Under the pieces are notes generated by a model. It was not told the DNA's origin, made no database searches, and worked only from the letters and a program-made list of their open reading frames with translations. The position numbers were made by a program, and so were the translations under genes. A stretch of 64,000 nucleotides of DNA from an uncultured Bacteroidales bacterium (lineage in GTDB: Bacteria > Bacteroidota > Bacteroidia > Bacteroidales > Bacteroidaceae). The DNA lies in NCBI GenBank assembly GCA_902800305.1, contig CADCDP010000004.1:1-64000 (forward strand). The letters are read 5' to 3'. Positions 1-64,000 of this stretch are shown here, piece by piece. Positions within the stretch are counted from its first letter, which is position 1. The number at the start of each line of letters is the position of its first letter.

Positions 1-95
1 CATGTATTCTCCCTTTTAAAAGAAAAAAATAATTCTCCGTGTATCTCCGTGCTCTCTGTTTTCTTTGTGGTGAAAAGATACATGCGAAAGTTGAG

Positions 96-130
96 TAAAT
101 GATAAATAAAGAGTTAAGAATGAAGAGTTT
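96..130. repeat. Degenerate 7-base-period array
   Basis: Five consecutive 7-base units (for example TAAATGA, AGAGTTA, AGAATGA) run across the stop codon and last codons of the minus-strand gene that follows. The first 95 bases of the window hold no gene I can support. The array belongs to a family of heptad arrays seen at about a dozen places in this window. Confidence 0.55.
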
Positions 131-1172
131 TAATACAGCCGAACGTTTTGATGCTTACGTATTTCCTCCAGAGGTTCAGTTTCCGTTTTTCAGGCACACC
201 GTGGCGGTTGATGTATGATTGTACCCCTTCCAGCATTCGATACGCCACTTTCCCATCGGTGTAAGGGTCGTAATGCTCAATAATCCAGCGTCGTCGCTCA
301 GCCCACATTGAGCTATTTTGAGATTCATCGTAAGCCTCGCACAGTTCAGAAGCATTTTTGATGTCTTTCCAATAAGGGGAGTCCGACACCGTGTTCAGCG
401 TGATGACAGGTTTGTCGAGTAGCAGCATCTCGTAAATGGTGGAAGAAGTGTCGCTAATCATGGTATTGGCCATGAGCATATATTTGGTTACAGCGAAATC
501 ATCCTCAAACAAAATGTTTTTGTGGCTCATGGCCAGTTGCTTATATTCTTCTACCCACTCATGGCTGGTTAAAGGATGAAGCTTAATAAGTAAAAGGACA
601 TTCCTCCGTTCAACAAGCTCTATGAGTGAAGACTTGATGGTCGGCAGCGATGTCAGTCGTGGCGAGAAGGTGGGGGCATAAAGAACAATGCTTTCACATC
701 CATGCTCCCTCAGCAACCGCTCTCGTTCGTTGTCAAAGTCATGCCGATGTTCCGCAATCCAATCCTGCCGTGTCCATCCCGTTTCTAACACCTCGAAATC
801 CCCATGTTGACGTTGTAGCTTTTCAAACTCTTGGGTGAAGTATGGCCCTTGAGTCATATAGATGTCGAAGTAGTTGCGAATGCGGAATTGGTCACGTTTC
901 TCAGCTGCATAACCATGGAAGATGCTGCACTTCACACCGCTCAAATAATAGGGCACGATATTGCCTGGAGCATACACCGCGTCAGGATGGAAATCGTAAG
1001 CCTCCTGCATCGAAAAAGTATAGCGCACCTCGTCCTTCAAAGGGAATTGAGGTATTTTCCTTTTGTGTACATACCACAGCACCTCATGTCCCCCTTGGCG
1101 ATTAGCTTCCACCTGTAAAGGGCTCAGAATGTCAACAGCATATTTGTTTTCACAGAACAGAAGAATCTTCAT
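114..1172 (-). CDS. CDP-glycerol:glycerophosphotransferase-like protein
   Basis: A 352-residue protein of the TagB/TagF-like glycerophosphotransferase family, which transfers phosphoglycerol or a related phospho-polyol from a CDP donor to a glycan or lipid acceptor at the inner membrane. Visible family features are HGYAAEKRD near residues 86-94, YAPTF near 165-169, KLHP near 197-200 and the SDTSS stretch near 240-244, followed by a hydrophobic turn and PVITLN. There is no signal peptide, which fits a cytoplasmic or peripheral enzyme. It lies 6 bases downstream of a licD gene on the same strand, so the two are probably co-transcribed. Its last codons fall inside a heptad repeat. The family assignment is firm; the actual polyol and acceptor cannot be read from the sequence. 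Confidence 0.82.
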   Translation of the reverse strand: MKILLFCENKYAVDILSPLQVEANRQGGHEVLWYVHKRKIPQFPLKDEVRYTFSMQEAYDFHPDAVYAPGNIVPYYLSGVKCSIFHGYAAEKRDQFRIRNYFDIYMTQGPYFTQEFEKLQRQHGDFEVLETGWTRQDWIAEHRHDFDNERERLLREHGCESIVLYAPTFSPRLTSLPTIKSSLIELVERRNVLLLIKLHPLTSHEWVEEYKQLAMSHKNILFEDDFAVTKYMLMANTMISDTSSTIYEMLLLDKPVITLNTVSDSPYWKDIKNASELCEAYDESQNSSMWAERRRWIIEHYDPYTDGKVAYRMLEGVQSYINRHGVPEKRKLNLWRKYVSIKTFGCIKTLHS

Positions 1173-1178
1173 AGTGGT

Positions 1179-2102
1179 CTATTTTCTAAAGATTTTACTC
1201 CACATACGTTTCAAGGCCGAGCGGCGATAGCTTTTCTGTACCTCTGGCAACACTACCCGATAATCCCTGTACGCATCAATCACTAACTCCCCATGTAAGG
1301 TGGGGTCTTGCATGGGGGTCATATAGTTATCTCCATATTGTACACGTAGATATTCATCCCATCCCACAGGTGCTGGAACCTTGATGTCTTCGAAATCAAG
1401 CCAAACGGTTTCCTCGTAGATGCACTTGCGATAGACAAGGCTTGTGCCGCTGTACGACAATTCACCCACCTCCTCACAATCCTTCACGGAGAACTGACGG
1501 AACAATTCCTCCGCTTCTCGATAGATTTCAGCCCAACCACGTCGGCTCACCTCCCTCCGGGCCCTCAGTTTGCGGAACACCAGTCCCAAACGTCCCGATG
1601 CCAATATCTGAGTGTTCTTGGCCTTCAGGAAACGCAGAATGCGCCGACTCTTCCGCAGGGCATCGTCCACACGCCTGTCGTCAGAAGGAATACCATCCAT
1701 TGGAAAGACATCAATGAAAATGCCCTGATGGAAAGGCTGGTAACAATCGGAGGGACGTATGGCTGTTGTACCATCCATGCGCAACTGGCCATGACTACGA
1801 TAATAATCTTTATCGGTATAGGCGGTCTGATAAAAAAATGGAGGTTGGAACGCTTCTGCTGCCACGGCCTGCAAGCGGTCATAATCCTCACGCATCATGT
1901 TCACGTCTACATCATCATCCCAAGGAATAAAGCCTTTGTGCCTAACGGCTCCCAATAATGTACCACCATCTACCCAGCAACGCAAATGATAGCGTTGACA
2001 AACTTCTATGAATTTCTGCAACAAGTCCAACTGAACCTGCCAGAGGGGCAGCAGTTGCTCCTGTACCGTATACCCCTCTTTTATGCTTATCTTATGTATC
2101 AT
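1179..2102 (-). CDS. LicD-family phosphotransferase
   Basis: A 307-residue LicD protein. LicD enzymes move phosphocholine, or other phospho-groups carried by CDP, onto cell-surface sugars. The family core GGTLLGAVRHKGFIPWDDD lies near residues 46-64, with the conserved acidic residues that bind metal. No signal peptide or membrane segment is seen, so it is probably cytoplasmic. It is the first gene of a two-gene minus-strand unit with the CDP-glycerol transferase-like gene, served by a good Bacteroidota promoter. A second licD lies at 14224-15024, so the surface-glycan locus is bracketed by two of them. No choline uptake or choline kinase gene is present, so the donated group is unknown. Confidence 0.85.
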   Translation of the reverse strand: MIHKISIKEGYTVQEQLLPLWQVQLDLLQKFIEVCQRYHLRCWVDGGTLLGAVRHKGFIPWDDDVDVNMMREDYDRLQAVAAEAFQPPFFYQTAYTDKDYYRSHGQLRMDGTTAIRPSDCYQPFHQGIFIDVFPMDGIPSDDRRVDDALRKSRRILRFLKAKNTQILASGRLGLVFRKLRARREVSRRGWAEIYREAEELFRQFSVKDCEEVGELSYSGTSLVYRKCIYEETVWLDFEDIKVPAPVGWDEYLRVQYGDNYMTPMQDPTLHGELVIDAYRDYRVVLPEVQKSYRRSALKRMWSKIFRK

Positions 2103-2118
2103 TTCCTTGTTTTTCGTG

Positions 2119-2149
2119 CAAATTTACAATAAACTTGTGTCTTTACAAA
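2119..2149 (-). promoter_or_regulatory. Promoter of the licD/CDP-glycerol transferase unit
   Basis: Read on the minus strand: TTTG (2146-2149), a 19-base spacer, then TAAATTTG (2119-2126). This matches the Bacteroidota -33/-7 consensus and places transcription start 10-15 bases before the licD start codon. Confidence 0.75.
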
Positions 2150-2189
2150 AAAAGTTACCGATTCTTTCCTTTTCCTTAATTCTTTTCCA

Positions 2190-2197
2190 TATCTTTG
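2190..2197 (+). promoter_or_regulatory. Promoter -7 element of the GT2 gene
   Basis: TATCTTTG matches the Bacteroidota -7 consensus TAnnTTTG, about 43 bases before the start codon at 2240. No clear TTTG lies at the -33 position, so the promoter is only half supported. It is divergent from the licD promoter. Confidence 0.5.
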
Positions 2198-2239
2198 TCG
2201 GCGAAAATATTCTGTATATAATATAAACAGAGAAATTAC

Positions 2240-3067
2240 ATGAATAAAAAGCTGATTGTAGCCGATGACACCACACTTGTCATCACGACTTATAATAACC
2301 CTCCTTTTCTTGAGTTGGTGCTTAAAGGAGTGTTGAGGCAACAGGTGATGCCCTGCGAAGTGATTATTGCTGATGATGGCTCTACTTCGGAAACGAAAGA
2401 GCTGATTGAACGATACAAGAAATGCTTTCCCGTCCCGCTTATTCACTCATGGATTCCCGACGAAGGCTTTCGGGCGGCCAAGTCACGCAATGTAGCTATC
2501 TCCAAAGCACACGGCGAATACATCATCACCATCGATGGCGACATTGTCATCTCCCCATCATTCGTAAAAGACCATGTTGCAGCTCGCGAGCCAGGCTATT
2601 TTATCAATGGAAGTCGCTCCCGACTGATGGAAAAGGCTACTCGCAAGCGTTGCGCCTCGTTAGACCCCCGTTTCTCTGTCTTCACCATCGGCTTGAAACG
2701 CCCCATGAACCTGCTACGTATTCCTTGGTTACACCGTTTAGTTAAAGGGGCAAAAGGTATTGACAAGATTAGAGGTTGCAACATGTCCTTCTGGAAAGCT
2801 GACATCGTGGCTGTCAACGGCTTTGAAGAACGCTTTGTGGGTTGGGGCTGCGAAGATACAGAGCTAGTTGACCGTTTTTACAATATTGGCTTAAAACGTA
2901 AAAACATCAAAGGGTTGGCTCCTTGTGTACATCTATATCATCCCAAAGCGGCTGTTAATTACAAAACACACAAGGCTAATATTCCCATTCGAGAAGAAAC
3001 GGAACGGCTTCACAAGACAAGAGCAGACAAGGGCTTGGATCAATATTTATCATCAAGTTCCTCTTGA
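2240..3067 (+). CDS. Family 2 glycosyltransferase
   Basis: A 275-residue GT-A-fold glycosyltransferase. The nucleotide-sugar site is visible as TTLVITTYNN near residues 11-20 and ADDGS at 45-49, the metal-binding DGD at 99-101, and the acceptor-side motif GWGCEDTEL at 201-209, typical of chondroitin-synthase-like two-part GT2 enzymes. No membrane segment is seen, so it acts at the cytoplasmic face of the membrane. It is transcribed away from the licD pair and probably adds one sugar of the surface glycan made by this locus. The C-terminus ends in a short serine run. Donor and acceptor are unknown. Confidence 0.85.
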   Translation: MNKKLIVADDTTLVITTYNNPPFLELVLKGVLRQQVMPCEVIIADDGSTSETKELIERYKKCFPVPLIHSWIPDEGFRAAKSRNVAISKAHGEYIITIDGDIVISPSFVKDHVAAREPGYFINGSRSRLMEKATRKRCASLDPRFSVFTIGLKRPMNLLRIPWLHRLVKGAKGIDKIRGCNMSFWKADIVAVNGFEERFVGWGCEDTELVDRFYNIGLKRKNIKGLAPCVHLYHPKAAVNYKTHKANIPIREETERLHKTRADKGLDQYLSSSSS

Positions 3068-3132
3068 AACCCATTTGAAGGTTAGAGGGGAAGAAAGACC
3101 CCTTTCGGGGGTATGCCCGTAGCTATTGAATC

Positions 3133-3193
3133 GACCACGTCGTGGTCGGCGAGTTGACCACGTCGTGGTCAGTTCATCGACTACGACGTGGTC
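3133..3193. repeat. 23-base-period palindrome triplet (array A)
   Basis: Three 15-base palindromes start at 3133, 3156 and 3179, separated by two unrelated 8-base spacers, giving an exact 23-base period. The first two units are GACCACGTCGTGGTC; the third is GACTACGACGTGGTC. The array sits in the 357-base gap 3068-3424, which otherwise holds a small ACCCC/GGGGT hairpin near 3098-3112 and the promoter of the next gene. No coding region is supported in the gap. Arrays B, C and D share this architecture with different arms. Confidence 0.9.
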
Positions 3194-3374
3194 GATTTAG
3201 AGGGTTACGGGGGATGGGTACGGTGGCGCGGTGGATGTCGTTGCAGACGGGACTGGCTTTGACAAATCTGACAGCATTTCCCCCCATTGCCACGCCTACC
3301 CCTTCCTCCCAAAACCTGTTTTCTTTTTCCTTCTGCATGGTTTCTTCTTCTTTTTCTTCTAAACACCCGAAAAA

Positions 3375-3406
3375 TTTGTGTTATCACGAAAAAAAGTGTA
3401 ACTTTG
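3375..3406 (+). promoter_or_regulatory. Promoter of the aminotransferase operon
   Basis: TTTG (3375-3378), a 20-base spacer and TAACTTTG (3399-3406) form a near-perfect Bacteroidota promoter. Transcription would start about 12-15 bases before the ATG at 3425, which rules out longer upstream starts in the same frame. Confidence 0.85.
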
Positions 3407-3424
3407 CCCACAAAAAATGAAAGA

Positions 3425-4510
3425 ATGAAAGATTTGCTTAATTTTACAGTGGGGCCCGTCATGTCGTGCGACTCGGTGAGGGCTATCGGCAGCGAACAGG
3501 TTCCTTATTTCAGAACTCCTGCGTTCTCGGAGGTGATGCTGGAGAACGAGCGGCTGGTGAAACAGTTTGCTTCTGCTCCCGAGGATGCCCGTGTGACTTT
3601 CATAACGGGTTCGGGCACTGCCTCGATGGAGGCCGTGGTGATGAATGTGCTGTCGCCTTCGGACAAGGCGGTTGTCATCAATGGCGGTTCGTTCGGCGAA
3701 CGGTTTGTGCAGCTGTGCCGAGTGCATGGCATTCCGCACCATGAGGTGAAATTGGCTTACGGAGAGCCTCTTGCGGAGGAACACCTGGCTGCGTTGGCTG
3801 ACAAGGGGCTGACGGCCTTTTTGGTGAATATGCACGAGACTTCTACGGGGGTGCTCTATGACATGGACATGATTAGTCGCTTTTGCAGGGCGAACGGTCT
3901 GCTCCTGCTGGTGGATGCCATTAGTGCTTTTCTGGCTGACCCCTTCGACATGGAGGCTCTGGGGGCGGATGTGATGATAACTGGCTCGCAAAAGGCGTTG
4001 GCTTGTCCTCCAGGCATTTCGCTGATTGTGCTTTCGCCACGGGCTTTGGAGCGTGTGGAGGGGAATGAGACGCGTTGTATGTATCTGGATTTGAAAAGTG
4101 CGCTAAAGAATGGGGAACGTGGTCAGACTCCTTTCACCCCAGCTGTGGGCATCTTGCTCCAGATTCATCGGCGGTTGCAGGAGATAGCGTCGGCGGGCGG
4201 CGCGATGAGTGAGATACAACGTGTGAAGGCGTTGGCATCTGACTTCCGCCAGAAGGTTTCTGCCTTACCTTTTGAGATGTTCAGTCCATCTCCATCGAAC
4301 GCTGTCACGGCATTGCGTCCCGTGAGTGGGTCGGCATACGACATCTTCACGACGCTGAAGGATGAGTATGGAATATGGATTTGCCCCAATGGGGGTGATT
4401 TGCGGGACAGGATTTTCCGTGTGGGACATCTGGGTGCGCTGACGACGGAGGACAATACGGTGTTGGTGGATGCCATGCAGGACATGGTGAAAAGGGGGTT
4501 GATGGGATGA
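3425..4510 (+). CDS. Class V PLP-dependent aminotransferase
   Basis: A 361-residue fold-type I aminotransferase of the class V group that includes 2-aminoethylphosphonate:pyruvate and serine/alanine:glyoxylate transaminases. Features: [10 protein letters not shown] (61-70) for cofactor phosphate binding, [10 protein letters not shown] (137-146), [10 protein letters not shown] (163-172) with the PLP aspartate, and the Schiff-base lysine in GSQKAL (Lys190). The start at 3425 follows a strong promoter. Its stop overlaps the next start by 4 bases (ATGA), so it is translationally coupled to the cytidylyltransferase fusion. With that partner it may make an amino-bearing precursor that is then CDP-activated. 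A phosphonate route is possible, but no PEP mutase or phosphonopyruvate decarboxylase gene is in the window. The substrate is unknown. Confidence 0.8.
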
Positions 4511-5850
4511 GGAAGGTCATTACATACGGAACTTACGACTTGCTGCACTATGGCCACATTCGGCTGTTGCAACGGGCAAAGGCTTTGGGTGACTATCTGA
4601 TTGTGGGTGTCACCGCCGACAGCTTTGACCAGGCTCGTGGGAAGCTGAACGTGGAGCAGTCGCTCATGGAGCGGATTGAGGGGGTTCGGGCTACGGGCAT
4701 TGCGGACGAAATCATTGTGGAGGAATATGAGGGTCAGAAGATAGATGACATACGTCGCTTGGGGGTGGATGTTTTCACGGTGGGCAGTGACTGGCGAGGC
4801 AAGTTTGACTATCTGAAGGAGTATTGCGAGGTGGTCTATCTGGACAGGACGAAAGGTGTGTCGAGTACGGAACTGCGCTCAGAGAGCCATTCGCTACGTC
4901 TGGGTCTGGTGGGGGAGTCTTCCATTCTGAACAAGGTGGAACGTGAAAGCCATTTTGTGAATGGAATGCAGATAAGTGGTGTGTGTGCCGCCAACAGTAC
5001 ACGTTTGACGAAGTCGCTGAAGCAAATGGCCATGCCCATGGAGCGTTTGGATGAGCTGGCAGAGGGGAGCGATGCGCTTTATATCATATCGAAACCTCGA
5101 TTTCACTATCAGCATGTGCGGCTGGCTCTTTCCAAGGGTTGTCATGTGATGTGCGAATCTCCCATTGCCATTCGCCCTGCGGAATTGCAGGAGTTGCGGG
5201 CTTTGGCTCAACAGAAGGGTTGCCTGTTGGTGGACGGGTTGAAGACGGCTTTTTCGATGGCCTATTTCCGTCTCGTGTTGCTGGCTAAAAGTGGCATTAT
5301 CGGCCAGATTGTCTCTGTGGATTCCACTTGTACGAGCATGGCAGATTTCGAAACGATGGACGATGGCGATGTGAAGTCGTTGTGGAATAGTATCAACGCA
5401 TGGGGACCTACGGGGCTGCTGCCGATTTTCCAGTTGCTGGGCACGGACTATAGCCGTAAACTCATTGCGACACGTCTGCTGGATGGTGTGCCTGATTTCG
5501 ACACGTTTACCAAAATCTCATTCTTCTATCCTCATGCGGTGGCCTCGATGAAAGTGGGACAAGGTGTGAAGTCGGAAGGTGAGCTAATCGTTTCTGGGAC
5601 GAAGGGTTATATCTACGTTCCTGCTCCATGGTGGAAAACTGATTATTTTGAGATTCGCTATGAGAATCCAGCCGACAATCGTCGCTATTTTTATCAGTTG
5701 GATGGAGAGGGCATCCGCTTCGAACTGGTGTCGTTTATGAAAGCGATTCAGACGGGACAGCCCATGAACTATGTTGACGAAGCTATGTCGGCGGCTATTG
5801 TCTCTGTCATTAGTGATTTTTACGAAAGAAAAGATACGATTCTTCTGTAA
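4507..5850 (+). CDS. Cytidylyltransferase / Gfo-Idh-MocA oxidoreductase fusion
   Basis: A 447-residue two-domain protein. Residues 1-130 form a TagD-like nucleotidyltransferase: [10 protein letters not shown] (8-17) holds the HxGH catalytic signature and [11 protein letters not shown] (114-124) is the second CTP-binding motif. Residues from about 130 to the end resemble a Gfo/Idh/MocA NAD(P)-dependent oxidoreductase, with a Rossmann start at GLVGESS and the family turn near residues 198-222 where HVMCESP corresponds to the usual HVLCEKP. The classical GxGxxG is weak, so cofactor binding is inferred. It overlaps the aminotransferase by 4 bases. The likely role is making a CDP-activated small polyol or amino-alcohol for the LicD or CDP-glycerol-type transferases nearby; the exact product is unknown. 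Confidence 0.8.
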
Positions 5851-5881
5851 CGAGGGGATTGTTGTTAAATCAAAAGGAAAG

Positions 5882-6883
5882 ATGAATTATTACATTGGAA
5901 TGGATTCGCCTAACACGGCGAAGCGGCATGTAGATGTACTGATGGCGCGGATGGGATTTCGCGATGTGGCTGTCAGGATGGGGAGGGGGAAAGTGGCTAC
6001 TTTCTTCCGTAAATTGTTCAGTATGGTGAATCTGGCCACGAAGTTGAAACACGATGATGTGTTGGTCATCCAATATCCTTTCAAGAAGTTTTATGTCATC
6101 CAGTGCAGGATTGCTCATTGGAAGGGTGCGAGAGTCATCACACTGATTCACGACCTGGGCACGTTTCGCCGACGCAAATTGACTGCGGAACAGGAGATGA
6201 AGCGACTCTCCCACACCGATGTGTTGATTGTGCATAACCCCAGCATGAATGAATGGCTGGTGAAGCATGGATGCCGAAAGCCGATGGTCAATCTGGGCAT
6301 TTTTGACTATCTCTCGAAGGAAGAGCCTACGGCAACTCCTCACGTGTTGGGTGCCAAGCCGTCCATCGTCTTTGCAGGAGGCATCAGCAGGAGGAAAACG
6401 TCTTTTCTCTACGAACTGGATGCTGCCTTGGAGGGCTGCGTGTTCCACCTGTATGGCTCAGGTCTGGAGAAAGGGGCTGAGAAGGAGTGGAAAAACATGG
6501 TGTATCATGGTGCCATCGGGTCGGACGAGTTTATCCGCACGGCTGGTGCTGACTGGGGCTTGGTGTGGGATGGCGACACCATCGATGGCTGTTCGGGCAT
6601 CTGGGGCAGCTATCTCCGTGTGAACAATCCGCATAAGGCTTCGTTTTATCTACGTGCAGGGCTGCCTGTCATTGTGTGGAAGGAGTCTGCCATGGCACCC
6701 TTCGTGACGGAGAATGGAGTGGGCATCACGGTGGGGTCGCTGCGCGAACTGCCTGAGAGACTGAGGGGTATGTCGGAGGAAGAGTATCAGCACTACAAGC
6801 AGAAGGCGATGGCGATGAAGGCTCGACTGAACGATGGCTTCTTCTTCATAAAGGCTTTCCAAGAGGCCAAAAAGATGTTGTGA
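5882..6883 (+). CDS. Glycosyltransferase (galactofuranosyltransferase-like)
   Basis: A 333-residue protein resembling beta-1,6-galactofuranosyltransferase and related GT-B enzymes. The N-terminus NYYIGMDSPNTAKRHVD, the middle TLIHDLGTFRR, the switch region IVFAGGISRRKTSF and the donor-binding part LYGSGLEKG fit a two-Rossmann-domain retaining transferase. The ATG at 5882 is chosen because the upstream in-frame starts lie inside the preceding gene. It follows the fusion gene by 31 bases and precedes the metallophosphoesterase by one base, so it belongs to the same operon. It acts at the cytoplasmic face of the membrane on a glycan intermediate. Donor sugar inferred from similarity only. Confidence 0.72.
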   Translation: MNYYIGMDSPNTAKRHVDVLMARMGFRDVAVRMGRGKVATFFRKLFSMVNLATKLKHDDVLVIQYPFKKFYVIQCRIAHWKGARVITLIHDLGTFRRRKLTAEQEMKRLSHTDVLIVHNPSMNEWLVKHGCRKPMVNLGIFDYLSKEEPTATPHVLGAKPSIVFAGGISRRKTSFLYELDAALEGCVFHLYGSGLEKGAEKEWKNMVYHGAIGSDEFIRTAGADWGLVWDGDTIDGCSGIWGSYLRVNNPHKASFYLRAGLPVIVWKESAMAPFVTENGVGITVGSLRELPERLRGMSEEEYQHYKQKAMAMKARLNDGFFFIKAFQEAKKML

Positions 6884-6884
6884 A

Positions 6885-8276
6885 ATGGGGAAGGGTGTGA
6901 CGAAGAAGAGGTTGGGCAAGAAATCCCGTATCATCGCTCTTGTGGGAGTGGTGGGGCTTGTGCTGGGTGGCTGGTGTGCAAGCCGTTGGGATGTTTGGTT
7001 CGACAATCCCGATGAAGCGGCCTACACACCTTCCAACGTGCCAACAAGGGTGTTGCTGACCTTTGGCAACGAAAATGGGCTGACGCGCAATGTCAGCTGG
7101 ACGGCTGGAAAGACGGTGCAGAAAGCGTTTGTTGAGCTGTTCGACAGAGACGATAGCCTGATGAGTCGGGTGGATGCTGTAGGCGAAGTATTTGAGTCGC
7201 GCAGTGGACAGGCTGCCTACTATGTGGCTCGGTTGCGCGACATGAAGGCAGGACACGCTTATCGCTATCGGGTCTGTACAGGGAACCAGTATTCCGCATG
7301 GTATGCGTTCCACCTCCCCACGGAAGAAGAAGGCCATACATCGTTTCTCTATATGGGTGACATTCAGGACTCTATCGGGGGAATGGCCAACCAGTTGCTT
7401 CGAAAGGCTCTTCATCACCACCCCGATGCGGAATTTCTCGTCTGTGGAGGTGACTTGACAGAACGTCCCACCGATGCCTATTGGGGTGAGACTTTCGAAA
7501 GTCTTGATTCCGTGGGACAGGCAATGCCCGTGCTGACCGTCACAGGTAACCACGACTACCTCAAAGGTGTCATCTGCCAGCTGGAACGTCGTTTCTCCCT
7601 CATCCACTCCTATTTCCTCGACTCCATGATAGGCGAGAATCAGGTGTTTACCGTATGTTATCAAGACGTGCAGATGTTCTGTCTCGATGGCAACAGGGAG
7701 TTTTTCTATCTGGCCACACAGCGTAAGTGGCTCAGGGAGCAAATGTCGAAGAGCCAAGCTAAATGGAAAATCGTGGTCATCCATCATCCACTCTACTCCA
7801 TTCGTGGCAGCATGAACAATATCATCCAACGCTGGATGTTTGACGGCCTCATTCGAGAACAGGGGGTTGACCTTGTGCTGCAAGGCCATGAACACGCTTA
7901 CGCCCGAATGACGGCTCACGATGACGATGGCAAGGCTGCCACCCCCATCTACACCATCAGCCATTGCTCTCCCAAGAACTATCGTATCGAGTTTGACGAA
8001 CGGTTTGACAAATTCGGCTCTGGCAGCCGTTATTACCAGACAGTGCGCACTCACGCCGACACCTTGTTCCTCGCTGCCTACGACGCTTTCACCCATAGCC
8101 TCTACGATTCTCTACTCATCGTGAAACGTGAGGACATGGCTCGTGTCATCGACCTTGGGCAGGACATACCAGAACGCATCCACTTCACCCCCAACCTTAA
8201 CAACCGAAAGGATGTCGCTTTTGCCCAGCGTATAGAAGCTTATAAAAAGAAATCCAAATCGAAGAAATTCCAATAA
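6885..8276 (+). CDS. Membrane-anchored metallophosphoesterase
   Basis: A 463-residue calcineurin-type phosphoesterase. After a basic N-terminus, one hydrophobic segment (about residues 17-33) probably anchors it with the catalytic part in the periplasm. A fibronectin-like domain (about 50-145), as in purple acid phosphatases, precedes the catalytic domain. All metal-binding blocks are present: GDIQD (158-162), GGDLTE (188-193), GNHDY (221-225), HHP (300-302) and GHEHAY (334-339). It starts one base after the glycosyltransferase stop and ends 4 bases before the LtaS-like gene. In this setting it may trim or recycle phosphorylated glycan or lipid carriers, but its substrate cannot be read from the sequence. 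Confidence 0.85.
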   Translation: MGKGVTKKRLGKKSRIIALVGVVGLVLGGWCASRWDVWFDNPDEAAYTPSNVPTRVLLTFGNENGLTRNVSWTAGKTVQKAFVELFDRDDSLMSRVDAVGEVFESRSGQAAYYVARLRDMKAGHAYRYRVCTGNQYSAWYAFHLPTEEEGHTSFLYMGDIQDSIGGMANQLLRKALHHHPDAEFLVCGGDLTERPTDAYWGETFESLDSVGQAMPVLTVTGNHDYLKGVICQLERRFSLIHSYFLDSMIGENQVFTVCYQDVQMFCLDGNREFFYLATQRKWLREQMSKSQAKWKIVVIHHPLYSIRGSMNNIIQRWMFDGLIREQGVDLVLQGHEHAYARMTAHDDDGKAATPIYTISHCSPKNYRIEFDERFDKFGSGSRYYQTVRTHADTLFLAAYDAFTHSLYDSLLIVKREDMARVIDLGQDIPERIHFTPNLNNRKDVAFAQRIEAYKKKSKSKKFQ

Positions 8277-8280
8277 TATC

Positions 8281-10377
8281 ATGCGACGCATACACCTACA
8301 GAAATCGTTTATCTCCAATCCGATTGCCTTCTTGTGCAACCTCGCTCTCGTTTACCTTGCCTACGGCATCTGCCGCATTGCCTACCTTCTCGAAAACTGG
8401 GCGACCCTGTCCGAAGGTTTCGATACGCTCTCTTTCGGGGAAGCATTCAAGGGAAGCTGGATGTTCGACACCTCGGCCATCCTCTACACCAATGCCCTCT
8501 ATGCCATCCTCATGTTGTTGCCCCTCCACCTGAAGGAGCGTGACGCTTGGCAACAGGTGGCCAAGTGGATTTATGTGGGTGTGAACGGGCTTTGTGTGGT
8601 GGCCAACCTTGCCGATGCTGTCTATTTCCAATATACGGGTCGCCGCACCACTTCTTCCGTGTTCCAAGAGTTCAGCCATGAAAACAACATCGGAGACGTG
8701 ATAGGGGTGGAGATGTTGCGGCATTGGTATCTGGTGGTGTTGGGTGTTGTGTTGATAGTTGGTTTGGCTGCCCTCTATGTGAGACCGAAAGGAAAGTTCC
8801 GCCTTCACTTGCTGAAAAATATGCTCGTTTATTATACCATCCATTTGATTTGTTTTGGCTTGTATATCCCCATCACGATAGCTGGAATGAGGGGTGGTGC
8901 TACCACGGCAGTACGTCCTATCACCATCAGCAATGCCAACCAGTATGTGAACCGACCTGCTGAGGCTGCTCTGATTCTGAACACGCCTTTCTCGCTGATT
9001 CGTACCATCAACAAAAATGTCTTCGTTGACCCACAATTCTTTTCCCGTCAGGAACTGGACGAGATTTATAGTCCTGTCTATACACCAGCTGACAGTGTGG
9101 TGATGAAGAGGAAGAATGTGGTGGTGCTCATCATGGAAAGCTACGGAAGGGAGTACATCGGTGCTTACAACGAAAGGTTGGACAATGGAAATTACGAGGG
9201 TTACACCCCTTTTACCGACTCACTCATTCAGCAGTCCCTCACCTTCGATTACACCTTTGCCAATGGCCGAAAGAGTATAGACGGAATGCCATCCATCTTG
9301 TCAAGCATTCCACGCTTCATCGAGCCGTTCTTCCTCACTCCAGCCTCGATGAATGAAGTGAGTGGATTGGCTGGAGAGTTGGGCAAGGTGGGGTACGAGT
9401 CAGCTTTCTTCCATGGAGCGGAGAATGGTTCGATGGGATTTGAAGCCTTCGCCCATGCTACTGGGTACAAAGCCTATATGGGACGTACTGAGTACAACCA
9501 AGACAAACGTTTCAACGGTGACAAAGATTTTGATGGTATGTGGGCTATCTGGGACGAAGAATTTTTGCAGTTCTACGCATTGAAGATGAGCGAGATGAAA
9601 CAACCTTTTATCACTTCGGTCTTTACGGCCAGTTCGCACCATCCATATATTGTGCCAGAACGATACAAGGACATCTACAAAGACGAACCAGGAGACCCCA
9701 ACATCATGCACAAGTGCATCCGCTATGTAGATAATGCCTTGCGCCTCTTTTTCGAAACGGCTAAACAACAACCTTGGTATTCAAACACCATTTTCGTTCT
9801 TACGGCAGACCACACCAATAAAACCTCACGCCCTGAATACCAGACTGACCTTGGGGTGTTTGGTGTGCCCATCATTATCTTCGACCCTTCTGGCAAAATC
9901 CTTCCCCAACGTCGCCATTGTATTGCTCAACAAATCGATATTATGCCAACTATTCTTAACTACCTCGGTTACAAGAATTCATATTTGGCTTTTGGACAAG
10001 ACTTGCTCAATACACCCGACAGCCTCACATGGGCTGTCAATAATACGGAAGGCATCTATCAATATGTAAAAGGAGACTATGTGCTACAATTTACTGATGA
10101 TGGACATGCCAAGGCTCTCTACAACTACAAGAAAGATTGGTTCCTTAAGCAAAATCTACTGGGAAAGAAGGGTGAGAAAGAAAAACAGATGGAACGTGAA
10201 CTAAAAGCCATTATACAATCCTATATGGAAAGAATGATAGAAGACAGACTGGTTGTAAAGGGAACCGAAGGAGCAGCGAGAGCCATCCAAGCTCGCTTGG
10301 GGATGGCCGAGTCGCGACTGAGGAAGGCGAAGCCAAAAATGAAAAATGAAAAGGGAAAAGTGAAAAGAGAAAGATGA
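8281..10377 (+). CDS. LtaS-like phosphoglycerol transferase / sulfatase-fold membrane protein
   Basis: A 698-residue protein with about five N-terminal membrane helices (near 17-36, 66-84, 95-113, 148-166 and 180-200) followed by a periplasmic alkaline-phosphatase-superfamily domain. Metal and nucleophile sites are visible: IMESYGRE (about 284-291), NGRKSIDGMPS (about 328-338) where the catalytic Ser/Thr sits, and TADHTNKTS in the last third. The architecture is that of lipoteichoic acid synthase, OpgB and phosphoethanolamine transferases. With a CDP-glycerol transferase-like enzyme and LicD proteins nearby, the best guess is transfer of phosphoglycerol from phospholipid to a surface glycan. 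The last 14 codons are encoded by a heptad array, giving a Lys-rich tail. Confidence 0.82.
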   Translation: MRRIHLQKSFISNPIAFLCNLALVYLAYGICRIAYLLENWATLSEGFDTLSFGEAFKGSWMFDTSAILYTNALYAILMLLPLHLKERDAWQQVAKWIYVGVNGLCVVANLADAVYFQYTGRRTTSSVFQEFSHENNIGDVIGVEMLRHWYLVVLGVVLIVGLAALYVRPKGKFRLHLLKNMLVYYTIHLICFGLYIPITIAGMRGGATTAVRPITISNANQYVNRPAEAALILNTPFSLIRTINKNVFVDPQFFSRQELDEIYSPVYTPADSVVMKRKNVVVLIMESYGREYIGAYNERLDNGNYEGYTPFTDSLIQQSLTFDYTFANGRKSIDGMPSILSSIPRFIEPFFLTPASMNEVSGLAGELGKVGYESAFFHGAENGSMGFEAFAHATGYKAYMGRTEYNQDKRFNGDKDFDGMWAIWDEEFLQFYALKMSEMKQPFITSVFTASSHHPYIVPERYKDIYKDEPGDPNIMHKCIRYVDNALRLFFETAKQQPWYSNTIFVLTADHTNKTSRPEYQTDLGVFGVPIIIFDPSGKILPQRRHCIAQQIDIMPTILNYLGYKNSYLAFGQDLLNTPDSLTWAVNNTEGIYQYVKGDYVLQFTDDGHAKALYNYKKDWFLKQNLLGKKGEKEKQMERELKAIIQSYMERMIEDRLVVKGTEGAARAIQARLGMAESRLRKAKPKMKNEKGKVKRER
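10335..10376. repeat. Heptad array at gene junction
   Basis: Six 7-base A-rich units (AAAAATG twice, then variants such as AAAAGGG and AAAAGTG) form the 3' end of the LtaS-like gene. The final unit contains the start codon of the next gene at 10374. Confidence 0.8.
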
Positions 10378-11405
10378 AGGAACGTAACCATACTTTTGAC
10401 TTTCTGTGTGGTGTGTGCATCATTCGAATGATTGTGTTGCATACCATCACCTTCTGTGGCCACAAGAGCGACGGATGGTGGCAGGAGGTGATGGCATGGT
10501 CGTTTTTCTTCATGTGTTTCTTCTTTTTTAAGGCGGGCTATTTCAATAAGACGGTGTCGGGCAACACGAAGGCTTACGTGAAGGACAAAGCGAAGCGGCT
10601 GCTGGTGCCTTACGTGGTGTGGGGAACGATAGGTTTTCTGATTTATGCAGCCTTTCTCCCTTTCGAGATAGACCGTTACCATCATCCTGTGGAGCCGATG
10701 GAATGGAAGCATTTATGGATGACGAGTTCCTTCTGGGGGAACGAACCCGTGTGGTTCCTGTTCTCGTTCTTCTCTGCCTACGTGCTGGTGCATTTTATCA
10801 AGAAGATTCACATCGTCAAACCCATTTCAGTGTTTCAGACGGTGGTGGTGCTGGCTTGTCCTTTCCTCAGCTACTGGATGTACACCTTGGGGAATCCACT
10901 GCCCATGAGTCTAAGCAATGTCTTCATGGGTGTGTTCTTCTTCAACTTGGGGCGCACATGGCGATGGCTCATCGACCGCATGGGACGACGCTTGACGTTG
11001 ATAGTTTCTATGGTCTTGATAGCAGCGTTTGTAGTGCTGAATGTGCTGTGGCACGGTGAGTATGCCATGAGCACCAATCTTTTCCGTGGCAATCCTTGGG
11101 CTGCTTTCTTCAATACGATGATGATTCTGATTGGTTTGTCGGGATTCCTGCTGAAGTGGCCGTTGAAGCGTGTACCCGTGGTGAACTACATCGGGCAGCA
11201 TTCGATGGTTTATTTTGTGGCGCACTACCCGTTGTTGCAGTTTTATCGTTTCACACATATCTCCTTCGGTCACAGCATTTATGGTCATTGGGATGACTTC
11301 ATCGTGCTGTTGGTGTTCGTCTTTGGATTCTGTACATGGCTGGTGCCGTATGTGGAGAAAGTGCCGTGGTTGTCGGGACGATTTTCAGTCCGCAAGGTCT
11401 CTTAA
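10374..11405 (+). CDS. Acyltransferase-3 family membrane O-acyltransferase (copy 1)
   Basis: A 343-residue polytopic protein of the acyltransferase-3 family, of the fucose 4-O-acetylase/OafA type, which O-acetylates sugars at the cytoplasmic membrane. The N-terminus RNHTFDFLCGVCIIRMIVLH carries the family pattern of an early acidic residue and a helix ending in His; about ten hydrophobic helices follow. The start overlaps the LtaS-like stop (ATGA). A clear paralog lies at 12371-13420; the two share long stretches such as FKAGYFNKTVSGNTK and end alike (PYVEKVPWLSGR). Its stop codon is inside a heptad array. Probably modifies the glycan built by the neighbouring transferases. Confidence 0.85.
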   Translation: MKERNHTFDFLCGVCIIRMIVLHTITFCGHKSDGWWQEVMAWSFFFMCFFFFKAGYFNKTVSGNTKAYVKDKAKRLLVPYVVWGTIGFLIYAAFLPFEIDRYHHPVEPMEWKHLWMTSSFWGNEPVWFLFSFFSAYVLVHFIKKIHIVKPISVFQTVVVLACPFLSYWMYTLGNPLPMSLSNVFMGVFFFNLGRTWRWLIDRMGRRLTLIVSMVLIAAFVVLNVLWHGEYAMSTNLFRGNPWAAFFNTMMILIGLSGFLLKWPLKRVPVVNYIGQHSMVYFVAHYPLLQFYRFTHISFGHSIYGHWDDFIVLLVFVFGFCTWLVPYVEKVPWLSGRFSVRKVS

Positions 11406-11429
11406 ACTTTAAACTCTAAACTTTAAACT
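11402..11429. repeat. Heptad array at gene junction
   Basis: Four 7-base units (TTAAACT three times and CTAAACT once) include the stop codon of acyltransferase copy 1 and fill most of the gap before the next gene. Confidence 0.85.
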
Positions 11430-11441
11430 TTACCAATCTGA

Positions 11442-12350
11442 ATGAATATCGCCTATCTCATATCGGCTCATACCGATGCGCCTCAACTGAAAAGGCTCAT
11501 CGAGGCATTGCATCGGGATGCGCATTTCTTTGTGCATATCGACAAAAAGTCTGACCTTAGCCTTTTTACGTCGCTCATTCATCAGGACAATGTGCATTTC
11601 TTGCAGGAGAGGGTGGATGTGCGATGGGGCACCATTCTGGAGGTGGATTATCAGATGCTGCTTATCAAGGCAGCGGTGGATTTTCCTGTGCATTTCGACC
11701 GCCTCTTCTTCCTTTCGGGCATGGACTACCCGTTGTGGAGTAACGAGCGTATTACGGCATGGATAGAGGCTCAGGGGGAGAGGGAAACTTTGTGTGGCAT
11801 CTGCATGGATACAGACTACATCCGAGGGCAGCAGCGGGATTTATACACGCTGGCTCGTCCGTTCTTCAATGTCAATAGGTTAGGCAATCGCGGCAACCAA
11901 CGGCTCAGCATCTTGTGCCGCAAGGTGAAGGAATGGTTACGCTTGAGGAAATCGCTTTCTTTCACGGTGGATGGTCGTTTGTGGCATCTCTACAAAGGGT
12001 CAGCTTGGTGGTGCATCAGCGAGCGTTTGGCTTCCTATATATATAATATGTATAAGACCAAGCCAGAGATACGGCGTTATTTCGTCGATTCGTTCGGTCA
12101 GGCGGAAACGGTGATACAGACGATTGCGTTCAATTCGCCTGAATATGCTCCCAAATGTATGTTGGTGGAAGGCGAATATCCAGGCTTGGCTGCGTTGACT
12201 CCGCTCCACTTCATCATCTACGAGCCAGTCATCAAGGTGATGGACGAAACGGACTACGACACACTGATGGCGAGTGGACGGATGTTTACGAGAAAACTGG
12301 TGAGTGGCAAGAGTGACCCATTAGTAAAACTCCTAACTCCCAACACCTAA
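11442..12350 (+). CDS. GT14 (core-2/I-branching) N-acetylglucosaminyltransferase-like protein
   Basis: A 302-residue protein of the core-2/I-branching family (GT14). The opening AYLISAHTDAPQLKRLI (residues 4-20), FVHIDKKSD (30-38) and the FLSGMDYPLW block about 55 residues later are typical of bacterial members. It has no membrane segment and presumably works at the cytoplasmic face, adding a branch sugar, possibly GlcNAc or xylose. It is sandwiched between two paralogous acyltransferase genes in the same direction. Its last codons (LLTPNT) are encoded by a heptad array. The family assignment is good; the donor is not known. Confidence 0.85.
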   Translation: MNIAYLISAHTDAPQLKRLIEALHRDAHFFVHIDKKSDLSLFTSLIHQDNVHFLQERVDVRWGTILEVDYQMLLIKAAVDFPVHFDRLFFLSGMDYPLWSNERITAWIEAQGERETLCGICMDTDYIRGQQRDLYTLARPFFNVNRLGNRGNQRLSILCRKVKEWLRLRKSLSFTVDGRLWHLYKGSAWWCISERLASYIYNMYKTKPEIRRYFVDSFGQAETVIQTIAFNSPEYAPKCMLVEGEYPGLAALTPLHFIIYEPVIKVMDETDYDTLMASGRMFTRKLVSGKSDPLVKLLTPNT

Positions 12351-12370
12351 CCCCCAACTCCTAACTTAAG
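12329..12370. repeat. Heptad array at gene junction
   Basis: Six 7-base units (AACTCCT, AACTCCC, AACACCT and similar) encode the last codons of the GT14 gene and run up to the base before the next ATG at 12371. Confidence 0.9.
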
Positions 12371-13420
12371 ATGAAACAGCGCAATCATGCTTTCGACCTC
12401 CTGTGCGGCATCTGCATCATCCGTATGATGCTGCTGCACATCACCAACGCCTGTGGCTTTGGCAATGCAGACTGGTGGACACCCATCATGCACTGGTCTT
12501 ATTTCTTCATGTCTTTCTTTTTCTTCAAGGCAGGTTACTTCAACAAGACGGTGTCGGGTAACACGAAGGAATACTTGAAAGATAAGGCGAAACGGTTGCT
12601 GACCCCCTACGTGGTGTGGGGCACCATCGGCAATCTCATCTATTTCTTCTTCGTCTGCTTTATTTTCGACCCCAACAACGCCCTTTCCAAACAGGTGACA
12701 TGGAGCCACTTGTGGGAGTCGAGCCAATTCTACGGCAATATCCCCTGCTGGTTCCTTTTCTCGTTCTTCATGGCGTATGTGGTGGCTCACCTGATTACGA
12801 AAGTGCCGCCGCTGTTCAGCGTGACGATAGCAGGAAGGAAACGCAACTTCAAAATCCATTGGTTCATCTTCCTGCTGCCCTTCGTCAGCTATTGGTTATG
12901 GACAAAGGATAATCCTATGTGGTTTGGCTTCGACAATGTGTTCATTGGCATCTACCTCTTCTACTTGGGTCGGGTGTGGCATTTCGCCATCGAGAAAATG
13001 GGCGAGGACGTGACACTGGGCGTGTCGGGCGTACTGTTGGCAGGGTTCATCTATCTGAATGGCACCTACTTGGGTGAATACACGATGGTGGACAACATCT
13101 GGGTAGGCAATCCCCTCGTTACGGTCGTAGATATCACCCTGGCACTCTGTGGACTTTCGGGCATCCTGCTCACCATCCGCACCCCTCGCATTCCTGTGGT
13201 CAACTACATCGGCGAGCATTCCATGGTCTTCTTTGTGGCGCACTATCCCATCTTGATGCTCTACAAGATGATACGTTCCGCTAATGTCCGTACCTTGCGA
13301 GGGCATTGGGACGACTATGCCATTTTGGTGCTCATTCTCTTTGGTGTCTGCTTCCTTTTGGTGCCGTATGTGGAAAAAGTTCCGTGGTTGTCAGGGCGAT
13401 GGAAGAAATGTAAAATGTAA
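12371..13420 (+). CDS. Acyltransferase-3 family membrane O-acyltransferase (copy 2)
   Basis: A 349-residue paralog of the acyltransferase at 10374-11405. It begins RNHAFDLLCGICIIRMMLLH, carries the same KAGYFNKTVSGNTKEYLKD stretch and the same C-terminal PYVEKVPWLSGRW, with about ten membrane helices. Such enzymes transfer acetyl or other acyl groups to sugars at the membrane. The pair, separated only by a branching glycosyltransferase, suggests a duplication followed by divergence toward different sugar positions. Its last residues (KKCKM) come from another heptad array. No promoter is seen before it, so it depends on upstream transcription. Confidence 0.85.
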   Translation: MKQRNHAFDLLCGICIIRMMLLHITNACGFGNADWWTPIMHWSYFFMSFFFFKAGYFNKTVSGNTKEYLKDKAKRLLTPYVVWGTIGNLIYFFFVCFIFDPNNALSKQVTWSHLWESSQFYGNIPCWFLFSFFMAYVVAHLITKVPPLFSVTIAGRKRNFKIHWFIFLLPFVSYWLWTKDNPMWFGFDNVFIGIYLFYLGRVWHFAIEKMGEDVTLGVSGVLLAGFIYLNGTYLGEYTMVDNIWVGNPLVTVVDITLALCGLSGILLTIRTPRIPVVNYIGEHSMVFFVAHYPILMLYKMIRSANVRTLRGHWDDYAILVLILFGVCFLLVPYVEKVPWLSGRWKKCKM

Positions 13421-13436
13421 AATGTGAAATGTAAAG
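13409..13436. repeat. Heptad array at gene junction
   Basis: Four 7-base units (TGTAAAA twice, TGTGAAA, TGTAAAG) include the stop codon of acyltransferase copy 2 and abut the promoter of the next gene. Confidence 0.85.
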
Positions 13437-13457
13437 TAACTTTACAAAAAATTTTCG

Positions 13458-13465
13458 TAACTTTG
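13458..13465 (+). promoter_or_regulatory. Promoter -7 element of the SDR gene
   Basis: TAACTTTG fits the Bacteroidota -7 consensus and lies 19 bases before the ATG at 13485. The -33 position falls in the tail of the heptad array and has no clear TTTG. Confidence 0.65.
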
Positions 13466-13484
13466 CAGCCAACAAAACCTCTAA

Positions 13485-14237
13485 ATGGCAGACATGAAGA
13501 AAATATTAGTGGTGGGCGGTGCTAATGGCATCGGGCTTTCGGTGGCAACGCTTCTGGCTCAACGGCCAACGTGTGAGAAGGTGGTGATTATCGACAGGGT
13601 ACCCGTGTCGAAGGAGTATCGGCATCCCAAGTTTGAGCAACATCTTTTCGACCTGACGACCCCCGATTATGCGATATTCGACCAGTTCATGGAGTGTGAT
13701 ACGCTCTTCATTTCTGCTGGCTTCGGACATCTGGCGCTGTTTCGTGATGTGTCAGAGGAACAGATTATTGACTATTTCAACGTGAACACGCTGCCCGTAT
13801 TGCGCATCATCAAACGTTTCTATCCTAAGTTGGAGGCGCAGACCGACTTCTATTGTGGCGTGATGGTCAGTATTGCGGGCTTTATGACTTCCCCCTTCCT
13901 TTCCGTGTATGCAGCCACGAAAGCGGCACAGCGGATGTTCATTGAGAGTGTCAATGTGGAATTGGTCAAGTCAGGCTCTCCCAACCGCATTCTTAATGTG
14001 TCCCCTGGCTCCATCCAAGGCACTTGTTTCAATGGGGGTAAGACCGACCTCTCGCAGACGGAGGCTTTGGCGAAGGACATCATTCGCCATTTGGAACAAA
14101 AAGACGACCTCTTCATACCGCAGTACGAAGAGGTGTTCAAAGGGGTGTTGGAACGCTATTACGCTGATTTCCGTGCCGAGGGCTTGCATTCCTACGATTA
14201 CAAAGTGCAGTCAGGGCGCGTCCCTACCAAATCCTGA
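13485..14237 (+). CDS. Short-chain dehydrogenase/reductase
   Basis: A 250-residue SDR oxidoreductase. The cofactor loop GGANGIG lies at residues 11-17, and SVYAATKAAQ holds the catalytic Tyr-x-x-x-Lys with an upstream Ser in the VSIAG segment. It is soluble and NAD(P)-dependent. A second in-frame ATG lies 9 bases downstream, but the promoter position fits the first. It has its own promoter and ends convergent with the second licD gene, overlapping it by 14 bases at the 3' ends. Its role is probably in making a sugar or polyol precursor for the same glycan; the substrate is unknown. Confidence 0.82.
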   Translation: MADMKKILVVGGANGIGLSVATLLAQRPTCEKVVIIDRVPVSKEYRHPKFEQHLFDLTTPDYAIFDQFMECDTLFISAGFGHLALFRDVSEEQIIDYFNVNTLPVLRIIKRFYPKLEAQTDFYCGVMVSIAGFMTSPFLSVYAATKAAQRMFIESVNVELVKSGSPNRILNVSPGSIQGTCFNGGKTDLSQTEALAKDIIRHLEQKDDLFIPQYEEVFKGVLERYYADFRAEGLHSYDYKVQSGRVPTKS

Positions 14238-15024
14238 CATCCTCCGAGTGATATTCGCTGCCTGGATGCTTGGGCAGTTGCATATAGTCTCCATACCTGT
14301 AGGCCAGGCACTTTTCCGCTTCCTTCATGATGGGGACTTTCGTGTGTTCGTATGGCACGTACCTGACGGGCAGATAGTCTTCTTTCAGACTCTTCTGGTA
14401 ATAGGGGATGCCCAACGCGAAGTCGTAGTATCTGGTGGGTAGCAGCATCGACAAGCCTCTCAGCAGCGGAAAGACGATGTTTCTGTTCAACGCCGCCAAC
14501 CGCCGCACCTTCCCCATGACATCTTCCACTCGTTTGGCTGTGCGCACCATCTTATAGGTATGTCCGAAGGTGAGGTTCGACAGCTTATGTATCCACAGCG
14601 GCACACGTTCCAAAGGGAAAATATCCACCCAGATGCCATGTTCCTTCCACACCTTGTCGTAGCCGTTTCGTTCGAAGAGTTGGCTGTTTCGGTCTCTCAC
14701 TTTCGCAAACTGGAAGAAATAGTTCTTGTCTGTCGTGTACCACTGCAAAGCCAAATGCTGGGGCAGTTCTTCGGGCAGGATTTTCATCAGGCGTTCAAAA
14801 TCGGGGCGCAGCATCTCGATGTCGAGGTCATCATCCCAAGGGATAAAACCTTGATGCCTCACTGCCCCCAGCATACTGCCTCCCGACAGCCAGTAAGGGA
14901 TGCCGTGCCGTTGACAAATTCCGTCTATCACTTCCAGCACTTCCAGCATCCGTTGCTGCATCTTCCATGTCAGCGAGCCTTCGGGGTTGTACTTCTTTCT
15001 TAGTTCTTGTGGGTCAAAAGCCAT
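14224..15024 (-). CDS. LicD-family phosphotransferase (second copy)
   Basis: A 266-residue LicD protein with the family core GGSMLGAVRHQGFIPWDDD in its N-terminal quarter, closely matching the first licD core. Three in-frame Met codons cluster at 15033, 15030 and 15024. Because the minus-strand promoter element lies at 15044-15051, transcription should start near 15037, so I prefer the last Met (MAFDPQEL). It would transfer a CDP-carried phospho-group onto a sugar. The two LicD proteins are diverged outside the core, suggesting different acceptors. It is convergent with the SDR gene and divergent from a glycosyltransferase. Confidence 0.85.
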   Translation of the reverse strand: MAFDPQELRKKYNPEGSLTWKMQQRMLEVLEVIDGICQRHGIPYWLSGGSMLGAVRHQGFIPWDDDLDIEMLRPDFERLMKILPEELPQHLALQWYTTDKNYFFQFAKVRDRNSQLFERNGYDKVWKEHGIWVDIFPLERVPLWIHKLSNLTFGHTYKMVRTAKRVEDVMGKVRRLAALNRNIVFPLLRGLSMLLPTRYYDFALGIPYYQKSLKEDYLPVRYVPYEHTKVPIMKEAEKCLAYRYGDYMQLPKHPGSEYHSEDVRIW

Positions 15025-15043
15025 AAACATCAATTTTTTGTTG

Positions 15044-15071
15044 CAAAATTACAGAAAAACATTTACCTTTG
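15044..15071. promoter_or_regulatory. Face-to-face divergent promoter elements
   Basis: A minus-strand -7 element TAATTTTG (15044-15051) serves licD. A plus-strand TACCTTTG (15064-15071) serves the glycosyltransferase at 15093. The two promoters share the same 60-base gap and must overlap, so the two genes probably compete for polymerase. Confidence 0.65.
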
Positions 15072-15092
15072 CAAGTAAAACAATCTATTTTT

Positions 15093-16034
15093 ATGCCATT
15101 AGCTCCTGTTGCCCTCTTTGTTTATAATCGTGCAGACAACATGATGAAGACCCTTGAATGTCTTGTCAAGAACACGTTGGCTGCCGAAACCGACCTCTAC
15201 GTCTTTTCCGATGGAGGAAAGGACACGAAATCTTGGCGGCAGGTGCAAGACGTAAGAAGGAAACTCCACAGGTTCAAGTCGAAGGTCGAGGCAGAAGGTG
15301 CGCTCAAGAGTATGACTATCGTGGAGCGTCCCGAAAACATCTACCTTGAGCGCAACATCACCGAGGGCATCGCACAAATCTTCGAGACCTACGACCGCGT
15401 GATGGTACTGGAAGACGACATCTGCACATCCCCCTATTATCTCCAATACATGAACCAAGCTTTCGACCTCTATGCCGACGTGCCGAAGGTGATGCACGTG
15501 GCGGGATTCACCAATTTAGCCTTAGACCCCCTTCAGGAGTCTGTCTTCTACTTCACCCCTCACATGTCGGGTTGGGGTTGGGGCACATGGCGCGACCGTT
15601 GGCAGCAGCACTTCATCCACTATCAGACGCGTGAAGAGGCACTCGAAGGCATGAGCCTCGATGACCAGGACGCCATTCAATACGGAGGTGTCTTTCCCTG
15701 TCTGAAAAGCCTCGACAAACGCCCCATTCCGTGGGACATCTGTTGGGAAATAGCCATCTACAAAGCTGGTGGACTCTGTCTCACCCCTGGCCATACCCTT
15801 GTGCGCAACATCGGCCTCAAGAATGGAACCCATTTCCGTGCGTTTGACATCATCCAACGCTATGAGTTCGACCGTGACCCCATGGAAGAGCCTCTGCCCC
15901 TTACACGTATAAAAAATCCGCAAAAAGATCCTCACATCGAAGCTCTTTTTGCGGAAGCCATCACCGATTGGGGCATCCGTTATACCCCTTTCGGCAAGTT
16001 TGTCCGATTCTTCTATAAGATGTTTAAGGGATAA
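15093..16034 (+). CDS. Glycosyltransferase (GT-A fold, GNT-I/GT2-like)
   Basis: A 313-residue glycosyltransferase beginning PLAPVALFVYNRADNM, with LYVFSDGGKD for nucleotide binding and VLEDDI as the metal-binding acidic motif, followed by MSGWGWGTWRDRW near the acceptor site. This pattern fits the GNT-I-like branch of GT-A enzymes common in Bacteroidota glycan loci. The ATG at 15093 is preferred over an upstream TTG because the promoter element ends at 15071. There is no signal peptide. It is the last gene of the surface-glycan locus; its 3' end overlaps that of the GH43 gene by 11 bases on the opposite strand. Confidence 0.78.
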   Translation: MPLAPVALFVYNRADNMMKTLECLVKNTLAAETDLYVFSDGGKDTKSWRQVQDVRRKLHRFKSKVEAEGALKSMTIVERPENIYLERNITEGIAQIFETYDRVMVLEDDICTSPYYLQYMNQAFDLYADVPKVMHVAGFTNLALDPLQESVFYFTPHMSGWGWGTWRDRWQQHFIHYQTREEALEGMSLDDQDAIQYGGVFPCLKSLDKRPIPWDICWEIAIYKAGGLCLTPGHTLVRNIGLKNGTHFRAFDIIQRYEFDRDPMEEPLPLTRIKNPQKDPHIEALFAEAITDWGIRYTPFGKFVRFFYKMFKG

Positions 16035-17556
16035 AAACCTTTTTCCCCTTCCTGAGATAGAAACCTTTGGTCGGTTGTGCGACGGGCATCCCTTGCAGGG
16101 TGTAATAGGTCTTATCCTCTTTCGATGCCGTATAGGAAAGGCCATCGATGGCGGAGGCATCTTCGTTGAACTGCCACCAGTCCCAGTTGAAAAGCGTCTC
16201 GTCACCAGTACCGACGAAGCTGAAGTGAAGGTCATGTGTGCCAATGGGGGTGTGGTCCAGGTCGAATGTCCGTTCTTCCCACACCTCGTTGCCACCTGTA
16301 GCCTCGATTTTCACTCTTGCCAGCACTTTCCCTCGGGCATTGTCTTGGCGCACCACAAGGATACCGTTCCCTTTCTCCGCCGCAACACGGAGGGTGATGG
16401 ACTTGGCTCCCTCGGTGCCGAAATCTATGTTAGCCACACGCATGGAGTCACCAGCGTGAATGTCAGTCACATACACACCCTTGCTCTCGTTGCCCACCAC
16501 ACTGATTCCCCATGCTGCATTGAGCGTTTCAGCCTGTTGCTGCAGGTAGGGACTCATGGTGCAGAGTGCCTTCACCCCCTTCTTGGTGGCAGTGATGGGC
16601 TTAATGGTACCAGTTGCCGTGAAGGTCATTTCCTCCACCGCCATGCTACGGTTGAAGCCTCCACCGCCTTGTGCCCATCCTGTGTGGTAGAAGAAGTAGT
16701 CTTTGCCTTTATAATGCACCATACCGCTGTGGTTGGTGAACGAACCTGTGTTCTGCTGCTTCATCACTTGTCCTTTGTATGTCCACGGCCCTTCGGGACT
16801 GTCGCTCATGCTGTAGGAGATGTGTTCGGGCACTCCTCCTGCCGCATACATCAAATAGTAGTGGTCACCTCGTTTGTCCAGCCAAGGCCCTTCTTCGTAG
16901 CAGTCTTTGCCCGTCACCTTGTCGTCCACCTTCACGCCGCCAAAAGCCTTCTCCGTCAGTGGCACTTCCACGATGCCGTTATTGCCGATTCGTGTGTCAA
17001 TCAGAATCATGTTGCTTCGTAGCTTGGCATAGCGCAGCTTGTTGTTGCCCCAGTAGAGATAGGCCTGACCATCATCGTCGATGAACACCGTGGGGTCGAT
17101 GTCGCCCCCTTCGCCCGTATCGAAAATGGGCTGTTTGCGTGCATCCTTGAAAGGCCCCGAGGGTTTATCGCTTTTGCCCACACCGATGTAGTGCCGCCAG
17201 TCGCCTGGCTTCGATACGCACATGAACCAATAGTAAGTGTCATCCTTCTTCACACACTGGCTCGCCCAGCACGTTCCTTCCCGTGCCCAAGTGAAAGCCG
17301 TGCGAGGCATGGCGATACCGTGGTCAGTCCAGTTCACCATATCGACAGTTGAATAGACACGCCAGCGTTCCATGTAGTAGAAGTCGTTCACACCAGGCAC
17401 GTTCATGTCCTCGTCGCAATAGACGTAGAGGCTGTCGTTGCCTTCGAACGCCATCGGCGCGGGGTCTGCCGTGTAGCAATGGGAGACAATGGGGTTTTGT
17501 GCCCATGCTGCAAAGGACAGCATCAAAGCAGATAACAGGAGTCCGGTCTTCTTCAT
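16024..17556 (-). CDS. Secreted GH43 glycoside hydrolase with CBM6-like domain
   Basis: A 510-residue secreted hydrolase. A signal peptide (residues 1-19, ending AAWA) precedes a five-bladed GH43 propeller: the catalytic Asp is in the DPAP segment near residue 30, [12 protein letters not shown] holds the pKa-tuning Asp, and YEEGPWL carries the general-acid Glu. The C-terminal part (about 345-470) resembles a CBM6-type sandwich, ending with an FNWDWWQF-like strand. The tail YYTLQGMPV...[11 protein letters not shown] resembles a T9SS-type sorting tail. Family members cleave arabinose, xylose or galactose side chains of plant polysaccharides. Its start overlaps the GH95 stop by 4 bases, so the two form an operon. 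Confidence 0.85.
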
Positions 17557-20183
17557 CTTTTCAGTATTTTGTGGTAAGTCGTTTTACCGTCTTTTGTGCT
17601 TTTCTCCACACACAGTCCCTTGTCGTTTGCTTGGGCAACCATTCCGTTCAGATGGTAGAGGGTGCCAGCTGGCTGTGTTCCCTCCGTCCAACGGTTGTAG
17701 TCCTCCGCACGTACTTCTCCCACTGAAGTGCCCTGCTGATACACCGTGTAGTCTTGTCCAGCTTCTGTCTTCAGGTCATATTCATACACGGTCTTCAGGG
17801 TGGCGGTTGGTTTGCTGGTTAGCGATTTCGACAGCAACGGGGTCTTCACTTCGGCTGGTGCATAGAGCGGATTAGGACATTCGCCACTTGCTTCGGTCAG
17901 TCCCGCACCTTCCAGTGGCACGTAGGAGCGCAGACGAATCACACCACCGATGGTCGAGTGAATCTTGGCCAGTTGTAGTTTCCCTTCGCTCCAGTCCATA
18001 TCTACTTCGAAACCGCCTCTTGCTCGCAGTCCTTTCACGTTTCCTGTTGTCCACTTCGTTGGCAGTGAAGGCAAAAGATGTACCGCTCCGTCGTGGCTCT
18101 GCAACAGCATCTCCGCAATGCCCGCCGTGGCACCGAAGTTACCGTCAATCTGGAAGGGTGGGTGAGCGTCGAAGAGGTTGGGGAAGGTGCGTCCGTTGGG
18201 ATATTTGTTGGCATCAGCCTCCGAGGGCAATAGTTTCAGCATGTTGCTCAAGATGGTCAGCGCATGATTGCCGTTCAGCATTCGTGCCCAGAAGCAAATC
18301 TTCCAGCCCAAACTCCATCCTGTAGCCTCGTCGCCACGTTCTTTCAACGTCTGTGCCGCAGCGGCAAACAGCTCGTTGTGTGAATAAGGGCTGATTTGGT
18401 TCGAAGGATAGAGACCGTAGAGATGGGAGATGTGGCGATGCTGGTTGTTGGGGTCGTCGGCATCCTCCAGCCACTCCTGCAACTGCTTGTGCTTGCCTAT
18501 CTGCATGGGGGGCAGCTGTGCGATGGCATCCTTCAGCGTCTGCTGATAAGCCACATCTTCGCCCAAGATTTCCGCAGCATGGAGCGTGTTCGACAGGGCA
18601 TCGAAAGCAATCTGATTGTCCATCGTGCAGCCCGCCGTGACGGGAGATGACTTGCCCATCGGACCTTGTTCAGGACTCACCGATGGCACCACTACTAACC
18701 ATCCGTAGGTGGGGTGCTTCTGCATATAGTCCAGATAGAAGTCAGCCGTTCCCTTGATGACGGGATACCACTCGCGGAGAAACTCCTTGTCGCCTGTGTA
18801 GAGATAGTGCTGCCACAGATGGGTGGCGAGCCATGCACCACCATTCGGATACATGCCCCAGAACGCACCATCTACAGGTCCGGCAATGCGCCAGATGTCG
18901 GTGTTGTGGTGTGCCATCCATCCCTTGCAACCATACATCTTTTCGGCGGTCAAGGCACCTGTCTTGCTCAGGTCACGAATCATGGAGAAGAAGGGTTCCG
19001 TGGTCTCTTGCAGGTTGCACACCTCGGCGGGCCAATAGTTCATTTCTGCATTGATGTTGATGGTGTATTTCGAATCCCACGGTGCATCGCGCTTGTCATT
19101 CCATACGCCTTGCAGATTGGCAGGCTGTCCACCGGGCTGGGAAGACGAGATGAGCAGGTAGCGACCATAGTTGAAGAGCAGCGCCACCATGCCCCAGTCT
19201 TGACTGCCCGTAAAGGCATCCAGACGCTTGTTCGTGGGCAACTGGCTGTTGTTGCTCGATGGCAACGAGAGCTTCACGCGGTTGTACTGCTTCTGGTATG
19301 CCTCCAAATGGCGAGCCAGCAGCGTTTCGTAGTCATATTTTCCAGCGTTTTTCAGATAAGCCTCGTTCTTGGCAGCAGCGTCACCACTTACGTCATCATA
19401 CTTTACGAAGTTGGTGGCTGCCGAGATGTACAGCGTAGCCTTCTTTGCCTTCTTCACGAGGATGATGCCCGTTGCATTGTTCGTCACCGAACCGTCACTC
19501 TCCACCTTATAGACACATTCGGCATTCAGCTTGCTGTCGATGCCTTCATGTCCCACACCTTCAATCGTGGCGATGATACCGCCCTGTCCCTTCTTGTACG
19601 TGCTGTTGAAGGTGCATGAATGTTGAATCGTGAAGTTCATGTCCTTCTCCGACTCGATGCGCATCACAATCACCCCGTCGGCCATCGAGGCAAACGTGGT
19701 TCTTGAATATTTTTTGCCATCCACCTCAAAGGTCACCTTCGAGAGTGCTGTCTGCAAATCCAGTTCGCGCTGATAGTTCGTCACGCCCGACTCCTGCAAA
19801 CCGATATACTTCAGCGTGAGGCTTCCCAGTGTCAGGTACTTCATGCCATGAGGCCCCTTCACAAACTGCTGGTTGATGAGGCTCTCTGCTTCACTCTCCT
19901 TGCCGCCGAAGATGAGTTCCCTCACTTTCGGCAATGCCCCCAATGAAGTGTTGCTGTTGTTGTTGTGAGGACCGCCCGACCAGAACGTCTCTTCGTTCAG
20001 CTGAATCTCGTCCGTCGCCGTACCGCCATACACCATGGCTCCCAAATGGGAATTTCCGATGGGTAGGGCTTCCAGCCAGATGTTGGCAGGAGCATCATAC
20101 CACAATCGTTCCGTGTTGTCATTTTGTGCCAGTGCGCTTCCTGTCAGGATAGCCATGGCCATCGATAGAATGATTTTCTTCAT
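17553..20183 (-). CDS. Secreted GH95 alpha-L-fucosidase/galactosidase
   Basis: An 876-residue GH95 enzyme. The signal peptide (1-19, ending ALA) is followed by the N-terminal beta domain with [18 protein letters not shown]. The catalytic (alpha/alpha)6 barrel shows [12 protein letters not shown] with the paired Asn residues, PSVSPEQGP where the catalytic acid Glu is expected, and [12 protein letters not shown] with the Asp of the inverting mechanism. GH95 enzymes remove alpha-1,2-L-fucose or L-galactose, for example from xyloglucan. A beta-sandwich C-terminus ends in a Lys-rich tail that only partly resembles a T9SS signal. It is the first gene of a two-gene unit with GH43 and is divergent from the second GH43. 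Confidence 0.9.
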
Positions 20184-20211
20184 GTTTTTGATGTTTTGAG
20201 GTAATTTTCCG

Positions 20212-20219
20212 CAAATTTA
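20212..20219 (-). promoter_or_regulatory. Promoter -7 element of the GH95-GH43 operon
   Basis: Minus-strand TAAATTTG, 29 bases upstream of the GH95 start codon, matches TAnnTTTG. No good TTTG is found at the -33 spacing. Confidence 0.55.
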
Positions 20220-20335
20220 GTCCTTTTCCACCCTATCCCTTTTTGATATTGAAACATAAACTTCCGTCCACGTAACAGCCCCTCTTTTTCCTTCCGTCCC
20301 GTTTGTGCCAGTCCTCGTTTTTCCTTACTTTTGCA

Positions 20336-20343
20336 AAAAAATA
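20336..20343 (+). promoter_or_regulatory. Promoter -7 element of the second GH43 gene
   Basis: TACTTTTG lies about 120 bases before the ATG at 20463, giving an mRNA leader that contains the whole heptad inverted repeat at 20347-20449. Confidence 0.55.
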
Positions 20344-20346
20344 AAT

Positions 20347-20449
20347 GTAAAGGTTAAAGTTTAGAGTTTAAAGGTTAAAGAGGCTAACGCGGTGTTGGCA
20401 AACAAGCCGCATGGTCTTTAAACTTTAAACCTTAACCTTTAAACTTTAC
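20347..20449. repeat. Inverted pair of heptad arrays in the GH43 leader
   Basis: The left arm (20347-20382) consists of 7-base units such as GGTTAAA and GTTTAAA. The right arm (20415-20449) consists of units such as ACTTTAA and CCTTTAA. The arms are largely complementary over about 35 bases with a 32-base loop, and end 14 bases before the GH43 start codon. As RNA this would be a long A/U-rich stem in the 5' leader. Confidence 0.8.
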
Positions 20450-20462
20450 AAAATTTACCAAT

Positions 20463-22736
20463 ATGAAAAGATTCTCCGTTTTTGTGGCAAGCCTGATTGC
20501 ATTCAGTGCCAGCTTGAGTGCCCAAGAGACCTTGAAACCCTTCACTAACCAGTGGACAGCTGACCAAGGGAATGGCACTTACATCAATCCTATCGTCAAC
20601 GCTGATTTCCCCGATTGCGATGTCATTCGTGTAGATGACACCTACTACTTCGTCGGCACCACCATGTACCACTTCCCCGGTGCTACCATCCTCAAGTCAA
20701 AAGACCTCGTCAATTGGGAGTATTGCGCCAATCCTCTCGAACGGATAGACGGAGGGGATGCCTACAACCTTCTGAACGGTAAGCATCACTATTCGCAGGG
20801 GCAGTGGGCGGCTTCCCTCAAGTACCACGATGGCAAATTCTACCTCTACTTCATCTGTTACGGACGTTCGGGCGTGGACGATACCCAGAACATCCTCCTT
20901 ACCGCCACCAATCCCGAGGGGCTGTGGAAAATGGAGAAAATGAGTGAGCACTACTATGACTCAGGCTGGCTTTTCGACGATGGAGAAAATGGCGACGGCT
21001 ACCTCTATGTGGCTTGTGGCATCGGTGACATTTGGGTGAATAAACTCGACCCTGTCACCCTCAAGAAAATCTCCTCCGAACGAGTCATCACCGTAGGCAA
21101 TGGTTGCGAAGGCTCCCACATGTACCACATTGGCGACTACTATTATATATATGCCACCTATGGAGGTACCGAAGGCTCTCAAACCATCTTTCGTTCCAAA
21201 AAGCCCATGGGACCCTACGAAGAGCATCAAGGTCGTGTATTCGAACATCAGAGGATTCACCAAGGTGCCCTTGTCGAGACACAGACGGGCGAGTGGTGGA
21301 CGGTGCTGTTCAAGGATGCTGGAGCCATCGGTCGCATCCCCTACCTCGAGCCCGTCCAGTGGAAAGACGGCTGGCCTATCATCGGCAACAATGGTATCGA
21401 CGTGAGCAAGAACAGCAAGCCCTATCGCAAACCCGATGTGGGAGCCGAACACCCCCAAACCTACCTGCCCACCAACGACCCCTTCGTGGCTCCCCTTTTA
21501 GGTAAACAGTGGGAGTGGAACCACAACCCCGATAATACTGCATGGAGTCTCACCGATCGTCCCGGACACTTGCGCCTCAACACCGCTTCCGTTACCGACC
21601 ACCTCGTTTCTGCCCACAACTCCATCACGCAACGCATTATCGGGCTGAACCCCGAAGGCACGGCATCCAACAGATATTCGTGGTGCTATGGCACCATCAA
21701 GATGGATGTGAGTGCCATGCAGGAGGGCGATGTGGCAGGTCTTTCCGTCTTCCAGACGCCTTATTCCTTCATTGCCGTGAAGGTGCAGGACGGGAAGAAG
21801 GTGCTCTATAGCGAGCGTTGCACATTCAGTGGGCAAAACCATAAGGTTGAGGAGACCAAGACGGGAGCCGAACTGACCTCCGACGTGATTTACTTCCGTG
21901 CCTCCCTCAATTTCGGCACCAACGCTTGCCGTTATCAGTACAGTTACGACAACCAGACGTGGAAATCCTTTGGCGTACAGATGAACATGGGCTACACCCT
22001 CGACTTCTTCGTGGGTCAGCGTTTCTACCTCTTCAACTATGCCACCCAAGCGCTTGGCGGTCATGTGGACATCGACTGGTTCTCCACTGAGAAAGCCTTC
22101 ACCGAAGAAGACTATTACGCCCCCGAAACCCTTGCCCAGATGGCTACGCCCCCTGTGGGTGAAGAGCGGAATTCCGAAGACCTCTTCTCCCTCGCCGATG
22201 GATCCTTTGTCCCCAACCTCTATCTGGCTGGCACCTTCAAATACATGTCCTCGGCTTCTTCCTTCACCTCGGGCAAAAACGGTATAGGCGGTTGGCACTA
22301 TCCCGATGCCATCGACGTTTCTTCCTACAACTACCTTGTCATCAACCTCGTGCGCACCCCCACCTGTCATCCTGTCCTCCGTATTTACGACCAAAACACC
22401 CTCTGGATGGCCGAAGCCTATGAGCAGGAAGTGAAGTCGAAGAACATCGTGGTTGACCTCCGCAACATGACAACCCTCGGTGGCCGCACCATTGACCCCT
22501 CTCGTCTCTACATCGTCGGTTTCCAGACCGACGGCACTTCCACGATGTACCTCAAAGAAGCCTTCCTCTCCATGGATGGCCTGAACCCTGCCACCGACAT
22601 CGAGGCTCTCCCCACTGCCCAAGGTGCAGACCCCACGGAGTCCACCACCTACTACACCCTTGACGGTCGTCGTCTCGATGGAGTTCCCCAACAACGAGGG
22701 GTTTACATCGCAGGAGGCAAGAAATACCTAAAGTGA
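20463..22736 (+). CDS. Secreted GH43 beta-xylosidase/arabinofuranosidase with C-terminal sandwich domains
   Basis: A 757-residue secreted enzyme. The signal peptide (1-20, ending LSAQ) is followed by a GH43 propeller: DFPDCDVIRVDDTYYF holds the catalytic base Asp, GYLYVACG and GNGCEGSHMYHIGDYYY carry the later acidic residues. Residues about 340-530 resemble the beta-sandwich found at the C-terminus of xylosidases of this family; a further domain (about 570-700) resembles a carbohydrate-binding module. The tail TYYTLDGRRLDGV...GVYIAGGKKYLK is T9SS-like. It probably removes xylose or arabinose from hemicellulose. It stands alone, with a strong terminator after it and a large hairpin in its leader. 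Confidence 0.85.
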   Translation: MKRFSVFVASLIAFSASLSAQETLKPFTNQWTADQGNGTYINPIVNADFPDCDVIRVDDTYYFVGTTMYHFPGATILKSKDLVNWEYCANPLERIDGGDAYNLLNGKHHYSQGQWAASLKYHDGKFYLYFICYGRSGVDDTQNILLTATNPEGLWKMEKMSEHYYDSGWLFDDGENGDGYLYVACGIGDIWVNKLDPVTLKKISSERVITVGNGCEGSHMYHIGDYYYIYATYGGTEGSQTIFRSKKPMGPYEEHQGRVFEHQRIHQGALVETQTGEWWTVLFKDAGAIGRIPYLEPVQWKDGWPIIGNNGIDVSKNSKPYRKPDVGAEHPQTYLPTNDPFVAPLLGKQWEWNHNPDNTAWSLTDRPGHLRLNTASVTDHLVSAHNSITQRIIGLNPEGTASNRYSWCYGTIKMDVSAMQEGDVAGLSVFQTPYSFIAVKVQDGKKVLYSERCTFSGQNHKVEETKTGAELTSDVIYFRASLNFGTNACRYQYSYDNQTWKSFGVQMNMGYTLDFFVGQRFYLFNYATQALGGHVDIDWFSTEKAFTEEDYYAPETLAQMATPPVGEERNSEDLFSLADGSFVPNLYLAGTFKYMSSASSFTSGKNGIGGWHYPDAIDVSSYNYLVINLVRTPTCHPVLRIYDQNTLWMAEAYEQEVKSKNIVVDLRNMTTLGGRTIDPSRLYIVGFQTDGTSTMYLKEAFLSMDGLNPATDIEALPTAQGADPTESTTYYTLDGRRLDGVPQQRGVYIAGGKKYLK

Positions 22737-22741
22737 ATCGC

Positions 22742-22787
22742 ACAAAAAACGGGCCACGCCGTCTTTGGCGTGGCCCGTTTTTTTGTG
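22742..22787. terminator. Bidirectional intrinsic terminator
   Basis: A perfect 12-base stem (ACGGGCCACGCC at 22749-22760 pairing with 22767-22778), a 6-base loop, a run of A before and T after. It lies between convergent GH43 and M16 genes and can serve both strands. Confidence 0.92.
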
Positions 22788-22799
22788 CGCTGCACGTTC

Positions 22800-25697
22800 T
22801 TAGTACCCAAAGATTTCCTCCAGGGTGACGCGGTGGACGGGGGCGATGTTGTTGAGTCCCTGCATGTCCAGCTCCTTCTCGTCGCCGAGGATGACGTGGA
22901 GCCAAGGCTTGTTCGTCATGGTCTGCTGCTCGAAGCGGACGATGTCTTGGAGGGTGAGGGAGGGGAGTGCCTGATAGACGCGTTCGTAGAGGTCGTAGTC
23001 GAGACCGAGACGCTTCATCTGGAAGTAGTAGGCAATGAGGCTGGTCTTGGTGACGCGGCGGCTCTGGAGAGTCTTGGTGAGCGACTGCTTGGCGAGGGTG
23101 AAGGCAGCCTCGCTCTGTGGCATCCGCTCGGTGATGTCGTCGAAGACGCTGATGCACTCCATGAGCTTGTCGTTCTGGCTGATGATGTGCTCCATGGCGT
23201 ATTCGGGGTCACCCTTCTTGCTGGGTGAAGCGTAGTAGGCACTGGCGTTGTAGGCCAATCCACGGGCTTCACGCAGTTCCTGGAAGACGATGGTGTTCAT
23301 GCCGCCACCGAAGTACTCGTTGAAGAGTGCCTCGACAGGTGCCGCTTCGGGTGTCCACTGGCGACCTTCGTTATGCAACTTGCGCAGGTAGATGTTCTTC
23401 GCCTCGTAGGGAGCTAGGATGACCTCTGGACGTGGTGTCTGACGGAAGGTATATGCCTTGTTTTCAGGCACAGCGAGAAGGTGCTTGCTGGTCTTGTGGA
23501 ACTTGCTGATGAGGGCTGTCACCTCCTTCTGGACGGAAGGACCGTAGTAGATGGCGGTGTGCTGCAACGCGGAAAGCCCACTGAGCAGGTCGAGCAAGGT
23601 CTGTGGGTGGGTCTCCTTCAGTTGTTGGGCAGACATGAGGTTGGTCGAGGGGTTATAAGAGCCGTAGAGGGCGTAGTTCCATGCACGGGTGAAGCAGGTG
23701 CGCTGTTCCTTCTTCTGGTCTTCGCGGTCTTTCAGAATCTGCTCCACATATTTATTATATATGTCTTGGTCGGCCTTCGCTCCGTGAAGCACTTCCTCCG
23801 TCAGACGCAACGCCTCGCCGAGGTTCTCGTTGAGTCCGCTGATGCTGATGGTGATGTTCTCTTCGCCCACGTTGATGCTGTATCGGCAGGCGAGGGCATA
23901 GAACTTCTTCTGAATCTCTTCGTTACTCATTTTCTCCGTGCCGAGCTTGTCGATGTAGTCGGAAGCGATGTCGTAGCGGTTGTCAGCCTGGTGGCCAAAC
24001 TCATAGCGGAACTGGAGGGTGAAAATGTCGTTGGTGGTGTTCTGCTTGTAGATGAGGGGCACCTCCTTCTTCGCTTGTCCGAAGGTCAGCTCTTTTTGGA
24101 AATCGACGAAACGTGGTTGAATCGGCTCCACCTCGCTGGCGGTGATGTCGTCGAGGAAGGCACTGTGAAGGTCACGGTTCGTGGGAATGGGCGTGATGGT
24201 GGGCTTGTCTATTTTCTTGATGCTGGTGTCCTCGCCTTGCAGCTTGCGGGCACAGACATAGCCCTCGGTCAGGTATCGCTGGGCGAACGCCACCACATCC
24301 TCCTTCTTCAGTTGGGCGATGCGGTCAATCTGCCCGATAGCATCTTTCCAGGGCTGTCCGTTGATGTAGGCATCCACGAGCATCCCGACACGACCACGGT
24401 TTTCCTCCATCTGTCGGTTGTACTGCAGCTTCATGTTGTTGACGATGGCGGTGAGGAGGCTTTCGTCGAAATCCCCCTTCTTCACCTTCTCCATTTCCTC
24501 CAGCAGGAGTGTCTTAGTCTCGTCGAGGCTCTGTCCCTCGTTCGGATAGCCGAAGAGTGCCATCACGCTGTAGTCCTTCAGTGACAGGAGCTGTGCGCCT
24601 CCAGCCTGGATGCGCATCTTTTGGTTGAGGTCGAGGTCGATGAGTCCAGCCGTGCCGTTCGAGAGGATGTTGCTGACGAGGCGAAGCGTGTCGTTCTGCA
24701 GGTCGGCAGCCCCTTTGAACCGCCATCCCAAGATGATGCTTTCCTGCTCGATGCCCACCACCGACGTGTCCTGCGGAGCGGTGAAGATGGGCTGTGCAGG
24801 GAACTGACGGGGCGTGATGTCAGTGCCCGCCTTCCAGTCGCCAAAATACTTCTCGATGGCATCCACGGTCTTGTCGTAGTCGAGGTCGCCCACCATGCAG
24901 ATGGCCACGTTGTTGGGCTTGTAGTACTTGTTGAAGTAGTTCTGGATGTTCACGATGGAAGGGTTCTTCAGGTGCTCCTGTGTGCCGATGGTTGTCTGTG
25001 TGCCGTAGGAATGCGAGGGGAAGAGCTTGGCCATCAGTGCGTCAAACTGCTTCTCGTCGTCGTTACTGAGGGAGATGTTCTTCTCTTCATAGACCGCCTC
25101 CAGCTCCGTGTGGAAACCTCGGATGACCATGTTCTGGAAGCGGTCGCCCTGTATCTTCGCCCAGTTCTCCACCTCGTTCGAAGGGATGTCCTCGGTATAA
25201 CAGGTGATGTCGTACCACGTGTAGGCGTTAGAGCCTTCACTGCCGATGGCCGCCATGAGCTTGTCGTACTCGTTGGGGATGTTGTACTGTGCCGCCAACT
25301 GGCTCACGGAGTCAATTTCGTGGTACTTCACACGGCGAGCTTCGGGGTCGGTCAAGCGATAGTGTTCCTCGTAGAGCTGGGTGATGCGGTCAAGCAACGG
25401 GCGTTCAGCCTCGTAGTTGCTGGTGCCGAACTGCTTTGTCCCCTTGAACATGAGGTGTTCCAGATAGTGTGCCAAACCTGTGGTTTCGGCAGGGTCATTG
25501 CGGTGCCCCGTGTTCACGGCGATGTGTGCCGTGATGCGTGGTTTCTCTGGATTGACGGAGAGGTAGATTTTTAGTCCGTTGTCGAGCGTGTAGATACGCA
25601 CGTTCATAGGGTCGCCCGCCACAGTGTCGTAGGGGCGTTGTGCTTGGGCACCGACGCTCGCCAGTGCCACCAAGGCTAACAGCAATATTTTTCTCAT
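22800..25697 (-). CDS. Secreted M16 family zinc metalloprotease
   Basis: A 965-residue full-length M16 (pitrilysin/insulinase) peptidase made of two homologous halves. The signal peptide ends at residues 18-20 (AQAQ), placing it in the periplasm. The inverted zinc site HYLEH is at residues 77-81, and the third ligand lies in ELEAVYEEKN about 110 residues later, so the first half is active and the second half is the structural partner. Such enzymes degrade small peptides. It is transcribed alone toward the terminator shared with GH43. No clear promoter was found in the 182-base gap behind it, which holds a large inverted repeat. Confidence 0.9.
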   Translation of the reverse strand: MRKILLLALVALASVGAQAQRPYDTVAGDPMNVRIYTLDNGLKIYLSVNPEKPRITAHIAVNTGHRNDPAETTGLAHYLEHLMFKGTKQFGTSNYEAERPLLDRITQLYEEHYRLTDPEARRVKYHEIDSVSQLAAQYNIPNEYDKLMAAIGSEGSNAYTWYDITCYTEDIPSNEVENWAKIQGDRFQNMVIRGFHTELEAVYEEKNISLSNDDEKQFDALMAKLFPSHSYGTQTTIGTQEHLKNPSIVNIQNYFNKYYKPNNVAICMVGDLDYDKTVDAIEKYFGDWKAGTDITPRQFPAQPIFTAPQDTSVVGIEQESIILGWRFKGAADLQNDTLRLVSNILSNGTAGLIDLDLNQKMRIQAGGAQLLSLKDYSVMALFGYPNEGQSLDETKTLLLEEMEKVKKGDFDESLLTAIVNNMKLQYNRQMEENRGRVGMLVDAYINGQPWKDAIGQIDRIAQLKKEDVVAFAQRYLTEGYVCARKLQGEDTSIKKIDKPTITPIPTNRDLHSAFLDDITASEVEPIQPRFVDFQKELTFGQAKKEVPLIYKQNTTNDIFTLQFRYEFGHQADNRYDIASDYIDKLGTEKMSNEEIQKKFYALACRYSINVGEENITISISGLNENLGEALRLTEEVLHGAKADQDIYNKYVEQILKDREDQKKEQRTCFTRAWNYALYGSYNPSTNLMSAQQLKETHPQTLLDLLSGLSALQHTAIYYGPSVQKEVTALISKFHKTSKHLLAVPENKAYTFRQTPRPEVILAPYEAKNIYLRKLHNEGRQWTPEAAPVEALFNEYFGGGMNTIVFQELREARGLAYNASAYYASPSKKGDPEYAMEHIISQNDKLMECISVFDDITERMPQSEAAFTLAKQSLTKTLQSRRVTKTSLIAYYFQMKRLGLDYDLYERVYQALPSLTLQDIVRFEQQTMTNKPWLHVILGDEKELDMQGLNNIAPVHRVTLEEIFGY

Positions 25698-25767
25698 ACT
25701 CGTTTCTAAAGTTTTATATTTAATCGATTTATTCCAGATTCGGTTTGTCTAAGGAGAGATTTTTTTT

Positions 25768-25844
25768 GTCTAAGGAGTTTAGGAGTAGAGGAGTTTTTGG
25801 GGCTTTCGCGAAAGCCTTCTCCTTAACTCCTTGACTCCTTAGAC
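25768..25844. repeat. Large inverted repeat with 8-base-period arms
   Basis: Arms built of roughly 8-base units (AGGAGT-type on the left, CTCCTTAA-type on the right) flank a perfect 16-base palindrome GGCTTTCGCGAAAGCC at 25801-25816. The outermost bases GTCTAAGGAG and CTCCTTAGAC also pair. Neither strand has a U-tract after the stem, so it is not a standard terminator. The motif TTTGTCTAAGGAG occurs once more 22 bases to the left. Confidence 0.8.
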
Positions 25845-25879
25845 TTTAAAAATATCTGTCCTTGGAGAGGGCTTAGCAG

Positions 25880-27661
25880 CTACTTGATGCTTTCGATGAA
25901 TCCTCGGAGTTGCTCTGGCTCCACGTCGCCCATTTGGTACTCCCGCTCGGCATCATCCTTGACCATCTTGAGCCACAGCGCATGAGCCTCCTCCGCCTCG
26001 CGCATCCAGTGGTCGCGGTCGATGAAGAGGTTGTCTCCACACGTCTGCATCACATAGTTGGCGTAAGCTTGCTCATACTGCCGGTAGTTCTGGTGGAGCT
26101 GCAGGAGGATGTTGTTCAGCTCTTCCGTCGTGCTGATGGCACCGCTCTCGATGTCGCGTACCACGCTGTCCACCTCGCTCTTCGGCACCAGCAAGCCCAT
26201 CATATCCACCCAGCGACCACCCACGGCTTCGTCGGTCTCGGCGGTGTTGAGTTGGAAACAACGGTGGAGGAACAGCTTCACCGCCAGCTCATAGTACTGG
26301 ATGCCCTTCAGCACAGCGGCACGCTTGATTTTGCAACCGTTGTACACATAAACATCGGTACTTTCGGGGTTCTCCTTCAACAGGTCTTCGAGGACTGCCT
26401 TGCCCTCCAGCACCGACTGGATGATGTAAGGATTGGGGAAGGCAAAGTTGATGATGTCGTTGCGTGAATCCAGTGGACGTGCATCCCGCTTCGGCCACTT
26501 GCCCACGTCGCGCCAGGTACCCACCGTGCGGATGTTGATGCCTGGCACGAGCCACGTGTCCCTACCCTCGGCAATCACGTAGCTAAAAGGAAGCTTCTGC
26601 ACTTGCGGATGGTTCTGCACCTTGCCCATCACCATCGAGAAACTCCCGATATGAGCGGGCCAGAGGATGTGGCTGCCCGAAGCCGTCTTGCTGCCTCGGT
26701 CGAGTGTACCCCAGTGGATAGGCCCCATCTTGTAGGCATGGTTGCTCTGGTTCGTGCCCGAACCTGCGTTGTAGAAGGAGAAGGCACCACCGATGAGCAA
26801 TGTGCTCTTGTGATGGCTCGTGGCAAAGGGACCGCAGAAAGCCGCACACGACTCCCCATTGTCCATGTAGCTGTTGGCGAAGAACACGCTCGCCTCGGCA
26901 GAGAAGCCCTTGCCGATATGCACGGACTCGCCTACGAAGCAGCTATACACCTTCGCCCCGTCGATAACACTCGCGCCAGCCGCCACCACACTGTCCTCGA
27001 TGATGACATCCGAACCGATGAGTGTGCCGGCATTCTCCGTGCTCAGGATGGTGCAGTTGCTCAACTTGCAGCTGCCCTGCACCTCGCAACCCTCGCCGAT
27101 GCGCACATTCGTCATCTCCTGCACACCCACGATACGGGCACCTGCACCGATGAAGCCGATACCCTCTCCCTTCCCCATGAAGGGAGAAGAGTTGGAGGTG
27201 AGGGTCTTCGCTTTCGGGAAGTTCACCATCATCCACGCCAACTGAGCCGTTAGCCCTTCGAAGATGACGATGTTGCCGTCGCCACCCTCGTTCAGCACCG
27301 AGATTTCGGTGCCGTTGCCGAAGGTGCAACCTTCTTGATTCGTGATGATGCCGATATTCGCCACATAGCAGCGGTCACCTATCCGCGTGTTGGAGATGTA
27401 GCCACGCACATTCTCCACTAAGCAGTCGTCGCCGATGCTTACGTTGCGCAGCACGGCGTTCCTGATACAGCAGCGGCGGCGGAACCCTTCTTCCACCTCC
27501 ACCGAGCCGCTCAGGCTACCCAGTTCCACATGCCCATAGAGCATCACTTGTTCCATTTGCGAGGGTGCGAAAGCCTCGTCCACCAGAATGTCCGACCAGT
27601 CTTCGGCCCAACATCCACGCTCTTCCAGCAGAGCGATTTCGTTCACAGTTAATTCTCTCAT
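25880..27661 (-). CDS. Left-handed beta-helix protein (DUF4954-like)
   Basis: A 593-residue protein with many hexapeptide-type turns (IGDDC, IGDRC, IGEGC and IGKGF) indicating a left-handed beta-helix, followed by an alpha-helical C-terminus. It resembles the Bacteroidales DUF4954 family as I remember it, whose function is not known; sugar-nucleotide-transferase-like roles are only a guess. The start at 27661 is chosen because the longer frame begins upstream of the promoter at 27733-27764. There is no signal peptide. Residues 153-167 are encoded by a palindromic repeat element in frame. It follows hflX on the same strand but has its own promoter. Confidence 0.7.
   Translation of the reverse strand: MRELTVNEIALLEERGCWAEDWSDILVDEAFAPSQMEQVMLYGHVELGSLSGSVEVEEGFRRRCCIRNAVLRNVSIGDDCLVENVRGYISNTRIGDRCYVANIGIITNQEGCTFGNGTEISVLNEGGDGNIVIFEGLTAQLAWMMVNFPKAKTLTSNSSPFMGKGEGIGFIGAGARIVGVQEMTNVRIGEGCEVQGSCKLSNCTILSTENAGTLIGSDVIIEDSVVAAGASVIDGAKVYSCFVGESVHIGKGFSAEASVFFANSYMDNGESCAAFCGPFATSHHKSTLLIGGAFSFYNAGSGTNQSNHAYKMGPIHWGTLDRGSKTASGSHILWPAHIGSFSMVMGKVQNHPQVQKLPFSYVIAEGRDTWLVPGINIRTVGTWRDVGKWPKRDARPLDSRNDIINFAFPNPYIIQSVLEGKAVLEDLLKENPESTDVYVYNGCKIKRAAVLKGIQYYELAVKLFLHRCFQLNTAETDEAVGGRWVDMMGLLVPKSEVDSVVRDIESGAISTTEELNNILLQLHQNYRQYEQAYANYVMQTCGDNLFIDRDHWMREAEEAHALWLKMVKDDAEREYQMGDVEPEQLRGFIESIK
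27162..27204. repeat. In-frame palindromic repeat inside the beta-helix gene
   Basis: A 43-base element of the widespread CCCTCTCCC...GGGAGAGGG palindrome type (arms around CTCTCCCTTC and GAAGGGAGAAG). It is translated on the minus strand as TLTSNSSPFMGKGEG. Confidence 0.7.
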
Positions 27662-27732
27662 ATTTTTTATTCTCTTTAAGTTTCTTAGGAACGATGATTC
27701 CACCAACTGTTCATGCCCATGCGTTACGGCGA

Positions 27733-27764
27733 CAAAATTACAAAGTTTTAAGCTTTTCTCCAAA
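27733..27764 (-). promoter_or_regulatory. Promoter of the beta-helix gene
   Basis: Minus-strand TTTG (27761-27764), a 20-base spacer and TAATTTTG (27733-27740) match the Bacteroidota consensus. The leader would be about 65 bases. Confidence 0.75.
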
Positions 27765-27860
27765 TAAATAGCGTAAATCTTTCCGCAGAGCACCCTTTTC
27801 TATGGAGCCAATGGGTTAAAAACTCTCTCTTTCCTTAGCCGTGTGCTCGTGACCCCGTAA

Positions 27861-27921
27861 GCGCACCCGTCGGGTACGACGCATCGCACCCGACGGGTGC
27901 GGCGTGCCGTACCCGACGGGT
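27861..27921. repeat. 23-base-period palindrome triplet (array B)
   Basis: Three 15-base units start at 27861, 27884 and 27907: GCACCCGTCGGGTAC, GCACCCGACGGGTGC and GTACCCGACGGGTGC, with 8-base spacers. Unit 1 is the exact reverse complement of unit 3. It lies in the 332-base gap 27662-27993 between hflX and the beta-helix gene; apart from that gene's promoter I see nothing else in the gap. Array C (50199-50259) uses the same arms. Confidence 0.9.
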
Positions 27922-27993
27922 GCGATTATGGGGTGCCCTGCGAGCCTTCACGCACACTTTCCGCAGGCTCTTCTTCGTGGAAGTCCGTGCGTG

Positions 27994-29235
27994 TCACTCG
28001 GCGTTGCCGTCGGCATCGTAGGTGTTGTAGAGGAAATCGTTGTAGGGATACTTCTGGACGTGCATCTCTCGCACCTTCTTGTAGAGCGTGTCCTTTAAGA
28101 TGTCGATGTTCTCCTTCTTCACTGCCGAGACGAAGAGGCAACCACCGTTGAGCTTCGCCATCCAGGTGCGCATCAGCTCGTCGAGGGAGATGTTCTCCTT
28201 GGTGGGGGGCGTGAGGTCGTCGGCCTCCTTCTCCACCCACGTGTAGGCATCGATTTTGTTGAAGATAATCATCTGGGGTTTGTCGGCACAGCCCAGGTCG
28301 CCGAGTGTTTTCTCTACGACCTGTATCTGCTCTTCGAAGTCGGGGTGGCTGATATCGACGATGTGGAGAAGGAGGTCGGCTTCGCGCACTTCGTCGAGGG
28401 TGCTCTTGAAGGACTCCACCAGGTCGGTGGGGAGCTTGCGGATAAAGCCGACGGTGTCGGAAAGGAGGAAGGGGAGGTTGTCGATGATGACTTTGCGGAC
28501 GGTGGTGTCGAGGGTGGCAAAGAGCTTGTTCTCGGCGAAGATGTCGCTCTTGGAGAGGAGGTTCATCAGGGTGGATTTGCCCACGTTGGTGTAGCCGACG
28601 AGTGCCACACGGATGAGCCGTCCACGGTTCTTTCGCTGGGTGTTCTTCTGCTGCTCAATTTCGACGAGCCGCTGTTTGAGGAGGGAGATGCGGTGGCGGA
28701 TGATGCGTTGGTCCATCTCCAACTGGGTCTCGCCCGGGCCTCGAAGTCCGACGCTGCCGCCTCGCTGACGTTCGAGGTGTGTCCACAGTCGGGTGAGTCG
28801 TGGGAGCATATAGCGGTATTGCGCCAGTTCGACCTGTGTCTTGGCGGCGGCTGTCTGGGCACGCATGGCGAAGATGTCGAGGATGAGGCTGGTGCGGTCG
28901 AGTATCTTGACTTGGAGGGCTTTCTCGATGTTGCGGATTTGCTTGGCGGAGAGTTCGTCGTCGAAGATGACCATGCCGACGGGGTCTTCCTCGTCTTCTT
29001 TCTGCTTGATGTAGTCGGCTATCTCTTCCAGTTTGCCTGTACCTAAGTAGGTGACGCTGCTGGGGCCGTTCACCCGTTGGGTGTATCGGCGAATGACTTT
29101 GGCTCCTGCCGTCTCTGCCAGAAACTCCAGCTCGTTCAGATACTCTTCTGTCTTTTTCTCGTTTTGCTGCGGTGTGATAAGACCCACGATGATGGCTGTC
29201 TCCACCTTTGCCTCCGATATTACGAATTCTTTCAT
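27994..29235 (-). CDS. hflX: GTPase HflX
   Basis: A 413-residue HflX GTPase, which binds the 50S subunit and rescues or splits stalled ribosomes. The N-terminal HflX domain shows RVNGPSSVTYLGTGKLEEI and the conserved GRGGSVGLRGPGETQLEMD-like stretch. The G domain carries GYTNVGKST (G1), DTVGF (G3) and NKID (G4). The start at 29235 (MKEFVIS) is chosen because the promoter element at 29254-29261 puts transcription start near 29247, which excludes the longer frame; an ATG at 29241 is an alternative. It is transcribed alone, and array B follows its stop. Confidence 0.93.
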   Translation of the reverse strand: MKEFVISEAKVETAIIVGLITPQQNEKKTEEYLNELEFLAETAGAKVIRRYTQRVNGPSSVTYLGTGKLEEIADYIKQKEDEEDPVGMVIFDDELSAKQIRNIEKALQVKILDRTSLILDIFAMRAQTAAAKTQVELAQYRYMLPRLTRLWTHLERQRGGSVGLRGPGETQLEMDQRIIRHRISLLKQRLVEIEQQKNTQRKNRGRLIRVALVGYTNVGKSTLMNLLSKSDIFAENKLFATLDTTVRKVIIDNLPFLLSDTVGFIRKLPTDLVESFKSTLDEVREADLLLHIVDISHPDFEEQIQVVEKTLGDLGCADKPQMIIFNKIDAYTWVEKEADDLTPPTKENISLDELMRTWMAKLNGGCLFVSAVKKENIDILKDTLYKKVREMHVQKYPYNDFLYNTYDADGNAE

Positions 29236-29253
29236 TGACATTATTTTTGTGTG

Positions 29254-29284
29254 CAAAAGTACGTAAAAACGGGGAATGGACAAA
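29254..29284 (-). promoter_or_regulatory. hflX promoter
   Basis: Minus-strand TTTG (29281-29284), a 19-base spacer and TACTTTTG (29254-29261). Confidence 0.78.
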
Positions 29285-29331
29285 AGGAATGGGGGGGAAT
29301 TTGCGGTGAAGGTGAAGTTTTCGCCGAAAGA

Positions 29332-29363
29332 TTTGGATGTGTCGGGAATTAGACCTACCTTTA
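29332..29363 (+). promoter_or_regulatory. Promoter of the CE15-like esterase gene
   Basis: TTTG (29332-29335), a 20-base spacer and TACCTTTA (29356-29363); the last base departs from the consensus. Transcription would start about 18 bases before the first of two closely spaced ATG codons. Confidence 0.6.
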
Positions 29364-29386
29364 CAAGACCAAAACCAATAGAATCA

Positions 29387-30574
29387 ATGAATATGAAAAA
29401 AGTTTTTCTTGTTGCGCTGCTTGCTCCTGCTGTGCTGACGATGCAAGCGCAGAACGCTCCGCTTCCGCTCGTCTATGCAGCGGAGAACACGGGTAGGCAC
29501 TTTGCTGCTCCCGTGATGCCTGAACCCGACCAACTGCCTGTCGTCCGTGAATTGCCTGACCCGCTGGAGGGTGTCGCGAGTTTTGCCGACTGGTCGAAAC
29601 GTCGTAGTGACATCGGCCACCTAATCCAGCATTATGGCATCGGAACGAAGCCAAGTGTGGAGCCGAGTCAGGTGGCGGCGCACATGGAGGGCGACACGGC
29701 GCTGGTGGTGGATGTGACGGTGAATGGGCAGACGCTCACGCTGCGTTCGGAAATCCGCTATCCGAAGGTGGGACAGCCGCCTTACGCCTTGATGATTGGC
29801 ACGAGCATGATTTCGTTGCCTCGGCAGTTGTTCGAAGACCGTCCCATCGCCACGATGACGTTCCACGAGAAGCAGGTGAACGACTATGGGCAGTGGGGTA
29901 AGCACCATGAGCGTGGGGAGCATCCGTTTGACCGTCTGTACCCAGACTTGACGGCGAATGGTGCTTACAGCGAATGGGCATGGGGATTGAGCCGACTGAT
30001 TGACGGTTTGCAGCTGTTGGGGCCGGAGGTGACGAAGATTGACACGGAGCACATCGGTGTGACGGGGTGCTCGTATGCTGGGAAGATGGCGCTCTATTGT
30101 GGAGCTTTTGACGAGCGTGTGGCTTTGACGGTTGCCCAGGAGCCTGGCGGTGGCGGTGCTGCTGCTTGGCGTGCGTCGCACGAGTCGAAGGAGAAGGTGG
30201 AGGACATCGACAAGACGGACTATCACTGGTTTTTGGAGAGTCAGCGGGAGCACTTTAGCGGCGATTCGGTGTATCGTCTGCCTTACGACCAGCATGAACT
30301 GTGTGCGATGGTGTGCCCACGTGCCTTGTTGCTGTTGGGGAATCCTGACTACGTGTGGCTCTCCGACAGTGCTATGCTGGTGTCGGCCAAAGCGGCCCGC
30401 AAGGTGTGGGAACGTTTTGGCATCAGCGACCGCATGGGGTGGAGCATCGTGGGTGGTCATGGTCATTGCCAGTTGCCAGAAAGTCAGTGGCCCGAGGTAC
30501 AAGCGTTCATCGACCGCTTCCTGCTGGGACGGAAGGCAGAGACGGGGGACTTGAGAATCAGCGTAATAAAGTAA
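29387..30574 (+). CDS. Secreted CE15-like glucuronoyl esterase / alpha-beta hydrolase
   Basis: A 395-residue secreted alpha/beta hydrolase resembling carbohydrate esterase family 15, which cuts the ester between glucuronoxylan and lignin. The signal peptide ends near MQAQ. The nucleophile elbow GCSYAGKMAL corresponds to the family GCSRxGK motif with the active Ser; AQEPGGGG holds the acidic residue; GGHGHCQLP supplies the His. A second ATG lies 6 bases downstream. It is alone between divergent hflX and a convergent TPR gene. With GH43 and GH95 some 7 kb away it points to hemicellulose use. The substrate could differ, since the elbow Arg of classical CE15 is replaced by Tyr. Confidence 0.78.
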   Translation: MNMKKVFLVALLAPAVLTMQAQNAPLPLVYAAENTGRHFAAPVMPEPDQLPVVRELPDPLEGVASFADWSKRRSDIGHLIQHYGIGTKPSVEPSQVAAHMEGDTALVVDVTVNGQTLTLRSEIRYPKVGQPPYALMIGTSMISLPRQLFEDRPIATMTFHEKQVNDYGQWGKHHERGEHPFDRLYPDLTANGAYSEWAWGLSRLIDGLQLLGPEVTKIDTEHIGVTGCSYAGKMALYCGAFDERVALTVAQEPGGGGAAAWRASHESKEKVEDIDKTDYHWFLESQREHFSGDSVYRLPYDQHELCAMVCPRALLLLGNPDYVWLSDSAMLVSAKAARKVWERFGISDRMGWSIVGGHGHCQLPESQWPEVQAFIDRFLLGRKAETGDLRISVIK

Positions 30575-30578
30575 AAGT

Positions 30579-31430
30579 TCACTTACATTGTTGAAGTTCT
30601 TCTTTCAGTTGCCCACGGGGGACGCCGAGCTGTATGGCGCGTTCGAAGTCTTGTTGGGCAAGGTGCTTGTGCCCTTCGTGAAGATGAAGGTAGGCACGAG
30701 TGAGAATCAGGTTTTTGTTGTCGGGGGAAAGGGAAATGGCCTTGTCGAGGTCGATTAGGGCAAGCTCGGGCTGATGGGCTTCTGCCTCAATCTCTGCCCG
30801 CACAGAATAAATCTCTGCCTTGTCGGGATATTGGTCGATCAAGGTGGAAAGACGTGCGATGGCCTCTTGTGGCTTACCTGCATTCTGGAAAAGGATGGCA
30901 ACACCAAGGAGGGCAGCGTAGTGGTCGGGTTGGAGGGTGAGTAACCGTTCGTAGTCGGTCTTGGCGGCTTGGTAGTCGCGCCGCTGTTGGTGGATGTAGG
31001 CACGTCCCAAGAGGGCATCGATGTTGCGAGAGTCGATGTCGAGTATCTTGGTGTAGCCGAGGATGGCTTTGTTGAGGTTGCCGAGTGAGAGGTAGAGGTC
31101 GGCTTGTGCCTTGAGGATGGGGAGGTTCTGGGGTGCAATGCCGAGGGCCATGTCGTAGCTGTCGATGGCTTTGAGGGGTTCGCCTTGGGCTACCTGCATC
31201 TTGGCGATGTTGGCGTAGGTGAGGGCATTGCGGATGTCGTTGGGAGAGAGTCGGAGGGCTTGACGGAAGTGGTTGATGGCTTCGTCGTAGTGCTGCTCCT
31301 GAGCTGCAGCGAGGCCTTGCTCGATGTAGGACTCGTAGGACTGGGCGCTTGACGGGGAAACCGTCAAGCACGTCACCGCAAGGAGGAGGAGGGCTTTAAT
31401 ATGCAGGGCGATACTTGTCTTCTTTTTCAT
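30579..31430 (-). CDS. Secreted tetratricopeptide repeat protein
   Basis: A 283-residue protein: a signal peptide (ALLLLAVTCLTVSPSSAQ) followed by about seven TPR units covering nearly the whole mature chain, for example YDEAINHFRQALRLSPND, LKAIDSYDMALGIAPQN and QPELALIDLDKAISLSPDN. TPR arrays bind partner proteins; in the periplasm they often help envelope assembly, but the partner is not known. The start at 31430 (MKKKTSIAL) is chosen because it begins a proper signal peptide. It overlaps the 3' end of rsgA by 35 bases in another frame, so it is the last gene of the frr-rsgA-TPR unit. Confidence 0.85.
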   Translation of the reverse strand: MKKKTSIALHIKALLLLAVTCLTVSPSSAQSYESYIEQGLAAAQEQHYDEAINHFRQALRLSPNDIRNALTYANIAKMQVAQGEPLKAIDSYDMALGIAPQNLPILKAQADLYLSLGNLNKAILGYTKILDIDSRNIDALLGRAYIHQQRRDYQAAKTDYERLLTLQPDHYAALLGVAILFQNAGKPQEAIARLSTLIDQYPDKAEIYSVRAEIEAEAHQPELALIDLDKAISLSPDNKNLILTRAYLHLHEGHKHLAQQDFERAIQLGVPRGQLKEELQQCK

Positions 31431-32436
31431 CTTCGAGCATGGAGAGGTAGGAGTTGTAGCGGCTTTCGGCGATGTCGTGGCGTTCGAGGGCTTCACGCAC
31501 GGCGCAGTGAGGCTCGTGGGTGTGGGTGCAGTTGTTGAAGCGGCAGTCGGCGGAGAAGCGGAATATCTCTTTGAAGTAATGGCTCACCTCTTCTTTCTTC
31601 ATGTTGAAGGTGCCGAAGCCCTTAATGCCTGGAGTGTCGATGATGTAGCCACCTTCCACTTCGTACATCTCGGAGAAGGTGGTGGTGTGCTTGCCCGTCT
31701 CGTAGGCATCGCTGATTTCGCTGGTGCGAAGGTTGAGGTGGGGGAAGAGGGCGTTGATGAGGGTGGATTTGCCCACACCGCTGTTGCCCGAAAGGAGGGT
31801 GATTTTGCCTTGGAGTTCGGAGCGCAAGGCTTCCACGCCTTCACCTGTGGTGGCGGAGATGCATCGACAAGGGTAGCCGACGGTTTCGTAGAGGTTGACC
31901 ACACCGTCAAGGTAGTCTTTCCACTCGTCGTCAATCAGGTCTATCTTGTTGAAGATGATGGTGGTGGGTACACTGTACGCCTCGGCACTTGCTAAGAAGC
32001 GGTCGATGAACTGGAGGGGCGTTTCAGGTTGCTTGATGGTGACGATAAGGAAGCACATATCGACATTGGCAGCGATGATGTGCGACTGCTTCGACAGGTT
32101 CGTTGACTTACGGATGATGTAGTTTTTGCGGTCATCAATATCCGTGATGAGGCCAAGAGCAGACCCTCTCCCCAGCCCTCCCCCGTAATGGGGAGGGAGA
32201 CCATGCGGGATGTTGGGGAACGAGCCGGATGGTCTCCCCATTATGGGGGAGATGTCCGAAGGACAGAGAGGGTCTGCTGGTGGCCGAAACGTCACCTTGT
32301 CCCCTATCGCCACGGGATTCGTGGTGCGAATACCACGAATGCGGAAGTTGCCTTTGACTTTACATTCAAAGACATCTCCCGCATCCGACTTAACGGTGTA
32401 GCTGTAACCTGTATTGCGTATAACGAGTCCGTGCAT
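31396..32436 (-). CDS. rsgA: Ribosome small-subunit GTPase RsgA with an extra insertion
   Basis: A 346-residue circularly permuted GTPase that matures the 30S subunit. The N-terminal OB domain (1-50), NKID (163-166), GNSGVGKS (217-224), DTPG (267-270) and the zinc finger with C298, C303, H305 and C311 are all present. Residues 54-92, between the OB domain and IDDRKNYIIR, are encoded by a palindromic repeat element and look foreign; without them the length would be about 307, usual for Bacteroidota. The frame is intact, so the protein is probably functional. Its start overlaps the frr stop by one base, giving translational coupling. Confidence 0.92.
   Translation of the reverse strand: MHGLVIRNTGYSYTVKSDAGDVFECKVKGNFRIRGIRTTNPVAIGDKVTFRPPADPLCPSDISPIMGRPSGSFPNIPHGLPPHYGGGLGRGSALGLITDIDDRKNYIIRKSTNLSKQSHIIAANVDMCFLIVTIKQPETPLQFIDRFLASAEAYSVPTTIIFNKIDLIDDEWKDYLDGVVNLYETVGYPCRCISATTGEGVEALRSELQGKITLLSGNSGVGKSTLINALFPHLNLRTSEISDAYETGKHTTTFSEMYEVEGGYIIDTPGIKGFGTFNMKKEEVSHYFKEIFRFSADCRFNNCTHTHEPHCAVREALERHDIAESRYNSYLSMLEDEKEDKYRPAY
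32161..32275. repeat. In-frame palindromic element inside rsgA
   Basis: An imperfect inverted repeat of about 115 bases: the arm 32161-32202 (AGACCCTCTCCCC... GGAGACC) pairs with 32231-32275 (GGTCTCCCC... GAGGGTCT). Flanking AGC and GCT extend the palindrome. It is translated as residues 54-92 of RsgA. Confidence 0.88.
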
Positions 32437-32996
32437 CAGACAGTCATAATCTCTTTGTTCTTGGCATCGAGCATGGCATCAATCTTCTTGATGTACTTGT
32501 CGTGGGTCTTCTGAACCTTCTCCTCGTAGTCCTTCTCCATGTCCTCGGGAGTGCCGGTCTTGATGGACTTCTTCAGCTTCTCGATGGCATCGCGACGGGC
32601 GTTGCGCACACTCACCTTGGCGGTTTCGGTCTCCTTCGCACATTGTTTGGTCAGCTCCTTACGACGTTCCTCGGTCAGGGCTGGGATGCCGAGACGGATA
32701 ATCTCGCCGTTGTTCTCTGGCATGATGCCTACGGAGGAGTCGATGATGGCTTTCTCGATAACGCGGAGCATCTGCTTCTCCCAAGGCTTGATGGTGATGC
32801 TGCGGGCATCGGGCGTGTTGACGGATGCCACATTGCTCAGCGGAACCTTGCTGCCGTAGGATTCCACACGAATTTCGTCGAGGATGTGTACGTTGGCACG
32901 TCCTGCACGGATGCGGCTGAGGGCTTCTTCGAGGTGCATGGCTGCAAACTCCATCTTCTCCTCAGCATCTTCCAAATACTTTTTTATGTCTTCCAT
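32436..32996 (-). CDS. frr: Ribosome recycling factor
   Basis: A 186-residue ribosome recycling factor, which with EF-G splits post-termination ribosomes. The three-helix bundle and small beta domain are complete: RIRAGRANVHILDEI near residues 27-41, YGSKVPLSNVA, and the C-terminal helical half with ALTEERRKELTK and ARRDAIEKLKK. Length and motifs are normal. It is the first gene of the frr-rsgA-TPR unit. The gap upstream of it contains a heptad array at 33016-33043 and then a small hypothetical gene. Confidence 0.96.
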   Translation of the reverse strand: MEDIKKYLEDAEEKMEFAAMHLEEALSRIRAGRANVHILDEIRVESYGSKVPLSNVASVNTPDARSITIKPWEKQMLRVIEKAIIDSSVGIMPENNGEIIRLGIPALTEERRKELTKQCAKETETAKVSVRNARRDAIEKLKKSIKTGTPEDMEKDYEEKVQKTHDKYIKKIDAMLDAKNKEIMTV

Positions 32997-33015
32997 ATCT
33001 TATATTATTATATAA

Positions 33016-33043
33016 TGTAAAATGTGTAATGTAAAATGTGTAA
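33016..33043. repeat. Heptad array upstream of frr
   Basis: Four 7-base units, TGTAAAA and TGTGTAA alternating twice, in the 63-base gap between the small hypothetical gene and frr. Confidence 0.85.
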
Positions 33044-33059
33044 TAGCCATGCGGCTTGC

Positions 33060-33356
33060 TTAAAAATCTATGGTCATTTGTGTGTCTTCTTCTACTTTCG
33101 TGTGGTCGAAGAAGAAGTGGCCACGCTTCACCGCACCCGTCTTTTTGTCGGTCACATAGCGATAGGGCGAATCGGCTTTCTTGCTTTCTCCTCGGAGAAA
33201 CCCGTAGATTTCCTTCCAAGCCTCCTCGTAGGGATGCCCTTCGCCGAAGAGCTGAGGCTCCATGTTGCAGATGTTGCGAACGATGTGACTAATGCGTAGG
33301 CCGTCCGTTCCCGCTTCCAAAAGCAGTTTCTGTAGATTAGGTTCAAACCATTTCAT
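33060..33356 (-). CDS. Small hypothetical protein
   Basis: A 98-residue soluble protein that I do not recognise as a named family. It is rich in aromatic and charged residues, begins MKWFEPNLQKLLLEAG and has GEGHPYEEAWKEIYGFLRG in the middle and RGHFFFDHTKVEEDTQ near the end. There are no Cys residues suitable for a metal site apart from one in NICNME, no signal peptide and no membrane segment. It lies between fumarase and frr, all on the minus strand. Its start codon falls in a heptad inverted repeat. The coding-like composition and placement in line with its neighbours support it as a real gene; function unknown. Confidence 0.6.
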   Translation of the reverse strand: MKWFEPNLQKLLLEAGTDGLRISHIVRNICNMEPQLFGEGHPYEEAWKEIYGFLRGESKKADSPYRYVTDKKTGAVKRGHFFFDHTKVEEDTQMTIDF

Positions 33357-33471
33357 TTACCATTTACCATGTACAATGTACAATTATCATTCAGTCATTT
33401 TTTTCATTTACCATGCGGGGATTGTCCCAATGTCTCAGTGAAAATGGTACATTGTACATGGTAAATGGTAC
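33354..33471. repeat. Inverted pair of heptad arrays
   Basis: The left array (33354-33388; units CATTTAC, CATGTAC, AATGTAC) and the right array (33444-33471; units ATGGTAC, ATTGTAC, ATGGTAA) are reverse complements over about 25 bases, with a 55-60 base loop. It separates the fumarase stop from the start of the small hypothetical gene and may work as a transcript-end hairpin. Confidence 0.85.
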
Positions 33472-33472
33472 A

Positions 33473-35125
33473 TCAAATGATGGTGCATCCTTCACAAGGT
33501 TTCAGTTGCTTGAAGAAGTCGTTGCCCTTGTCATCGACAAGGATGAAGGCTGGGAAGTCTTCCACGTCAATCTTCCAGATGGCTTCCATACCCAGTTCGG
33601 GATATTCCACGCACTCGATGCTCTTGATGCTCGACTGTGACAGCACAGCTGCTACACCGCCGATGGTGCCGAGGTAGAATCCGCCATGCTTCTTGCAAGC
33701 GTCGGTCACCTGCTGGGTGCGGTTGCCCTTGGCTATCATCACAAGACTGGCTCCGTTGGCTTGGAACTCGTCCACGTATGGATCCATACGGTTGGCTGTC
33801 GTGGGTCCCATCGAACCGCAAGGATAGCCTGCAGGGGTCTTGGCTGGACCTGCATAGAGCACAGGGTACTTCTTGAAGTAGTCGGGCATACCCTCGCCGG
33901 CATCCAAGCGAGCCTTCAGCTTCGCATGGGCGATGTCGCGAGCCACGATAATCGTGCCACGCAGGTTCACCCTCGTGCTCACAGGGTACTTGGTCAGTTC
34001 TGCCCTCACAGCGTCAATGCCTTGGTTCAAGTCAATCTCGATACCCTTGCCACCTTCGCCTGGACGACGCAGTTCTTCTGGAATCAGCTCTGTTGGATTG
34101 CTGTCCATCACTTCGAGCCATACACCGTCCTTGTTAATCTTTGCCTTGATGTTGCGGTCGGCAGAGCAGGAAACACCCATGCCGATGGGGCAGCTGGCTC
34201 CGTGACGAGGCAGACGAATCACGCGGATGTCGTGTGCCAAGTACTTGCCGCCGAACTGAGCACCGAGGCCAATCTTATAGGCTTCCTTCAACAGCTTCTG
34301 CTCCAAGTCGATGTCGCGGAAGGCACGACCCGTCTCGTCGCCCGTCGTGGGTAGAGAATCATAGTACTTGATGCTGGCGAGCTTCACCGTCAGCAGGTTC
34401 TTCTCGGCAGATGTGCCACCGATGACGAAGGCGATGTGGTAAGGTGGACAAGCGGCTGTGCCCAGATGCTTCATCTCCTCTACAAGGAAGGGAAGCAATG
34501 TGCCCTCGTTCTGGATGGTCGCCTTGGTCATGGGGTAGAAGTAGGTCTTGTTGGCAGAGCCGCCACCCTTGGCCACCATCACGAAGCGGTATTCAGCCCC
34601 TTCGGTAGCCTCAATGTCAATCTGTGCTGGGAGGTTGCACTTGGTGTTCACCTCGTCGTACATGTTCAGCGGAGCGTTCTGCGAGTAGCGGAGGTTGTCC
34701 TGTGTGTAGGTGTTGAACACACCCTTCGATAGTGCCTCTTCGTCCTCGAAACCTGTCCAAATCTGCTGACCCTTCTCGCCGTGGATGATGGCAGTACCGG
34801 TATCTTGGCAGAAGGGGAGGATGCCTTTGGCGGCTGTCTCGGCATTGCGCAGGAACTGCAGAGCCACATACTTATCGTTCTCGCTGGCCTCGGGGTCGCG
34901 CAGAATCTTTGCCACTTGCAGGTTGTGCTCACGGCGCAGCATGAACTCCACGTCGTGGAATGCCTGTTGAGCCAGCAGTGTGAGTGCCTCGGGTGACACT
35001 TTCACGATTTCTTTTCCTTCGAACTCACCGACAGAGATGCCTTCCTTTGTCAGCAGTCGGTATTCCGTTTCGTCCTTGCCCATCTGGAACATAGGAGCGT
35101 ACTTAAATTCTGTTGCTTGAGCCAT
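33473..35125 (-). CDS. Fumarate hydratase class I
   Basis: A 550-residue iron-sulfur (class I) fumarase that interconverts fumarate and malate in the cytoplasm. The alpha part ([20 protein letters not shown]), [11 protein letters not shown], the [23 protein letters not shown] block and the beta part ([15 protein letters not shown] and [18 protein letters not shown]) are fused in one chain, as usual for this class. The Cys ligands of the [4Fe-4S] cluster are present, so it should be oxygen-sensitive, fitting an anaerobe. Promoter elements lie at 35168-35175 and possibly 35278-35285. It is transcribed alone toward the heptad inverted repeat. Confidence 0.95.
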
Positions 35126-35167
35126 AGTGATGTTAGGGTTTTATTTGTAAGTTAGTAATGTTTCATG

Positions 35168-35175
35168 CAAAGATA
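35168..35175 (-). promoter_or_regulatory. Promoter -7 element of fumarase
   Basis: Minus-strand TATCTTTG, 43 bases before the start codon. A second possible element, TACTTTTG, lies at 35278-35285, just after the decayed kinase gene. The rest of this 180-base gap shows nothing notable. Confidence 0.6.
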
Positions 35176-35313
35176 CTGCAAATATCCGAAAGGCCAAGCG
35201 TTTTTACGTTTTTTTTGTGAAAACTTGCTTCCTTTCTTCCTTTTAGCTCCCTTCTCACTTCCACCATACAAAGCTTGCAAAAGTAGAGTGACCTTTTCTT
35301 CTTGTTCTAAAGG

Positions 35314-36422
35314 TTAATGTGAAGGTGTTGGCGATGCGGGTTCGTTAGGAGTGAGACGACGCTCGCAGGGAAGCCATATCCAGAACGTGGAACCTTTGCC
35401 GAGACCTTCGCTGTCCACACCGATTTTCCCTCCCATGCGTTCGGTGAGGGCTTTGCAGATGGTGAGTCCCATGCCTGTACCTTGGATAAATTCGTCGAGC
35501 TTGATGAAGCGTTCGAAGATGACCTCCTGCTTGTCTTTGGGCACACCTGTTCCCGTGTCTTCGCAGAAGATGTGAAGCCCGTGATGCTCGTAGCGGTAGC
35601 CGAGGCGGATGTGTCCCTGCTGTGTGAACTTGACGGCATTGGCGACGTGTCGTCGTGCTTGTGTTCGGGATGGAACCACTTGTCGTGAATCTTCTCGATT
35701 TCCCCACGTTGCTTCATACGCGAATATTTGTCGTCGATGGCCTCGATGAGACTTTGGTCGCGTCCAATGATGTGTATCTCACCTACGGGGATGTTGACCT
35801 CGTGCAGTGTGATGTCGTTCTCAAGGTTCAGTTCCTTGATTTTCCATTGTAGCGCAGCTTCGTTCCATACGAAGTACTTATATCGGCCCTTTACGATGCC
35901 CGCCAAGGCTTCCTTCGGGGGCTGGTAGTTCAGCGCCTGGTGCTCTGGAATCTCCCGTTTGAAGAAGTGAGCGGCATAGCCACCATGATAGAAGACGACA
36001 GCCTCGGGGTTGTCAAGTGTCTTGAGCGGGATGATGTTGGCGGAGTCTTTGGCGGTGGCCACGCTGATGCGGTAGTAGCTGATGATGTTGCTGGTGTGAA
36101 CATACTCCGAGCTGCTGTATTTACGCACGTTGTCGAAGAAGAGGTCGGCATCGCCTCGCTCGAAGAGGTCGGTGGCTTTGCTTGCCTCCATCATCTGGAA
36201 CTGGTAGGGGATGTCCAAGTCGTCGAGAATGGTGGTGAGCACATCGACGTAGTAGCCCGCAGGTTCTCCCTTGTCGTTGCGGAACTCGTAGGGTGCCTTG
36301 TCCCAGTCGCTCGCAATGACGACTGGACGTTTGCTGCTGTCCTGTTGTGCGTATAGGAATCCGTTCCAGCCAGCCATGAGCGGCAGGAACAGGCAGAGTG
36401 TCGCTATCAGTTTCTTCTTCAT
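35314..36422 (-). pseudogene. Sensor kinase remnant with internal deletion (copy 1)
   Basis: The N-terminal part encodes a signal peptide and a full SBP_bac_3-type periplasmic binding domain (VVIASDWDKAPYEFRNDKGEPAGYYVDV) ending at KWFHPEHKHD. Directly after this, in another frame, come only the last parts of a histidine-kinase ATPase domain: ANAVKFTQQGHIRLG (N box), EDTGTGVPKD (G1), FIQGTGMGLTICKAL (G2) and STFWIWLPC. The membrane helix, PAS domains and His box that the neighbouring paralog retains are missing. The junction lies near 35645-35675. The best reading is a deletion that joined the two ends out of frame. The uninterrupted 371-codon frame therefore ends in nonsense sequence. A secreted binding protein might still be made from the 5' part. 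Confidence 0.82.
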
Positions 36423-36426
36423 ATCT

Positions 36427-39208
36427 TTATATCATCTTTTTTCTCTTAATGGTGGTGGCTTGGCAGGGGAGGATAATCCATACGGTAGTGCCCAAACCTT
36501 CCTCGGAGTTAATTTCGAGATGCCCGCCCATCTGCGCCAGAAGTTCCTTGCAGATAGGAATGCCGAGTCCGCTGCTGGTGCGGGCGTCGTGGGTAGTCTG
36601 CGCATTCAGCAGTTCCAGCTCTTTCTTGGGGATGCCGTCGCCGGTGTCTTCGATGGAAATCATCAATTGGCGACCGATGTAGTCGTAACGAACACGGATG
36701 AAACCGTGGTGGGTGTGCTGGATGGCGTTTTCCAACACGCGCTCGATGACGTTGCCCATCTGTTTTGCGTCGATATTGACCACGAGCTGGTCGTAGGGGC
36801 TTTCGGTGATGAACGAGACGTTGTCGCTGTTCAGGCGTTCTGCCATGCAGTAAGTGTTGAACGTATCGACAAAGTCGCAGGGCTTCTTCACAATCTCTAT
36901 CATGCGTGCCTCTAAGCGCGAGAGGTAGAGGATGTTGTCGATAAGATGTAGCAGATAGGTGGAGTTTTCGAGAATGATGTCGTTGGGGGTGGAGTTCTGG
37001 TTGGTGTCCGACTGTGTGGAGAGCTGGCTCGCGGCTTCCACGATGCTGCTCATCGGTGTGCGGATTTCCTGTACCGTGTTGTTGATGAAGCTGGTCTTCG
37101 TGTTCTCCACCTCCTGCACCTTCTTCGCTTCCTCTTGCAGTTTCTGGTCAATGGACTTTTGTTGTGTGATGTCTTGGCAGAGTCCGAAGTATTCGTTCAC
37201 CTGTCCTTCGTCGTCGTGCAAAGGGATAAAACTGAATCGGAAGTGCAGGGGATAGTTGCCGTGGAGACTGATGCTGGTGCGGATGTCGAAGCGCATCTCT
37301 TTGTCGAGGCGTCCGTCCATGTCGTTTAGGATGTGCATCGCCTTGTTCTGCGACGACTCGTCGGTCAGCGTCATGCAGCGCGTCTGCGTCAGCAGGTGTT
37401 GTACCTCGTTCATTCTGCGGAAGATGGTCAGCGTGTGCGAGTCGGGCGAGTAGTTGGCTATGCGGATTTGACCGTCTTGCAGAATGGCGTCAAATTTCGT
37501 GAAGTAGTTGTTCAGCGTGTCCTTTGCCTTCTGCTCCTTCTCCGAGAGCTGGTTGACTTCATTGATTCTCTCATACTTTTCTGTCATGTCGTTGCAGAGG
37601 GCAAACATACCGGCGAGGTTGCCTTCCTCGTCCTTGAACGTCTTCAGTTCGATGTCGCAGATGAGAGGTTTGGTGCGTCGGCAGGATTTCACCTTGCGTT
37701 GCGTCGCAGCAAGATTGGCAAAGTCGAAGGTGCGGGTGCAGGTATAGCCGTCGGCCTGCTCGATTTCCACGTCTGGCAGGTCAAGTAAGTCTTTGTAGGT
37801 GGGACGTTCGGCCAGCACCTCCTCCCGACGGCAACCGAACATCTCGCATGCCTTTCGGTTGAGGTTGGCAATGAAGCCATCGGGCGTGAAGCGGATGTGC
37901 CCTTGCATACAACTTTCGAAGATGGCGGTATGGCGTTCCTTAGCTTCGTCCGACTGGCGTTCGCGCCGATGCCGCTCGGTCACGTCGCGTTTGGTGCCAA
38001 GGATGACGGTCGGGCGTCCTGCCTTGTTGCGGTGCAGGACGGAGAGCGCGATGACGAAGTCTTTCTCTTCCGTGTCGCCGTCTTCCATGTCGCGTGCCTT
38101 CAGTTCCAGCTTCACATTCTTCTCTTCCTGTCCCTCGGCGGGCGGTTCCGTGTTCGACAACTGTTTCAACGCTTGCATCAGTGCCTCGAAATCTTTGGGG
38201 CGATAGCGGTGGGCGAACTCGTCGGCTGTGTAGGTGTAGGCAACCAGTCCGTTCTCGTTACGCCACTCGAACAGCTGGGTCGCCACCTGATACGTCCATA
38301 CCCTCACACGACTGGTTTCCAGAATGAGTGCCAAACGCTTGTTGCGCTGGCTGTTATATTCGGCAAGCCGACGGGCTTGGGTATTATAGACAAGAACGTA
38401 GATGCACAGGATGAGTGCCAGCAAACCGGCCCCGCCGCCAGATACCACACCCACGAGGGAATGCCCGTCTCTTGATGTTCGGGATAGAACCACTTGTTGC
38501 GCAAATCGACCAGCTGATCCGACGAATCGAGTGCGCTATACACACTGTCGAGCTTGGCCAGCAACACGGGGTCATTCGACATGAACTTGTATTCGCCGTG
38601 GGGCATGTTGATGGGCGTAATTTGCAGATTGTCGATGTGGTATTTATTGATGAGCCACTTCAGCGATAGCGTGTTCCACACTACTGCACCCTCGTTCTCT
38701 GTGCTCACCTTCAGCAGGGCAAGTCTTACGGCACTGTAGGGGATAGCATTGTCGCCCCAGCCGTAGTCAATCATCAGGTGGTGGCAGAGACTGCTGTCAT
38801 TCACAAACACCTGATGGTTGCTCAAATCCTTAAAAGTGCTAATTTCGAGAGGCTTGTCCTTGGGCGATGCCACACTTTGTGTGAACAGCGTTACGGGGTT
38901 CTCGCTGTAAAGTCCATAGGCATCGTGGTAACCCGCCGAGAGACCAAGGATGAGGTCACTCTTGCCGTCGCGCAAATCCTCGAACGCATCCTGCTTTTCC
39001 TTCAGCTTGATGATGTAGGGAATCTTCAGTTCGCCCATCAGCATGCGTATTAGTTCCACGTTGAAACCGTCTGGCTCGCCATTTTCGTTCAGGAAGGCGT
39101 ATGGCCACAAGTCCCACATATCTTCATAGACCAGCGGATGCTCTTCGGTATATGCGCGTGTTTGAGGCGTCTTCTTTCGGGGTGAAGCTGTCGAGTCGGC
39201 GATGTTCT
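36427..39208 (-). pseudogene. Sensor kinase body, frameshifted and cut by an IS (copy 2)
   Basis: The part near 39208 encodes an SBP_bac_3-like sensor domain (AYTEEHPLVYEDMWDLWPYAF to KWFYPEHQE). The membrane helix after it is broken: WVWYLAAG lies in one frame and AGLLALILCIYVLVYN in another, so one G appears lost from the run at 38430-38433. Two PAS-like regions, a His-kinase dimer region and an ATPase domain (ENAIQHT, DTGDGIPKKEL, GLGIPICKEL) follow down to 36427. The box that normally reads HEIRTP reads VQEIRTP, so the phosphoacceptor His is Gln. Its signal peptide is separated by the IS and lies at 41026-41179. No receiver or DNA-binding domain follows. Confidence 0.85.
39164..39208. repeat. 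45-base direct repeat flanking the IS (left copy)
   Basis: Begins GAGGCGTCTTCTTTCGGGG and ends GGCGATGTTCT; matches 41026-41070 at 44 of 45 positions. IS1634-type elements are known for long, variable-length target duplications, which fits. Confidence 0.88.
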
Positions 39209-41025
39209 CCTGTTTTCCGCAGGATTTTGTCATAAAAAAGTCATTTTACTGTAAATAAGATAGTTATATCCATCTAGTGGGTCGTTTTGGGTCACCTCGT
39301 TTCGGCATTGAGGCTGTTTTTGGAGGGCATCTGCCAAGAAACCTCACCTCGCTTGGTGGCATTTGGAGAATAAGTGCTACCTTTGTGGCATGTTTGTGGA
39401 AAAGAAACTGAACAAATCGGGCAGTACCTCTGTTCGCGTCATGCAGAAAGTGCATGGCAAGCGGAAGTGCGTCAAGGTGATGGGCTGCAGCAGTGACGCA
39501 GAAGAGATAGCCATGCTCATCAAGCGCGGGAACAGGTGGATTGAGGAGCATCAGACGGGTGTGCCTCTTTTCGAGTTCGATGATGAGGCCGTAGCTTATG
39601 ACAAGGTACTGGCAGGCTTACGCCAAAGCCAGCTCAGGCTGGTTGGGCCAGAGCTCGTCTATGGCACATTGTTCGACCGCATAGGCTATAACAAGGTGAA
39701 AACCGCTAACAACGCCCTGTTCCGTGCCTTGGTAGCGACACGGCTCTACCACCCTGGGAGCAAGCTCCGGACGGCGGAGTACATGGAGCGCTTCATGCAC
39801 CAATCCTATTCGCCGGATGCCATCTACCGCTTTCTTGACGAGCTGTGTGCAAGAGGCAAGACGGCAGAGGATATACGTGAGGCCGCTGACGAGAGCATCG
39901 GCGTGAAATGGCAGGTGGAGCAGATAGCGTTTGAACACACGAAGGCCGTCATGGGCGGCCGGGTGACAGTGGCGTTCTACGACACGAGCACGCTATATTT
40001 CGAGTCTCATGAGGATGATGTGCGTGTCCCCGGCTACTCCAAGGACGGCAAGAGCGAGAATCCACAGGTGGTACTGGGACTGCTTGTCGCAGCGGGCGGT
40101 AATCCCATCGGATATGAGCTCCACAAGGGAAACCAGTATGAAGGTACGACGCTGCTTCCGATTATCAAGAAGCTGGAGAAACGCTTCAGCCTGTCCCATC
40201 CGATTGTCGTGGCCGACGCAGGATTGCTGAGCAAGAAGAACATCGAGCAGTTGGAGGAAGAAGGCTACGAATACATCATCGGTGCAAGAATCAGGTCACT
40301 GTCAAAGGCAGACAAGGAGGCTGTGCTAAAACTCGGCCTGAAAGACGGCTGGCAGAAATCCATGACCATCACGGACAGACGGTATGTAATATCAATGAGC
40401 GACAGGCGTGCCATGAAAGATGCCAGAGACAGGGAAAAAGGTGTCAAGAGGCTTGAGAAGCGGTTTGCCAGCGGAAAGATTACAAAGGAGTCCGTAAACA
40501 ACAGAGGCTACAACAGGTTCCTTACCCTGCAAGGAGAAACAACAGTGGCCATAGATCAGGACAAGATAGCCGAGGATGCACGTCTGGACGGTCTGAAGGG
40601 ATATGTGACCAACAGCAAGATTCGGAACAAGGATGTTGTCGAGAATTACAGAAATCTATCCTTTATTGAAAGGGCGTTCCGCATGAACAAGACCGACCTC
40701 GCCATACGGCCAATCTACCATCGGCTGTTCAACCGCATCGAGGCTCATGTCTGCATCTGCTTCACAGCATACACCATCCTGCTGGAACTGGAACGGACAC
40801 TGGTGAAAACCGCAGACAAGAAAAACAAAAAGCCCAGCATCACCATCTACCGTGCAAAGTTTCTGGCCGAGAGCCTCTACAATATAGAATATGTGAACCC
40901 CTACAACGGAAAGAAGATGTCCGTCATGCTCCGCACAGACTACGATGAGGAGGTCACGAAGCTACTGGATGTTATCGGTGTGAAACACTAAACCCCGATT
41001 TGGGTCACCCCGTTGCGGAAAACAG
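39209..41025 (+). mobile_element. IS1634-family insertion sequence
   Basis: An element of about 1.82 kb with one transposase gene. The ends carry a perfect 13-base inverted repeat, CCTGTTTTCCGCA at 39209-39221 and its complement at 41014-41026, extendable to 15 bases into the flanks; the boundary is ambiguous by one or two bases. A subterminal sequence TTTGGGTCACC occurs near both ends (about 39284 and 41000) in the same orientation, not inverted. The element is flanked by 45-base direct repeats with one mismatch and sits between the signal peptide and sensor domain of a kinase gene, which it inactivates. Confidence 0.85.
39390..40991 (+). CDS. IS1634-family DDE transposase
   Basis: A 533-residue DDE transposase of the IS4/IS1634 type. 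The first catalytic Asp is in FYDTSTLYFES, the second in VVADAGLLSKKN, and the Glu in YRNLSFIERAFR, the standard order. The N-terminus (MFVEKKLNKSGSTSVRVM) is typical of the Bacteroidota members. The ATG at 39390 is preferred over an upstream TTG because the promoter element TACCTTTG at 39378-39385 ends only 4 bases before it, so the mRNA is probably leaderless. The frame is intact and the element may still be able to move. Confidence 0.92.
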   Translation: MFVEKKLNKSGSTSVRVMQKVHGKRKCVKVMGCSSDAEEIAMLIKRGNRWIEEHQTGVPLFEFDDEAVAYDKVLAGLRQSQLRLVGPELVYGTLFDRIGYNKVKTANNALFRALVATRLYHPGSKLRTAEYMERFMHQSYSPDAIYRFLDELCARGKTAEDIREAADESIGVKWQVEQIAFEHTKAVMGGRVTVAFYDTSTLYFESHEDDVRVPGYSKDGKSENPQVVLGLLVAAGGNPIGYELHKGNQYEGTTLLPIIKKLEKRFSLSHPIVVADAGLLSKKNIEQLEEEGYEYIIGARIRSLSKADKEAVLKLGLKDGWQKSMTITDRRYVISMSDRRAMKDARDREKGVKRLEKRFASGKITKESVNNRGYNRFLTLQGETTVAIDQDKIAEDARLDGLKGYVTNSKIRNKDVVENYRNLSFIERAFRMNKTDLAIRPIYHRLFNRIEAHVCICFTAYTILLELERTLVKTADKKNKKPSITIYRAKFLAESLYNIEYVNPYNGKKMSVMLRTDYDEEVTKLLDVIGVKH

Positions 41026-41070
41026 GAGGCGTCTTCTTTTGGGGTGAAGCTGTCGAGTCGGCGATGTTCT
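41026..41070. repeat. 45-base direct repeat flanking the IS (right copy)
   Basis: Right partner of 39164-39208, one mismatch (T for C near position 15). In the minus-strand reading it encodes the stretch NIADSTASPQKKTP; the left copy encodes NIADSTASPRKKTP. Confidence 0.88.
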
Positions 41071-41179
41071 GACTGTGGTTAGAGTCAGCTGTAATACCAC
41101 CTTGGGCGAAAAGTCCTTGGCTGGCGCACACCATCAGCATCGCCATCAGTAAGTGTTGTATGTTTCTCTTTCGAATCAT
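41026..41179 (-). pseudogene. Signal-peptide fragment of the IS-interrupted sensor kinase
   Basis: The first 51 codons of the kinase gene whose body is at 36427-39208. It begins MIRKRNIQHLLMAMLMVCAS and has a cleavage site near LFAQ, then NIADSTASPQKKTP, which is duplicated on the far side of the IS. Translation now runs into the IS and stops after 63 codons at 40988. The remaining product is only a short secreted peptide. Confidence 0.8.
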
Positions 41180-41213
41180 GGTAAAGGAAGAGGTATTAGG
41201 CCTCTTTTCGGTA

Positions 41214-41221
41214 CAAAATTA
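41214..41221 (-). promoter_or_regulatory. Possible promoter of the interrupted kinase gene
   Basis: Minus-strand TAATTTTG, 35 bases before the signal-peptide start codon, overlapping the stop codon of the flippase gene. No good -33 element is seen. Confidence 0.4.
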
Positions 41222-42745
41222 CAAAATATTTTTTGATGAACGGTCTGTTTTCGTAGAAAAGTGACGATTAAAGAGGTAGCCGATGCACTCTTTGAGTATT
41301 TTAGCACCGAAAAGCCAGAGGATGCCGAGGTAGAGAAGGGCGGCGAGGGGGATGCGCACGATGAGAAGCAGGAGGGGGGTATGGATGCTCTGGGTGACGA
41401 AATGGGTGATGACCATCGCGGCAGCGGCGGTGAGAAGGAAGGGGAGCATGTCACGGAGTGCCGAACGGAAGGGGTAGCGGATTTCTTGATAGAGGAAACG
41501 GTGCCAGATGCCTGTCCAAAGAATGACGATGAGGACGTAGGTGAGGACCATGAGGGTGATTTTTTGAAATGTGAAATGTAATATGTGAAATGTAATATGG
41601 AGGTTTCCTGCTAATCCGTGAATCAGGAGGATGGCACCGAGGATGGTACAGCCTTGGGCGATAACGTTCCACATATAGACATCGGACTTGCCCCGCGAAA
41701 TGATGAGGTTGAAATAGAGGGTGGCGATGGGTAGGAAGGCTCCGCCGATGCAGAGGATTTGCATAAGATGGGCGGAAGGAAGCCACTTCTCCTTGATGAG
41801 TGTCACGATAAATTCGGGGGCAACGAGGGACAACCCGAACATGACGGGAAAGGAGACGAAACAGGTGAAGCGGAGCATCTTCGAGAAGACCCGACGAAGG
41901 CGTTCGGGGTCGTCGCCTACTTCGACGAACGCAGGTTGTGCCACGCCTTGCACCATGCCCGTGATGGTGGAGGCTCCCATCGTGTTCCACTTGTTGGCTT
42001 GGGTGTAGGTACCCACCTCCACCTTTGTGTAGAGCTTTCCGAGGACGAGGGAGAAGATGTTGTTGTTCACTTGGTTGAAGATGTTGGTAATAAGCATCTT
42101 GGAAGAGAAACCGAACATTTCCTTAATGGGCTTCATGCTAAACTGCCAGGAGGGACGGAAGTGGGAAAGCACCCAACTGAGGATGCTGACCATGAGGTTG
42201 AAGGTGAGCGTTTGGGTGGCGAGTCCCCAATAGGCCATGCCGTTGTAAGCCATGCCGATACCGACGATGCCAGAGACGAGCAAAGAGGTTGTGCCCATAA
42301 TGGCCAATTCGCGTTGCTTGATTTGTCGGAAAAGGATGGCGCGTGGCACGATGCTGAAAGAAGCGATGAAGAAGCCGAGAAAATAGTAGCGGGAAAGGGA
42401 AGTGAGGATGGGTTCGTCGAAGAAGTCGGCAATGAGTGGGGCACAAAAGAAAAACAGAATGTAGAGAAGGAGGCTGACCCCAATGTTGAACCAGAAGACG
42501 GAGTTGTAGTCGTGGTGAGTAGCATCGCGCTTGTTGGTCAAGGCGGTGACGAAGCCACTATCTTGCAAGGAGTTGGCAATAAGGGTGAAGATAGTGAGCA
42601 TCCCAATCAAGCCATAGTCAGCTTGGCCGAGCTTACGTGCCAAGACGATGCCAAACACTGCGTTCAGCACCTGCATGGCTCCGTTGTTCAAGGCTCCCCA
42701 TAGGAAGCCTCGTGCTGTCTTCGATTTTAGGTCAGTTGTAGGCAT
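41219..42745 (-). CDS. Polysaccharide flippase (MOP/Wzx-like)
   Basis: A 508-residue membrane protein with about 13-14 helices, of the MOP exporter superfamily (WzxC/TuaB-like), which flips lipid-linked sugars across the inner membrane. The start TDLKSKTARGFLWGALNNGAMQVLNAVFG is typical. The start at 42745 is chosen because it begins the family N-terminus and overlaps the previous gene by only 14 bases. Around residues 382-394 the loop NLHITFHILHFTFQK is encoded by a heptad repeat (41570-41597) in frame, just before a predicted helix. It could serve the glycan locus at 0.1-16 kb, but the distance makes that uncertain. Confidence 0.85.
   Translation of the reverse strand: MPTTDLKSKTARGFLWGALNNGAMQVLNAVFGIVLARKLGQADYGLIGMLTIFTLIANSLQDSGFVTALTNKRDATHHDYNSVFWFNIGVSLLLYILFFFCAPLIADFFDEPILTSLSRYYFLGFFIASFSIVPRAILFRQIKQRELAIMGTTSLLVSGIVGIGMAYNGMAYWGLATQTLTFNLMVSILSWVLSHFRPSWQFSMKPIKEMFGFSSKMLITNIFNQVNNNIFSLVLGKLYTKVEVGTYTQANKWNTMGASTITGMVQGVAQPAFVEVGDDPERLRRVFSKMLRFTCFVSFPVMFGLSLVAPEFIVTLIKEKWLPSAHLMQILCIGGAFLPIATLYFNLIISRGKSDVYMWNVIAQGCTILGAILLIHGLAGNLHITFHILHFTFQKITLMVLTYVLIVILWTGIWHRFLYQEIRYPFRSALRDMLPFLLTAAAAMVITHFVTQSIHTPLLLLIVRIPLAALLYLGILWLFGAKILKECIGYLFNRHFSTKTDRSSKNIL
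41570..41597. repeat. Heptad array inside the flippase gene
   Basis: Four 7-base units, TGTGAAA and TGTAATA alternating twice, in frame inside the coding sequence. The same sequence type lies between genes elsewhere in the window. Confidence 0.85.
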
Positions 42746-43271
42746 TGACTGTGGTTCCGTCGAAACGGATGCGGTAGCGGTAGAGACCGCGTGGGTTGAT
42801 GAGGTCGGCATCTTCGGGTTTCTCGTAGATGACGCCGTTATTGTTGAGGTCGTAGGTCACACCACATTTTCCACACTTGGCATAACCGTCTGTGGTGATG
42901 GAAAGCCGTCGGTCGGCTCGGTCGCAGATGGGGCAGGCAAGGTCGTAGCAGAGAGGTTCCCCATGGTAGTTTGTGCCCATGATGAGTCCCCCCAACCCAA
43001 ATCCGAAGTTCTTGCTCAGTGCGTCTAATGTGTAGTCCGTCGTGGTTCCCGTGCTGCTCATAGTCACCTTGGTGACACCGTTTGTCACGTGCTTCCTGAT
43101 GCTGGCGAACTGTCCTGGATTGCCCATTACGTGAAATAGCTCTGTGTATTGTAATACAGAGAAGTAGCAATACACATATTCGCGCTTGGAGTAGGTGGAC
43201 GTGCTCTCGTCGGAGCAAGCCGATAGACATACGAGGCATAGCAGGGGGACAATGAGTTTCTTTAGAACCAT
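42732..43271 (-). CDS. Lipoprotein with a zinc-ribbon-like motif
   Basis: A 179-residue lipoprotein: a signal peptide with lipobox LSAC near residues 16-19, then a domain with no family I can name. Near the middle, CPICDRADRRL and, 14 residues later, CGKCG form two CxxC pairs like a zinc ribbon or rubredoxin-like site, unusual for an exported protein. The start at 43271 (MVLKKLIVPLL) is set by the signal peptide and overlaps the aldo-keto reductase stop by 10 bases. It is in line with the reductase and the flippase, so probably one transcript. Function unknown; a metal- or redox-sensing role is only a guess. Confidence 0.75.
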   Translation of the reverse strand: MVLKKLIVPLLCLVCLSACSDESTSTYSKREYVYCYFSVLQYTELFHVMGNPGQFASIRKHVTNGVTKVTMSSTGTTTDYTLDALSKNFGFGLGGLIMGTNYHGEPLCYDLACPICDRADRRLSITTDGYAKCGKCGVTYDLNNNGVIYEKPEDADLINPRGLYRYRIRFDGTTVNAYN

Positions 43272-44233
43272 AGTTGTGGGTCGCTGATGATGGCGTCTAT
43301 CTTCTTCAATTCTTCCTCGCTGAATGTGAGGTTGTTCAGTGTCTGGAGGTTGTTCTCTAATTGCGCCACCGACGAAGTGCCGATGATGCAGCTGGTTACG
43401 CGTTTGTCGGACAAAACCCATGCGAGTGCCATCTGTGCAATACTCTGTCCGCGTTCTTTAGCGATGACGGCGAGTTGCTTCACGGCTTCTATTCGTTCGG
43501 GTGTGACTTGGCTTAGCTGGAGGAAACCTGTGCTTCGGGCGGCACGGCTGCCTTCGGGAATGCCGTTGTTGTATTTCCCCGTCAACAAGCCTTGTGCCAA
43601 GGGCGAAAAGCAGATGATGCCACTGCCGTAGTCGGCGGCTATCTGGAAGTTTTCTTGCTGGGCTTTTGGGTCGAACATCGAACAGCGATACTGCGAGAGC
43701 AGACAGGGCACATGTGCCTCCTTTAGGATGTCGTAGCACTGCTGTTGCAAGGCTGGTGGATACTTCGAGATGCCTACATAGAGTGCCTTTCCTTGTCGAA
43801 CGAGGTCGATGAGGGCTTGCATGGTCTCTTCGATGGGGGTCACACCATCATATCGGTGGCTATAGAAGATGTCGAAATACTCCAAGCCTGTCCGCTTGAG
43901 GCTCTGGTCGCAACTGGCCATCAAGTTCTTGCGGCTGCTGTTATCACCATATACTCCTGGCCACATGTCATGTCCCGCCTTCGACGAGATGAACAGTTCA
44001 TCGCGATGGCTTGCCAGATGGTTCTTCATGATGCGCCCGAAGTTGGTCTCTGCCGACCCTGGCTCAGGCCCGTAGTTGTTGGCCAAATCGAAGTGGCAAA
44101 TGCCCGCATCGAACGCCTTCACCACCATTTGTGTGGCGACCGAGAAGTCATCCACGCTGCCGAAATTGTGCCACAAACCGAGTGACAGCACAGGGAGTTG
44201 CACCCCCGAATGTCCAGAATACTTGTAAATCAT
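43262..44233 (-). CDS. Aldo/keto reductase (YghZ-like)
   Basis: A 323-residue NADPH-dependent aldo-keto reductase resembling E. coli YghZ (L-glyceraldehyde-3-phosphate reductase). The barrel shows the catalytic set: Asp in HFDLANNYG with the Tyr, Lys in ISSKAGHDMWPG, and His in IFYSHRYD. The cofactor-phosphate region CIIGTSSVAQLENN lies near the C-terminus. It is cytoplasmic and probably detoxifies or reduces small aldehydes. It precedes the lipoprotein gene with a 10-base overlap. The 101-base gap upstream has no clear promoter. Confidence 0.9.
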   Translation of the reverse strand: MIYKYSGHSGVQLPVLSLGLWHNFGSVDDFSVATQMVVKAFDAGICHFDLANNYGPEPGSAETNFGRIMKNHLASHRDELFISSKAGHDMWPGVYGDNSSRKNLMASCDQSLKRTGLEYFDIFYSHRYDGVTPIEETMQALIDLVRQGKALYVGISKYPPALQQQCYDILKEAHVPCLLSQYRCSMFDPKAQQENFQIAADYGSGIICFSPLAQGLLTGKYNNGIPEGSRAARSTGFLQLSQVTPERIEAVKQLAVIAKERGQSIAQMALAWVLSDKRVTSCIIGTSSVAQLENNLQTLNNLTFSEEELKKIDAIISDPQLWF

Positions 44234-44334
44234 TTATTTATTCGTTTTGTTGGTTAAATCTGTGTCTGTCCATCTTCCATTTGGTAGATAACAATCTGAT
44301 TCTCGTTCATCTATCCCTTGTGCTTGTTTGCAAA

Positions 44335-45264
44335 TTATTTCACTTGCTTCACCTTATACCCCGCCTCTCGAAGCTTCGCAATGACACCATCCTTCCCAAT
44401 CAGATGGGCAGCACCGAAAACAAACATGGTCGGAGCTTCACGCATAGCGGTCTTCATCTTGGGAATCCACTTTTCGTTGCGTCCTAATACATCTGCAGGG
44501 TTTGTGCCCATAAAAACATCCCAACCTTCCATGCTGGCAAAACCATTGAAGTCACCCTTCATCCAATAGCCAGTCATCTCTGCTACGGATTTCCATACAC
44601 CAAGAATTTTCTGTCTGTTTTCATCATAGTTGTTGAGGAAACTTACGAGTGAATCCACTTGCGCATCAATCTCCATCGTCAAGCCCAGCATGTCGGGAAG
44701 ACTATCTATTCTTGTATGGTCGTCAAGATGTCCTATCGTCATACCTCGCTTAATGGCTCTATCGACGCAGGCAGCATCAATGCGTGTGAGGTCAACTTTG
44801 CCGCTGCTGCTCAATTCTGGATACATCTTCATCGCTTCAGCTTCGATGGCTTGGTTGAACAACAATACGTAATTGATGGGTTTCAAGTTGTTTCTTGGAT
44901 TTAGGTTTTTGTTCAACAGCTCCTTTACCTTTACTTTCAGCATGTCGAACTGCTCTTTGGTCAGTAAGTTGACGAGGGTTTGTTTGTCGGGCAGGAACAT
45001 ATTCTGTTGTGGTATATTTGAGACTTTAGCAAGTAGCTGTGGGTCACTTGTGTCCTGTTCCGAATAAAGCTGTCTGCACTTCGCCTCAGCCTCGACGTAT
45101 TCGGGTATGCTGTCAAGGAGCACCGATCCAGGCAATGTGTGAATCGTGCCAAGTATGTATGACGGTTCTTTTAGTCCCTTGCCGCTGATGCGGAAAAGGA
45201 ACTGAGCATCGGCGGTAAGGGTGACGATGGCGAGGATAAGGGTGAGGACACCTTTCTTGTTCAT
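44335..45264 (-). CDS. TraB/GumN family protein
   Basis: A 309-residue exported protein of the TraB/GumN (TIKI-like) family. The signal peptide ends near LTADAQ. The family metal-binding motif GTIHTLP is at about residues 39-45, and a second conserved block, FVFGAAHLIGKDGVIAKLREAGYKV, ends the protein. TIKI relatives are metalloproteases, but the activity of bacterial members is uncertain. It is 16 bases downstream of the Bro-N gene and may be part of the pyrE-argH transcript. Length is normal. Confidence 0.88.
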   Translation of the reverse strand: MNKKGVLTLILAIVTLTADAQFLFRISGKGLKEPSYILGTIHTLPGSVLLDSIPEYVEAEAKCRQLYSEQDTSDPQLLAKVSNIPQQNMFLPDKQTLVNLLTKEQFDMLKVKVKELLNKNLNPRNNLKPINYVLLFNQAIEAEAMKMYPELSSSGKVDLTRIDAACVDRAIKRGMTIGHLDDHTRIDSLPDMLGLTMEIDAQVDSLVSFLNNYDENRQKILGVWKSVAEMTGYWMKGDFNGFASMEGWDVFMGTNPADVLGRNEKWIPKMKTAMREAPTMFVFGAAHLIGKDGVIAKLREAGYKVKQVK

Positions 45265-45280
45265 GATTTCCGTCTTTTAG

Positions 45281-46150
45281 CTATTTGCTCTCTTCGTTAG
45301 GAGCGGTAAGTGCTATATGTTCTTTTCCTTCTATTGGATGGATGTAGTCGGAGGCACGTTCAGATGACACCACAGAACGACCGAGACGACGTTCCATGGT
45401 CTGGCGGGCATCGCGAGCCACGTTGCCACCTTCTTGAGCAATGCGTTTGCTTTCGGTCATGGTCTGTGGATTTGATTGACGTGAATACTCTGTAGTAGCA
45501 ACCTCGGCGAGCGTATTCAATGCCAATTCAATGTTGGTCATGTTGTCACGCAGATTCTGCTTCGTCAGACCCTTATAGTGCTTATATTCTCCTGTAGTCA
45601 TGCCGCTCCACGCTTTAGTGAGCACGTTGGTGAGGATGGCGAAGTCCTTGGGTTCGTGGATACCCGAGCGGTGCCACTCGTCGGTCAGTTCCTTACGCAT
45701 CTCAATGGAACGCATACGTTCGTTAATCCAGCGGTCGCTGTAACCTTGCCGACGATAGTCCTCAACAGCCATCTGAAAGGTCAGCTCAGGGTCAATCATC
45801 TGGTCAATGCGCCGTGCTCCCACCTCGGCCAGCCATTTCTTGATAGGCTCTGCTTTCTTTGAGGGAATACTCTGGATGAGACGGAATATTTGTTCCAAGT
45901 CGGCCACATCGGTCAAGCGCTGCTTGCCGTCAGTTGCAGGCATCTTCAAAGCGTTACAATTTGTAACGGTTTCATTTCCCTCGTTTCGAAGGCGTTTCTT
46001 AAGGACTCTCCAGTAGGTTTGTGGATTGTCGCTTTCTGTCAATACTTGCACTATATCGACTACAGAGAAATAGTACTTCTCCTGTTCCGCATCCCATGCG
46101 ATGCGTACCTTCTTTCCTTCAAAAAGCTGTATGGCAAAGTTTTCCTCCAT
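45281..46150 (-). CDS. Bro-N domain protein (DinD-like)
   Basis: A 289-residue protein. The N-terminal 110 residues form a Bro-N domain (YYFSVVDIVQVLTESDNPQTYWRVLKKRL) as in phage antirepressors. The remainder, with GYSDRWINERMRSIEMRKELTDEWHRSGI and SGMTTGEYKHYKGL, matches the damage-inducible DinD type. DinD is known in E. coli as an inhibitor of RecA filament activity. No phage genes lie near it: it is 7 bases downstream of argH, on the same strand. It may have been acquired horizontally and then captured by the operon. Confidence 0.82.
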   Translation of the reverse strand: MEENFAIQLFEGKKVRIAWDAEQEKYYFSVVDIVQVLTESDNPQTYWRVLKKRLRNEGNETVTNCNALKMPATDGKQRLTDVADLEQIFRLIQSIPSKKAEPIKKWLAEVGARRIDQMIDPELTFQMAVEDYRRQGYSDRWINERMRSIEMRKELTDEWHRSGIHEPKDFAILTNVLTKAWSGMTTGEYKHYKGLTKQNLRDNMTNIELALNTLAEVATTEYSRQSNPQTMTESKRIAQEGGNVARDARQTMERRLGRSVVSSERASDYIHPIEGKEHIALTAPNEESK

Positions 46151-46157
46151 AGAGACT

Positions 46158-47504
46158 TTATTCGTTATTCAGGTTAAGCAGATTTTCCACCGCCTTTTCC
46201 ATCTTCTCGAACTTGAAGCCACTGACCACGTCGTCCATGAGGGCTTGAATCTTGTCGTTGCAGAGGTTGCCGATGGAGCCTTCGTGGGTGTGGTGGATGT
46301 CTTTGTTGGGGGTGAAGTGGCCTGCCTCAATGTCGAGCCCCACTTTCTTGTAGGCATCGCGGAAGGGCATGCCTTCGCGGGCGAGGCGGTTGACCTCTTC
46401 GACGGAGAACATAGGGTCGTAGATGGGGTTGTCGAGGATGTGCTCATTCACTTCCATCTTATTGATAATGTATGCTGCCATCTGCAGACAGTCTTTGAGT
46501 TCGTCGAAGGCAGGGAGGAATACTTCCTTGATGATTTGCAGGTCGCGGAAGTAGCCGACGGGCAGATTGTTCATAATCATCGTCACGGTGACAGGCAGCG
46601 ACTGGAGCTTGTTGCACTTAGCACGGGTCAGCTCAAACACGTCGGGGTTTTTCTTGTGAGGCATGATGCTGGAGCCTGTGGTGCAGTCGGCTGGGAGCTT
46701 CACGAAACCGAAGTTCTGCGAGTTGAACATACACGCATCGAACGCTAACTTGGCGAGGGTGCCAGCGATGCTTGCCATCGAGAACGCCACGTTCCTTTCC
46801 GTCTTGCCACGTCCCATCTGCGCATATACCACGTTATAGTCCATTGAGTCGAAGCCGAGGAGGTCGGTGGTCATCTGACGGTTGAGTGGAAACGAGCTGC
46901 CATAGCCTGCTGCCGAACCGAGTGGGTTGCGATTCGTTATCTTCCACGCTGCTTGCAGATACTGCATGTCGTCCACAAGTCCCTCAGCGTATGCTCCAAA
47001 CCACAATCCGAACGAACTGGGCATGGCTACCTGTAGGTGCGTGTACCCAGGCATCAGCACGTTCTTATAACGTTCCGACTGCGTGATGAGTTCGTCGAAA
47101 AGGCTCTTCACTAATCCTGCAATCTCCTTGATTTGGTCGCGGATGAAGAGCTTCAAATCGACCAGCACTTGGTCATTGCGGCTTCTGCCCGAATGTATCT
47201 TCTTGCCGATGTCGCCGAGCTTGCGAGTCAGCAGCATCTCTACCTGCGAGTGTACATCTTCCACACCTTCCTCTATCACAAACTCGCCCCGTTCGGTCTG
47301 GCGGTAAATCTCCTTCAGTTCCTTCAGGAGCACCTTCAGTTCGTCGGCGGTCAGCAGGTCAATCGACTGCAACATCGTGATGTGTGCCATCGACCCCAGC
47401 ACATCATATTTAGCCAGATAGAGGTCCATCTCGCGGTCTCTGCCTACGGTGAACTTCTCTATCTCCTTCGTCATCGAGACGTTTTTAGTCCAAAGCTTAT
47501 CCAT
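46158..47504 (-). CDS. argH: Argininosuccinate lyase
   Basis: A 448-residue argininosuccinate lyase, the last step of arginine synthesis, splitting argininosuccinate to arginine and fumarate. The superfamily signature GSSIMPHKKNPD is in the middle of the chain; the N-terminal SGRSRNDQVLVDLKLF and YTHLQVAMPSSFG blocks contribute to the active site. It is a cytoplasmic homotetramer by family. Its start overlaps the stop of the SRPBCC gene by one base (TAATG), so it is translationally coupled, in the order pyrE, SRPBCC, argH, Bro-N. Confidence 0.96.
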   Translation of the reverse strand: MDKLWTKNVSMTKEIEKFTVGRDREMDLYLAKYDVLGSMAHITMLQSIDLLTADELKVLLKELKEIYRQTERGEFVIEEGVEDVHSQVEMLLTRKLGDIGKKIHSGRSRNDQVLVDLKLFIRDQIKEIAGLVKSLFDELITQSERYKNVLMPGYTHLQVAMPSSFGLWFGAYAEGLVDDMQYLQAAWKITNRNPLGSAAGYGSSFPLNRQMTTDLLGFDSMDYNVVYAQMGRGKTERNVAFSMASIAGTLAKLAFDACMFNSQNFGFVKLPADCTTGSSIMPHKKNPDVFELTRAKCNKLQSLPVTVTMIMNNLPVGYFRDLQIIKEVFLPAFDELKDCLQMAAYIINKMEVNEHILDNPIYDPMFSVEEVNRLAREGMPFRDAYKKVGLDIEAGHFTPNKDIHHTHEGSIGNLCNDKIQALMDDVVSGFKFEKMEKAVENLLNLNNE

Positions 47505-47965
47505 TATTCATACGGTATCATCGCCAACATATCGGCAAATTTATCCACGCCTTTCTGCAATTGACTACCGATAACTTGCTTCATGAAGAAATTGAGGTCG
47601 GCATCAATAGTCACCTTCATCTTGCTGCTTGCCTCGCCTGTAGGAAGCACTTGAATCCATAGCTTGAAGCTGACGGGCGAGTTGGTGGACGTGAATTTCA
47701 CACACTTTTCGGGTTCTCTGTCCACAATCTGAACGGAAACGGTGCCGATGGGACCAACGGGGGTGCTGAGGGTGTCGGTCGTAAATTCCATTTGGCTCAC
47801 GGCACTGCGCACTTCCTCTATTTTGTCAGCAGGGATTTGTGCCTGCACGTTGGGGTCGTCGAACCGTTCCTTTATCACTGCCAGGTTCGTCAAATCTGAG
47901 ATTTTAGCATACACGGCACTCTGCGCGTAGGGAACCTGCTTTATCTGACTTTCGTACTTTGCCAT
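47504..47965 (-). CDS. SRPBCC (START-like) family protein
   Basis: A 153-residue protein with the look of the SRPBCC/START fold: a helix-grip domain with VSQMEFTTDTLSTPVGPIGTV and a long C-terminal helix LNFFMKQVIGSQLQKGVDKFADML that would cover a hydrophobic pocket. It binds small hydrophobic ligands by family; its ligand is unknown. The start at 47965 is chosen because it follows the pyrE stop by one base and avoids overlap. It sits between pyrE and argH in a tight operon, a placement that suggests housekeeping rather than transfer. Confidence 0.75.
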   Translation of the reverse strand: MAKYESQIKQVPYAQSAVYAKISDLTNLAVIKERFDDPNVQAQIPADKIEEVRSAVSQMEFTTDTLSTPVGPIGTVSVQIVDREPEKCVKFTSTNSPVSFKLWIQVLPTGEASSKMKVTIDADLNFFMKQVIGSQLQKGVDKFADMLAMIPYE

Positions 47966-47966
47966 A

Positions 47967-48602
47967 TTATCCTTTTTTCCACTCGCTTGGGTTAGCTCTC
48001 CATTCATTCAATACAGGAATTTGGTCTTCCGTGATATAGCCAATTTTCAGTGCCACATCAAGTACGGCCTCGTAGTTGGTCAGGGTGATGAGCTTCACCT
48101 TGGCCTCGTCGAACGCTTTCTTGGCCACGTCGAAACCATACGTGTAGCTTGCCACCATGCCAATCACTTCGCATCCGTTGTTGCGAATCGCTTCCACAGC
48201 CTTCAGTGACGAACCGCCCGTAGAGATGAGGTCTTCCACCACCACCACCTTCATATTGGGCTTCAACTCGCCTTCGATGAGGTTCTCCAATCCGTGATCC
48301 TTCGGTTTGCTCCTCACATACACAAAAGGCTTGTGCAGTGCATCAGCCACCAATGCCCCTTGTGGGATAGCACCCGTAGCTACACCTGCTACAGCATCCA
48401 CTTCGGGGAAATTCTCCTCAATGATGCGGCAAATCTCCAACTTCACGAAGTTGCGCAAATCAGGGTAACTCAATGTCTTGCGATTGTCACAATAGAAAGG
48501 TGATTTCCATCCGCTCGCCCACGTGAACGGATTTTCAGGTTGCAGTTTAATGGCCTTCACTTCCAGCAGTTTTCCTGCAAAAATCTTCTCCAATGTCTTC
48601 AT
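47967..48602 (-). CDS. pyrE: Orotate phosphoribosyltransferase
   Basis: A 211-residue enzyme converting orotate and PRPP to OMP in pyrimidine synthesis. The PRPP-binding motif VVVVEDLISTGGSS is in the C-terminal half; the N-terminal WASGWKSPFYCDNR is also conserved. It is first in a minus-strand operon with SRPBCC, argH and probably Bro-N and TraB. Its promoter element TACCTTTG is at 48634-48641 and a heptad array begins 8 bases upstream of that. Confidence 0.95.
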   Translation of the reverse strand: MKTLEKIFAGKLLEVKAIKLQPENPFTWASGWKSPFYCDNRKTLSYPDLRNFVKLEICRIIEENFPEVDAVAGVATGAIPQGALVADALHKPFVYVRSKPKDHGLENLIEGELKPNMKVVVVEDLISTGGSSLKAVEAIRNNGCEVIGMVASYTYGFDVAKKAFDEAKVKLITLTNYEAVLDVALKIGYITEDQIPVLNEWRANPSEWKKG

Positions 48603-48633
48603 AAGAATAATGATTTTAATTGTTAGTTTGTTG

Positions 48634-48641
48634 CAAAGGTA
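48634..48641 (-). promoter_or_regulatory. pyrE promoter -7 element
   Basis: Minus-strand TACCTTTG, 32 bases before the pyrE start. The -33 position lies inside the heptad array. Confidence 0.65.
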
Positions 48642-48648
48642 CGAAAAT

Positions 48649-48736
48649 TAAATGATAAATGATAAATGATGAATGATAAATGAGCACAATACAAAGGGAA
48701 AAAGCCTTTTTTCACTTTTCACTCTTCACTTTTCAC
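48649..48736. repeat. Two heptad arrays between pyrE and xerD
   Basis: Array one (48649-48683) has five units (TAAATGA four times, TGAATGA once). Array two (48709-48736) has four (TTTTCAC three times, TCTTCAC once). They fill the divergent promoter region and differ in sequence although only 25 bases apart. Confidence 0.88.
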
Positions 48737-48746
48737 TTTAATTGCT

Positions 48747-48754
48747 TACCTTTG
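48747..48754 (+). promoter_or_regulatory. xerD promoter -7 element
   Basis: TACCTTTG ends 5 bases before the ATG at 48760, so the transcript should start at or next to the start codon (leaderless). Confidence 0.65.
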
Positions 48755-48759
48755 TGCCC

Positions 48760-49683
48760 ATGAATACAAAGGAACAAGAAAGATTAGTGCGTCGCTACTA
48801 CCAATATCTGAAATTGGAAAAAGCCAGCTCTCTTAATACGGTCAAGGCTTACATGCTTGACCTCGATAAGTTTATGCGTTTTTTGAAAGATGAGGGGAAA
48901 GACTTCTTGTCCATAGAGTTGGCCGATTTACATAATTTCTCGGCGTTGATGATAGACATCGGCATCCATCCTACTTCCCTGTCCCGTATTCTTTCGGGTG
49001 TGAGGAGCTTTTACCATTTTCTGGTGTTGAGTGACATCATGGAAACCAATCCTACCGAATTGTTGGAGTTTCCCAAGAAGCCTCAGCGGTTGCCCGATGT
49101 GCTGACGGTGGAAGAGATTGATGCCATTGAGGAGGTTATCGACCTAAGTGAGCCAGAGGGACAGCGAAACAAAGCCATTATAGAGACATTGTTCAGCTGT
49201 GGGTTGCGTGTGAGTGAGCTGATTGGAATGAAAATCAGCAATTTGTTTTTCGAAGAGGGATTTATCAAGGTGGAAGGAAAAGGCTCCAAGCAGCGTTTGG
49301 TGCCTATTTCGGAGAAAGCTATCCATGAGATTCGCCTCTATTTTACCGACCGTAATCTTTGGGGTGTTCCGGACGAATTTCAGGACTTCGTATTTGTGAG
49401 TCGTCGTCGAAAGAAACCCCTCACACGAGTGATGGTCTTTCTGATGATTAAGGATTTGGTGGCGAAGGCTGGCATCAAGAAAACGGTATCGCCTCACACG
49501 TTCCGACACTCTTTTGCCACTTCGTTGCTTGAAGGGGGTGCCAATTTGCGTGCCATTCAGGCGATGCTTGGTCACGAGTCGATAGCCACTACCCAGATTT
49601 ACACACACATCGAGAATACCCGTCTGCGAGAGGAAATCTTGGCGCATCATCCGCGCAATAAGAATTCACTCTTCTTCCAATAA
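48760..49683 (+). CDS. xerD: Tyrosine recombinase XerD
   Basis: A 307-residue site-specific tyrosine recombinase. The N-terminal core-binding domain (YYQYLKLEKASSLNTVKAYMLD) is followed by the catalytic domain with Arg in CGLRVSELIGM, Lys in KVEGKGSKQRLVP, the HTFRHSFAT box, and Tyr in TTQIYTHIENTR. Length and motifs fit chromosomal XerD, which resolves chromosome dimers at dif with XerC. The start at 48760 is set by the promoter. Its 3' end overlaps the convergent HU-like gene by 18 bases. No dif-like site was recognised here. Confidence 0.92.
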   Translation: MNTKEQERLVRRYYQYLKLEKASSLNTVKAYMLDLDKFMRFLKDEGKDFLSIELADLHNFSALMIDIGIHPTSLSRILSGVRSFYHFLVLSDIMETNPTELLEFPKKPQRLPDVLTVEEIDAIEEVIDLSEPEGQRNKAIIETLFSCGLRVSELIGMKISNLFFEEGFIKVEGKGSKQRLVPISEKAIHEIRLYFTDRNLWGVPDEFQDFVFVSRRRKKPLTRVMVFLMIKDLVAKAGIKKTVSPHTFRHSFATSLLEGGANLRAIQAMLGHESIATTQIYTHIENTRLREEILAHHPRNKNSLFFQ

Positions 49684-50067
49684 CTCCACGTCCTCGAAGT
49701 CCATTTTGTTGATGGTCTCCTGAAAATCTTTGTGGGGGTAAAAGCGCACTTTGACGGTGCGGACACTTCCAGCACCCAGTTCTTCTGGGGTGTCGGCACT
49801 GGCGGCATTGAAGGTGGGCTTTAAGGTGCCGATGCCTTCAATCTGTACACTGTGGCCTAACTCCAGATAGTGGCGCAAACGGTCGGACATGGCACTTGCG
49901 ATGCCTTTCACTTGTGCTGCCGACACGCCTTGTGACATCACGCACTCTTGCACGAACGACTCGAATTTAATGGGTGGGTAGTTCACTTGCTGCATCAGCC
50001 ATGCATCATGCACTTTGTGGTCGGGGCCGATGACTTTTCTCTTTACTTTTCTGTAAGGTATAGACAT
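49666..50067 (-). CDS. HU-family DNA-binding protein (Bacteroidota type)
   Basis: A 133-residue HU/IHF-like protein of the Bacteroidota kind with an extra N-terminal segment (MSIPYRKVKRKVIGPDHKVHDAW). The HU core includes the helix KFESFVQECVMSQGVSAAQVKGIASAMSD and the strand pair VQIEGIGTLKPTF, followed by an acidic C-terminus (EDVELLEEE). It probably binds and bends DNA in the nucleoid. It is transcribed toward xerD and overlaps it by 18 bases; its upstream gap carries array C. No convincing promoter was found, only a weak TACCTTTA on the minus strand near 50127. Confidence 0.85.
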   Translation of the reverse strand: MSIPYRKVKRKVIGPDHKVHDAWLMQQVNYPPIKFESFVQECVMSQGVSAAQVKGIASAMSDRLRHYLELGHSVQIEGIGTLKPTFNAASADTPEELGAGSVRTVKVRFYPHKDFQETINKMDFEDVELLEEE

Positions 50068-50198
50068 GGTTCAGTCCGTTTTTAATGTGTTACACTTGTC
50101 TTTTTCCGATATTAAATCAATTACGGCGGTAAAGGTAGCAAGTTTTTTCGACACGAACAAGCTTTCTTGCAATTATTTCTGCAGGGGACATAAAAAAC

Positions 50199-50259
50199 GC
50201 ACCCGTCGGGTACGATGTGCCGTACCCGACGGGTGCGCCGCGTCGAACCCGACGGGTGC
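50199..50259. repeat. 23-base-period palindrome triplet (array C)
   Basis: Units at 50199, 50222 and 50245: GCACCCGTCGGGTAC, GTACCCGACGGGTGC and GAACCCGACGGGTGC, with 8-base spacers. Units 1 and 2 are exact reverse complements. The array ends 10 bases before the stop codon of the Ig-like lipoprotein gene and shares its arms with array B, 22 kb away. Confidence 0.9.
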
Positions 50260-50269
50260 GATTGTGGGG

Positions 50270-52456
50270 CTATTTGTTCTTGTTCCTCAGTCGTTCCTCG
50301 TTCTTCTTTTTGATGCTCTTCTCTTTGTCTGGCTTCTGTTTGGTAATCTTTTCTGGTTTCTGCTTCGAGCGAGGACGTGCTGTGGGATTCCAGTCTTGTG
50401 TGATTTCCCACTGTGCCTTCAGGGTGAGGGCATTGGGATAGTAGTAAACGGGTTCGGGTTGGAGATGCTGGTCATAGTCACCTGTGTCCCACACACCGTT
50501 GCCGTTGAGGTCGTAGAAGAGGCTCAAGTAGTAGGTGCCGGGATGGATGAAATAGAAGTCGGCTTTCCCGTCCTTGGCCTTGACGCTCTTGACCACTTTG
50601 TCGCTGCCGTCGAGCAGATGGACAATGGCCGAGGGGTCGGCTCCTTGCAGAACGACGAAGAGGGTGGAGTAGGTGTCGAGCGACTTGAGCTTGATGGAGC
50701 GTTTCTGTGCCTCGTTGCGCTTGCCGTAGATGTTGACAAAGGCGGCTGTGTCGATGTCGAGCTGGTAGGTGGAATCGGCTTCCCATTCGGCAAAGAGACG
50801 GTAGCTCCTGATTTTTCCAGGCACTTGCCGGAAGAGGAACTTGGCAGGTTGGAAGAGGCTGTCCACCTTCAAGCTGAAGTGAATCTTGGAGAGGTCAACA
50901 GAGTCAAGTGGCTCGTTGAACTCGAAGTCGATGTTCTTGTCGGGGTCTAACGACTGTGTACCCTCGATTTTGAACTCCATGAACTCTTCGGGCATGGGGG
51001 GAATCTCGATGTCTTCCTCTTCGTCTTTTTTCTTTTTCTTGGAACTTTTCTTGGATTCGGCTTTCGTTTCAGCCTTTTCCTCCTCTCCATCCTTCGGTTT
51101 TTCAAGGAGAGAAGTGGGTGCTTTGGCCGTTAAGCTCTTGTCTATCACGACACTATCCTTTTCCTCCTTTGGAAGTGCAGGGCTTTGTGAGTCTTGATTT
51201 CCGGCTCTTCGTGCTGCGCGACGTGCCTCTTTTGCTTTTTGTTTGCATTCCTTCACCCATTCCTCGTATTTCTCCTGCTGTTGCTTGGCGATTTTCTCTT
51301 TGGTCAGCTTGGAATAGAGGTAGAGGGTGTCTATGGTGAGGGCGAGGTTGCCTGTCGTGTCGGTGGCGAAGAAGTCTATCTGGATATTGAGCGTGTCGAT
51401 GTTGTAGATGAGCGAATCCTTAATCCAATAGTTAAGGGTGTCGTTGTGCTCGCTGGCATCGATGATGAAAGCATCTTCAGCGTTGAAATTCAGTCCTGTG
51501 AGCTTGGGCAGTGTGTCGCTGGGAGCTGTGAAGTAGAGTGTGAATTGCTGAAGGATGGGACGCTCGCTTTTAAGCAGAAAGCGGTCTTGTTGGGCCGATT
51601 CGAAGGCAAGCAACACGATGTCGTCAGGGTAATAATGGGTGTAGGGGGACATCACGATAGAATCGTAATGGATGCTATCGTGCCACACGGTGTCGGGACG
51701 GAGGTCGGGACGGCTGGAGGTTTCCAGTATGCGGTCGGAGAAGGCAACCATCTCAGCACGTTGGTCGTAGATGTAGTTCTGATTTTGGTCTTTCAAGGCA
51801 AAAGCACGGTATTTACCGGGGGAAAGGCCTTTGATGACAAAGTGCCCACGACTGTCGGTGCGCGAAATGCGTTCGAAAGGAGTGGTGCGGAAAATGGAAT
51901 CGGGTAAAGAATCGGGAATGGAGTCTTGTGAGTCGGAAATGGAATCATTCCCTAATTTATAAAGCCCCACAAGTATCCCTTTGATTGGTTCCAAGTTGCT
52001 GGCTTCAAGCACATTGCCAGATACTTGGAAGGTGTCTAATTGCTCTCCCGTGGAGAAGGTAAAGGCATAGTCGCCGTAGGGATTGCCTTCGTTATTATCG
52101 ACGATAGCATCGGCGAAGTCGATGGTGTAGGTCATGTTGGGCTTGAGCGAGTCGATGAGGGTGACAGTGACTCGCTTGCCTGTGGCCTCGATTTCTGGCT
52201 GTTCTATCTGTGGAGGCGAGATGACCACCTTTTCCATGGCGTTGTCAATCTTCACCATCTCGTCGAACTCAATCACGATTTTCTTCACGTTCTTTGCGTT
52301 GGTTGCACCAAATTTAGGTGATGTGCGCACCACTTTGGGCGGTGTTTCGTCGTAGGGACCTCCATCAGGGTTGCCTATGCGAGCACACGCAAAGCATAGC
52401 AACAAGAATGTAGCTATCAAAGAGATGTGGAGAAAAAAGGATGAAGAGCGTTTCAT
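50270..52456 (-). CDS. Ig-like domain lipoprotein
   Basis: A 728-residue exported protein. The N-terminal hydrophobic segment ends at LLLCFACARIG, a likely lipobox (CFAC). Residues about 35-135 form a bacterial Ig-like domain (PPKVVRTSPKFGATNAKNVKK to YAFTFSTG), followed by a carboxypeptidase-regulatory-like beta sandwich (VSGNVLEASNLEPIKGILVGLYK). Residues about 375-490 are low-complexity and charged, with long runs of Lys and Glu, and are probably disordered. The protein ends in a basic tail (KQKPEKITKQKPDKEKS). It likely lies at the outer membrane surface or in the periplasm. It overlaps the GH3 gene by 4 bases, so co-transcribed. Function unknown. Confidence 0.8.
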   Translation of the reverse strand: MKRSSSFFLHISLIATFLLLCFACARIGNPDGGPYDETPPKVVRTSPKFGATNAKNVKKIVIEFDEMVKIDNAMEKVVISPPQIEQPEIEATGKRVTVTLIDSLKPNMTYTIDFADAIVDNNEGNPYGDYAFTFSTGEQLDTFQVSGNVLEASNLEPIKGILVGLYKLGNDSISDSQDSIPDSLPDSIFRTTPFERISRTDSRGHFVIKGLSPGKYRAFALKDQNQNYIYDQRAEMVAFSDRILETSSRPDLRPDTVWHDSIHYDSIVMSPYTHYYPDDIVLLAFESAQQDRFLLKSERPILQQFTLYFTAPSDTLPKLTGLNFNAEDAFIIDASEHNDTLNYWIKDSLIYNIDTLNIQIDFFATDTTGNLALTIDTLYLYSKLTKEKIAKQQQEKYEEWVKECKQKAKEARRAARRAGNQDSQSPALPKEEKDSVVIDKSLTAKAPTSLLEKPKDGEEEKAETKAESKKSSKKKKKDEEEDIEIPPMPEEFMEFKIEGTQSLDPDKNIDFEFNEPLDSVDLSKIHFSLKVDSLFQPAKFLFRQVPGKIRSYRLFAEWEADSTYQLDIDTAAFVNIYGKRNEAQKRSIKLKSLDTYSTLFVVLQGADPSAIVHLLDGSDKVVKSVKAKDGKADFYFIHPGTYYLSLFYDLNGNGVWDTGDYDQHLQPEPVYYYPNALTLKAQWEITQDWNPTARPRSKQKPEKITKQKPDKEKSIKKKNEERLRNKNK

Positions 52457-53979
52457 TTGTTCATCGAAATGAGTTCTTCAATGTATTGTCGGGAATTGGA
52501 GAGACGTGGTATCTTATGCTGGCCACCCAGCTTCCCCTTGCTCTTAAGCCATTCGTCGAAAAGGCCGGGTTTGGCGACAATGATTTCCAGCGGTTGCAAG
52601 GTGATGTCCTTGTGACGTTTGGCTTCATAGTCGGAGTTGATGCCTTGCAGGGAACGATCGAGAATAATGGCGAATTCGTCTATAGAGCCAGGCATTTTGG
52701 CGAAGTCAATCACCCACTGGTGGCGGCATTTGGCGTTGCTGTCCATGAAGATGGGAGCAGCAGTGTAGTCTTTCACCTGTGCTCCTGTTGCCACGCAAGC
52801 TTGCAGCAACCCTTTTTCGGCGTTATCTACAATGAGTTCTTCGCCAAAGGCGTTGATGAAGTGTTTGGTGCGGCCCGTGATGGAGAATTTGTAGGGGTCA
52901 CGCTGAGAGAATTTCACGGTGTCGCCAATAAGGTAACGCCACAATCCGCAACTGGTGCTGATAATCATGGCGTAATTCACGCCTGGCTCCACTTCCCAAA
53001 GGGGAACTACCTTGCTGTTATCGATGGGATAACCCTCGTCGCTCAAATTGTCCATAGGGCAGAACTCGTAGAAGATGCCGTAGTCAATCATCAGGAGCAT
53101 ATTGGGGTCGGAGAGGTCGTTCTGCAAGCCGAAGAAGCCTTCACTGGCATTGTAGGTCTCCACGTAGTGCATATTGGGCAAGCCGATGATGTTCTTATAC
53201 TGTTCTCGATAAGGAGTGAAGGCCACACCACCATGGAAGAAAACTTCGAGGTTTGGCCATACCTCGTCTAAGCGGTCAACTCCTTTCAGTTCCATCACAC
53301 GGTTCAATACACTAAGCATCCATGAAGGCACACCGCTAATGTTGGTGATGTTCATGTCCATCGCCGCACGGGCAATTTTGTCGCGCTTTTCTTCGAAGTC
53401 GCTCAGCAGGGCGATTTTCTTTTTGGGAACACGGATAATTTTAGCTGCCGTAGGAATATTTTCGATAAGAATAGCACTCAAGTCACCCACCAGGCTGTTG
53501 GGGGTGTTGAGATTGGGGGAATGGCTACCGCCTAAGATAAGGCTTTTGCCTGAAAAGAATTTGCTGTGTGGGTTGATGTGGAGATAGCTCACAATGCAGT
53601 CAGTACCTCCTCTGTAGTGGATGTTCTTGAGTCCCTCTCCACTGACGGGAATGAATTTGCTCTTATCGTTGGTTGTACCCGACGATTTTGCGTACCAATG
53701 CACCACACCTGGCCAAAGCACATTTTCCTTGCCTTCACGCATTTTGTGAATATAGCTTTTAAGCTCTTCGTAAGTGTTGACGTTGACATACTGGCGGAAT
53801 TGCTCGTATGACTCGATTTGGTCGTAATGGTGCATTTCCCCCCATTCCGTTTTCTTTCCTTGGCGGATAAGGTGGCGGAAAATCTTTAACTGCAAATCTT
53901 TGGCATGAGAGGCATACTTTTCCAGTTGCTTTTGCCTTTTAGAAAAATATATCTTATTTAAAAATCCTGTGGTATTCAT
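52453..53979 (-). CDS. GH3 auxin-responsive-promoter family protein (acyl-adenylate enzyme)
   Basis: A 508-residue protein of the GH3 acyl-adenylate/amidosynthetase family, relatives of which conjugate carboxylic acids to amino acids in plants; bacterial members are uncharacterised. The ATP-binding motif WYAKSSGTTNDKSKFIPVS is near residues 88-106, and the later ETYNASEGFFGLQ and YRLIGDTVKFSQRD-like segments match the family. The start at 53979 is set by the promoter TAACTTTG at 54001-54008. It is cytoplasmic, and its stop overlaps the Ig-like lipoprotein start. Confidence 0.85.
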   Translation of the reverse strand: MNTTGFLNKIYFSKRQKQLEKYASHAKDLQLKIFRHLIRQGKKTEWGEMHHYDQIESYEQFRQYVNVNTYEELKSYIHKMREGKENVLWPGVVHWYAKSSGTTNDKSKFIPVSGEGLKNIHYRGGTDCIVSYLHINPHSKFFSGKSLILGGSHSPNLNTPNSLVGDLSAILIENIPTAAKIIRVPKKKIALLSDFEEKRDKIARAAMDMNITNISGVPSWMLSVLNRVMELKGVDRLDEVWPNLEVFFHGGVAFTPYREQYKNIIGLPNMHYVETYNASEGFFGLQNDLSDPNMLLMIDYGIFYEFCPMDNLSDEGYPIDNSKVVPLWEVEPGVNYAMIISTSCGLWRYLIGDTVKFSQRDPYKFSITGRTKHFINAFGEELIVDNAEKGLLQACVATGAQVKDYTAAPIFMDSNAKCRHQWVIDFAKMPGSIDEFAIILDRSLQGINSDYEAKRHKDITLQPLEIIVAKPGLFDEWLKSKGKLGGQHKIPRLSNSRQYIEELISMNK

Positions 53980-54000
53980 TGTGAGCGCGCATTTTCGCTG

Positions 54001-54008
54001 CAAAGTTA
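54001..54008 (-). promoter_or_regulatory. Promoter -7 element of the GH3 family gene
   Basis: Minus-strand TAACTTTG, 21 bases before the start codon, just beyond the end of rnc. Confidence 0.68.
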
Positions 54009-54050
54009 CGGAATAATTATCAAATAAAGGTGAAAATCTGCTATTATTCG

Positions 54051-54962
54051 TCAATTAAGCTCTTTGTTTGCCTCTTGATGCAACTTATCTTTGTACTTCT
54101 TTTTCTGTTCAATGGTAATCGCTATCCCTCTATGGTGTTCGGAATGACGGTTCTTTAGCACCTTCAGAGCTTGTTTTGCGGCATTTTGGTCGCTTTCTTT
54201 TTTGCTGTAACCGTCTCCCGTTCCGCACGGTATGCCTTCAATCAGAACACGAGAATGGAACACGGGTGTGTTGTTGTTATGGGTGTCGCGTGATTCTTCT
54301 TGCTGGAATTCGAATTTGTATTGATTCTTTTGGCACCATTCGATGAGGACGCTCTTAAAGTTCCTCTCTTGCTGTGCCACATGGTCGATGTTGATGTGAC
54401 GGCTGAATACTTTCTTCTCCAGGAATCGGTAGCAATAGTCGTAGCCTCTATCCAGATAGATGGCGCCAATGAATGCCTCAAAGGCATTTCCGTTCATAAA
54501 GCTGTTGTGCCCAGTCGTGACAGCACCAGCATGCTTAATCAACTTGTCAAGTCCGAGATCTACGGCCAGCTTGTTCAGCGAACTGCGACAAACGATTTTG
54601 CTTCGGAGGTTTGTGAGGAATCCTTCCTGCTTGTTGCCATAATGTTTATAGAGTATGTCGGCAACGATGGCACCAAGCACTGCATCTCCCAAAAATTCCA
54701 ATCGTTCGTTGTTGATGAAGGCGTGTGCTTTGTTTTTCTTTTTCTTCCCTAATAGCCGCCGTTTCTTTTGTTTCTTTTCTTCTTCCTGCCGAGCTTTTTC
54801 CTTTTCCATCTCTATATAAGTCATCGACCTGTGCATGAGTGCCGTCTTATAGAATCTGATGTTGTGAGGATAAAAGCCCAAGATTGCTTTAAGCCTTAAA
54901 AAAGGCTTCTTTTCAGAAACGAAAAGAAGCCTAATTATATCTAATGTATCCGAAATAACCAT
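54051..54962 (-). CDS. rnc: Ribonuclease III with a basic insertion
   Basis: A 303-residue RNase III, cutting double-stranded RNA. The signature NNERLEFLGDAV (84-95) and GNAFEAFIGAIYLDRG (158-173) mark the catalytic domain; the double-stranded RNA-binding domain spans about 205-285. Between the HRS motif and the signature, residues 51-80 form a highly charged insertion rich in Lys and Glu not seen in E. coli RNase III. It follows fabF by 39 bases on the same strand. A perfect 12-base hairpin with a T-run lies within codons 11-22, a possible regulatory site. The start is set by the only upstream Met and by the N-terminal helix LGFYPHNIRFYKTALMH. Confidence 0.93.
   Translation of the reverse strand: MVISDTLDIIRLLFVSEKKPFLRLKAILGFYPHNIRFYKTALMHRSMTYIEMEKEKARQEEEKKQKKRRLLGKKKKNKAHAFINNERLEFLGDAVLGAIVADILYKHYGNKQEGFLTNLRSKIVCRSSLNKLAVDLGLDKLIKHAGAVTTGHNSFMNGNAFEAFIGAIYLDRGYDYCYRFLEKKVFSRHINIDHVAQQERNFKSVLIEWCQKNQYKFEFQQEESRDTHNNNTPVFHSRVLIEGIPCGTGDGYSKKESDQNAAKQALKVLKNRHSEHHRGIAITIEQKKKYKDKLHQEANKELN
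54898..54932 (-). promoter_or_regulatory. Terminator-like hairpin inside the rnc 5' coding region
   Basis: On the minus strand, AGGCTTCTTTTC (54932-54921), the loop GTTTCT and GAAAAGAAGCCT (54914-54903) form a perfect 12-base stem, with a run of six T ending at 54898 that overlaps the last stem base. This has the form of an intrinsic terminator or an RNase III target, but lies in codons 11-22 of rnc. Confidence 0.75.
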
Positions 54963-55001
54963 ATAACTTTAGCAAAGTTCCCAGAGAGCGTTGTCTCGTC
55001 G

Positions 55002-56264
55002 TTATTGGTATTTCTTGAAAATCACGCTTGCATTGTGGCCACCGAAGCCGAAGGTGTTGCTGAGGGCTACACGTACAGGACGCTCCTGGGCTTTGTTGAA
55101 GGTGAAATTGAGGTTGTAGTCAATTTCTGGGTCTTCGTCGCCTTCTGCGTGGTTGATGGTTGGTGGTACAATGTCATTCTTGACAGCAAGGATGCTAATC
55201 ATAGCTTCAACGGCTCCAGCGGCACCGAGAAGGTGACCCGTCATAGACTTGGTGGAACTGATGTTGAGCTTGAAAGCTGCATCGCCAAACACTTCCTTGA
55301 TGGCCTTAGCCTCAGAGATGTCACCTACGTGAGTGGATGTGCCGTGAACGTTGATGTAGTCAACATCCTCTGGCTTGATACCAGCGTCCTTGAGGGCACG
55401 CTCCATCACGAGCTTTGCTCCAAGACCTTCTGGGTGGGTGGCTGTGATGTGGTAAGCATCAGCAGACATACCCGCACCAATCATTTCGGCATAAATTTTG
55501 GCACCACGAGCTTTGGCGTGTTCCAGTTCTTCAAGAATCAAAATGCCAGCACCTTCACCCATAACGAAACCGTCGCGACTTGCACTGAATGGACGACTTG
55601 CCTTTTCTGGTTCGTCGTTACGAGTGGAGAGAGCCTTCATGGCATTGAAGCCACCCACACCCGAAGGGAAAATGGCAGCTTCTGCACCACCCGTCACGAT
55701 GGCATTGGCTTTGCCGAGACGAATGAGGTTGAAGGCATCAGCAAGTGCATTTGAAGAAGATGCGCAGGCAGCAGTTGTTGTGTAGTTGGGTCCACGGAAT
55801 CCGTATTGGATAGAGATATGGCCAGCGGCTATATCGGCAATCATCTTCGGAATGAAGAACGGGTTGTACTTGGGACCGAGCTGAGGGCCATTGATGGCAT
55901 AGTTGCCAGCCTCTTCCTCGAACGTTTTAATACCTCCGATACCTACACCGAGCACTACTCCGATTTCGTTCTTGTCAACAGCTTCGAGATCCATGCCTGA
56001 ATCGTCAATGGCCATCTTAGCTGCAGCAACTGCATATTGCGTGTAGAGATCCATCTTGCGGCTTTCCTTACGATCGATGAAAGCTGCCGAATCGAACCCC
56101 TTCACTTCGCATGCAAACTGAGTCTTGAACTGTGAAGTGTCGAAATGAGTAATAGGACCAGCACCACTCTTGCCTGCCTTGAGGTTTTCCCAAGACTCCT
56201 CAGCGGTGTTGCCGAGGGGAGTGAGGGCACCAATGCCTGTTACAACAACTCTTTTTAATTCCAT
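55002..56264 (-). CDS. fabF: Beta-ketoacyl-ACP synthase II
   Basis: A 420-residue FabF, which condenses malonyl-ACP with acyl-ACP in fatty acid elongation. The catalytic Cys167 sits in TTTAACASSSNALADAF, and the two His residues in NVHGTSTHVGD and TGHLLGAAGA. Length and motifs are standard. It lies 3 bases downstream of acpP, its substrate carrier, and 39 bases upstream of rnc, the usual Bacteroidota order acpP-fabF-rnc. The hairpin inside rnc may end part of this transcript. Confidence 0.97.
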   Translation of the reverse strand: MELKRVVVTGIGALTPLGNTAEESWENLKAGKSGAGPITHFDTSQFKTQFACEVKGFDSAAFIDRKESRKMDLYTQYAVAAAKMAIDDSGMDLEAVDKNEIGVVLGVGIGGIKTFEEEAGNYAINGPQLGPKYNPFFIPKMIADIAAGHISIQYGFRGPNYTTTAACASSSNALADAFNLIRLGKANAIVTGGAEAAIFPSGVGGFNAMKALSTRNDEPEKASRPFSASRDGFVMGEGAGILILEELEHAKARGAKIYAEMIGAGMSADAYHITATHPEGLGAKLVMERALKDAGIKPEDVDYINVHGTSTHVGDISEAKAIKEVFGDAAFKLNISSTKSMTGHLLGAAGAVEAMISILAVKNDIVPPTINHAEGDEDPEIDYNLNFTFNKAQERPVRVALSNTFGFGGHNASVIFKKYQ

Positions 56265-56267
56265 AAT

Positions 56268-56504
56268 TTACTTAGCGTTAGCCTCGATGTAAGCGATAGC
56301 GTCACCTACTGTAGCAATCTTTTCAGCCTGATCATCAGGAATATTGATACCGAAAGCCTTCTCAAACTCCATGATGAGTTCTACAGTGTCGAGTGAGTCT
56401 GCGCCAAGGTCGTTGGTAAAACTTGCTTCTGGCTTTACTTCTGCTTCGTCAACGTTGAGCTTCTCAACGATGATAGATTTTACTCTTGATTCAATTTCAG
56501 ACAT
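56268..56504 (-). CDS. acpP: Acyl carrier protein
   Basis: A 78-residue acyl carrier protein that carries growing fatty acids on phosphopantetheine attached to Ser37 in [17 protein letters not shown]. The four-helix acidic sequence is complete. It is first in the acpP-fabF-rnc operon, with a good promoter at 56572-56605 and a 67-base leader. Confidence 0.97.
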
Positions 56505-56571
56505 AATCTTAATGTTTTAAAATGTTAATGATTATTTTCTCTTTTTTGTTCGTTCTTACACGTTTCGGGTG

Positions 56572-56605
56572 CAAAGGTAGGAATTATTCTTTAAATTCTT
56601 GCAAA
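56572..56605 (-). promoter_or_regulatory. acpP promoter
   Basis: Minus-strand TACCTTTG (56572-56579) with a TTTG at 56602-56605; the 22-base spacer is slightly long. Confidence 0.65.
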
Positions 56606-56626
56606 AATATTCCCATAAAATGTTTT

Positions 56627-56660
56627 TTTATGCACAAAAAGAGGGCTTGTTGTGCATAAA
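56627..56660. repeat. 11-base inverted repeat after typA
   Basis: TTTATGCACAA (56627-56637) pairs with TTGTGCATAAA (56650-56660). It lies between the typA stop and the acpP promoter. There is no T-run on the minus strand after the stem, so terminator function is doubtful. A smaller 7-base stem (GCTAAAA/TTTTAGC) lies just to its right. Confidence 0.6.
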
Positions 56661-56715
56661 CGGGGCTAAAAAACTCTCTTTTAGCGTCTCTGTGTTGCAA
56701 AAGAGCACCTTTGGC

Positions 56716-58521
56716 TTACTCTTCCCGGTTAGCTCTCTTCCGCTCCAGATGGTCGAGGATGATTTTGCGGATGCGCATACTTTTCGGGGTTACCTCCACG
56801 TATTCGTCGGCCTTGATATACTCCAATGCCTCTTCCAGCGACAGGACAACAGGTGGGATGATGTGCGCCTTCTCGTCTGTTCCGCTCGCGCGTACATTAG
56901 TTAGTTGCTTTGCTTTGGTCACATTGATGACCAAATCTATCTCGTGTACATGTTCGCCCACCACTTGGCCAGCATAGACGGTGTCTTGTGGGAAGATGAA
57001 GAACTTGCCACGGTCTTGTAGATGGTCGATGGCGTAGGCGAAAGCCGTACCTCCTTCCAACGCAATGAGTGAACCATTGGTGCGACGTGTGATTTCGCCC
57101 TTGAAAGGTTGGTAGTTCTTGAAGCGGTGTGCCATGATGGCCTCCCCTTGACTGGCGGTAAGCACATTGGTTCGCAGACCGATAATGCCGCGTGAAGGTA
57201 TTTCGAACTCGATGTTCACACGGTCGCCCTGTGCTTCCATGCTCACCATTTCGCCCTTGCGACGTGTCGCCATGTCTATCATTTTGCTGGCAAATTCTTC
57301 TGGCACATTGATGGTCAGTTCCTCTATCGGTTCGCACTTCACCCCATTGATTTCCTTGTAGATAACCTGTGGCTGTCCCACTTGCAGTTCGTAGCCCTCG
57401 CGCCGCATGGTCTCGATGAGCACAGACAGATGGAGCACACCACGTCCACTCACAATCCACTGGTCGGTGCAGCCTTCCTTCGTCTCCACTCTGAGGGCAA
57501 GGTTCTTTTCCAGTTCCTTGTAAAGGCGATCACCGATGTGGCGGCTCGTGCAGTACTTGCCTTCCTTGCCGAAGAAGGGGGAGTTGTTGATGGTGAAGAG
57601 CATCGACATGGTAGGTTCGTCAATGCTGATGGTGGGCAGTGCCTCTGGCTCTTCGAAGTCGCAGATGGTATCGCCGATTTCAAAGTTGGAGAGGCCAATC
57701 ACGGCACAAATATCGCCTGAGCTAACCGCTTCTGTAGCACGATGCCCCATTCCTTCAAACGTGTGCAGTTCCTTAATCTTCGTCTTCTCCATGCTGCCAT
57801 TGCGGTGAGCAATGGTGATGTTCTGTCCTGCTCGGAGCGTGCCACGATGTACACGTCCCACAGCGATGCGTCCCGTGTAGGTAGAGTAATCCAGACTCGT
57901 GATGAGCATCTGGGGAGTGCCCTCCAGTTGTTCGGGAGCGGGAATAGTGTTGAGAATCACGTCAAGCAGGTAGGTAATGTCTTGAGTCGGCGTGTTGTAG
58001 TCGGGACCCATCCACCCCTGCTTGGCGGAGCCGTACACCACGGGAAAATCCAGCTGGTCTTCTGTGGCGTTGAGCGAGAACATCAGGTCGAACACCATTT
58101 CGTACACCTCTTCTGGGCGACAATTCGGCTTATCGACCTTGTTCACCACCACCACAGGCTTCAGCCCAATTTCCAGTGCCTTCTGTAGCACAAAGCGTGT
58201 CTGTGGCATCGGACCTTCGAACGCATCCACCAACAGAATACATCCGTCCGCCATGTTCAGCACACGCTCCACCTCGCCACCGAAGTCGCTGTGTCCCGGT
58301 GTGTCAATGACGTTAATCTTTGTACCTTTATAATTTATAGAGACGTTCTTCGAGAGAATCGTTATTCCCCGTTCACGTTCCAGTTCGTTGTTGTCCAAAA
58401 TTAAATCGCCCGTCTGCTGATTCTCGCGGAAAAGGTTTCCCGCCAGCAACATCTTGTCAACCAGCGTCGTCTTTCCGTGGTCAACGTGTGCAATAATCGC
58501 AATGTTTCTAATGTCCTGCAT
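56716..58521 (-). CDS. typA: Translational GTPase TypA/BipA
   Basis: A 601-residue ribosome-binding GTPase needed for 50S assembly and growth in the cold or under stress. The G1 motif AHVDHGKTTL is at residues 10-19, followed by DTPGHSDFGGEVERV and NKVDKP; the beta-barrel and two alpha-beta domains follow, ending in the basic IRKIILDHLERKRANREE tail typical of BipA. The start at 58521 is chosen because longer frames run through the promoter and repeats. Its leader contains an 18-base duplication. Confidence 0.95.
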   Translation of the reverse strand: MQDIRNIAIIAHVDHGKTTLVDKMLLAGNLFRENQQTGDLILDNNELERERGITILSKNVSINYKGTKINVIDTPGHSDFGGEVERVLNMADGCILLVDAFEGPMPQTRFVLQKALEIGLKPVVVVNKVDKPNCRPEEVYEMVFDLMFSLNATEDQLDFPVVYGSAKQGWMGPDYNTPTQDITYLLDVILNTIPAPEQLEGTPQMLITSLDYSTYTGRIAVGRVHRGTLRAGQNITIAHRNGSMEKTKIKELHTFEGMGHRATEAVSSGDICAVIGLSNFEIGDTICDFEEPEALPTISIDEPTMSMLFTINNSPFFGKEGKYCTSRHIGDRLYKELEKNLALRVETKEGCTDQWIVSGRGVLHLSVLIETMRREGYELQVGQPQVIYKEINGVKCEPIEELTINVPEEFASKMIDMATRRKGEMVSMEAQGDRVNIEFEIPSRGIIGLRTNVLTASQGEAIMAHRFKNYQPFKGEITRRTNGSLIALEGGTAFAYAIDHLQDRGKFFIFPQDTVYAGQVVGEHVHEIDLVINVTKAKQLTNVRASGTDEKAHIIPPVVLSLEEALEYIKADEYVEVTPKSMRIRKIILDHLERKRANREE

Positions 58522-58527
58522 AAAGTA

Positions 58528-58614
58528 TATGTAAATCGGGTGCAAGCCGAATGCAGAGCTAAGCTTGCTTAAGCTATGCTGAGGCGCAGCCCTGATTATG
58601 TAAATCGGGTGCAA
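58528..58614. repeat. 18-base direct repeats flanking a 51-base palindromic element
   Basis: TATGTAAATCGGGTGCAA occurs at 58528-58545 and again at 58597-58614. The 51 bases between contain a near-palindrome (GAGCTAAGCTTGCTTAAGCT) and end GAGGCGCAGCCCTGAT, resembling short interspersed palindromes I recall from Bacteroidota genomes. The arrangement looks like a small insertion with target duplication inside the typA leader. Confidence 0.75.
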
Positions 58615-58643
58615 AATTACGACTTTCTTTCGACAAGGGCAAA
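58612..58643 (-). promoter_or_regulatory. typA promoter
   Basis: Minus-strand TTTG (58640-58643), a 20-base spacer and TAATTTTG (58612-58619). The -7 element overlaps the right copy of the 18-base repeat. Confidence 0.75.
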
Positions 58644-58849
58644 GTTTTCCTTGTCGTTTTTCATATTTCAGTGTTATACAAGTCATTCGGGGCGTGGAGT
58701 AACGTTTTTTTACCACATTTCTTCATTTTTTCTTCCCAAAGTTCTTCGTCTCTCTCCAAAACTCTTGCAAATTAACCCGTCAGCAGCTTCTAGTCGTAAG
58801 TTAGGAAAGTGATAACCAAGATTAGCGAATCACAAAACACTTCCAATGA

Positions 58850-58933
58850 GTCTTCGACGTTGAGTCTCGAGGGGCAACGACGTAGAGTCACGAGACTCAA
58901 CGACGAAGAGTCATGCGAGGCAACGACGTTGCA
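58850..58933. repeat. 23-base-period array with four units (array D)
   Basis: Four units are centred on CGACG at 58857, 58880, 58903 and 58926, exactly 23 bases apart. Cores are AACGACG-type with variable arms (for example CTCAACGACGAAGAG and GGCAACGACGTTGCA), less perfectly palindromic than in arrays A-C. It lies in the 809-base typA-rpsO gap (58522-59330), which holds, besides this, the typA promoter and 18-base repeats, array E, the rpsO promoter and no supported gene. Confidence 0.85.
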
Positions 58934-59063
58934 TATAAGGAAGGTGTTGGCAAAATTGCCCGAATCCTTTATAAGAAACAGCAAGGTAGCGTTCCGCAAT
59001 CGGAACTTACATTTGGTTATTTCCTACTTCGTATCTTCCCAAGTAAACACGAGCCTCTGAGAT

Positions 59064-59123
59064 AAGTGATGACGGGCTACATAGTCAAGTGATAACGGGC
59101 CTGAGAGTAATGTTATAACGGGC
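59064..59123. repeat. 23-base-period array (array E)
   Basis: AAGTGATGACGGGC (59064), AAGTGATAACGGGC (59087) and ATGTTATAACGGGC (59110) repeat with an exact 23-base period and 9-base spacers. The core is not a full palindrome, although GTTATAAC in the third unit is. It lacks the CG(A/T)CG centre, so it may be a separate type that shares only the period. Confidence 0.8.
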
Positions 59124-59235
59124 GCAGCCTCGCTTTGTCCTCCCTTTTTTCTATTTTATCGAGAGTTTCATGCTCTTTTTAGGGGAAAAAGGGAAAAAGA
59201 TGGTGCGAAATGATGGCAGTGTGAAATAAAATTGC

Positions 59236-59243
59236 TACCTTTG
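59236..59243 (+). promoter_or_regulatory. rpsO promoter -7 element
   Basis: TACCTTTG, about 88 bases before the rpsO start, leaves a leader of roughly 80 bases in which S15 autoregulation could act; no known S15 structure could be assigned. Confidence 0.65.
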
Positions 59244-59330
59244 CACCCGTTTTCGACGAGTCATCCATCTGGCTGAAAAGATAATGGCGCGTTGGATAAC
59301 ACATTATTAATTATTTATATATAAAACATT

Positions 59331-59600
59331 ATGTACTTAGATTCAGCAAAGAAGGCAGAAATCTTCGCACAGTATGGTGCTTCTGCCACAGACACGGGTT
59401 CTTGCGAGAGCCAGATTGCACTTCTCACTTACCGCATCAAGCACCTCACCGAGCACATGAAGGCAAACCATAAGGATTTCGCCACGAACCGTTCGCTCGT
59501 GAAGCTTGTCGGTCAGCGTCGTCGTTTCCTCTCTTACTTGAAGCGTAAGGACATCGATCGCTATCGTGCCATCGTGAAGGCTCTTGGTCTCCGTAAGTAA
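59331..59600 (+). CDS. rpsO: 30S ribosomal protein S15
   Basis: An 89-residue S15, an early 16S-rRNA-binding protein of the small subunit. The full helical sequence is present, including TGSCESQIALLTYRIKHLTEHM and the rRNA-contact stretch GQRRRFLSYLKRKD. Length is standard. It stands alone with its own promoter and a strong terminator, on the plus strand between minus-strand neighbours. Confidence 0.97.
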   Translation: MYLDSAKKAEIFAQYGASATDTGSCESQIALLTYRIKHLTEHMKANHKDFATNRSLVKLVGQRRRFLSYLKRKDIDRYRAIVKALGLRK

Positions 59601-59626
59601 AAATTGCGGCAAGTCAAGGCAAAAGA

Positions 59627-59660
59627 AAAGGGACAATGTCGGTTTCGGCATTGTCCCTTT
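59627..59660. terminator. Bidirectional intrinsic terminator
   Basis: AAAGGGACAATG (59627-59638) pairs perfectly with CATTGTCCCTTT (59649-59660) with a 10-base loop. It lies 27 bases after rpsO and serves the convergent acyltransferase gene as well. Confidence 0.88.
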
Positions 59661-59698
59661 CTTGTGGCTTATACAAAAATCCTTACAAACGATGTGGC

Positions 59699-60613
59699 TT
59701 ACATTGTCTTTGTCCCGTCCTGTCCTTCCTGCCTTTTCAGCCACTCTTCCTTGGTGCGGCTCCATCGTTTGTGTGTCCACAGCCACATTTCGGGGTGCTG
59801 ACGGATGTCCTCTTCCAACAGGCGGAAGTAGTGGTCAGTCACCGTGTTTTCGGGCACAGAGGCGGGGTGGTCTTCCATGGGGATGATGTCAAGGTGGTAG
59901 TAGCCGCGACGGGGACGGCTCATGCGACCGTACATCGTGAAGGCATCCACCTTGCGGGCGATGTGCTCGGCTCCGATAAAGACAGCGGTGTCGTGGTTGA
60001 GGAAGGGGACGAAGTGGTGGATGCTACTCCATTTGGGCTGCTGGTCGCTGATGAAGCCGATGACGTAGTTCTTATTCTCCTTGCGTAGCTGAAGGATACG
60101 ACGGAAGGTCTCTTTCATCTCGATGTTCACGCCGCCATACTGACCGCGTAGGTCAAGAAAGAGTTGGTTCATCACCTTGTTGTAGATGTGGTGGTAGATT
60201 TGTGCCGAAGAACACCATGGCTGAATGTGGTAATTGATGGACGAAATCCATTCCCAATTACCAAAGTGACTCAAATAGAGGAAGTGCAGCCGCTGTCCTG
60301 CATCGTGCCGTTTCTTCATCTCGTCAAGTCCGCTGAAGGTCATGCGACGCATTATCTCCTTTTTCGACATGGAGAGCATCTTGATGTCTTCCACGAAGTT
60401 GTCGCAAAACTGGTGGTAAAATTTTTTTTCTATCTGTTTTAACTCTTCCACTGACTTTTCGGGGAAGGCGGAAAGGAGGTTCTTGTGCACCACTTTCCGT
60501 CGGTAGCATCGACTGACAAACAGACAACAGACGTCTGAAAAGGCATAGAGGACGGGGAAGGGTAATAGACTGATGGTCCACAGCAGTCCCTTGATGAGGC
60601 GATATTGTAGCAT
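59699..60613 (-). CDS. Lipid A acyltransferase (LpxL/HtrB family)
   Basis: A 304-residue late acyltransferase that adds a secondary acyl chain to lipid A at the inner membrane. One N-terminal hydrophobic stretch (LLWTISLLPFPVLYAFS) anchors it. The catalytic H-x4-D/E motif is HFGNWE in the middle of the chain; GFISDQQPKW and ITDHYF-like segments later agree with the family. It lies 20 bases downstream of a GT9 gene, so both serve LPS or lipooligosaccharide synthesis. Confidence 0.9.
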   Translation of the reverse strand: MLQYRLIKGLLWTISLLPFPVLYAFSDVCCLFVSRCYRRKVVHKNLLSAFPEKSVEELKQIEKKFYHQFCDNFVEDIKMLSMSKKEIMRRMTFSGLDEMKKRHDAGQRLHFLYLSHFGNWEWISSINYHIQPWCSSAQIYHHIYNKVMNQLFLDLRGQYGGVNIEMKETFRRILQLRKENKNYVIGFISDQQPKWSSIHHFVPFLNHDTAVFIGAEHIARKVDAFTMYGRMSRPRRGYYHLDIIPMEDHPASVPENTVTDHYFRLLEEDIRQHPEMWLWTHKRWSRTKEEWLKRQEGQDGTKTM

Positions 60614-60633
60614 TTCTCTCTTCTACTTATTCA

Positions 60634-61680
60634 CTATTTTAACATGTTTGTTGCTTTCTGGACGATAGTTTCTGGAGCAATGTCCAAACAACGTATGTCG
60701 CCGTACTGGCAGGGTTGGCTTCCGTAGATGGAGCATGGGCGACAAGGAAGGTCGAGTTGCACGATGCTGTCCTCTTTCTGTCCATAGCCGACGAAGCCAG
60801 CCTTGGGGTGGGTGGCTCCCCAAATGGAGAGGACAGGGATGGCGAACAGCGAGGCGAGGTGCATATTGGCTGAATCCATCGAAATCATCAAATCGAGTTG
60901 CGACATCAGCAGCATCTCGTTCTTCAGACCGTCCAGCTTGCCGCAGGTACAAACGACGTTGGCTTGTTCCCAAGAGTTCAGTATGTCGGTTTCTTCTTTC
61001 CCAGCACCGAACAAAAACACTTTCCAGCCCTTTGTGGCCAATAGTTGCACCACTTGCCGCATATTGTCGAGAGGGTAAACCTTTTGTGCGTGTGCGGCAA
61101 AGGGTGCCACACCTATCCATCGGTCGCTTCCTTGTTTCTTGCCAGCTAATGCTTGTACTTTCGTGAAGCTTTCACCGTGAAGGTTGAACTTCATGGGTTC
61201 AGAAAGATCCATTTTCATCCCCAAAGAGCGGAACACGTCGGCATAACGCTCGGTCATTGGCTTTAGTGGAGAGTGGGTCAGGCCGTTGTTGATAAGGTTG
61301 TTCTTCTCTTTCCTCCCTTTGTCCACCACGACCACACGGGTGCCTCCCATGATGAAGCAGGTGCGCAGGTATTGTGTGCGCAAAACGTCGTGTAGGTCGG
61401 CAACAGCATCGAAATGACCGCTTTTTAGACGTTTATACACTTTCGTGAGCCCTCTGATGCCGTCGTTTTCCTCGAAGTCGATGCCTCGGGTTTGTACGTT
61501 GGCTGGCAGCCACTCGAACATGGGGACGAAGCGTCTTCGGGTCAACATCGTGATGCGCAAGTCGGGGTTTTGTTTGGCCAACGCATGGAGGACGGGTATG
61601 GTCATAGCCACATCCCCCATCGCGCTGAAGCGCATAATGAGCAACCGTTTGATGGGGGTGTGGGTGTGGAATCCAAACAT
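60634..61680 (-). CDS. GT9 heptosyltransferase-family glycosyltransferase
   Basis: A 348-residue GT-B enzyme of family 9, which adds heptose or a related sugar to the LPS core. The N-terminus KRLLIMRFSAMGDVAMTIPV holds the GDV-type acceptor motif; IGVAPFAAHAQKVYPLDNM and ISMDSANMHLASLF form the ADP-sugar binding half. It is cytoplasmic or peripheral. It comes directly before the lipid A acyltransferase on the same strand, together forming an LPS unit. Confidence 0.9.
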   Translation of the reverse strand: MFGFHTHTPIKRLLIMRFSAMGDVAMTIPVLHALAKQNPDLRITMLTRRRFVPMFEWLPANVQTRGIDFEENDGIRGLTKVYKRLKSGHFDAVADLHDVLRTQYLRTCFIMGGTRVVVVDKGRKEKNNLINNGLTHSPLKPMTERYADVFRSLGMKMDLSEPMKFNLHGESFTKVQALAGKKQGSDRWIGVAPFAAHAQKVYPLDNMRQVVQLLATKGWKVFLFGAGKEETDILNSWEQANVVCTCGKLDGLKNEMLLMSQLDLMISMDSANMHLASLFAIPVLSIWGATHPKAGFVGYGQKEDSIVQLDLPCRPCSIYGSQPCQYGDIRCLDIAPETIVQKATNMLK

Positions 61681-61711
61681 GATGAAGTTTTGTTTTTCTT
61701 CGTTTCTTTAT

Positions 61712-62914
61712 TTAGTCGTTGTCGATGGCTGCTGTTACAGTGCCACCTTTCTTGGTGTAAGTGCCTCCCACCTTGATGCCTTTCTTGGTGGTAGATCCGT
61801 TTTTGGTGACAGTAATAGTGCCACCGTTGACGGTCATATTCCCGTCAACTTTGATGCCCCAGCATTTATGTGGGTCGTCTTTGTCGGCGGCGACGGTACA
61901 CTTGCCTCCTGTGGCTGCAATGACCATGGTTGTTGTGGCATCATCTTCGCTGATGGTGAGGTCACCATCCGTTTGGATGCCGCGCGAGCCATTGGCATCA
62001 GCGTTGATGTTGAAGGAACCACCGCTGATGGTTATATCGCCTTCGGCCTTGATGCCTTTCGCATCCTCGTTATTGTTCATCGTGATGTTGAGTGTACCAC
62101 CCTTGATGGTTATTCCGCCTGTGTTTTCCTCGTCAGCGATGATGTTTCCGTCGTCATCGGTCTCACGTTCTGCTTGGATGCCATCGTTGGTAGTGGTGCT
62201 GGTGATGTTGAGTGTACCACCGTTCATCTGGAAGTATTGCCCCACGTGGATGGCATCGTTGGCAGCCTTCATAATATTGATGGCCTTAACGGTTTTCTTC
62301 ACTTTCATGTATTCCTTCGCACGGATGGCGTGGTTGCAGTTGCCCGTCACGTAGAGAGTGCCTGCACCAGACAGTTCGATGTGGCCCTTGGTGTTGAGGC
62401 AGGCCTTCTGTGTGCCGCTGGCATAATCGGCGAGCGAGTTGATGGTGCCATCTCCCATAATCATGTCGATGCGCTTGCCGCACTGCAGGTCGATGGCTGC
62501 TCCCTTTGTAGAGGTGAGCGACACTCCATTCAGATAGACTGTCATCTTGTAGTCGGAAGCGATGGTAAGTGAACCTGCTGAACTGCTGCCACTCACGGCG
62601 TAAGCGATTTCGTCGTCTGTATTCGTGTTGGTCAGCACTACATTGGAACTGTTGCCGCTGGAGCATGTCACTTCGTTACTAAGTGAAGCGGGGATGGTCA
62701 CAGTGGCCGTTGTGCCGCTATACACAATGCTAACTGTGCGCATCATGTCGGGTTTGCTGAAAGTAATGGAGTCGGGCAGGTCGGTGAGGACGAGGCTGTA
62801 GCCCTCACTAAGACTCCGAGTGGTGTAGTCGCCGTCTTTGCAGATGTAAACGGTTTGGGCGTTGGAAACGACGCACACTATGCTGATAATCAAAAGTGAT
62901 AATATCTTTTTCAT
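61712..62914 (-). CDS. Secreted beta-helix carbohydrate-binding protein (Cthe_2159-like)
   Basis: A 400-residue secreted protein. The signal peptide (MKKILSLLIISIVCVVSNAQ) is followed by a region without a clear family (about 20-100) and then a parallel beta-helix made of repeated turns such as NGGTLNITSTTTNDGIQAE and GGSFNINADANGSRGIQTD. It resembles the Cthe_2159 family, which binds acidic sugars and calcium. The many DDG and NND stretches fit calcium binding. The start at 62914 is chosen to begin the signal peptide. It is in line with two more exported proteins upstream. Confidence 0.82.
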   Translation of the reverse strand: MKKILSLLIISIVCVVSNAQTVYICKDGDYTTRSLSEGYSLVLTDLPDSITFSKPDMMRTVSIVYSGTTATVTIPASLSNEVTCSSGNSSNVVLTNTNTDDEIAYAVSGSSSAGSLTIASDYKMTVYLNGVSLTSTKGAAIDLQCGKRIDMIMGDGTINSLADYASGTQKACLNTKGHIELSGAGTLYVTGNCNHAIRAKEYMKVKKTVKAINIMKAANDAIHVGQYFQMNGGTLNITSTTTNDGIQAERETDDDGNIIADEENTGGITIKGGTLNITMNNNEDAKGIKAEGDITISGGSFNINADANGSRGIQTDGDLTISEDDATTTMVIAATGGKCTVAADKDDPHKCWGIKVDGNMTVNGGTITVTKNGSTTKKGIKVGGTYTKKGGTVTAAIDND

Positions 62915-62921
62915 AGAGTCC

Positions 62922-63314
62922 TTACTTGATGAGGGTTTTCTTTCCATTTATAATGTAGAGTCCTTTGGGAAGGTTGTCGCGTTCGATGTTGAGGCGGCGT
63001 CCCATGAGGTCGTATATTACTTCAGCCGAATCAGTCGGTTCGGGAATGCTCTCTATGGCATTAGCGGTATATTCCTCGTTGTAGAGTTCAATGCTCTGTA
63101 TCTCGGAGAGGGGCACTGTGGTAGTAGTGACATTGGCTGTAGTGATGACGTTCATCTGCCCGTCTGTAAAAGTGATTTTCTGGAGGGTCGATGCATCCCA
63201 TGTGAGGGTGTGCTGTACACCGTTGCTATCCACATAGCTCAGACTGAAATCTTCAGCCGAAGCGATTCCTGCACAAAGAAAGAGGAACGTGGTAAGTAAA
63301 ATGTTTTTTTTCAT
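62922..63314 (-). CDS. Small secreted protein with T9SS-like C-terminal tail
   Basis: A 130-residue secreted protein. The signal peptide ends near IASAE. The middle contains a short beta-rich stretch that repeats the theme TLTWDASTLQKITFTDGQM and VPLSEIQSIELYNEE, seen in many Bacteroidota surface proteins. The last 35 residues (IYDLMGRRLNIE...GLYIINGKKTLIK) look like a type IX secretion sorting tail. It has almost no room for a catalytic domain. It lies 7 bases before the Cthe_2159-like gene and 25 bases after the partial outer-membrane gene. Function unknown. Confidence 0.75.
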   Translation of the reverse strand: MKKNILLTTFLFLCAGIASAEDFSLSYVDSNGVQHTLTWDASTLQKITFTDGQMNVITTANVTTTTVPLSEIQSIELYNEEYTANAIESIPEPTDSAEVIYDLMGRRLNIERDNLPKGLYIINGKKTLIK

Positions 63315-63339
63315 GATTGTGATGGATGAATGAGTCGAT

Positions 63340-64000
63340 TTAGAACTTTAATTTGTAACCGAGGCCGATGAGGTGGCCATTGGGGTCTTCATCGTCGTTC
63401 TCGGTGATGTAGCGGTAGAAGATATCCAGTTTGTGTTGTTTGTTCTTTGTCAGGTTTATGTCGGTGCCGGCGGTAAACTTCCACTTATTGGTGGAATAGT
63501 TGAGTCCGCAGCCGTAATCCACAGAGGCGTATGGGTTGGCAGGGCAGTGACGGATGTTGTACTGCACGGTCAGTTTCGAGCGCAACACCGTTCGGTCTTT
63601 TGCCTTATATTCCTTGGTCTTTGTCTCATCGAGAAGAGGAGTGTCGTCATCCTCATCGTCGTCAATACGATACTTGTTGATGGTATTGGAACCTTTGCAG
63701 AAGTGGGTGTACTGGAAGGTCTCTTTTAAGGAAAGGCTCCAGCGTTTATTGAGTTTGTAGGAGGCTCCGAGACTGATGCTGGTGCGGTGGCGATTACGCC
63801 AATAACCCAAGTGCTCGTTGTAGCCGTCTTCGTACTCTATAAGGTTGCCATCCCCGTCCAGCATCGTGCTGTAGTGGGCTTTACAAGTAGCCAGATTGTA
63901 CATCCACATATATTTCCACCCAGCCGATGCTTTCAGGTTGAAGGTTTTAGAGTCATTCTGCCAAAGGCGCATGTCGAAAGTGCCGCCCACTGTCCAACGT
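63340..64000 (-). CDS. DUF2490-like outer-membrane beta-barrel protein (partial)
   Basis: The C-terminal 220 residues or so of a larger protein whose start lies beyond the right edge; the frame is open to the last base of the window. Alternating strands with aromatic girdles (FNLKASAGWKYMWMYNL, WSLSLKETFQYTHF, KLDIFYRYITEND) and a final strand GHLIGLGYKLKF ending in Phe mark an outer-membrane barrel, of the DUF2490 kind. In related genomes such proteins lie near Cthe_2159-like and CotH/VTC proteins; whether that is so here cannot be seen. Confidence 0.75.
   Translation of the reverse strand, partial: RWTVGGTFDMRLWQNDSKTFNLKASAGWKYMWMYNLATCKAHYSTMLDGDGNLIEYEDGYNEHLGYWRNRHRTSISLGASYKLNKRWSLSLKETFQYTHFCKGSNTINKYRIDDDEDDDTPLLDETKTKEYKAKDRTVLRSKLTVQYNIRHCPANPYASVDYGCGLNYSTNKWKFTAGTDINLTKNKQHKLDIFYRYITENDDEDPNGHLIGLGYKLKF

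Follow-up and report, generated by a model that had tools for sequence, protein, structure and literature searches.

A family of palindromic repeat elements, each about 100 bp long and built from dyads with a fixed pitch of 23 bp, is dispersed in a genus of rumen Bacteroidales; the dyad cores and arms differ by species and are near uniform, by family, within one genome. With about even confidence, these elements are read here as a short, non-autonomous mobile family similar to the Rickettsia palindromic elements, with arrayed sites for a putative DNA-binding protein or recombinase. This reading draws on the architecture, the copy number, copies that lie in frame within genes, filled and empty sites, core differences at shared sites, and the lack of covariation in pairing. 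The elements came to notice in a window of 64,000 nucleotides, the whole stretch of DNA that was analysed, in which a first-pass annotation had described four arrays (A to D) of palindromes with a period of 23 bases.

These arrays are real. Palindrome triplets were sought in the window at every period from 12 to 60, under a strict threshold and with 50 Markov shuffles as control. Arrays A, B and C are the sole triplets found, all at period 23; the shuffles gave none at this period and one over all periods. Each of the three is a triplet of odd-centred palindromes with a pitch of exactly 23 bp (Table 1). The first-pass annotation placed them nearly correctly, one or two bases off (array B begins at 27862, array C at 50198), and rightly saw palindromic units. 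Its length of 15 bases gives way to the 17-mer CG-n4-core5-n4-CG, and the spacers, taken for eight bases of unrelated sequence, are six bases long and fit R-Y-n-n-R-Y.

Table 1. Positions of the arrays and their flanks in the window.
Feature	Position	Strand	Description
Left terminal inverted repeat of array A	3112..3131	no strand	...CCCGTAGCTATTGAAT
Array A	3132..3194	no strand	three 17-bp dyads at 3132, 3155, 3178; ACCA arms, CGWCG core
Right terminal inverted repeat of array A	3195..3214	no strand	TTTAGAGGGTTACGGG...
Left inverted-repeat flank of array B	27842..27861	no strand	TGTGCTCGTGACCCCGTAAG
Array B	27862..27924	no strand	three dyads, CACC arms, CGWCG core
Right inverted-repeat flank of array B	27925..27944	no strand	ATTATGGGGTGCCCTGCGAG
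Array C	50198..50260	no strand	three dyads, CACC arms, CGWCG core
Right inverted-repeat flank of array C	50261..50280	no strand	holds stop codon of neighbouring gene
Element D	58834..58952	+	AAAACACTTCC...CGWCG x4 at 58855, 58878, 58901, 58924...GGAAGGTGTTGG

Array A belongs to the arm class that is the rarer one in the host genome (G000) and the main one in its relative G020 (RGIG4883). Array B lies within a 332-bp gap in G000, with hflX and a DUF4954 gene on either side; in many relatives these two genes directly adjoin or overlap, and the locus is a filled/empty site pair for this array. Array C overlaps a Big_5-domain lipoprotein gene (50270–52456, − strand) at the gene's 3′ end. An HU-HIG (HU-domain) gene at 49666–50067 sits between xerD and array C.

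The A/B/C architecture can be written as CG-n13-CG-n6 over three units. The 63-bp triplet and inverted ends of about 20 bp together make an element of about 103 bp; terminal inverted repeats, a feature of MITEs, are present and read CTTCCACAACCTCTAAAT...GAGGTTGTGGAAG in relatives. The arrays in turn sit inside longer inverted repeats, the outer units of which keep the same 23-bp register. Information per unit is 31–35 bits in the three central units, 9–18 bits in the unit adjoining them on either side, and some 1–6 bits further out. In relatives, copies of the flanking motif CCACAACCTC stand at −15, −38, −61 and −84 from the array, namely in exact 23-bp steps, and the autocorrelation of the flanks peaks at lags 23 and 46 near the array, with no peaks 120–210 bp away. 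The element is thus an array in a 23-bp register that is strongest at its centre.

Three units per array are the rule (39/39 in G000, 57/59 in named relatives, 15/16 in G013). Variants with two, four, five and six units also occur, and the longest arrays comprise ten units in G103, six in G014 and five to six in G007. Spacers are diverse among the A/B/C arrays, and dyads uniform. A spacing of 23 is strongly preferred among 168 pairs of strong dyads lying 10–80 bp apart (103 pairs at 23, 61 at 46 and two at 69), most of these loci having been fetched with a 23-bp pattern; the unbiased test is the window scan, in which triplets occur at 23 only. When all six frames are considered, the elements are only slightly more open than random 103-mers and thus show no special coding design.

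The host genome amounts to 3.67 Mb in 70 contigs, and all genomes compared are draft sequences, mostly metagenome-assembled. A genome-wide scan for CGWCG centres at 23-base spacing, as the first-pass annotation had proposed, gave 107 matches to CGWCG-N18-CGWCG-N18-CGWCG in G000 and none to the reversed-pattern control. With overlapping matches merged, G000 carries at least 73 arrays among the matches listed and fetched, divided into 46 A/B/C arrays and about 27 D arrays. The bare architecture pattern has matches in 23 of the 45 genomes of the genus. About 19 have at least 12 matches (maximum 116, in G033); the one to three matches each in G016, G022, G031 and G034 look like chance or unrelated repeats, and about half of the genus is without the pattern.

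Outside the genus, the only case convincing by eye in an order-wide scan of 393 genomes is a sister genus, represented by G103 (22 matches); the other order-wide matches of the bare CG-spacing pattern look, by eye, like chance or unrelated direct repeats. The ten-unit array of G103 (L381:9172–9395), with CGATGATATCGTCATCG-type dyads at 23-bp pitch, lies between two called genes. The named carriers are metagenome-assembled Bacteroidales of the rumen, with Prevotellaceae or Bacteroidaceae as family label. High-GC matches in the scan for named carriers are chance or unrelated repeats, and the viral contigs scanned for the CGWCG class gave no matches. The elements had been taken for an undescribed class of repeat in one lineage; this is apparently so, with the genus and one sister genus carrying the architecture.

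Motif classes vary from species to species. G000 has mainly CGCACC-CGWCG-GGTGCG and rarely CGACCA-CGWCG-TGGTCG, the latter being the class of G020. CGAYRT-CGWCG-AYRTCG is the main class in G036, G026, G017 and G003; cores are of the GTGGGGCAC type in G007 and mainly CCC/GGG in G013, with some CGWCG copies; G014 has three classes, and G062 yet another. The initial impression of a conserved architecture with varying sequence is thereby supported. The differences in arms once noted between loci are found between species, while within one genome the arms are near uniform by family. In RGIG4883 and RGIG4941, some arrays (L088, L089, L085, L087, L042) are enclosed by an additional outer inverted repeat, GAGGGTGTGTCAAA...TTTGACACACCCTC, which resembles an insertion-sequence end or a large terminator. 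L046, L056, L061, L062 and L106, some of them within one genome, have a near-identical left flank, TTCAAGACCTGCGTTGACCCTCTTCCACAACC, which suggests recent duplication of a longer stretch.

Element D, previously described as a less perfect array of the A–C type, belongs to a separate, well-conserved 23-bp family. Its conserved sequence, about 120 bp long, is its own, as are its ends, and it has four CGWCG at 23-bp pitch. In the window it lies upstream of typA/bipA (56716–58521, − strand). About 22–27 copies are found in G000, mostly upstream of genes, with the right end facing the gene start in 16 of 20 scorable cases; related but different D-like sequences occur in other species.

Gene positions were taken from a simple codon-based gene caller. 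Of 24 copies in G000 between genes of the same direction, 22 are closer to the stop codon upstream than to the start codon that follows, and 9 of 41 copies lie between convergent genes; this 3′-end bias fits promoter avoidance or a 3′-end role. The elements are more than the intergenic repeats they were first called, since copies also lie inside called genes (4 of about 50 in G000 and 15 of about 60 in relatives, including a few near gene starts that are possible annotation artefacts). Clear in-frame copies occur in PrmC, glycerate kinase, CbiJ/CbiD, GSCFA and an NtrC-type regulator, and a further one in a conserved gene that has no Pfam match. In the PrmC of G000, the alignment with homologues of solved structure is broken around the insert, which is absent from most orthologues parsed in relatives. 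The PrmC match of G020 (L263) is split near residues 106–108, away from the insert site of G000, and has one in-frame TGA; this is possibly a different insertion or a frame problem. In the gene without a Pfam match, G013 and G036, which are near relatives, show an in-frame difference of exactly 102 bp. Because an element with other arms occupies this place in other species, G036 may have lost its copy.

Most sites are lineage-specific. At 4-kb loci around xerD, hflX or prmC, a copy is present in only two or three of the 17–18 element-bearing genomes, which argues for mobility with selection against harm; at the glycerate-kinase locus, it is present in 13 of 16. The window also holds tandem repeats of period 7 (or 14), at 10335–10378, 11402–11432, 12328–12366, 20348–20448, 33013–33044, 41565–41599 and 48649–48739, mostly between genes or at gene ends. 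Repeats of this kind (GTTGAGA/GTTGACA heptamers) occur at more than 50 places each in G026 and G017, and fill the PrmC loop in several species.

Conserved sites allow the motifs of different species to be compared in place. In the glycerate kinase gene, 13 species share the insertion point of the element and its truncated right end, and five core/arm types occur among them; in six other species the gene is without an element. In the carriers of known genome-wide class (G000, G007, G013, G014, G036, G026, G017 and G003), the local motif agrees with that class. At four further sites, the loci to which the class-switch comparison is confined, G013 and G036 are 88% identical in the flanks, 86% in the ends and 77% in the arrays, and every compared core is switched, CCC/GGG versus GWC. 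The spacers at three of the four sites are 0.53 alike versus 0.54 for random pairs, whereas variable arm bases are 0.78 alike versus 0.49; the data are thus compatible with either wholesale replacement or stepwise change. At one G013 locus, three CCC units and three CGWCG units are joined in register into a six-unit chimera; the G036 counterpart consists of three CGWCG units. We tentatively suggest, at rather less than even confidence, that the elements are nucleoprotein arrays in which the recognition motif has switched in concert across all copies while the insertion sites stay put.

The elements point to a mobile or DNA-binding system with a putative protein partner. The core of about 100 bp would be an array of binding sites in duplex DNA, with three 17-bp dyads at 23-bp pitch, around which inverted, weaker flanking sites continue the register. 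A putative dimeric DNA-binding protein may assemble on this array, most likely a recombinase or transposase that would move the element and so cause its spread. The suggestion of sites for a multimeric protein had been made before, and the look of the arrays supports it. Insertion would occur near the 3′ ends of genes and, in frame, within tolerant protein loops. When the recognised core or arms change, the copies of a genome would be replaced or converted in place by some presumed route, so that orthologous sites keep the element but show the new motif.

No protein partner was found for the arrays, and a non-exhaustive search gave no autonomous copy or cognate insertion sequence. The filled/empty pair L307/L342 has no clean target-site duplication, and the genes beside the longest arrays (G103, G014, G007) include no consistent candidate common to them. 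XerD, suggested as the mover by array C and by copies adjoining xerD in G013 and G036, was rejected, since copies lie near xerD in 3 of 18 element-bearing genomes, no more than near hflX (3 of 18). Multi-dimer recombinase sites, such as the res sites of serine resolvases, have three inverted-repeat subsites within about 100 bp. The present arrays bear a resemblance only, and differ in their equal 23-bp pitch, very high copy number and lack of an adjacent recombinase gene.

A minor but real chance attaches to chromosomal sites that serve the host and are essentially not mobile DNA; the host protein that binds them, of a nucleoid, segregation or silencing type, would drift in specificity between species, and its sites would follow by selection. 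The fixed unit number and register, the decaying outer sites, the conserved arms with varying spacers, and the dispersal over 3.67 Mb are all in keeping with such sites. However, positions are mostly unconserved at the xerD, hflX and prmC loci, the usefulness of insertions inside conserved enzymes is hard to see, and about half of the genus does without the pattern. It is distinctly unlikely that no dedicated protein is involved and that selfish palindromic repeats are homogenised by general recombination only, namely by gene conversion, unequal crossing-over or repair induced by hairpin nucleases. The in-register 3+3 chimera, the variants in unit number and the concerted change of class would suit this process, but plain conversion would homogenise spacers and dyads alike, and the unit count is fixed at three.

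RNA elements, in which stem-loops act as terminators or stabilise mRNA 3′ ends, are quite improbable. The position of copies close to upstream stops and between convergent genes in G000 would favour them, and long inverted repeats could fold. Yet Watson–Crick combinations at the variable dyad pairs are rarer than expected (odds ratios 0.29, 0.13, 0.00, 0.00 and 0.24), and on the transcribed strand G-U is no commoner than A-C. Selected base pairing would give covariation; the opposite is seen in both frames considered, so hairpin pairing is not the conserved feature, and the processed hairpins envisaged earlier are disfavoured. Rfam gave no matches at the gathering threshold for ten array loci, and the in-frame copies inside genes also speak against an RNA role. 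Dyad symmetry is kept at the purine/pyrimidine level, as would be expected for half-sites read in duplex DNA, the related copies being non-independent. REP/REPIN repeats moved by a RAYT tyrosine transposase deserve next to no credence and are largely refuted. The elements do resemble REPs in copy number, in their palindromic units, in being species-specific in sequence and in having copies within genes (PMC3733652). Yet PF01797 has no matches in G000, is absent from the likewise element-rich G007, G013, G002, G010 and G011, is strong in some element-poor genomes (G025, G034) and is uncorrelated with the arrays, and no consensus has a GTAG foot.

If the concerted switch of motif in a protein-bound array is correct, it represents a bacterial system of rapid co-evolution between a putative DNA-binding protein and about a hundred dispersed sites, some of which are translated as part of host enzymes. 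Protein-coding palindromic repeats are an oddity, best known from Rickettsiales, and we know of no mover for them. The many relatives with differing motifs, shared sites, empty sites and chimeras make insertion, loss and motif change traceable through the phylogeny. Should a protein be co-evolving with the motif, matching its DNA-binding domain to the motif class across genomes would be a way to find it; its discovery would address how such repeats spread, and how about a hundred dispersed sites change specificity jointly.

The view that no named family has this design is correct if the exact design is meant, although closely similar kinds of repeat are known, namely Rickettsia palindromic elements and REPs (PMC3733652, PMC2229807). 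Rickettsia palindromic elements, including RPE-4 and RPE-6, are intergenic and in-frame repeats with no known transposase; in-frame palindromic repeats are established in Rickettsia, and several other bacteria have them in the form of REPs (PMC2229807, PMC3733652). As a kind, the present elements are alike: palindromic repeats of about 100 bp with inverted ends, found between genes and in frame in conserved proteins. They are set apart by description, namely by a different phylum, a strict triplet at 23-bp pitch that extends outwards, species-specific cores, pairing that is not conserved, and the lack of an end tag. CGTC-tagged REPs have stems of 8–9 bp, loops of 4–5 nt and an unpaired terminal CGTC, and form mainly head-to-head dimers; some are intragenic, they have no dedicated transposase, and Bacteroidetes hosts are reported (PMC3733652). 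The short palindromes, some of them intragenic, are common to both. In the present elements, however, CGTC is central in the GWC class, has gone from the classes with CCC/GGG cores and is missing from the cores of G007, G013 and G018, and the units come in threes; the family falls outside the CGTC-REP definition. GTAG REPs and REPINs with RAYT share the high-copy, species-specific palindromic units, mainly downstream of genes, and differ in the GTAG and PF01797 features discussed above.

BrickBuilt of Porphyromonas gingivalis is a MITE-like repeat with a 23-nt unit, AGAYCATARTATCCTCTCRTRTG, 18 full repeats in one copy, and ends that match a P. gingivalis insertion sequence (PMC4596501). A Bacteroidales host and a 23-nt repeat unit are shared; identity was rejected, the BrickBuilt unit being unrelated to the consensus units by inspection and its arrays longer. 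The open-access literature held no prior description of palindromic repeats in rumen Bacteroidales. What seems new, compared with all of these systems, is a fixed triplet within a longer 23-bp register, combined with a genome-wide change of motif at conserved sites.
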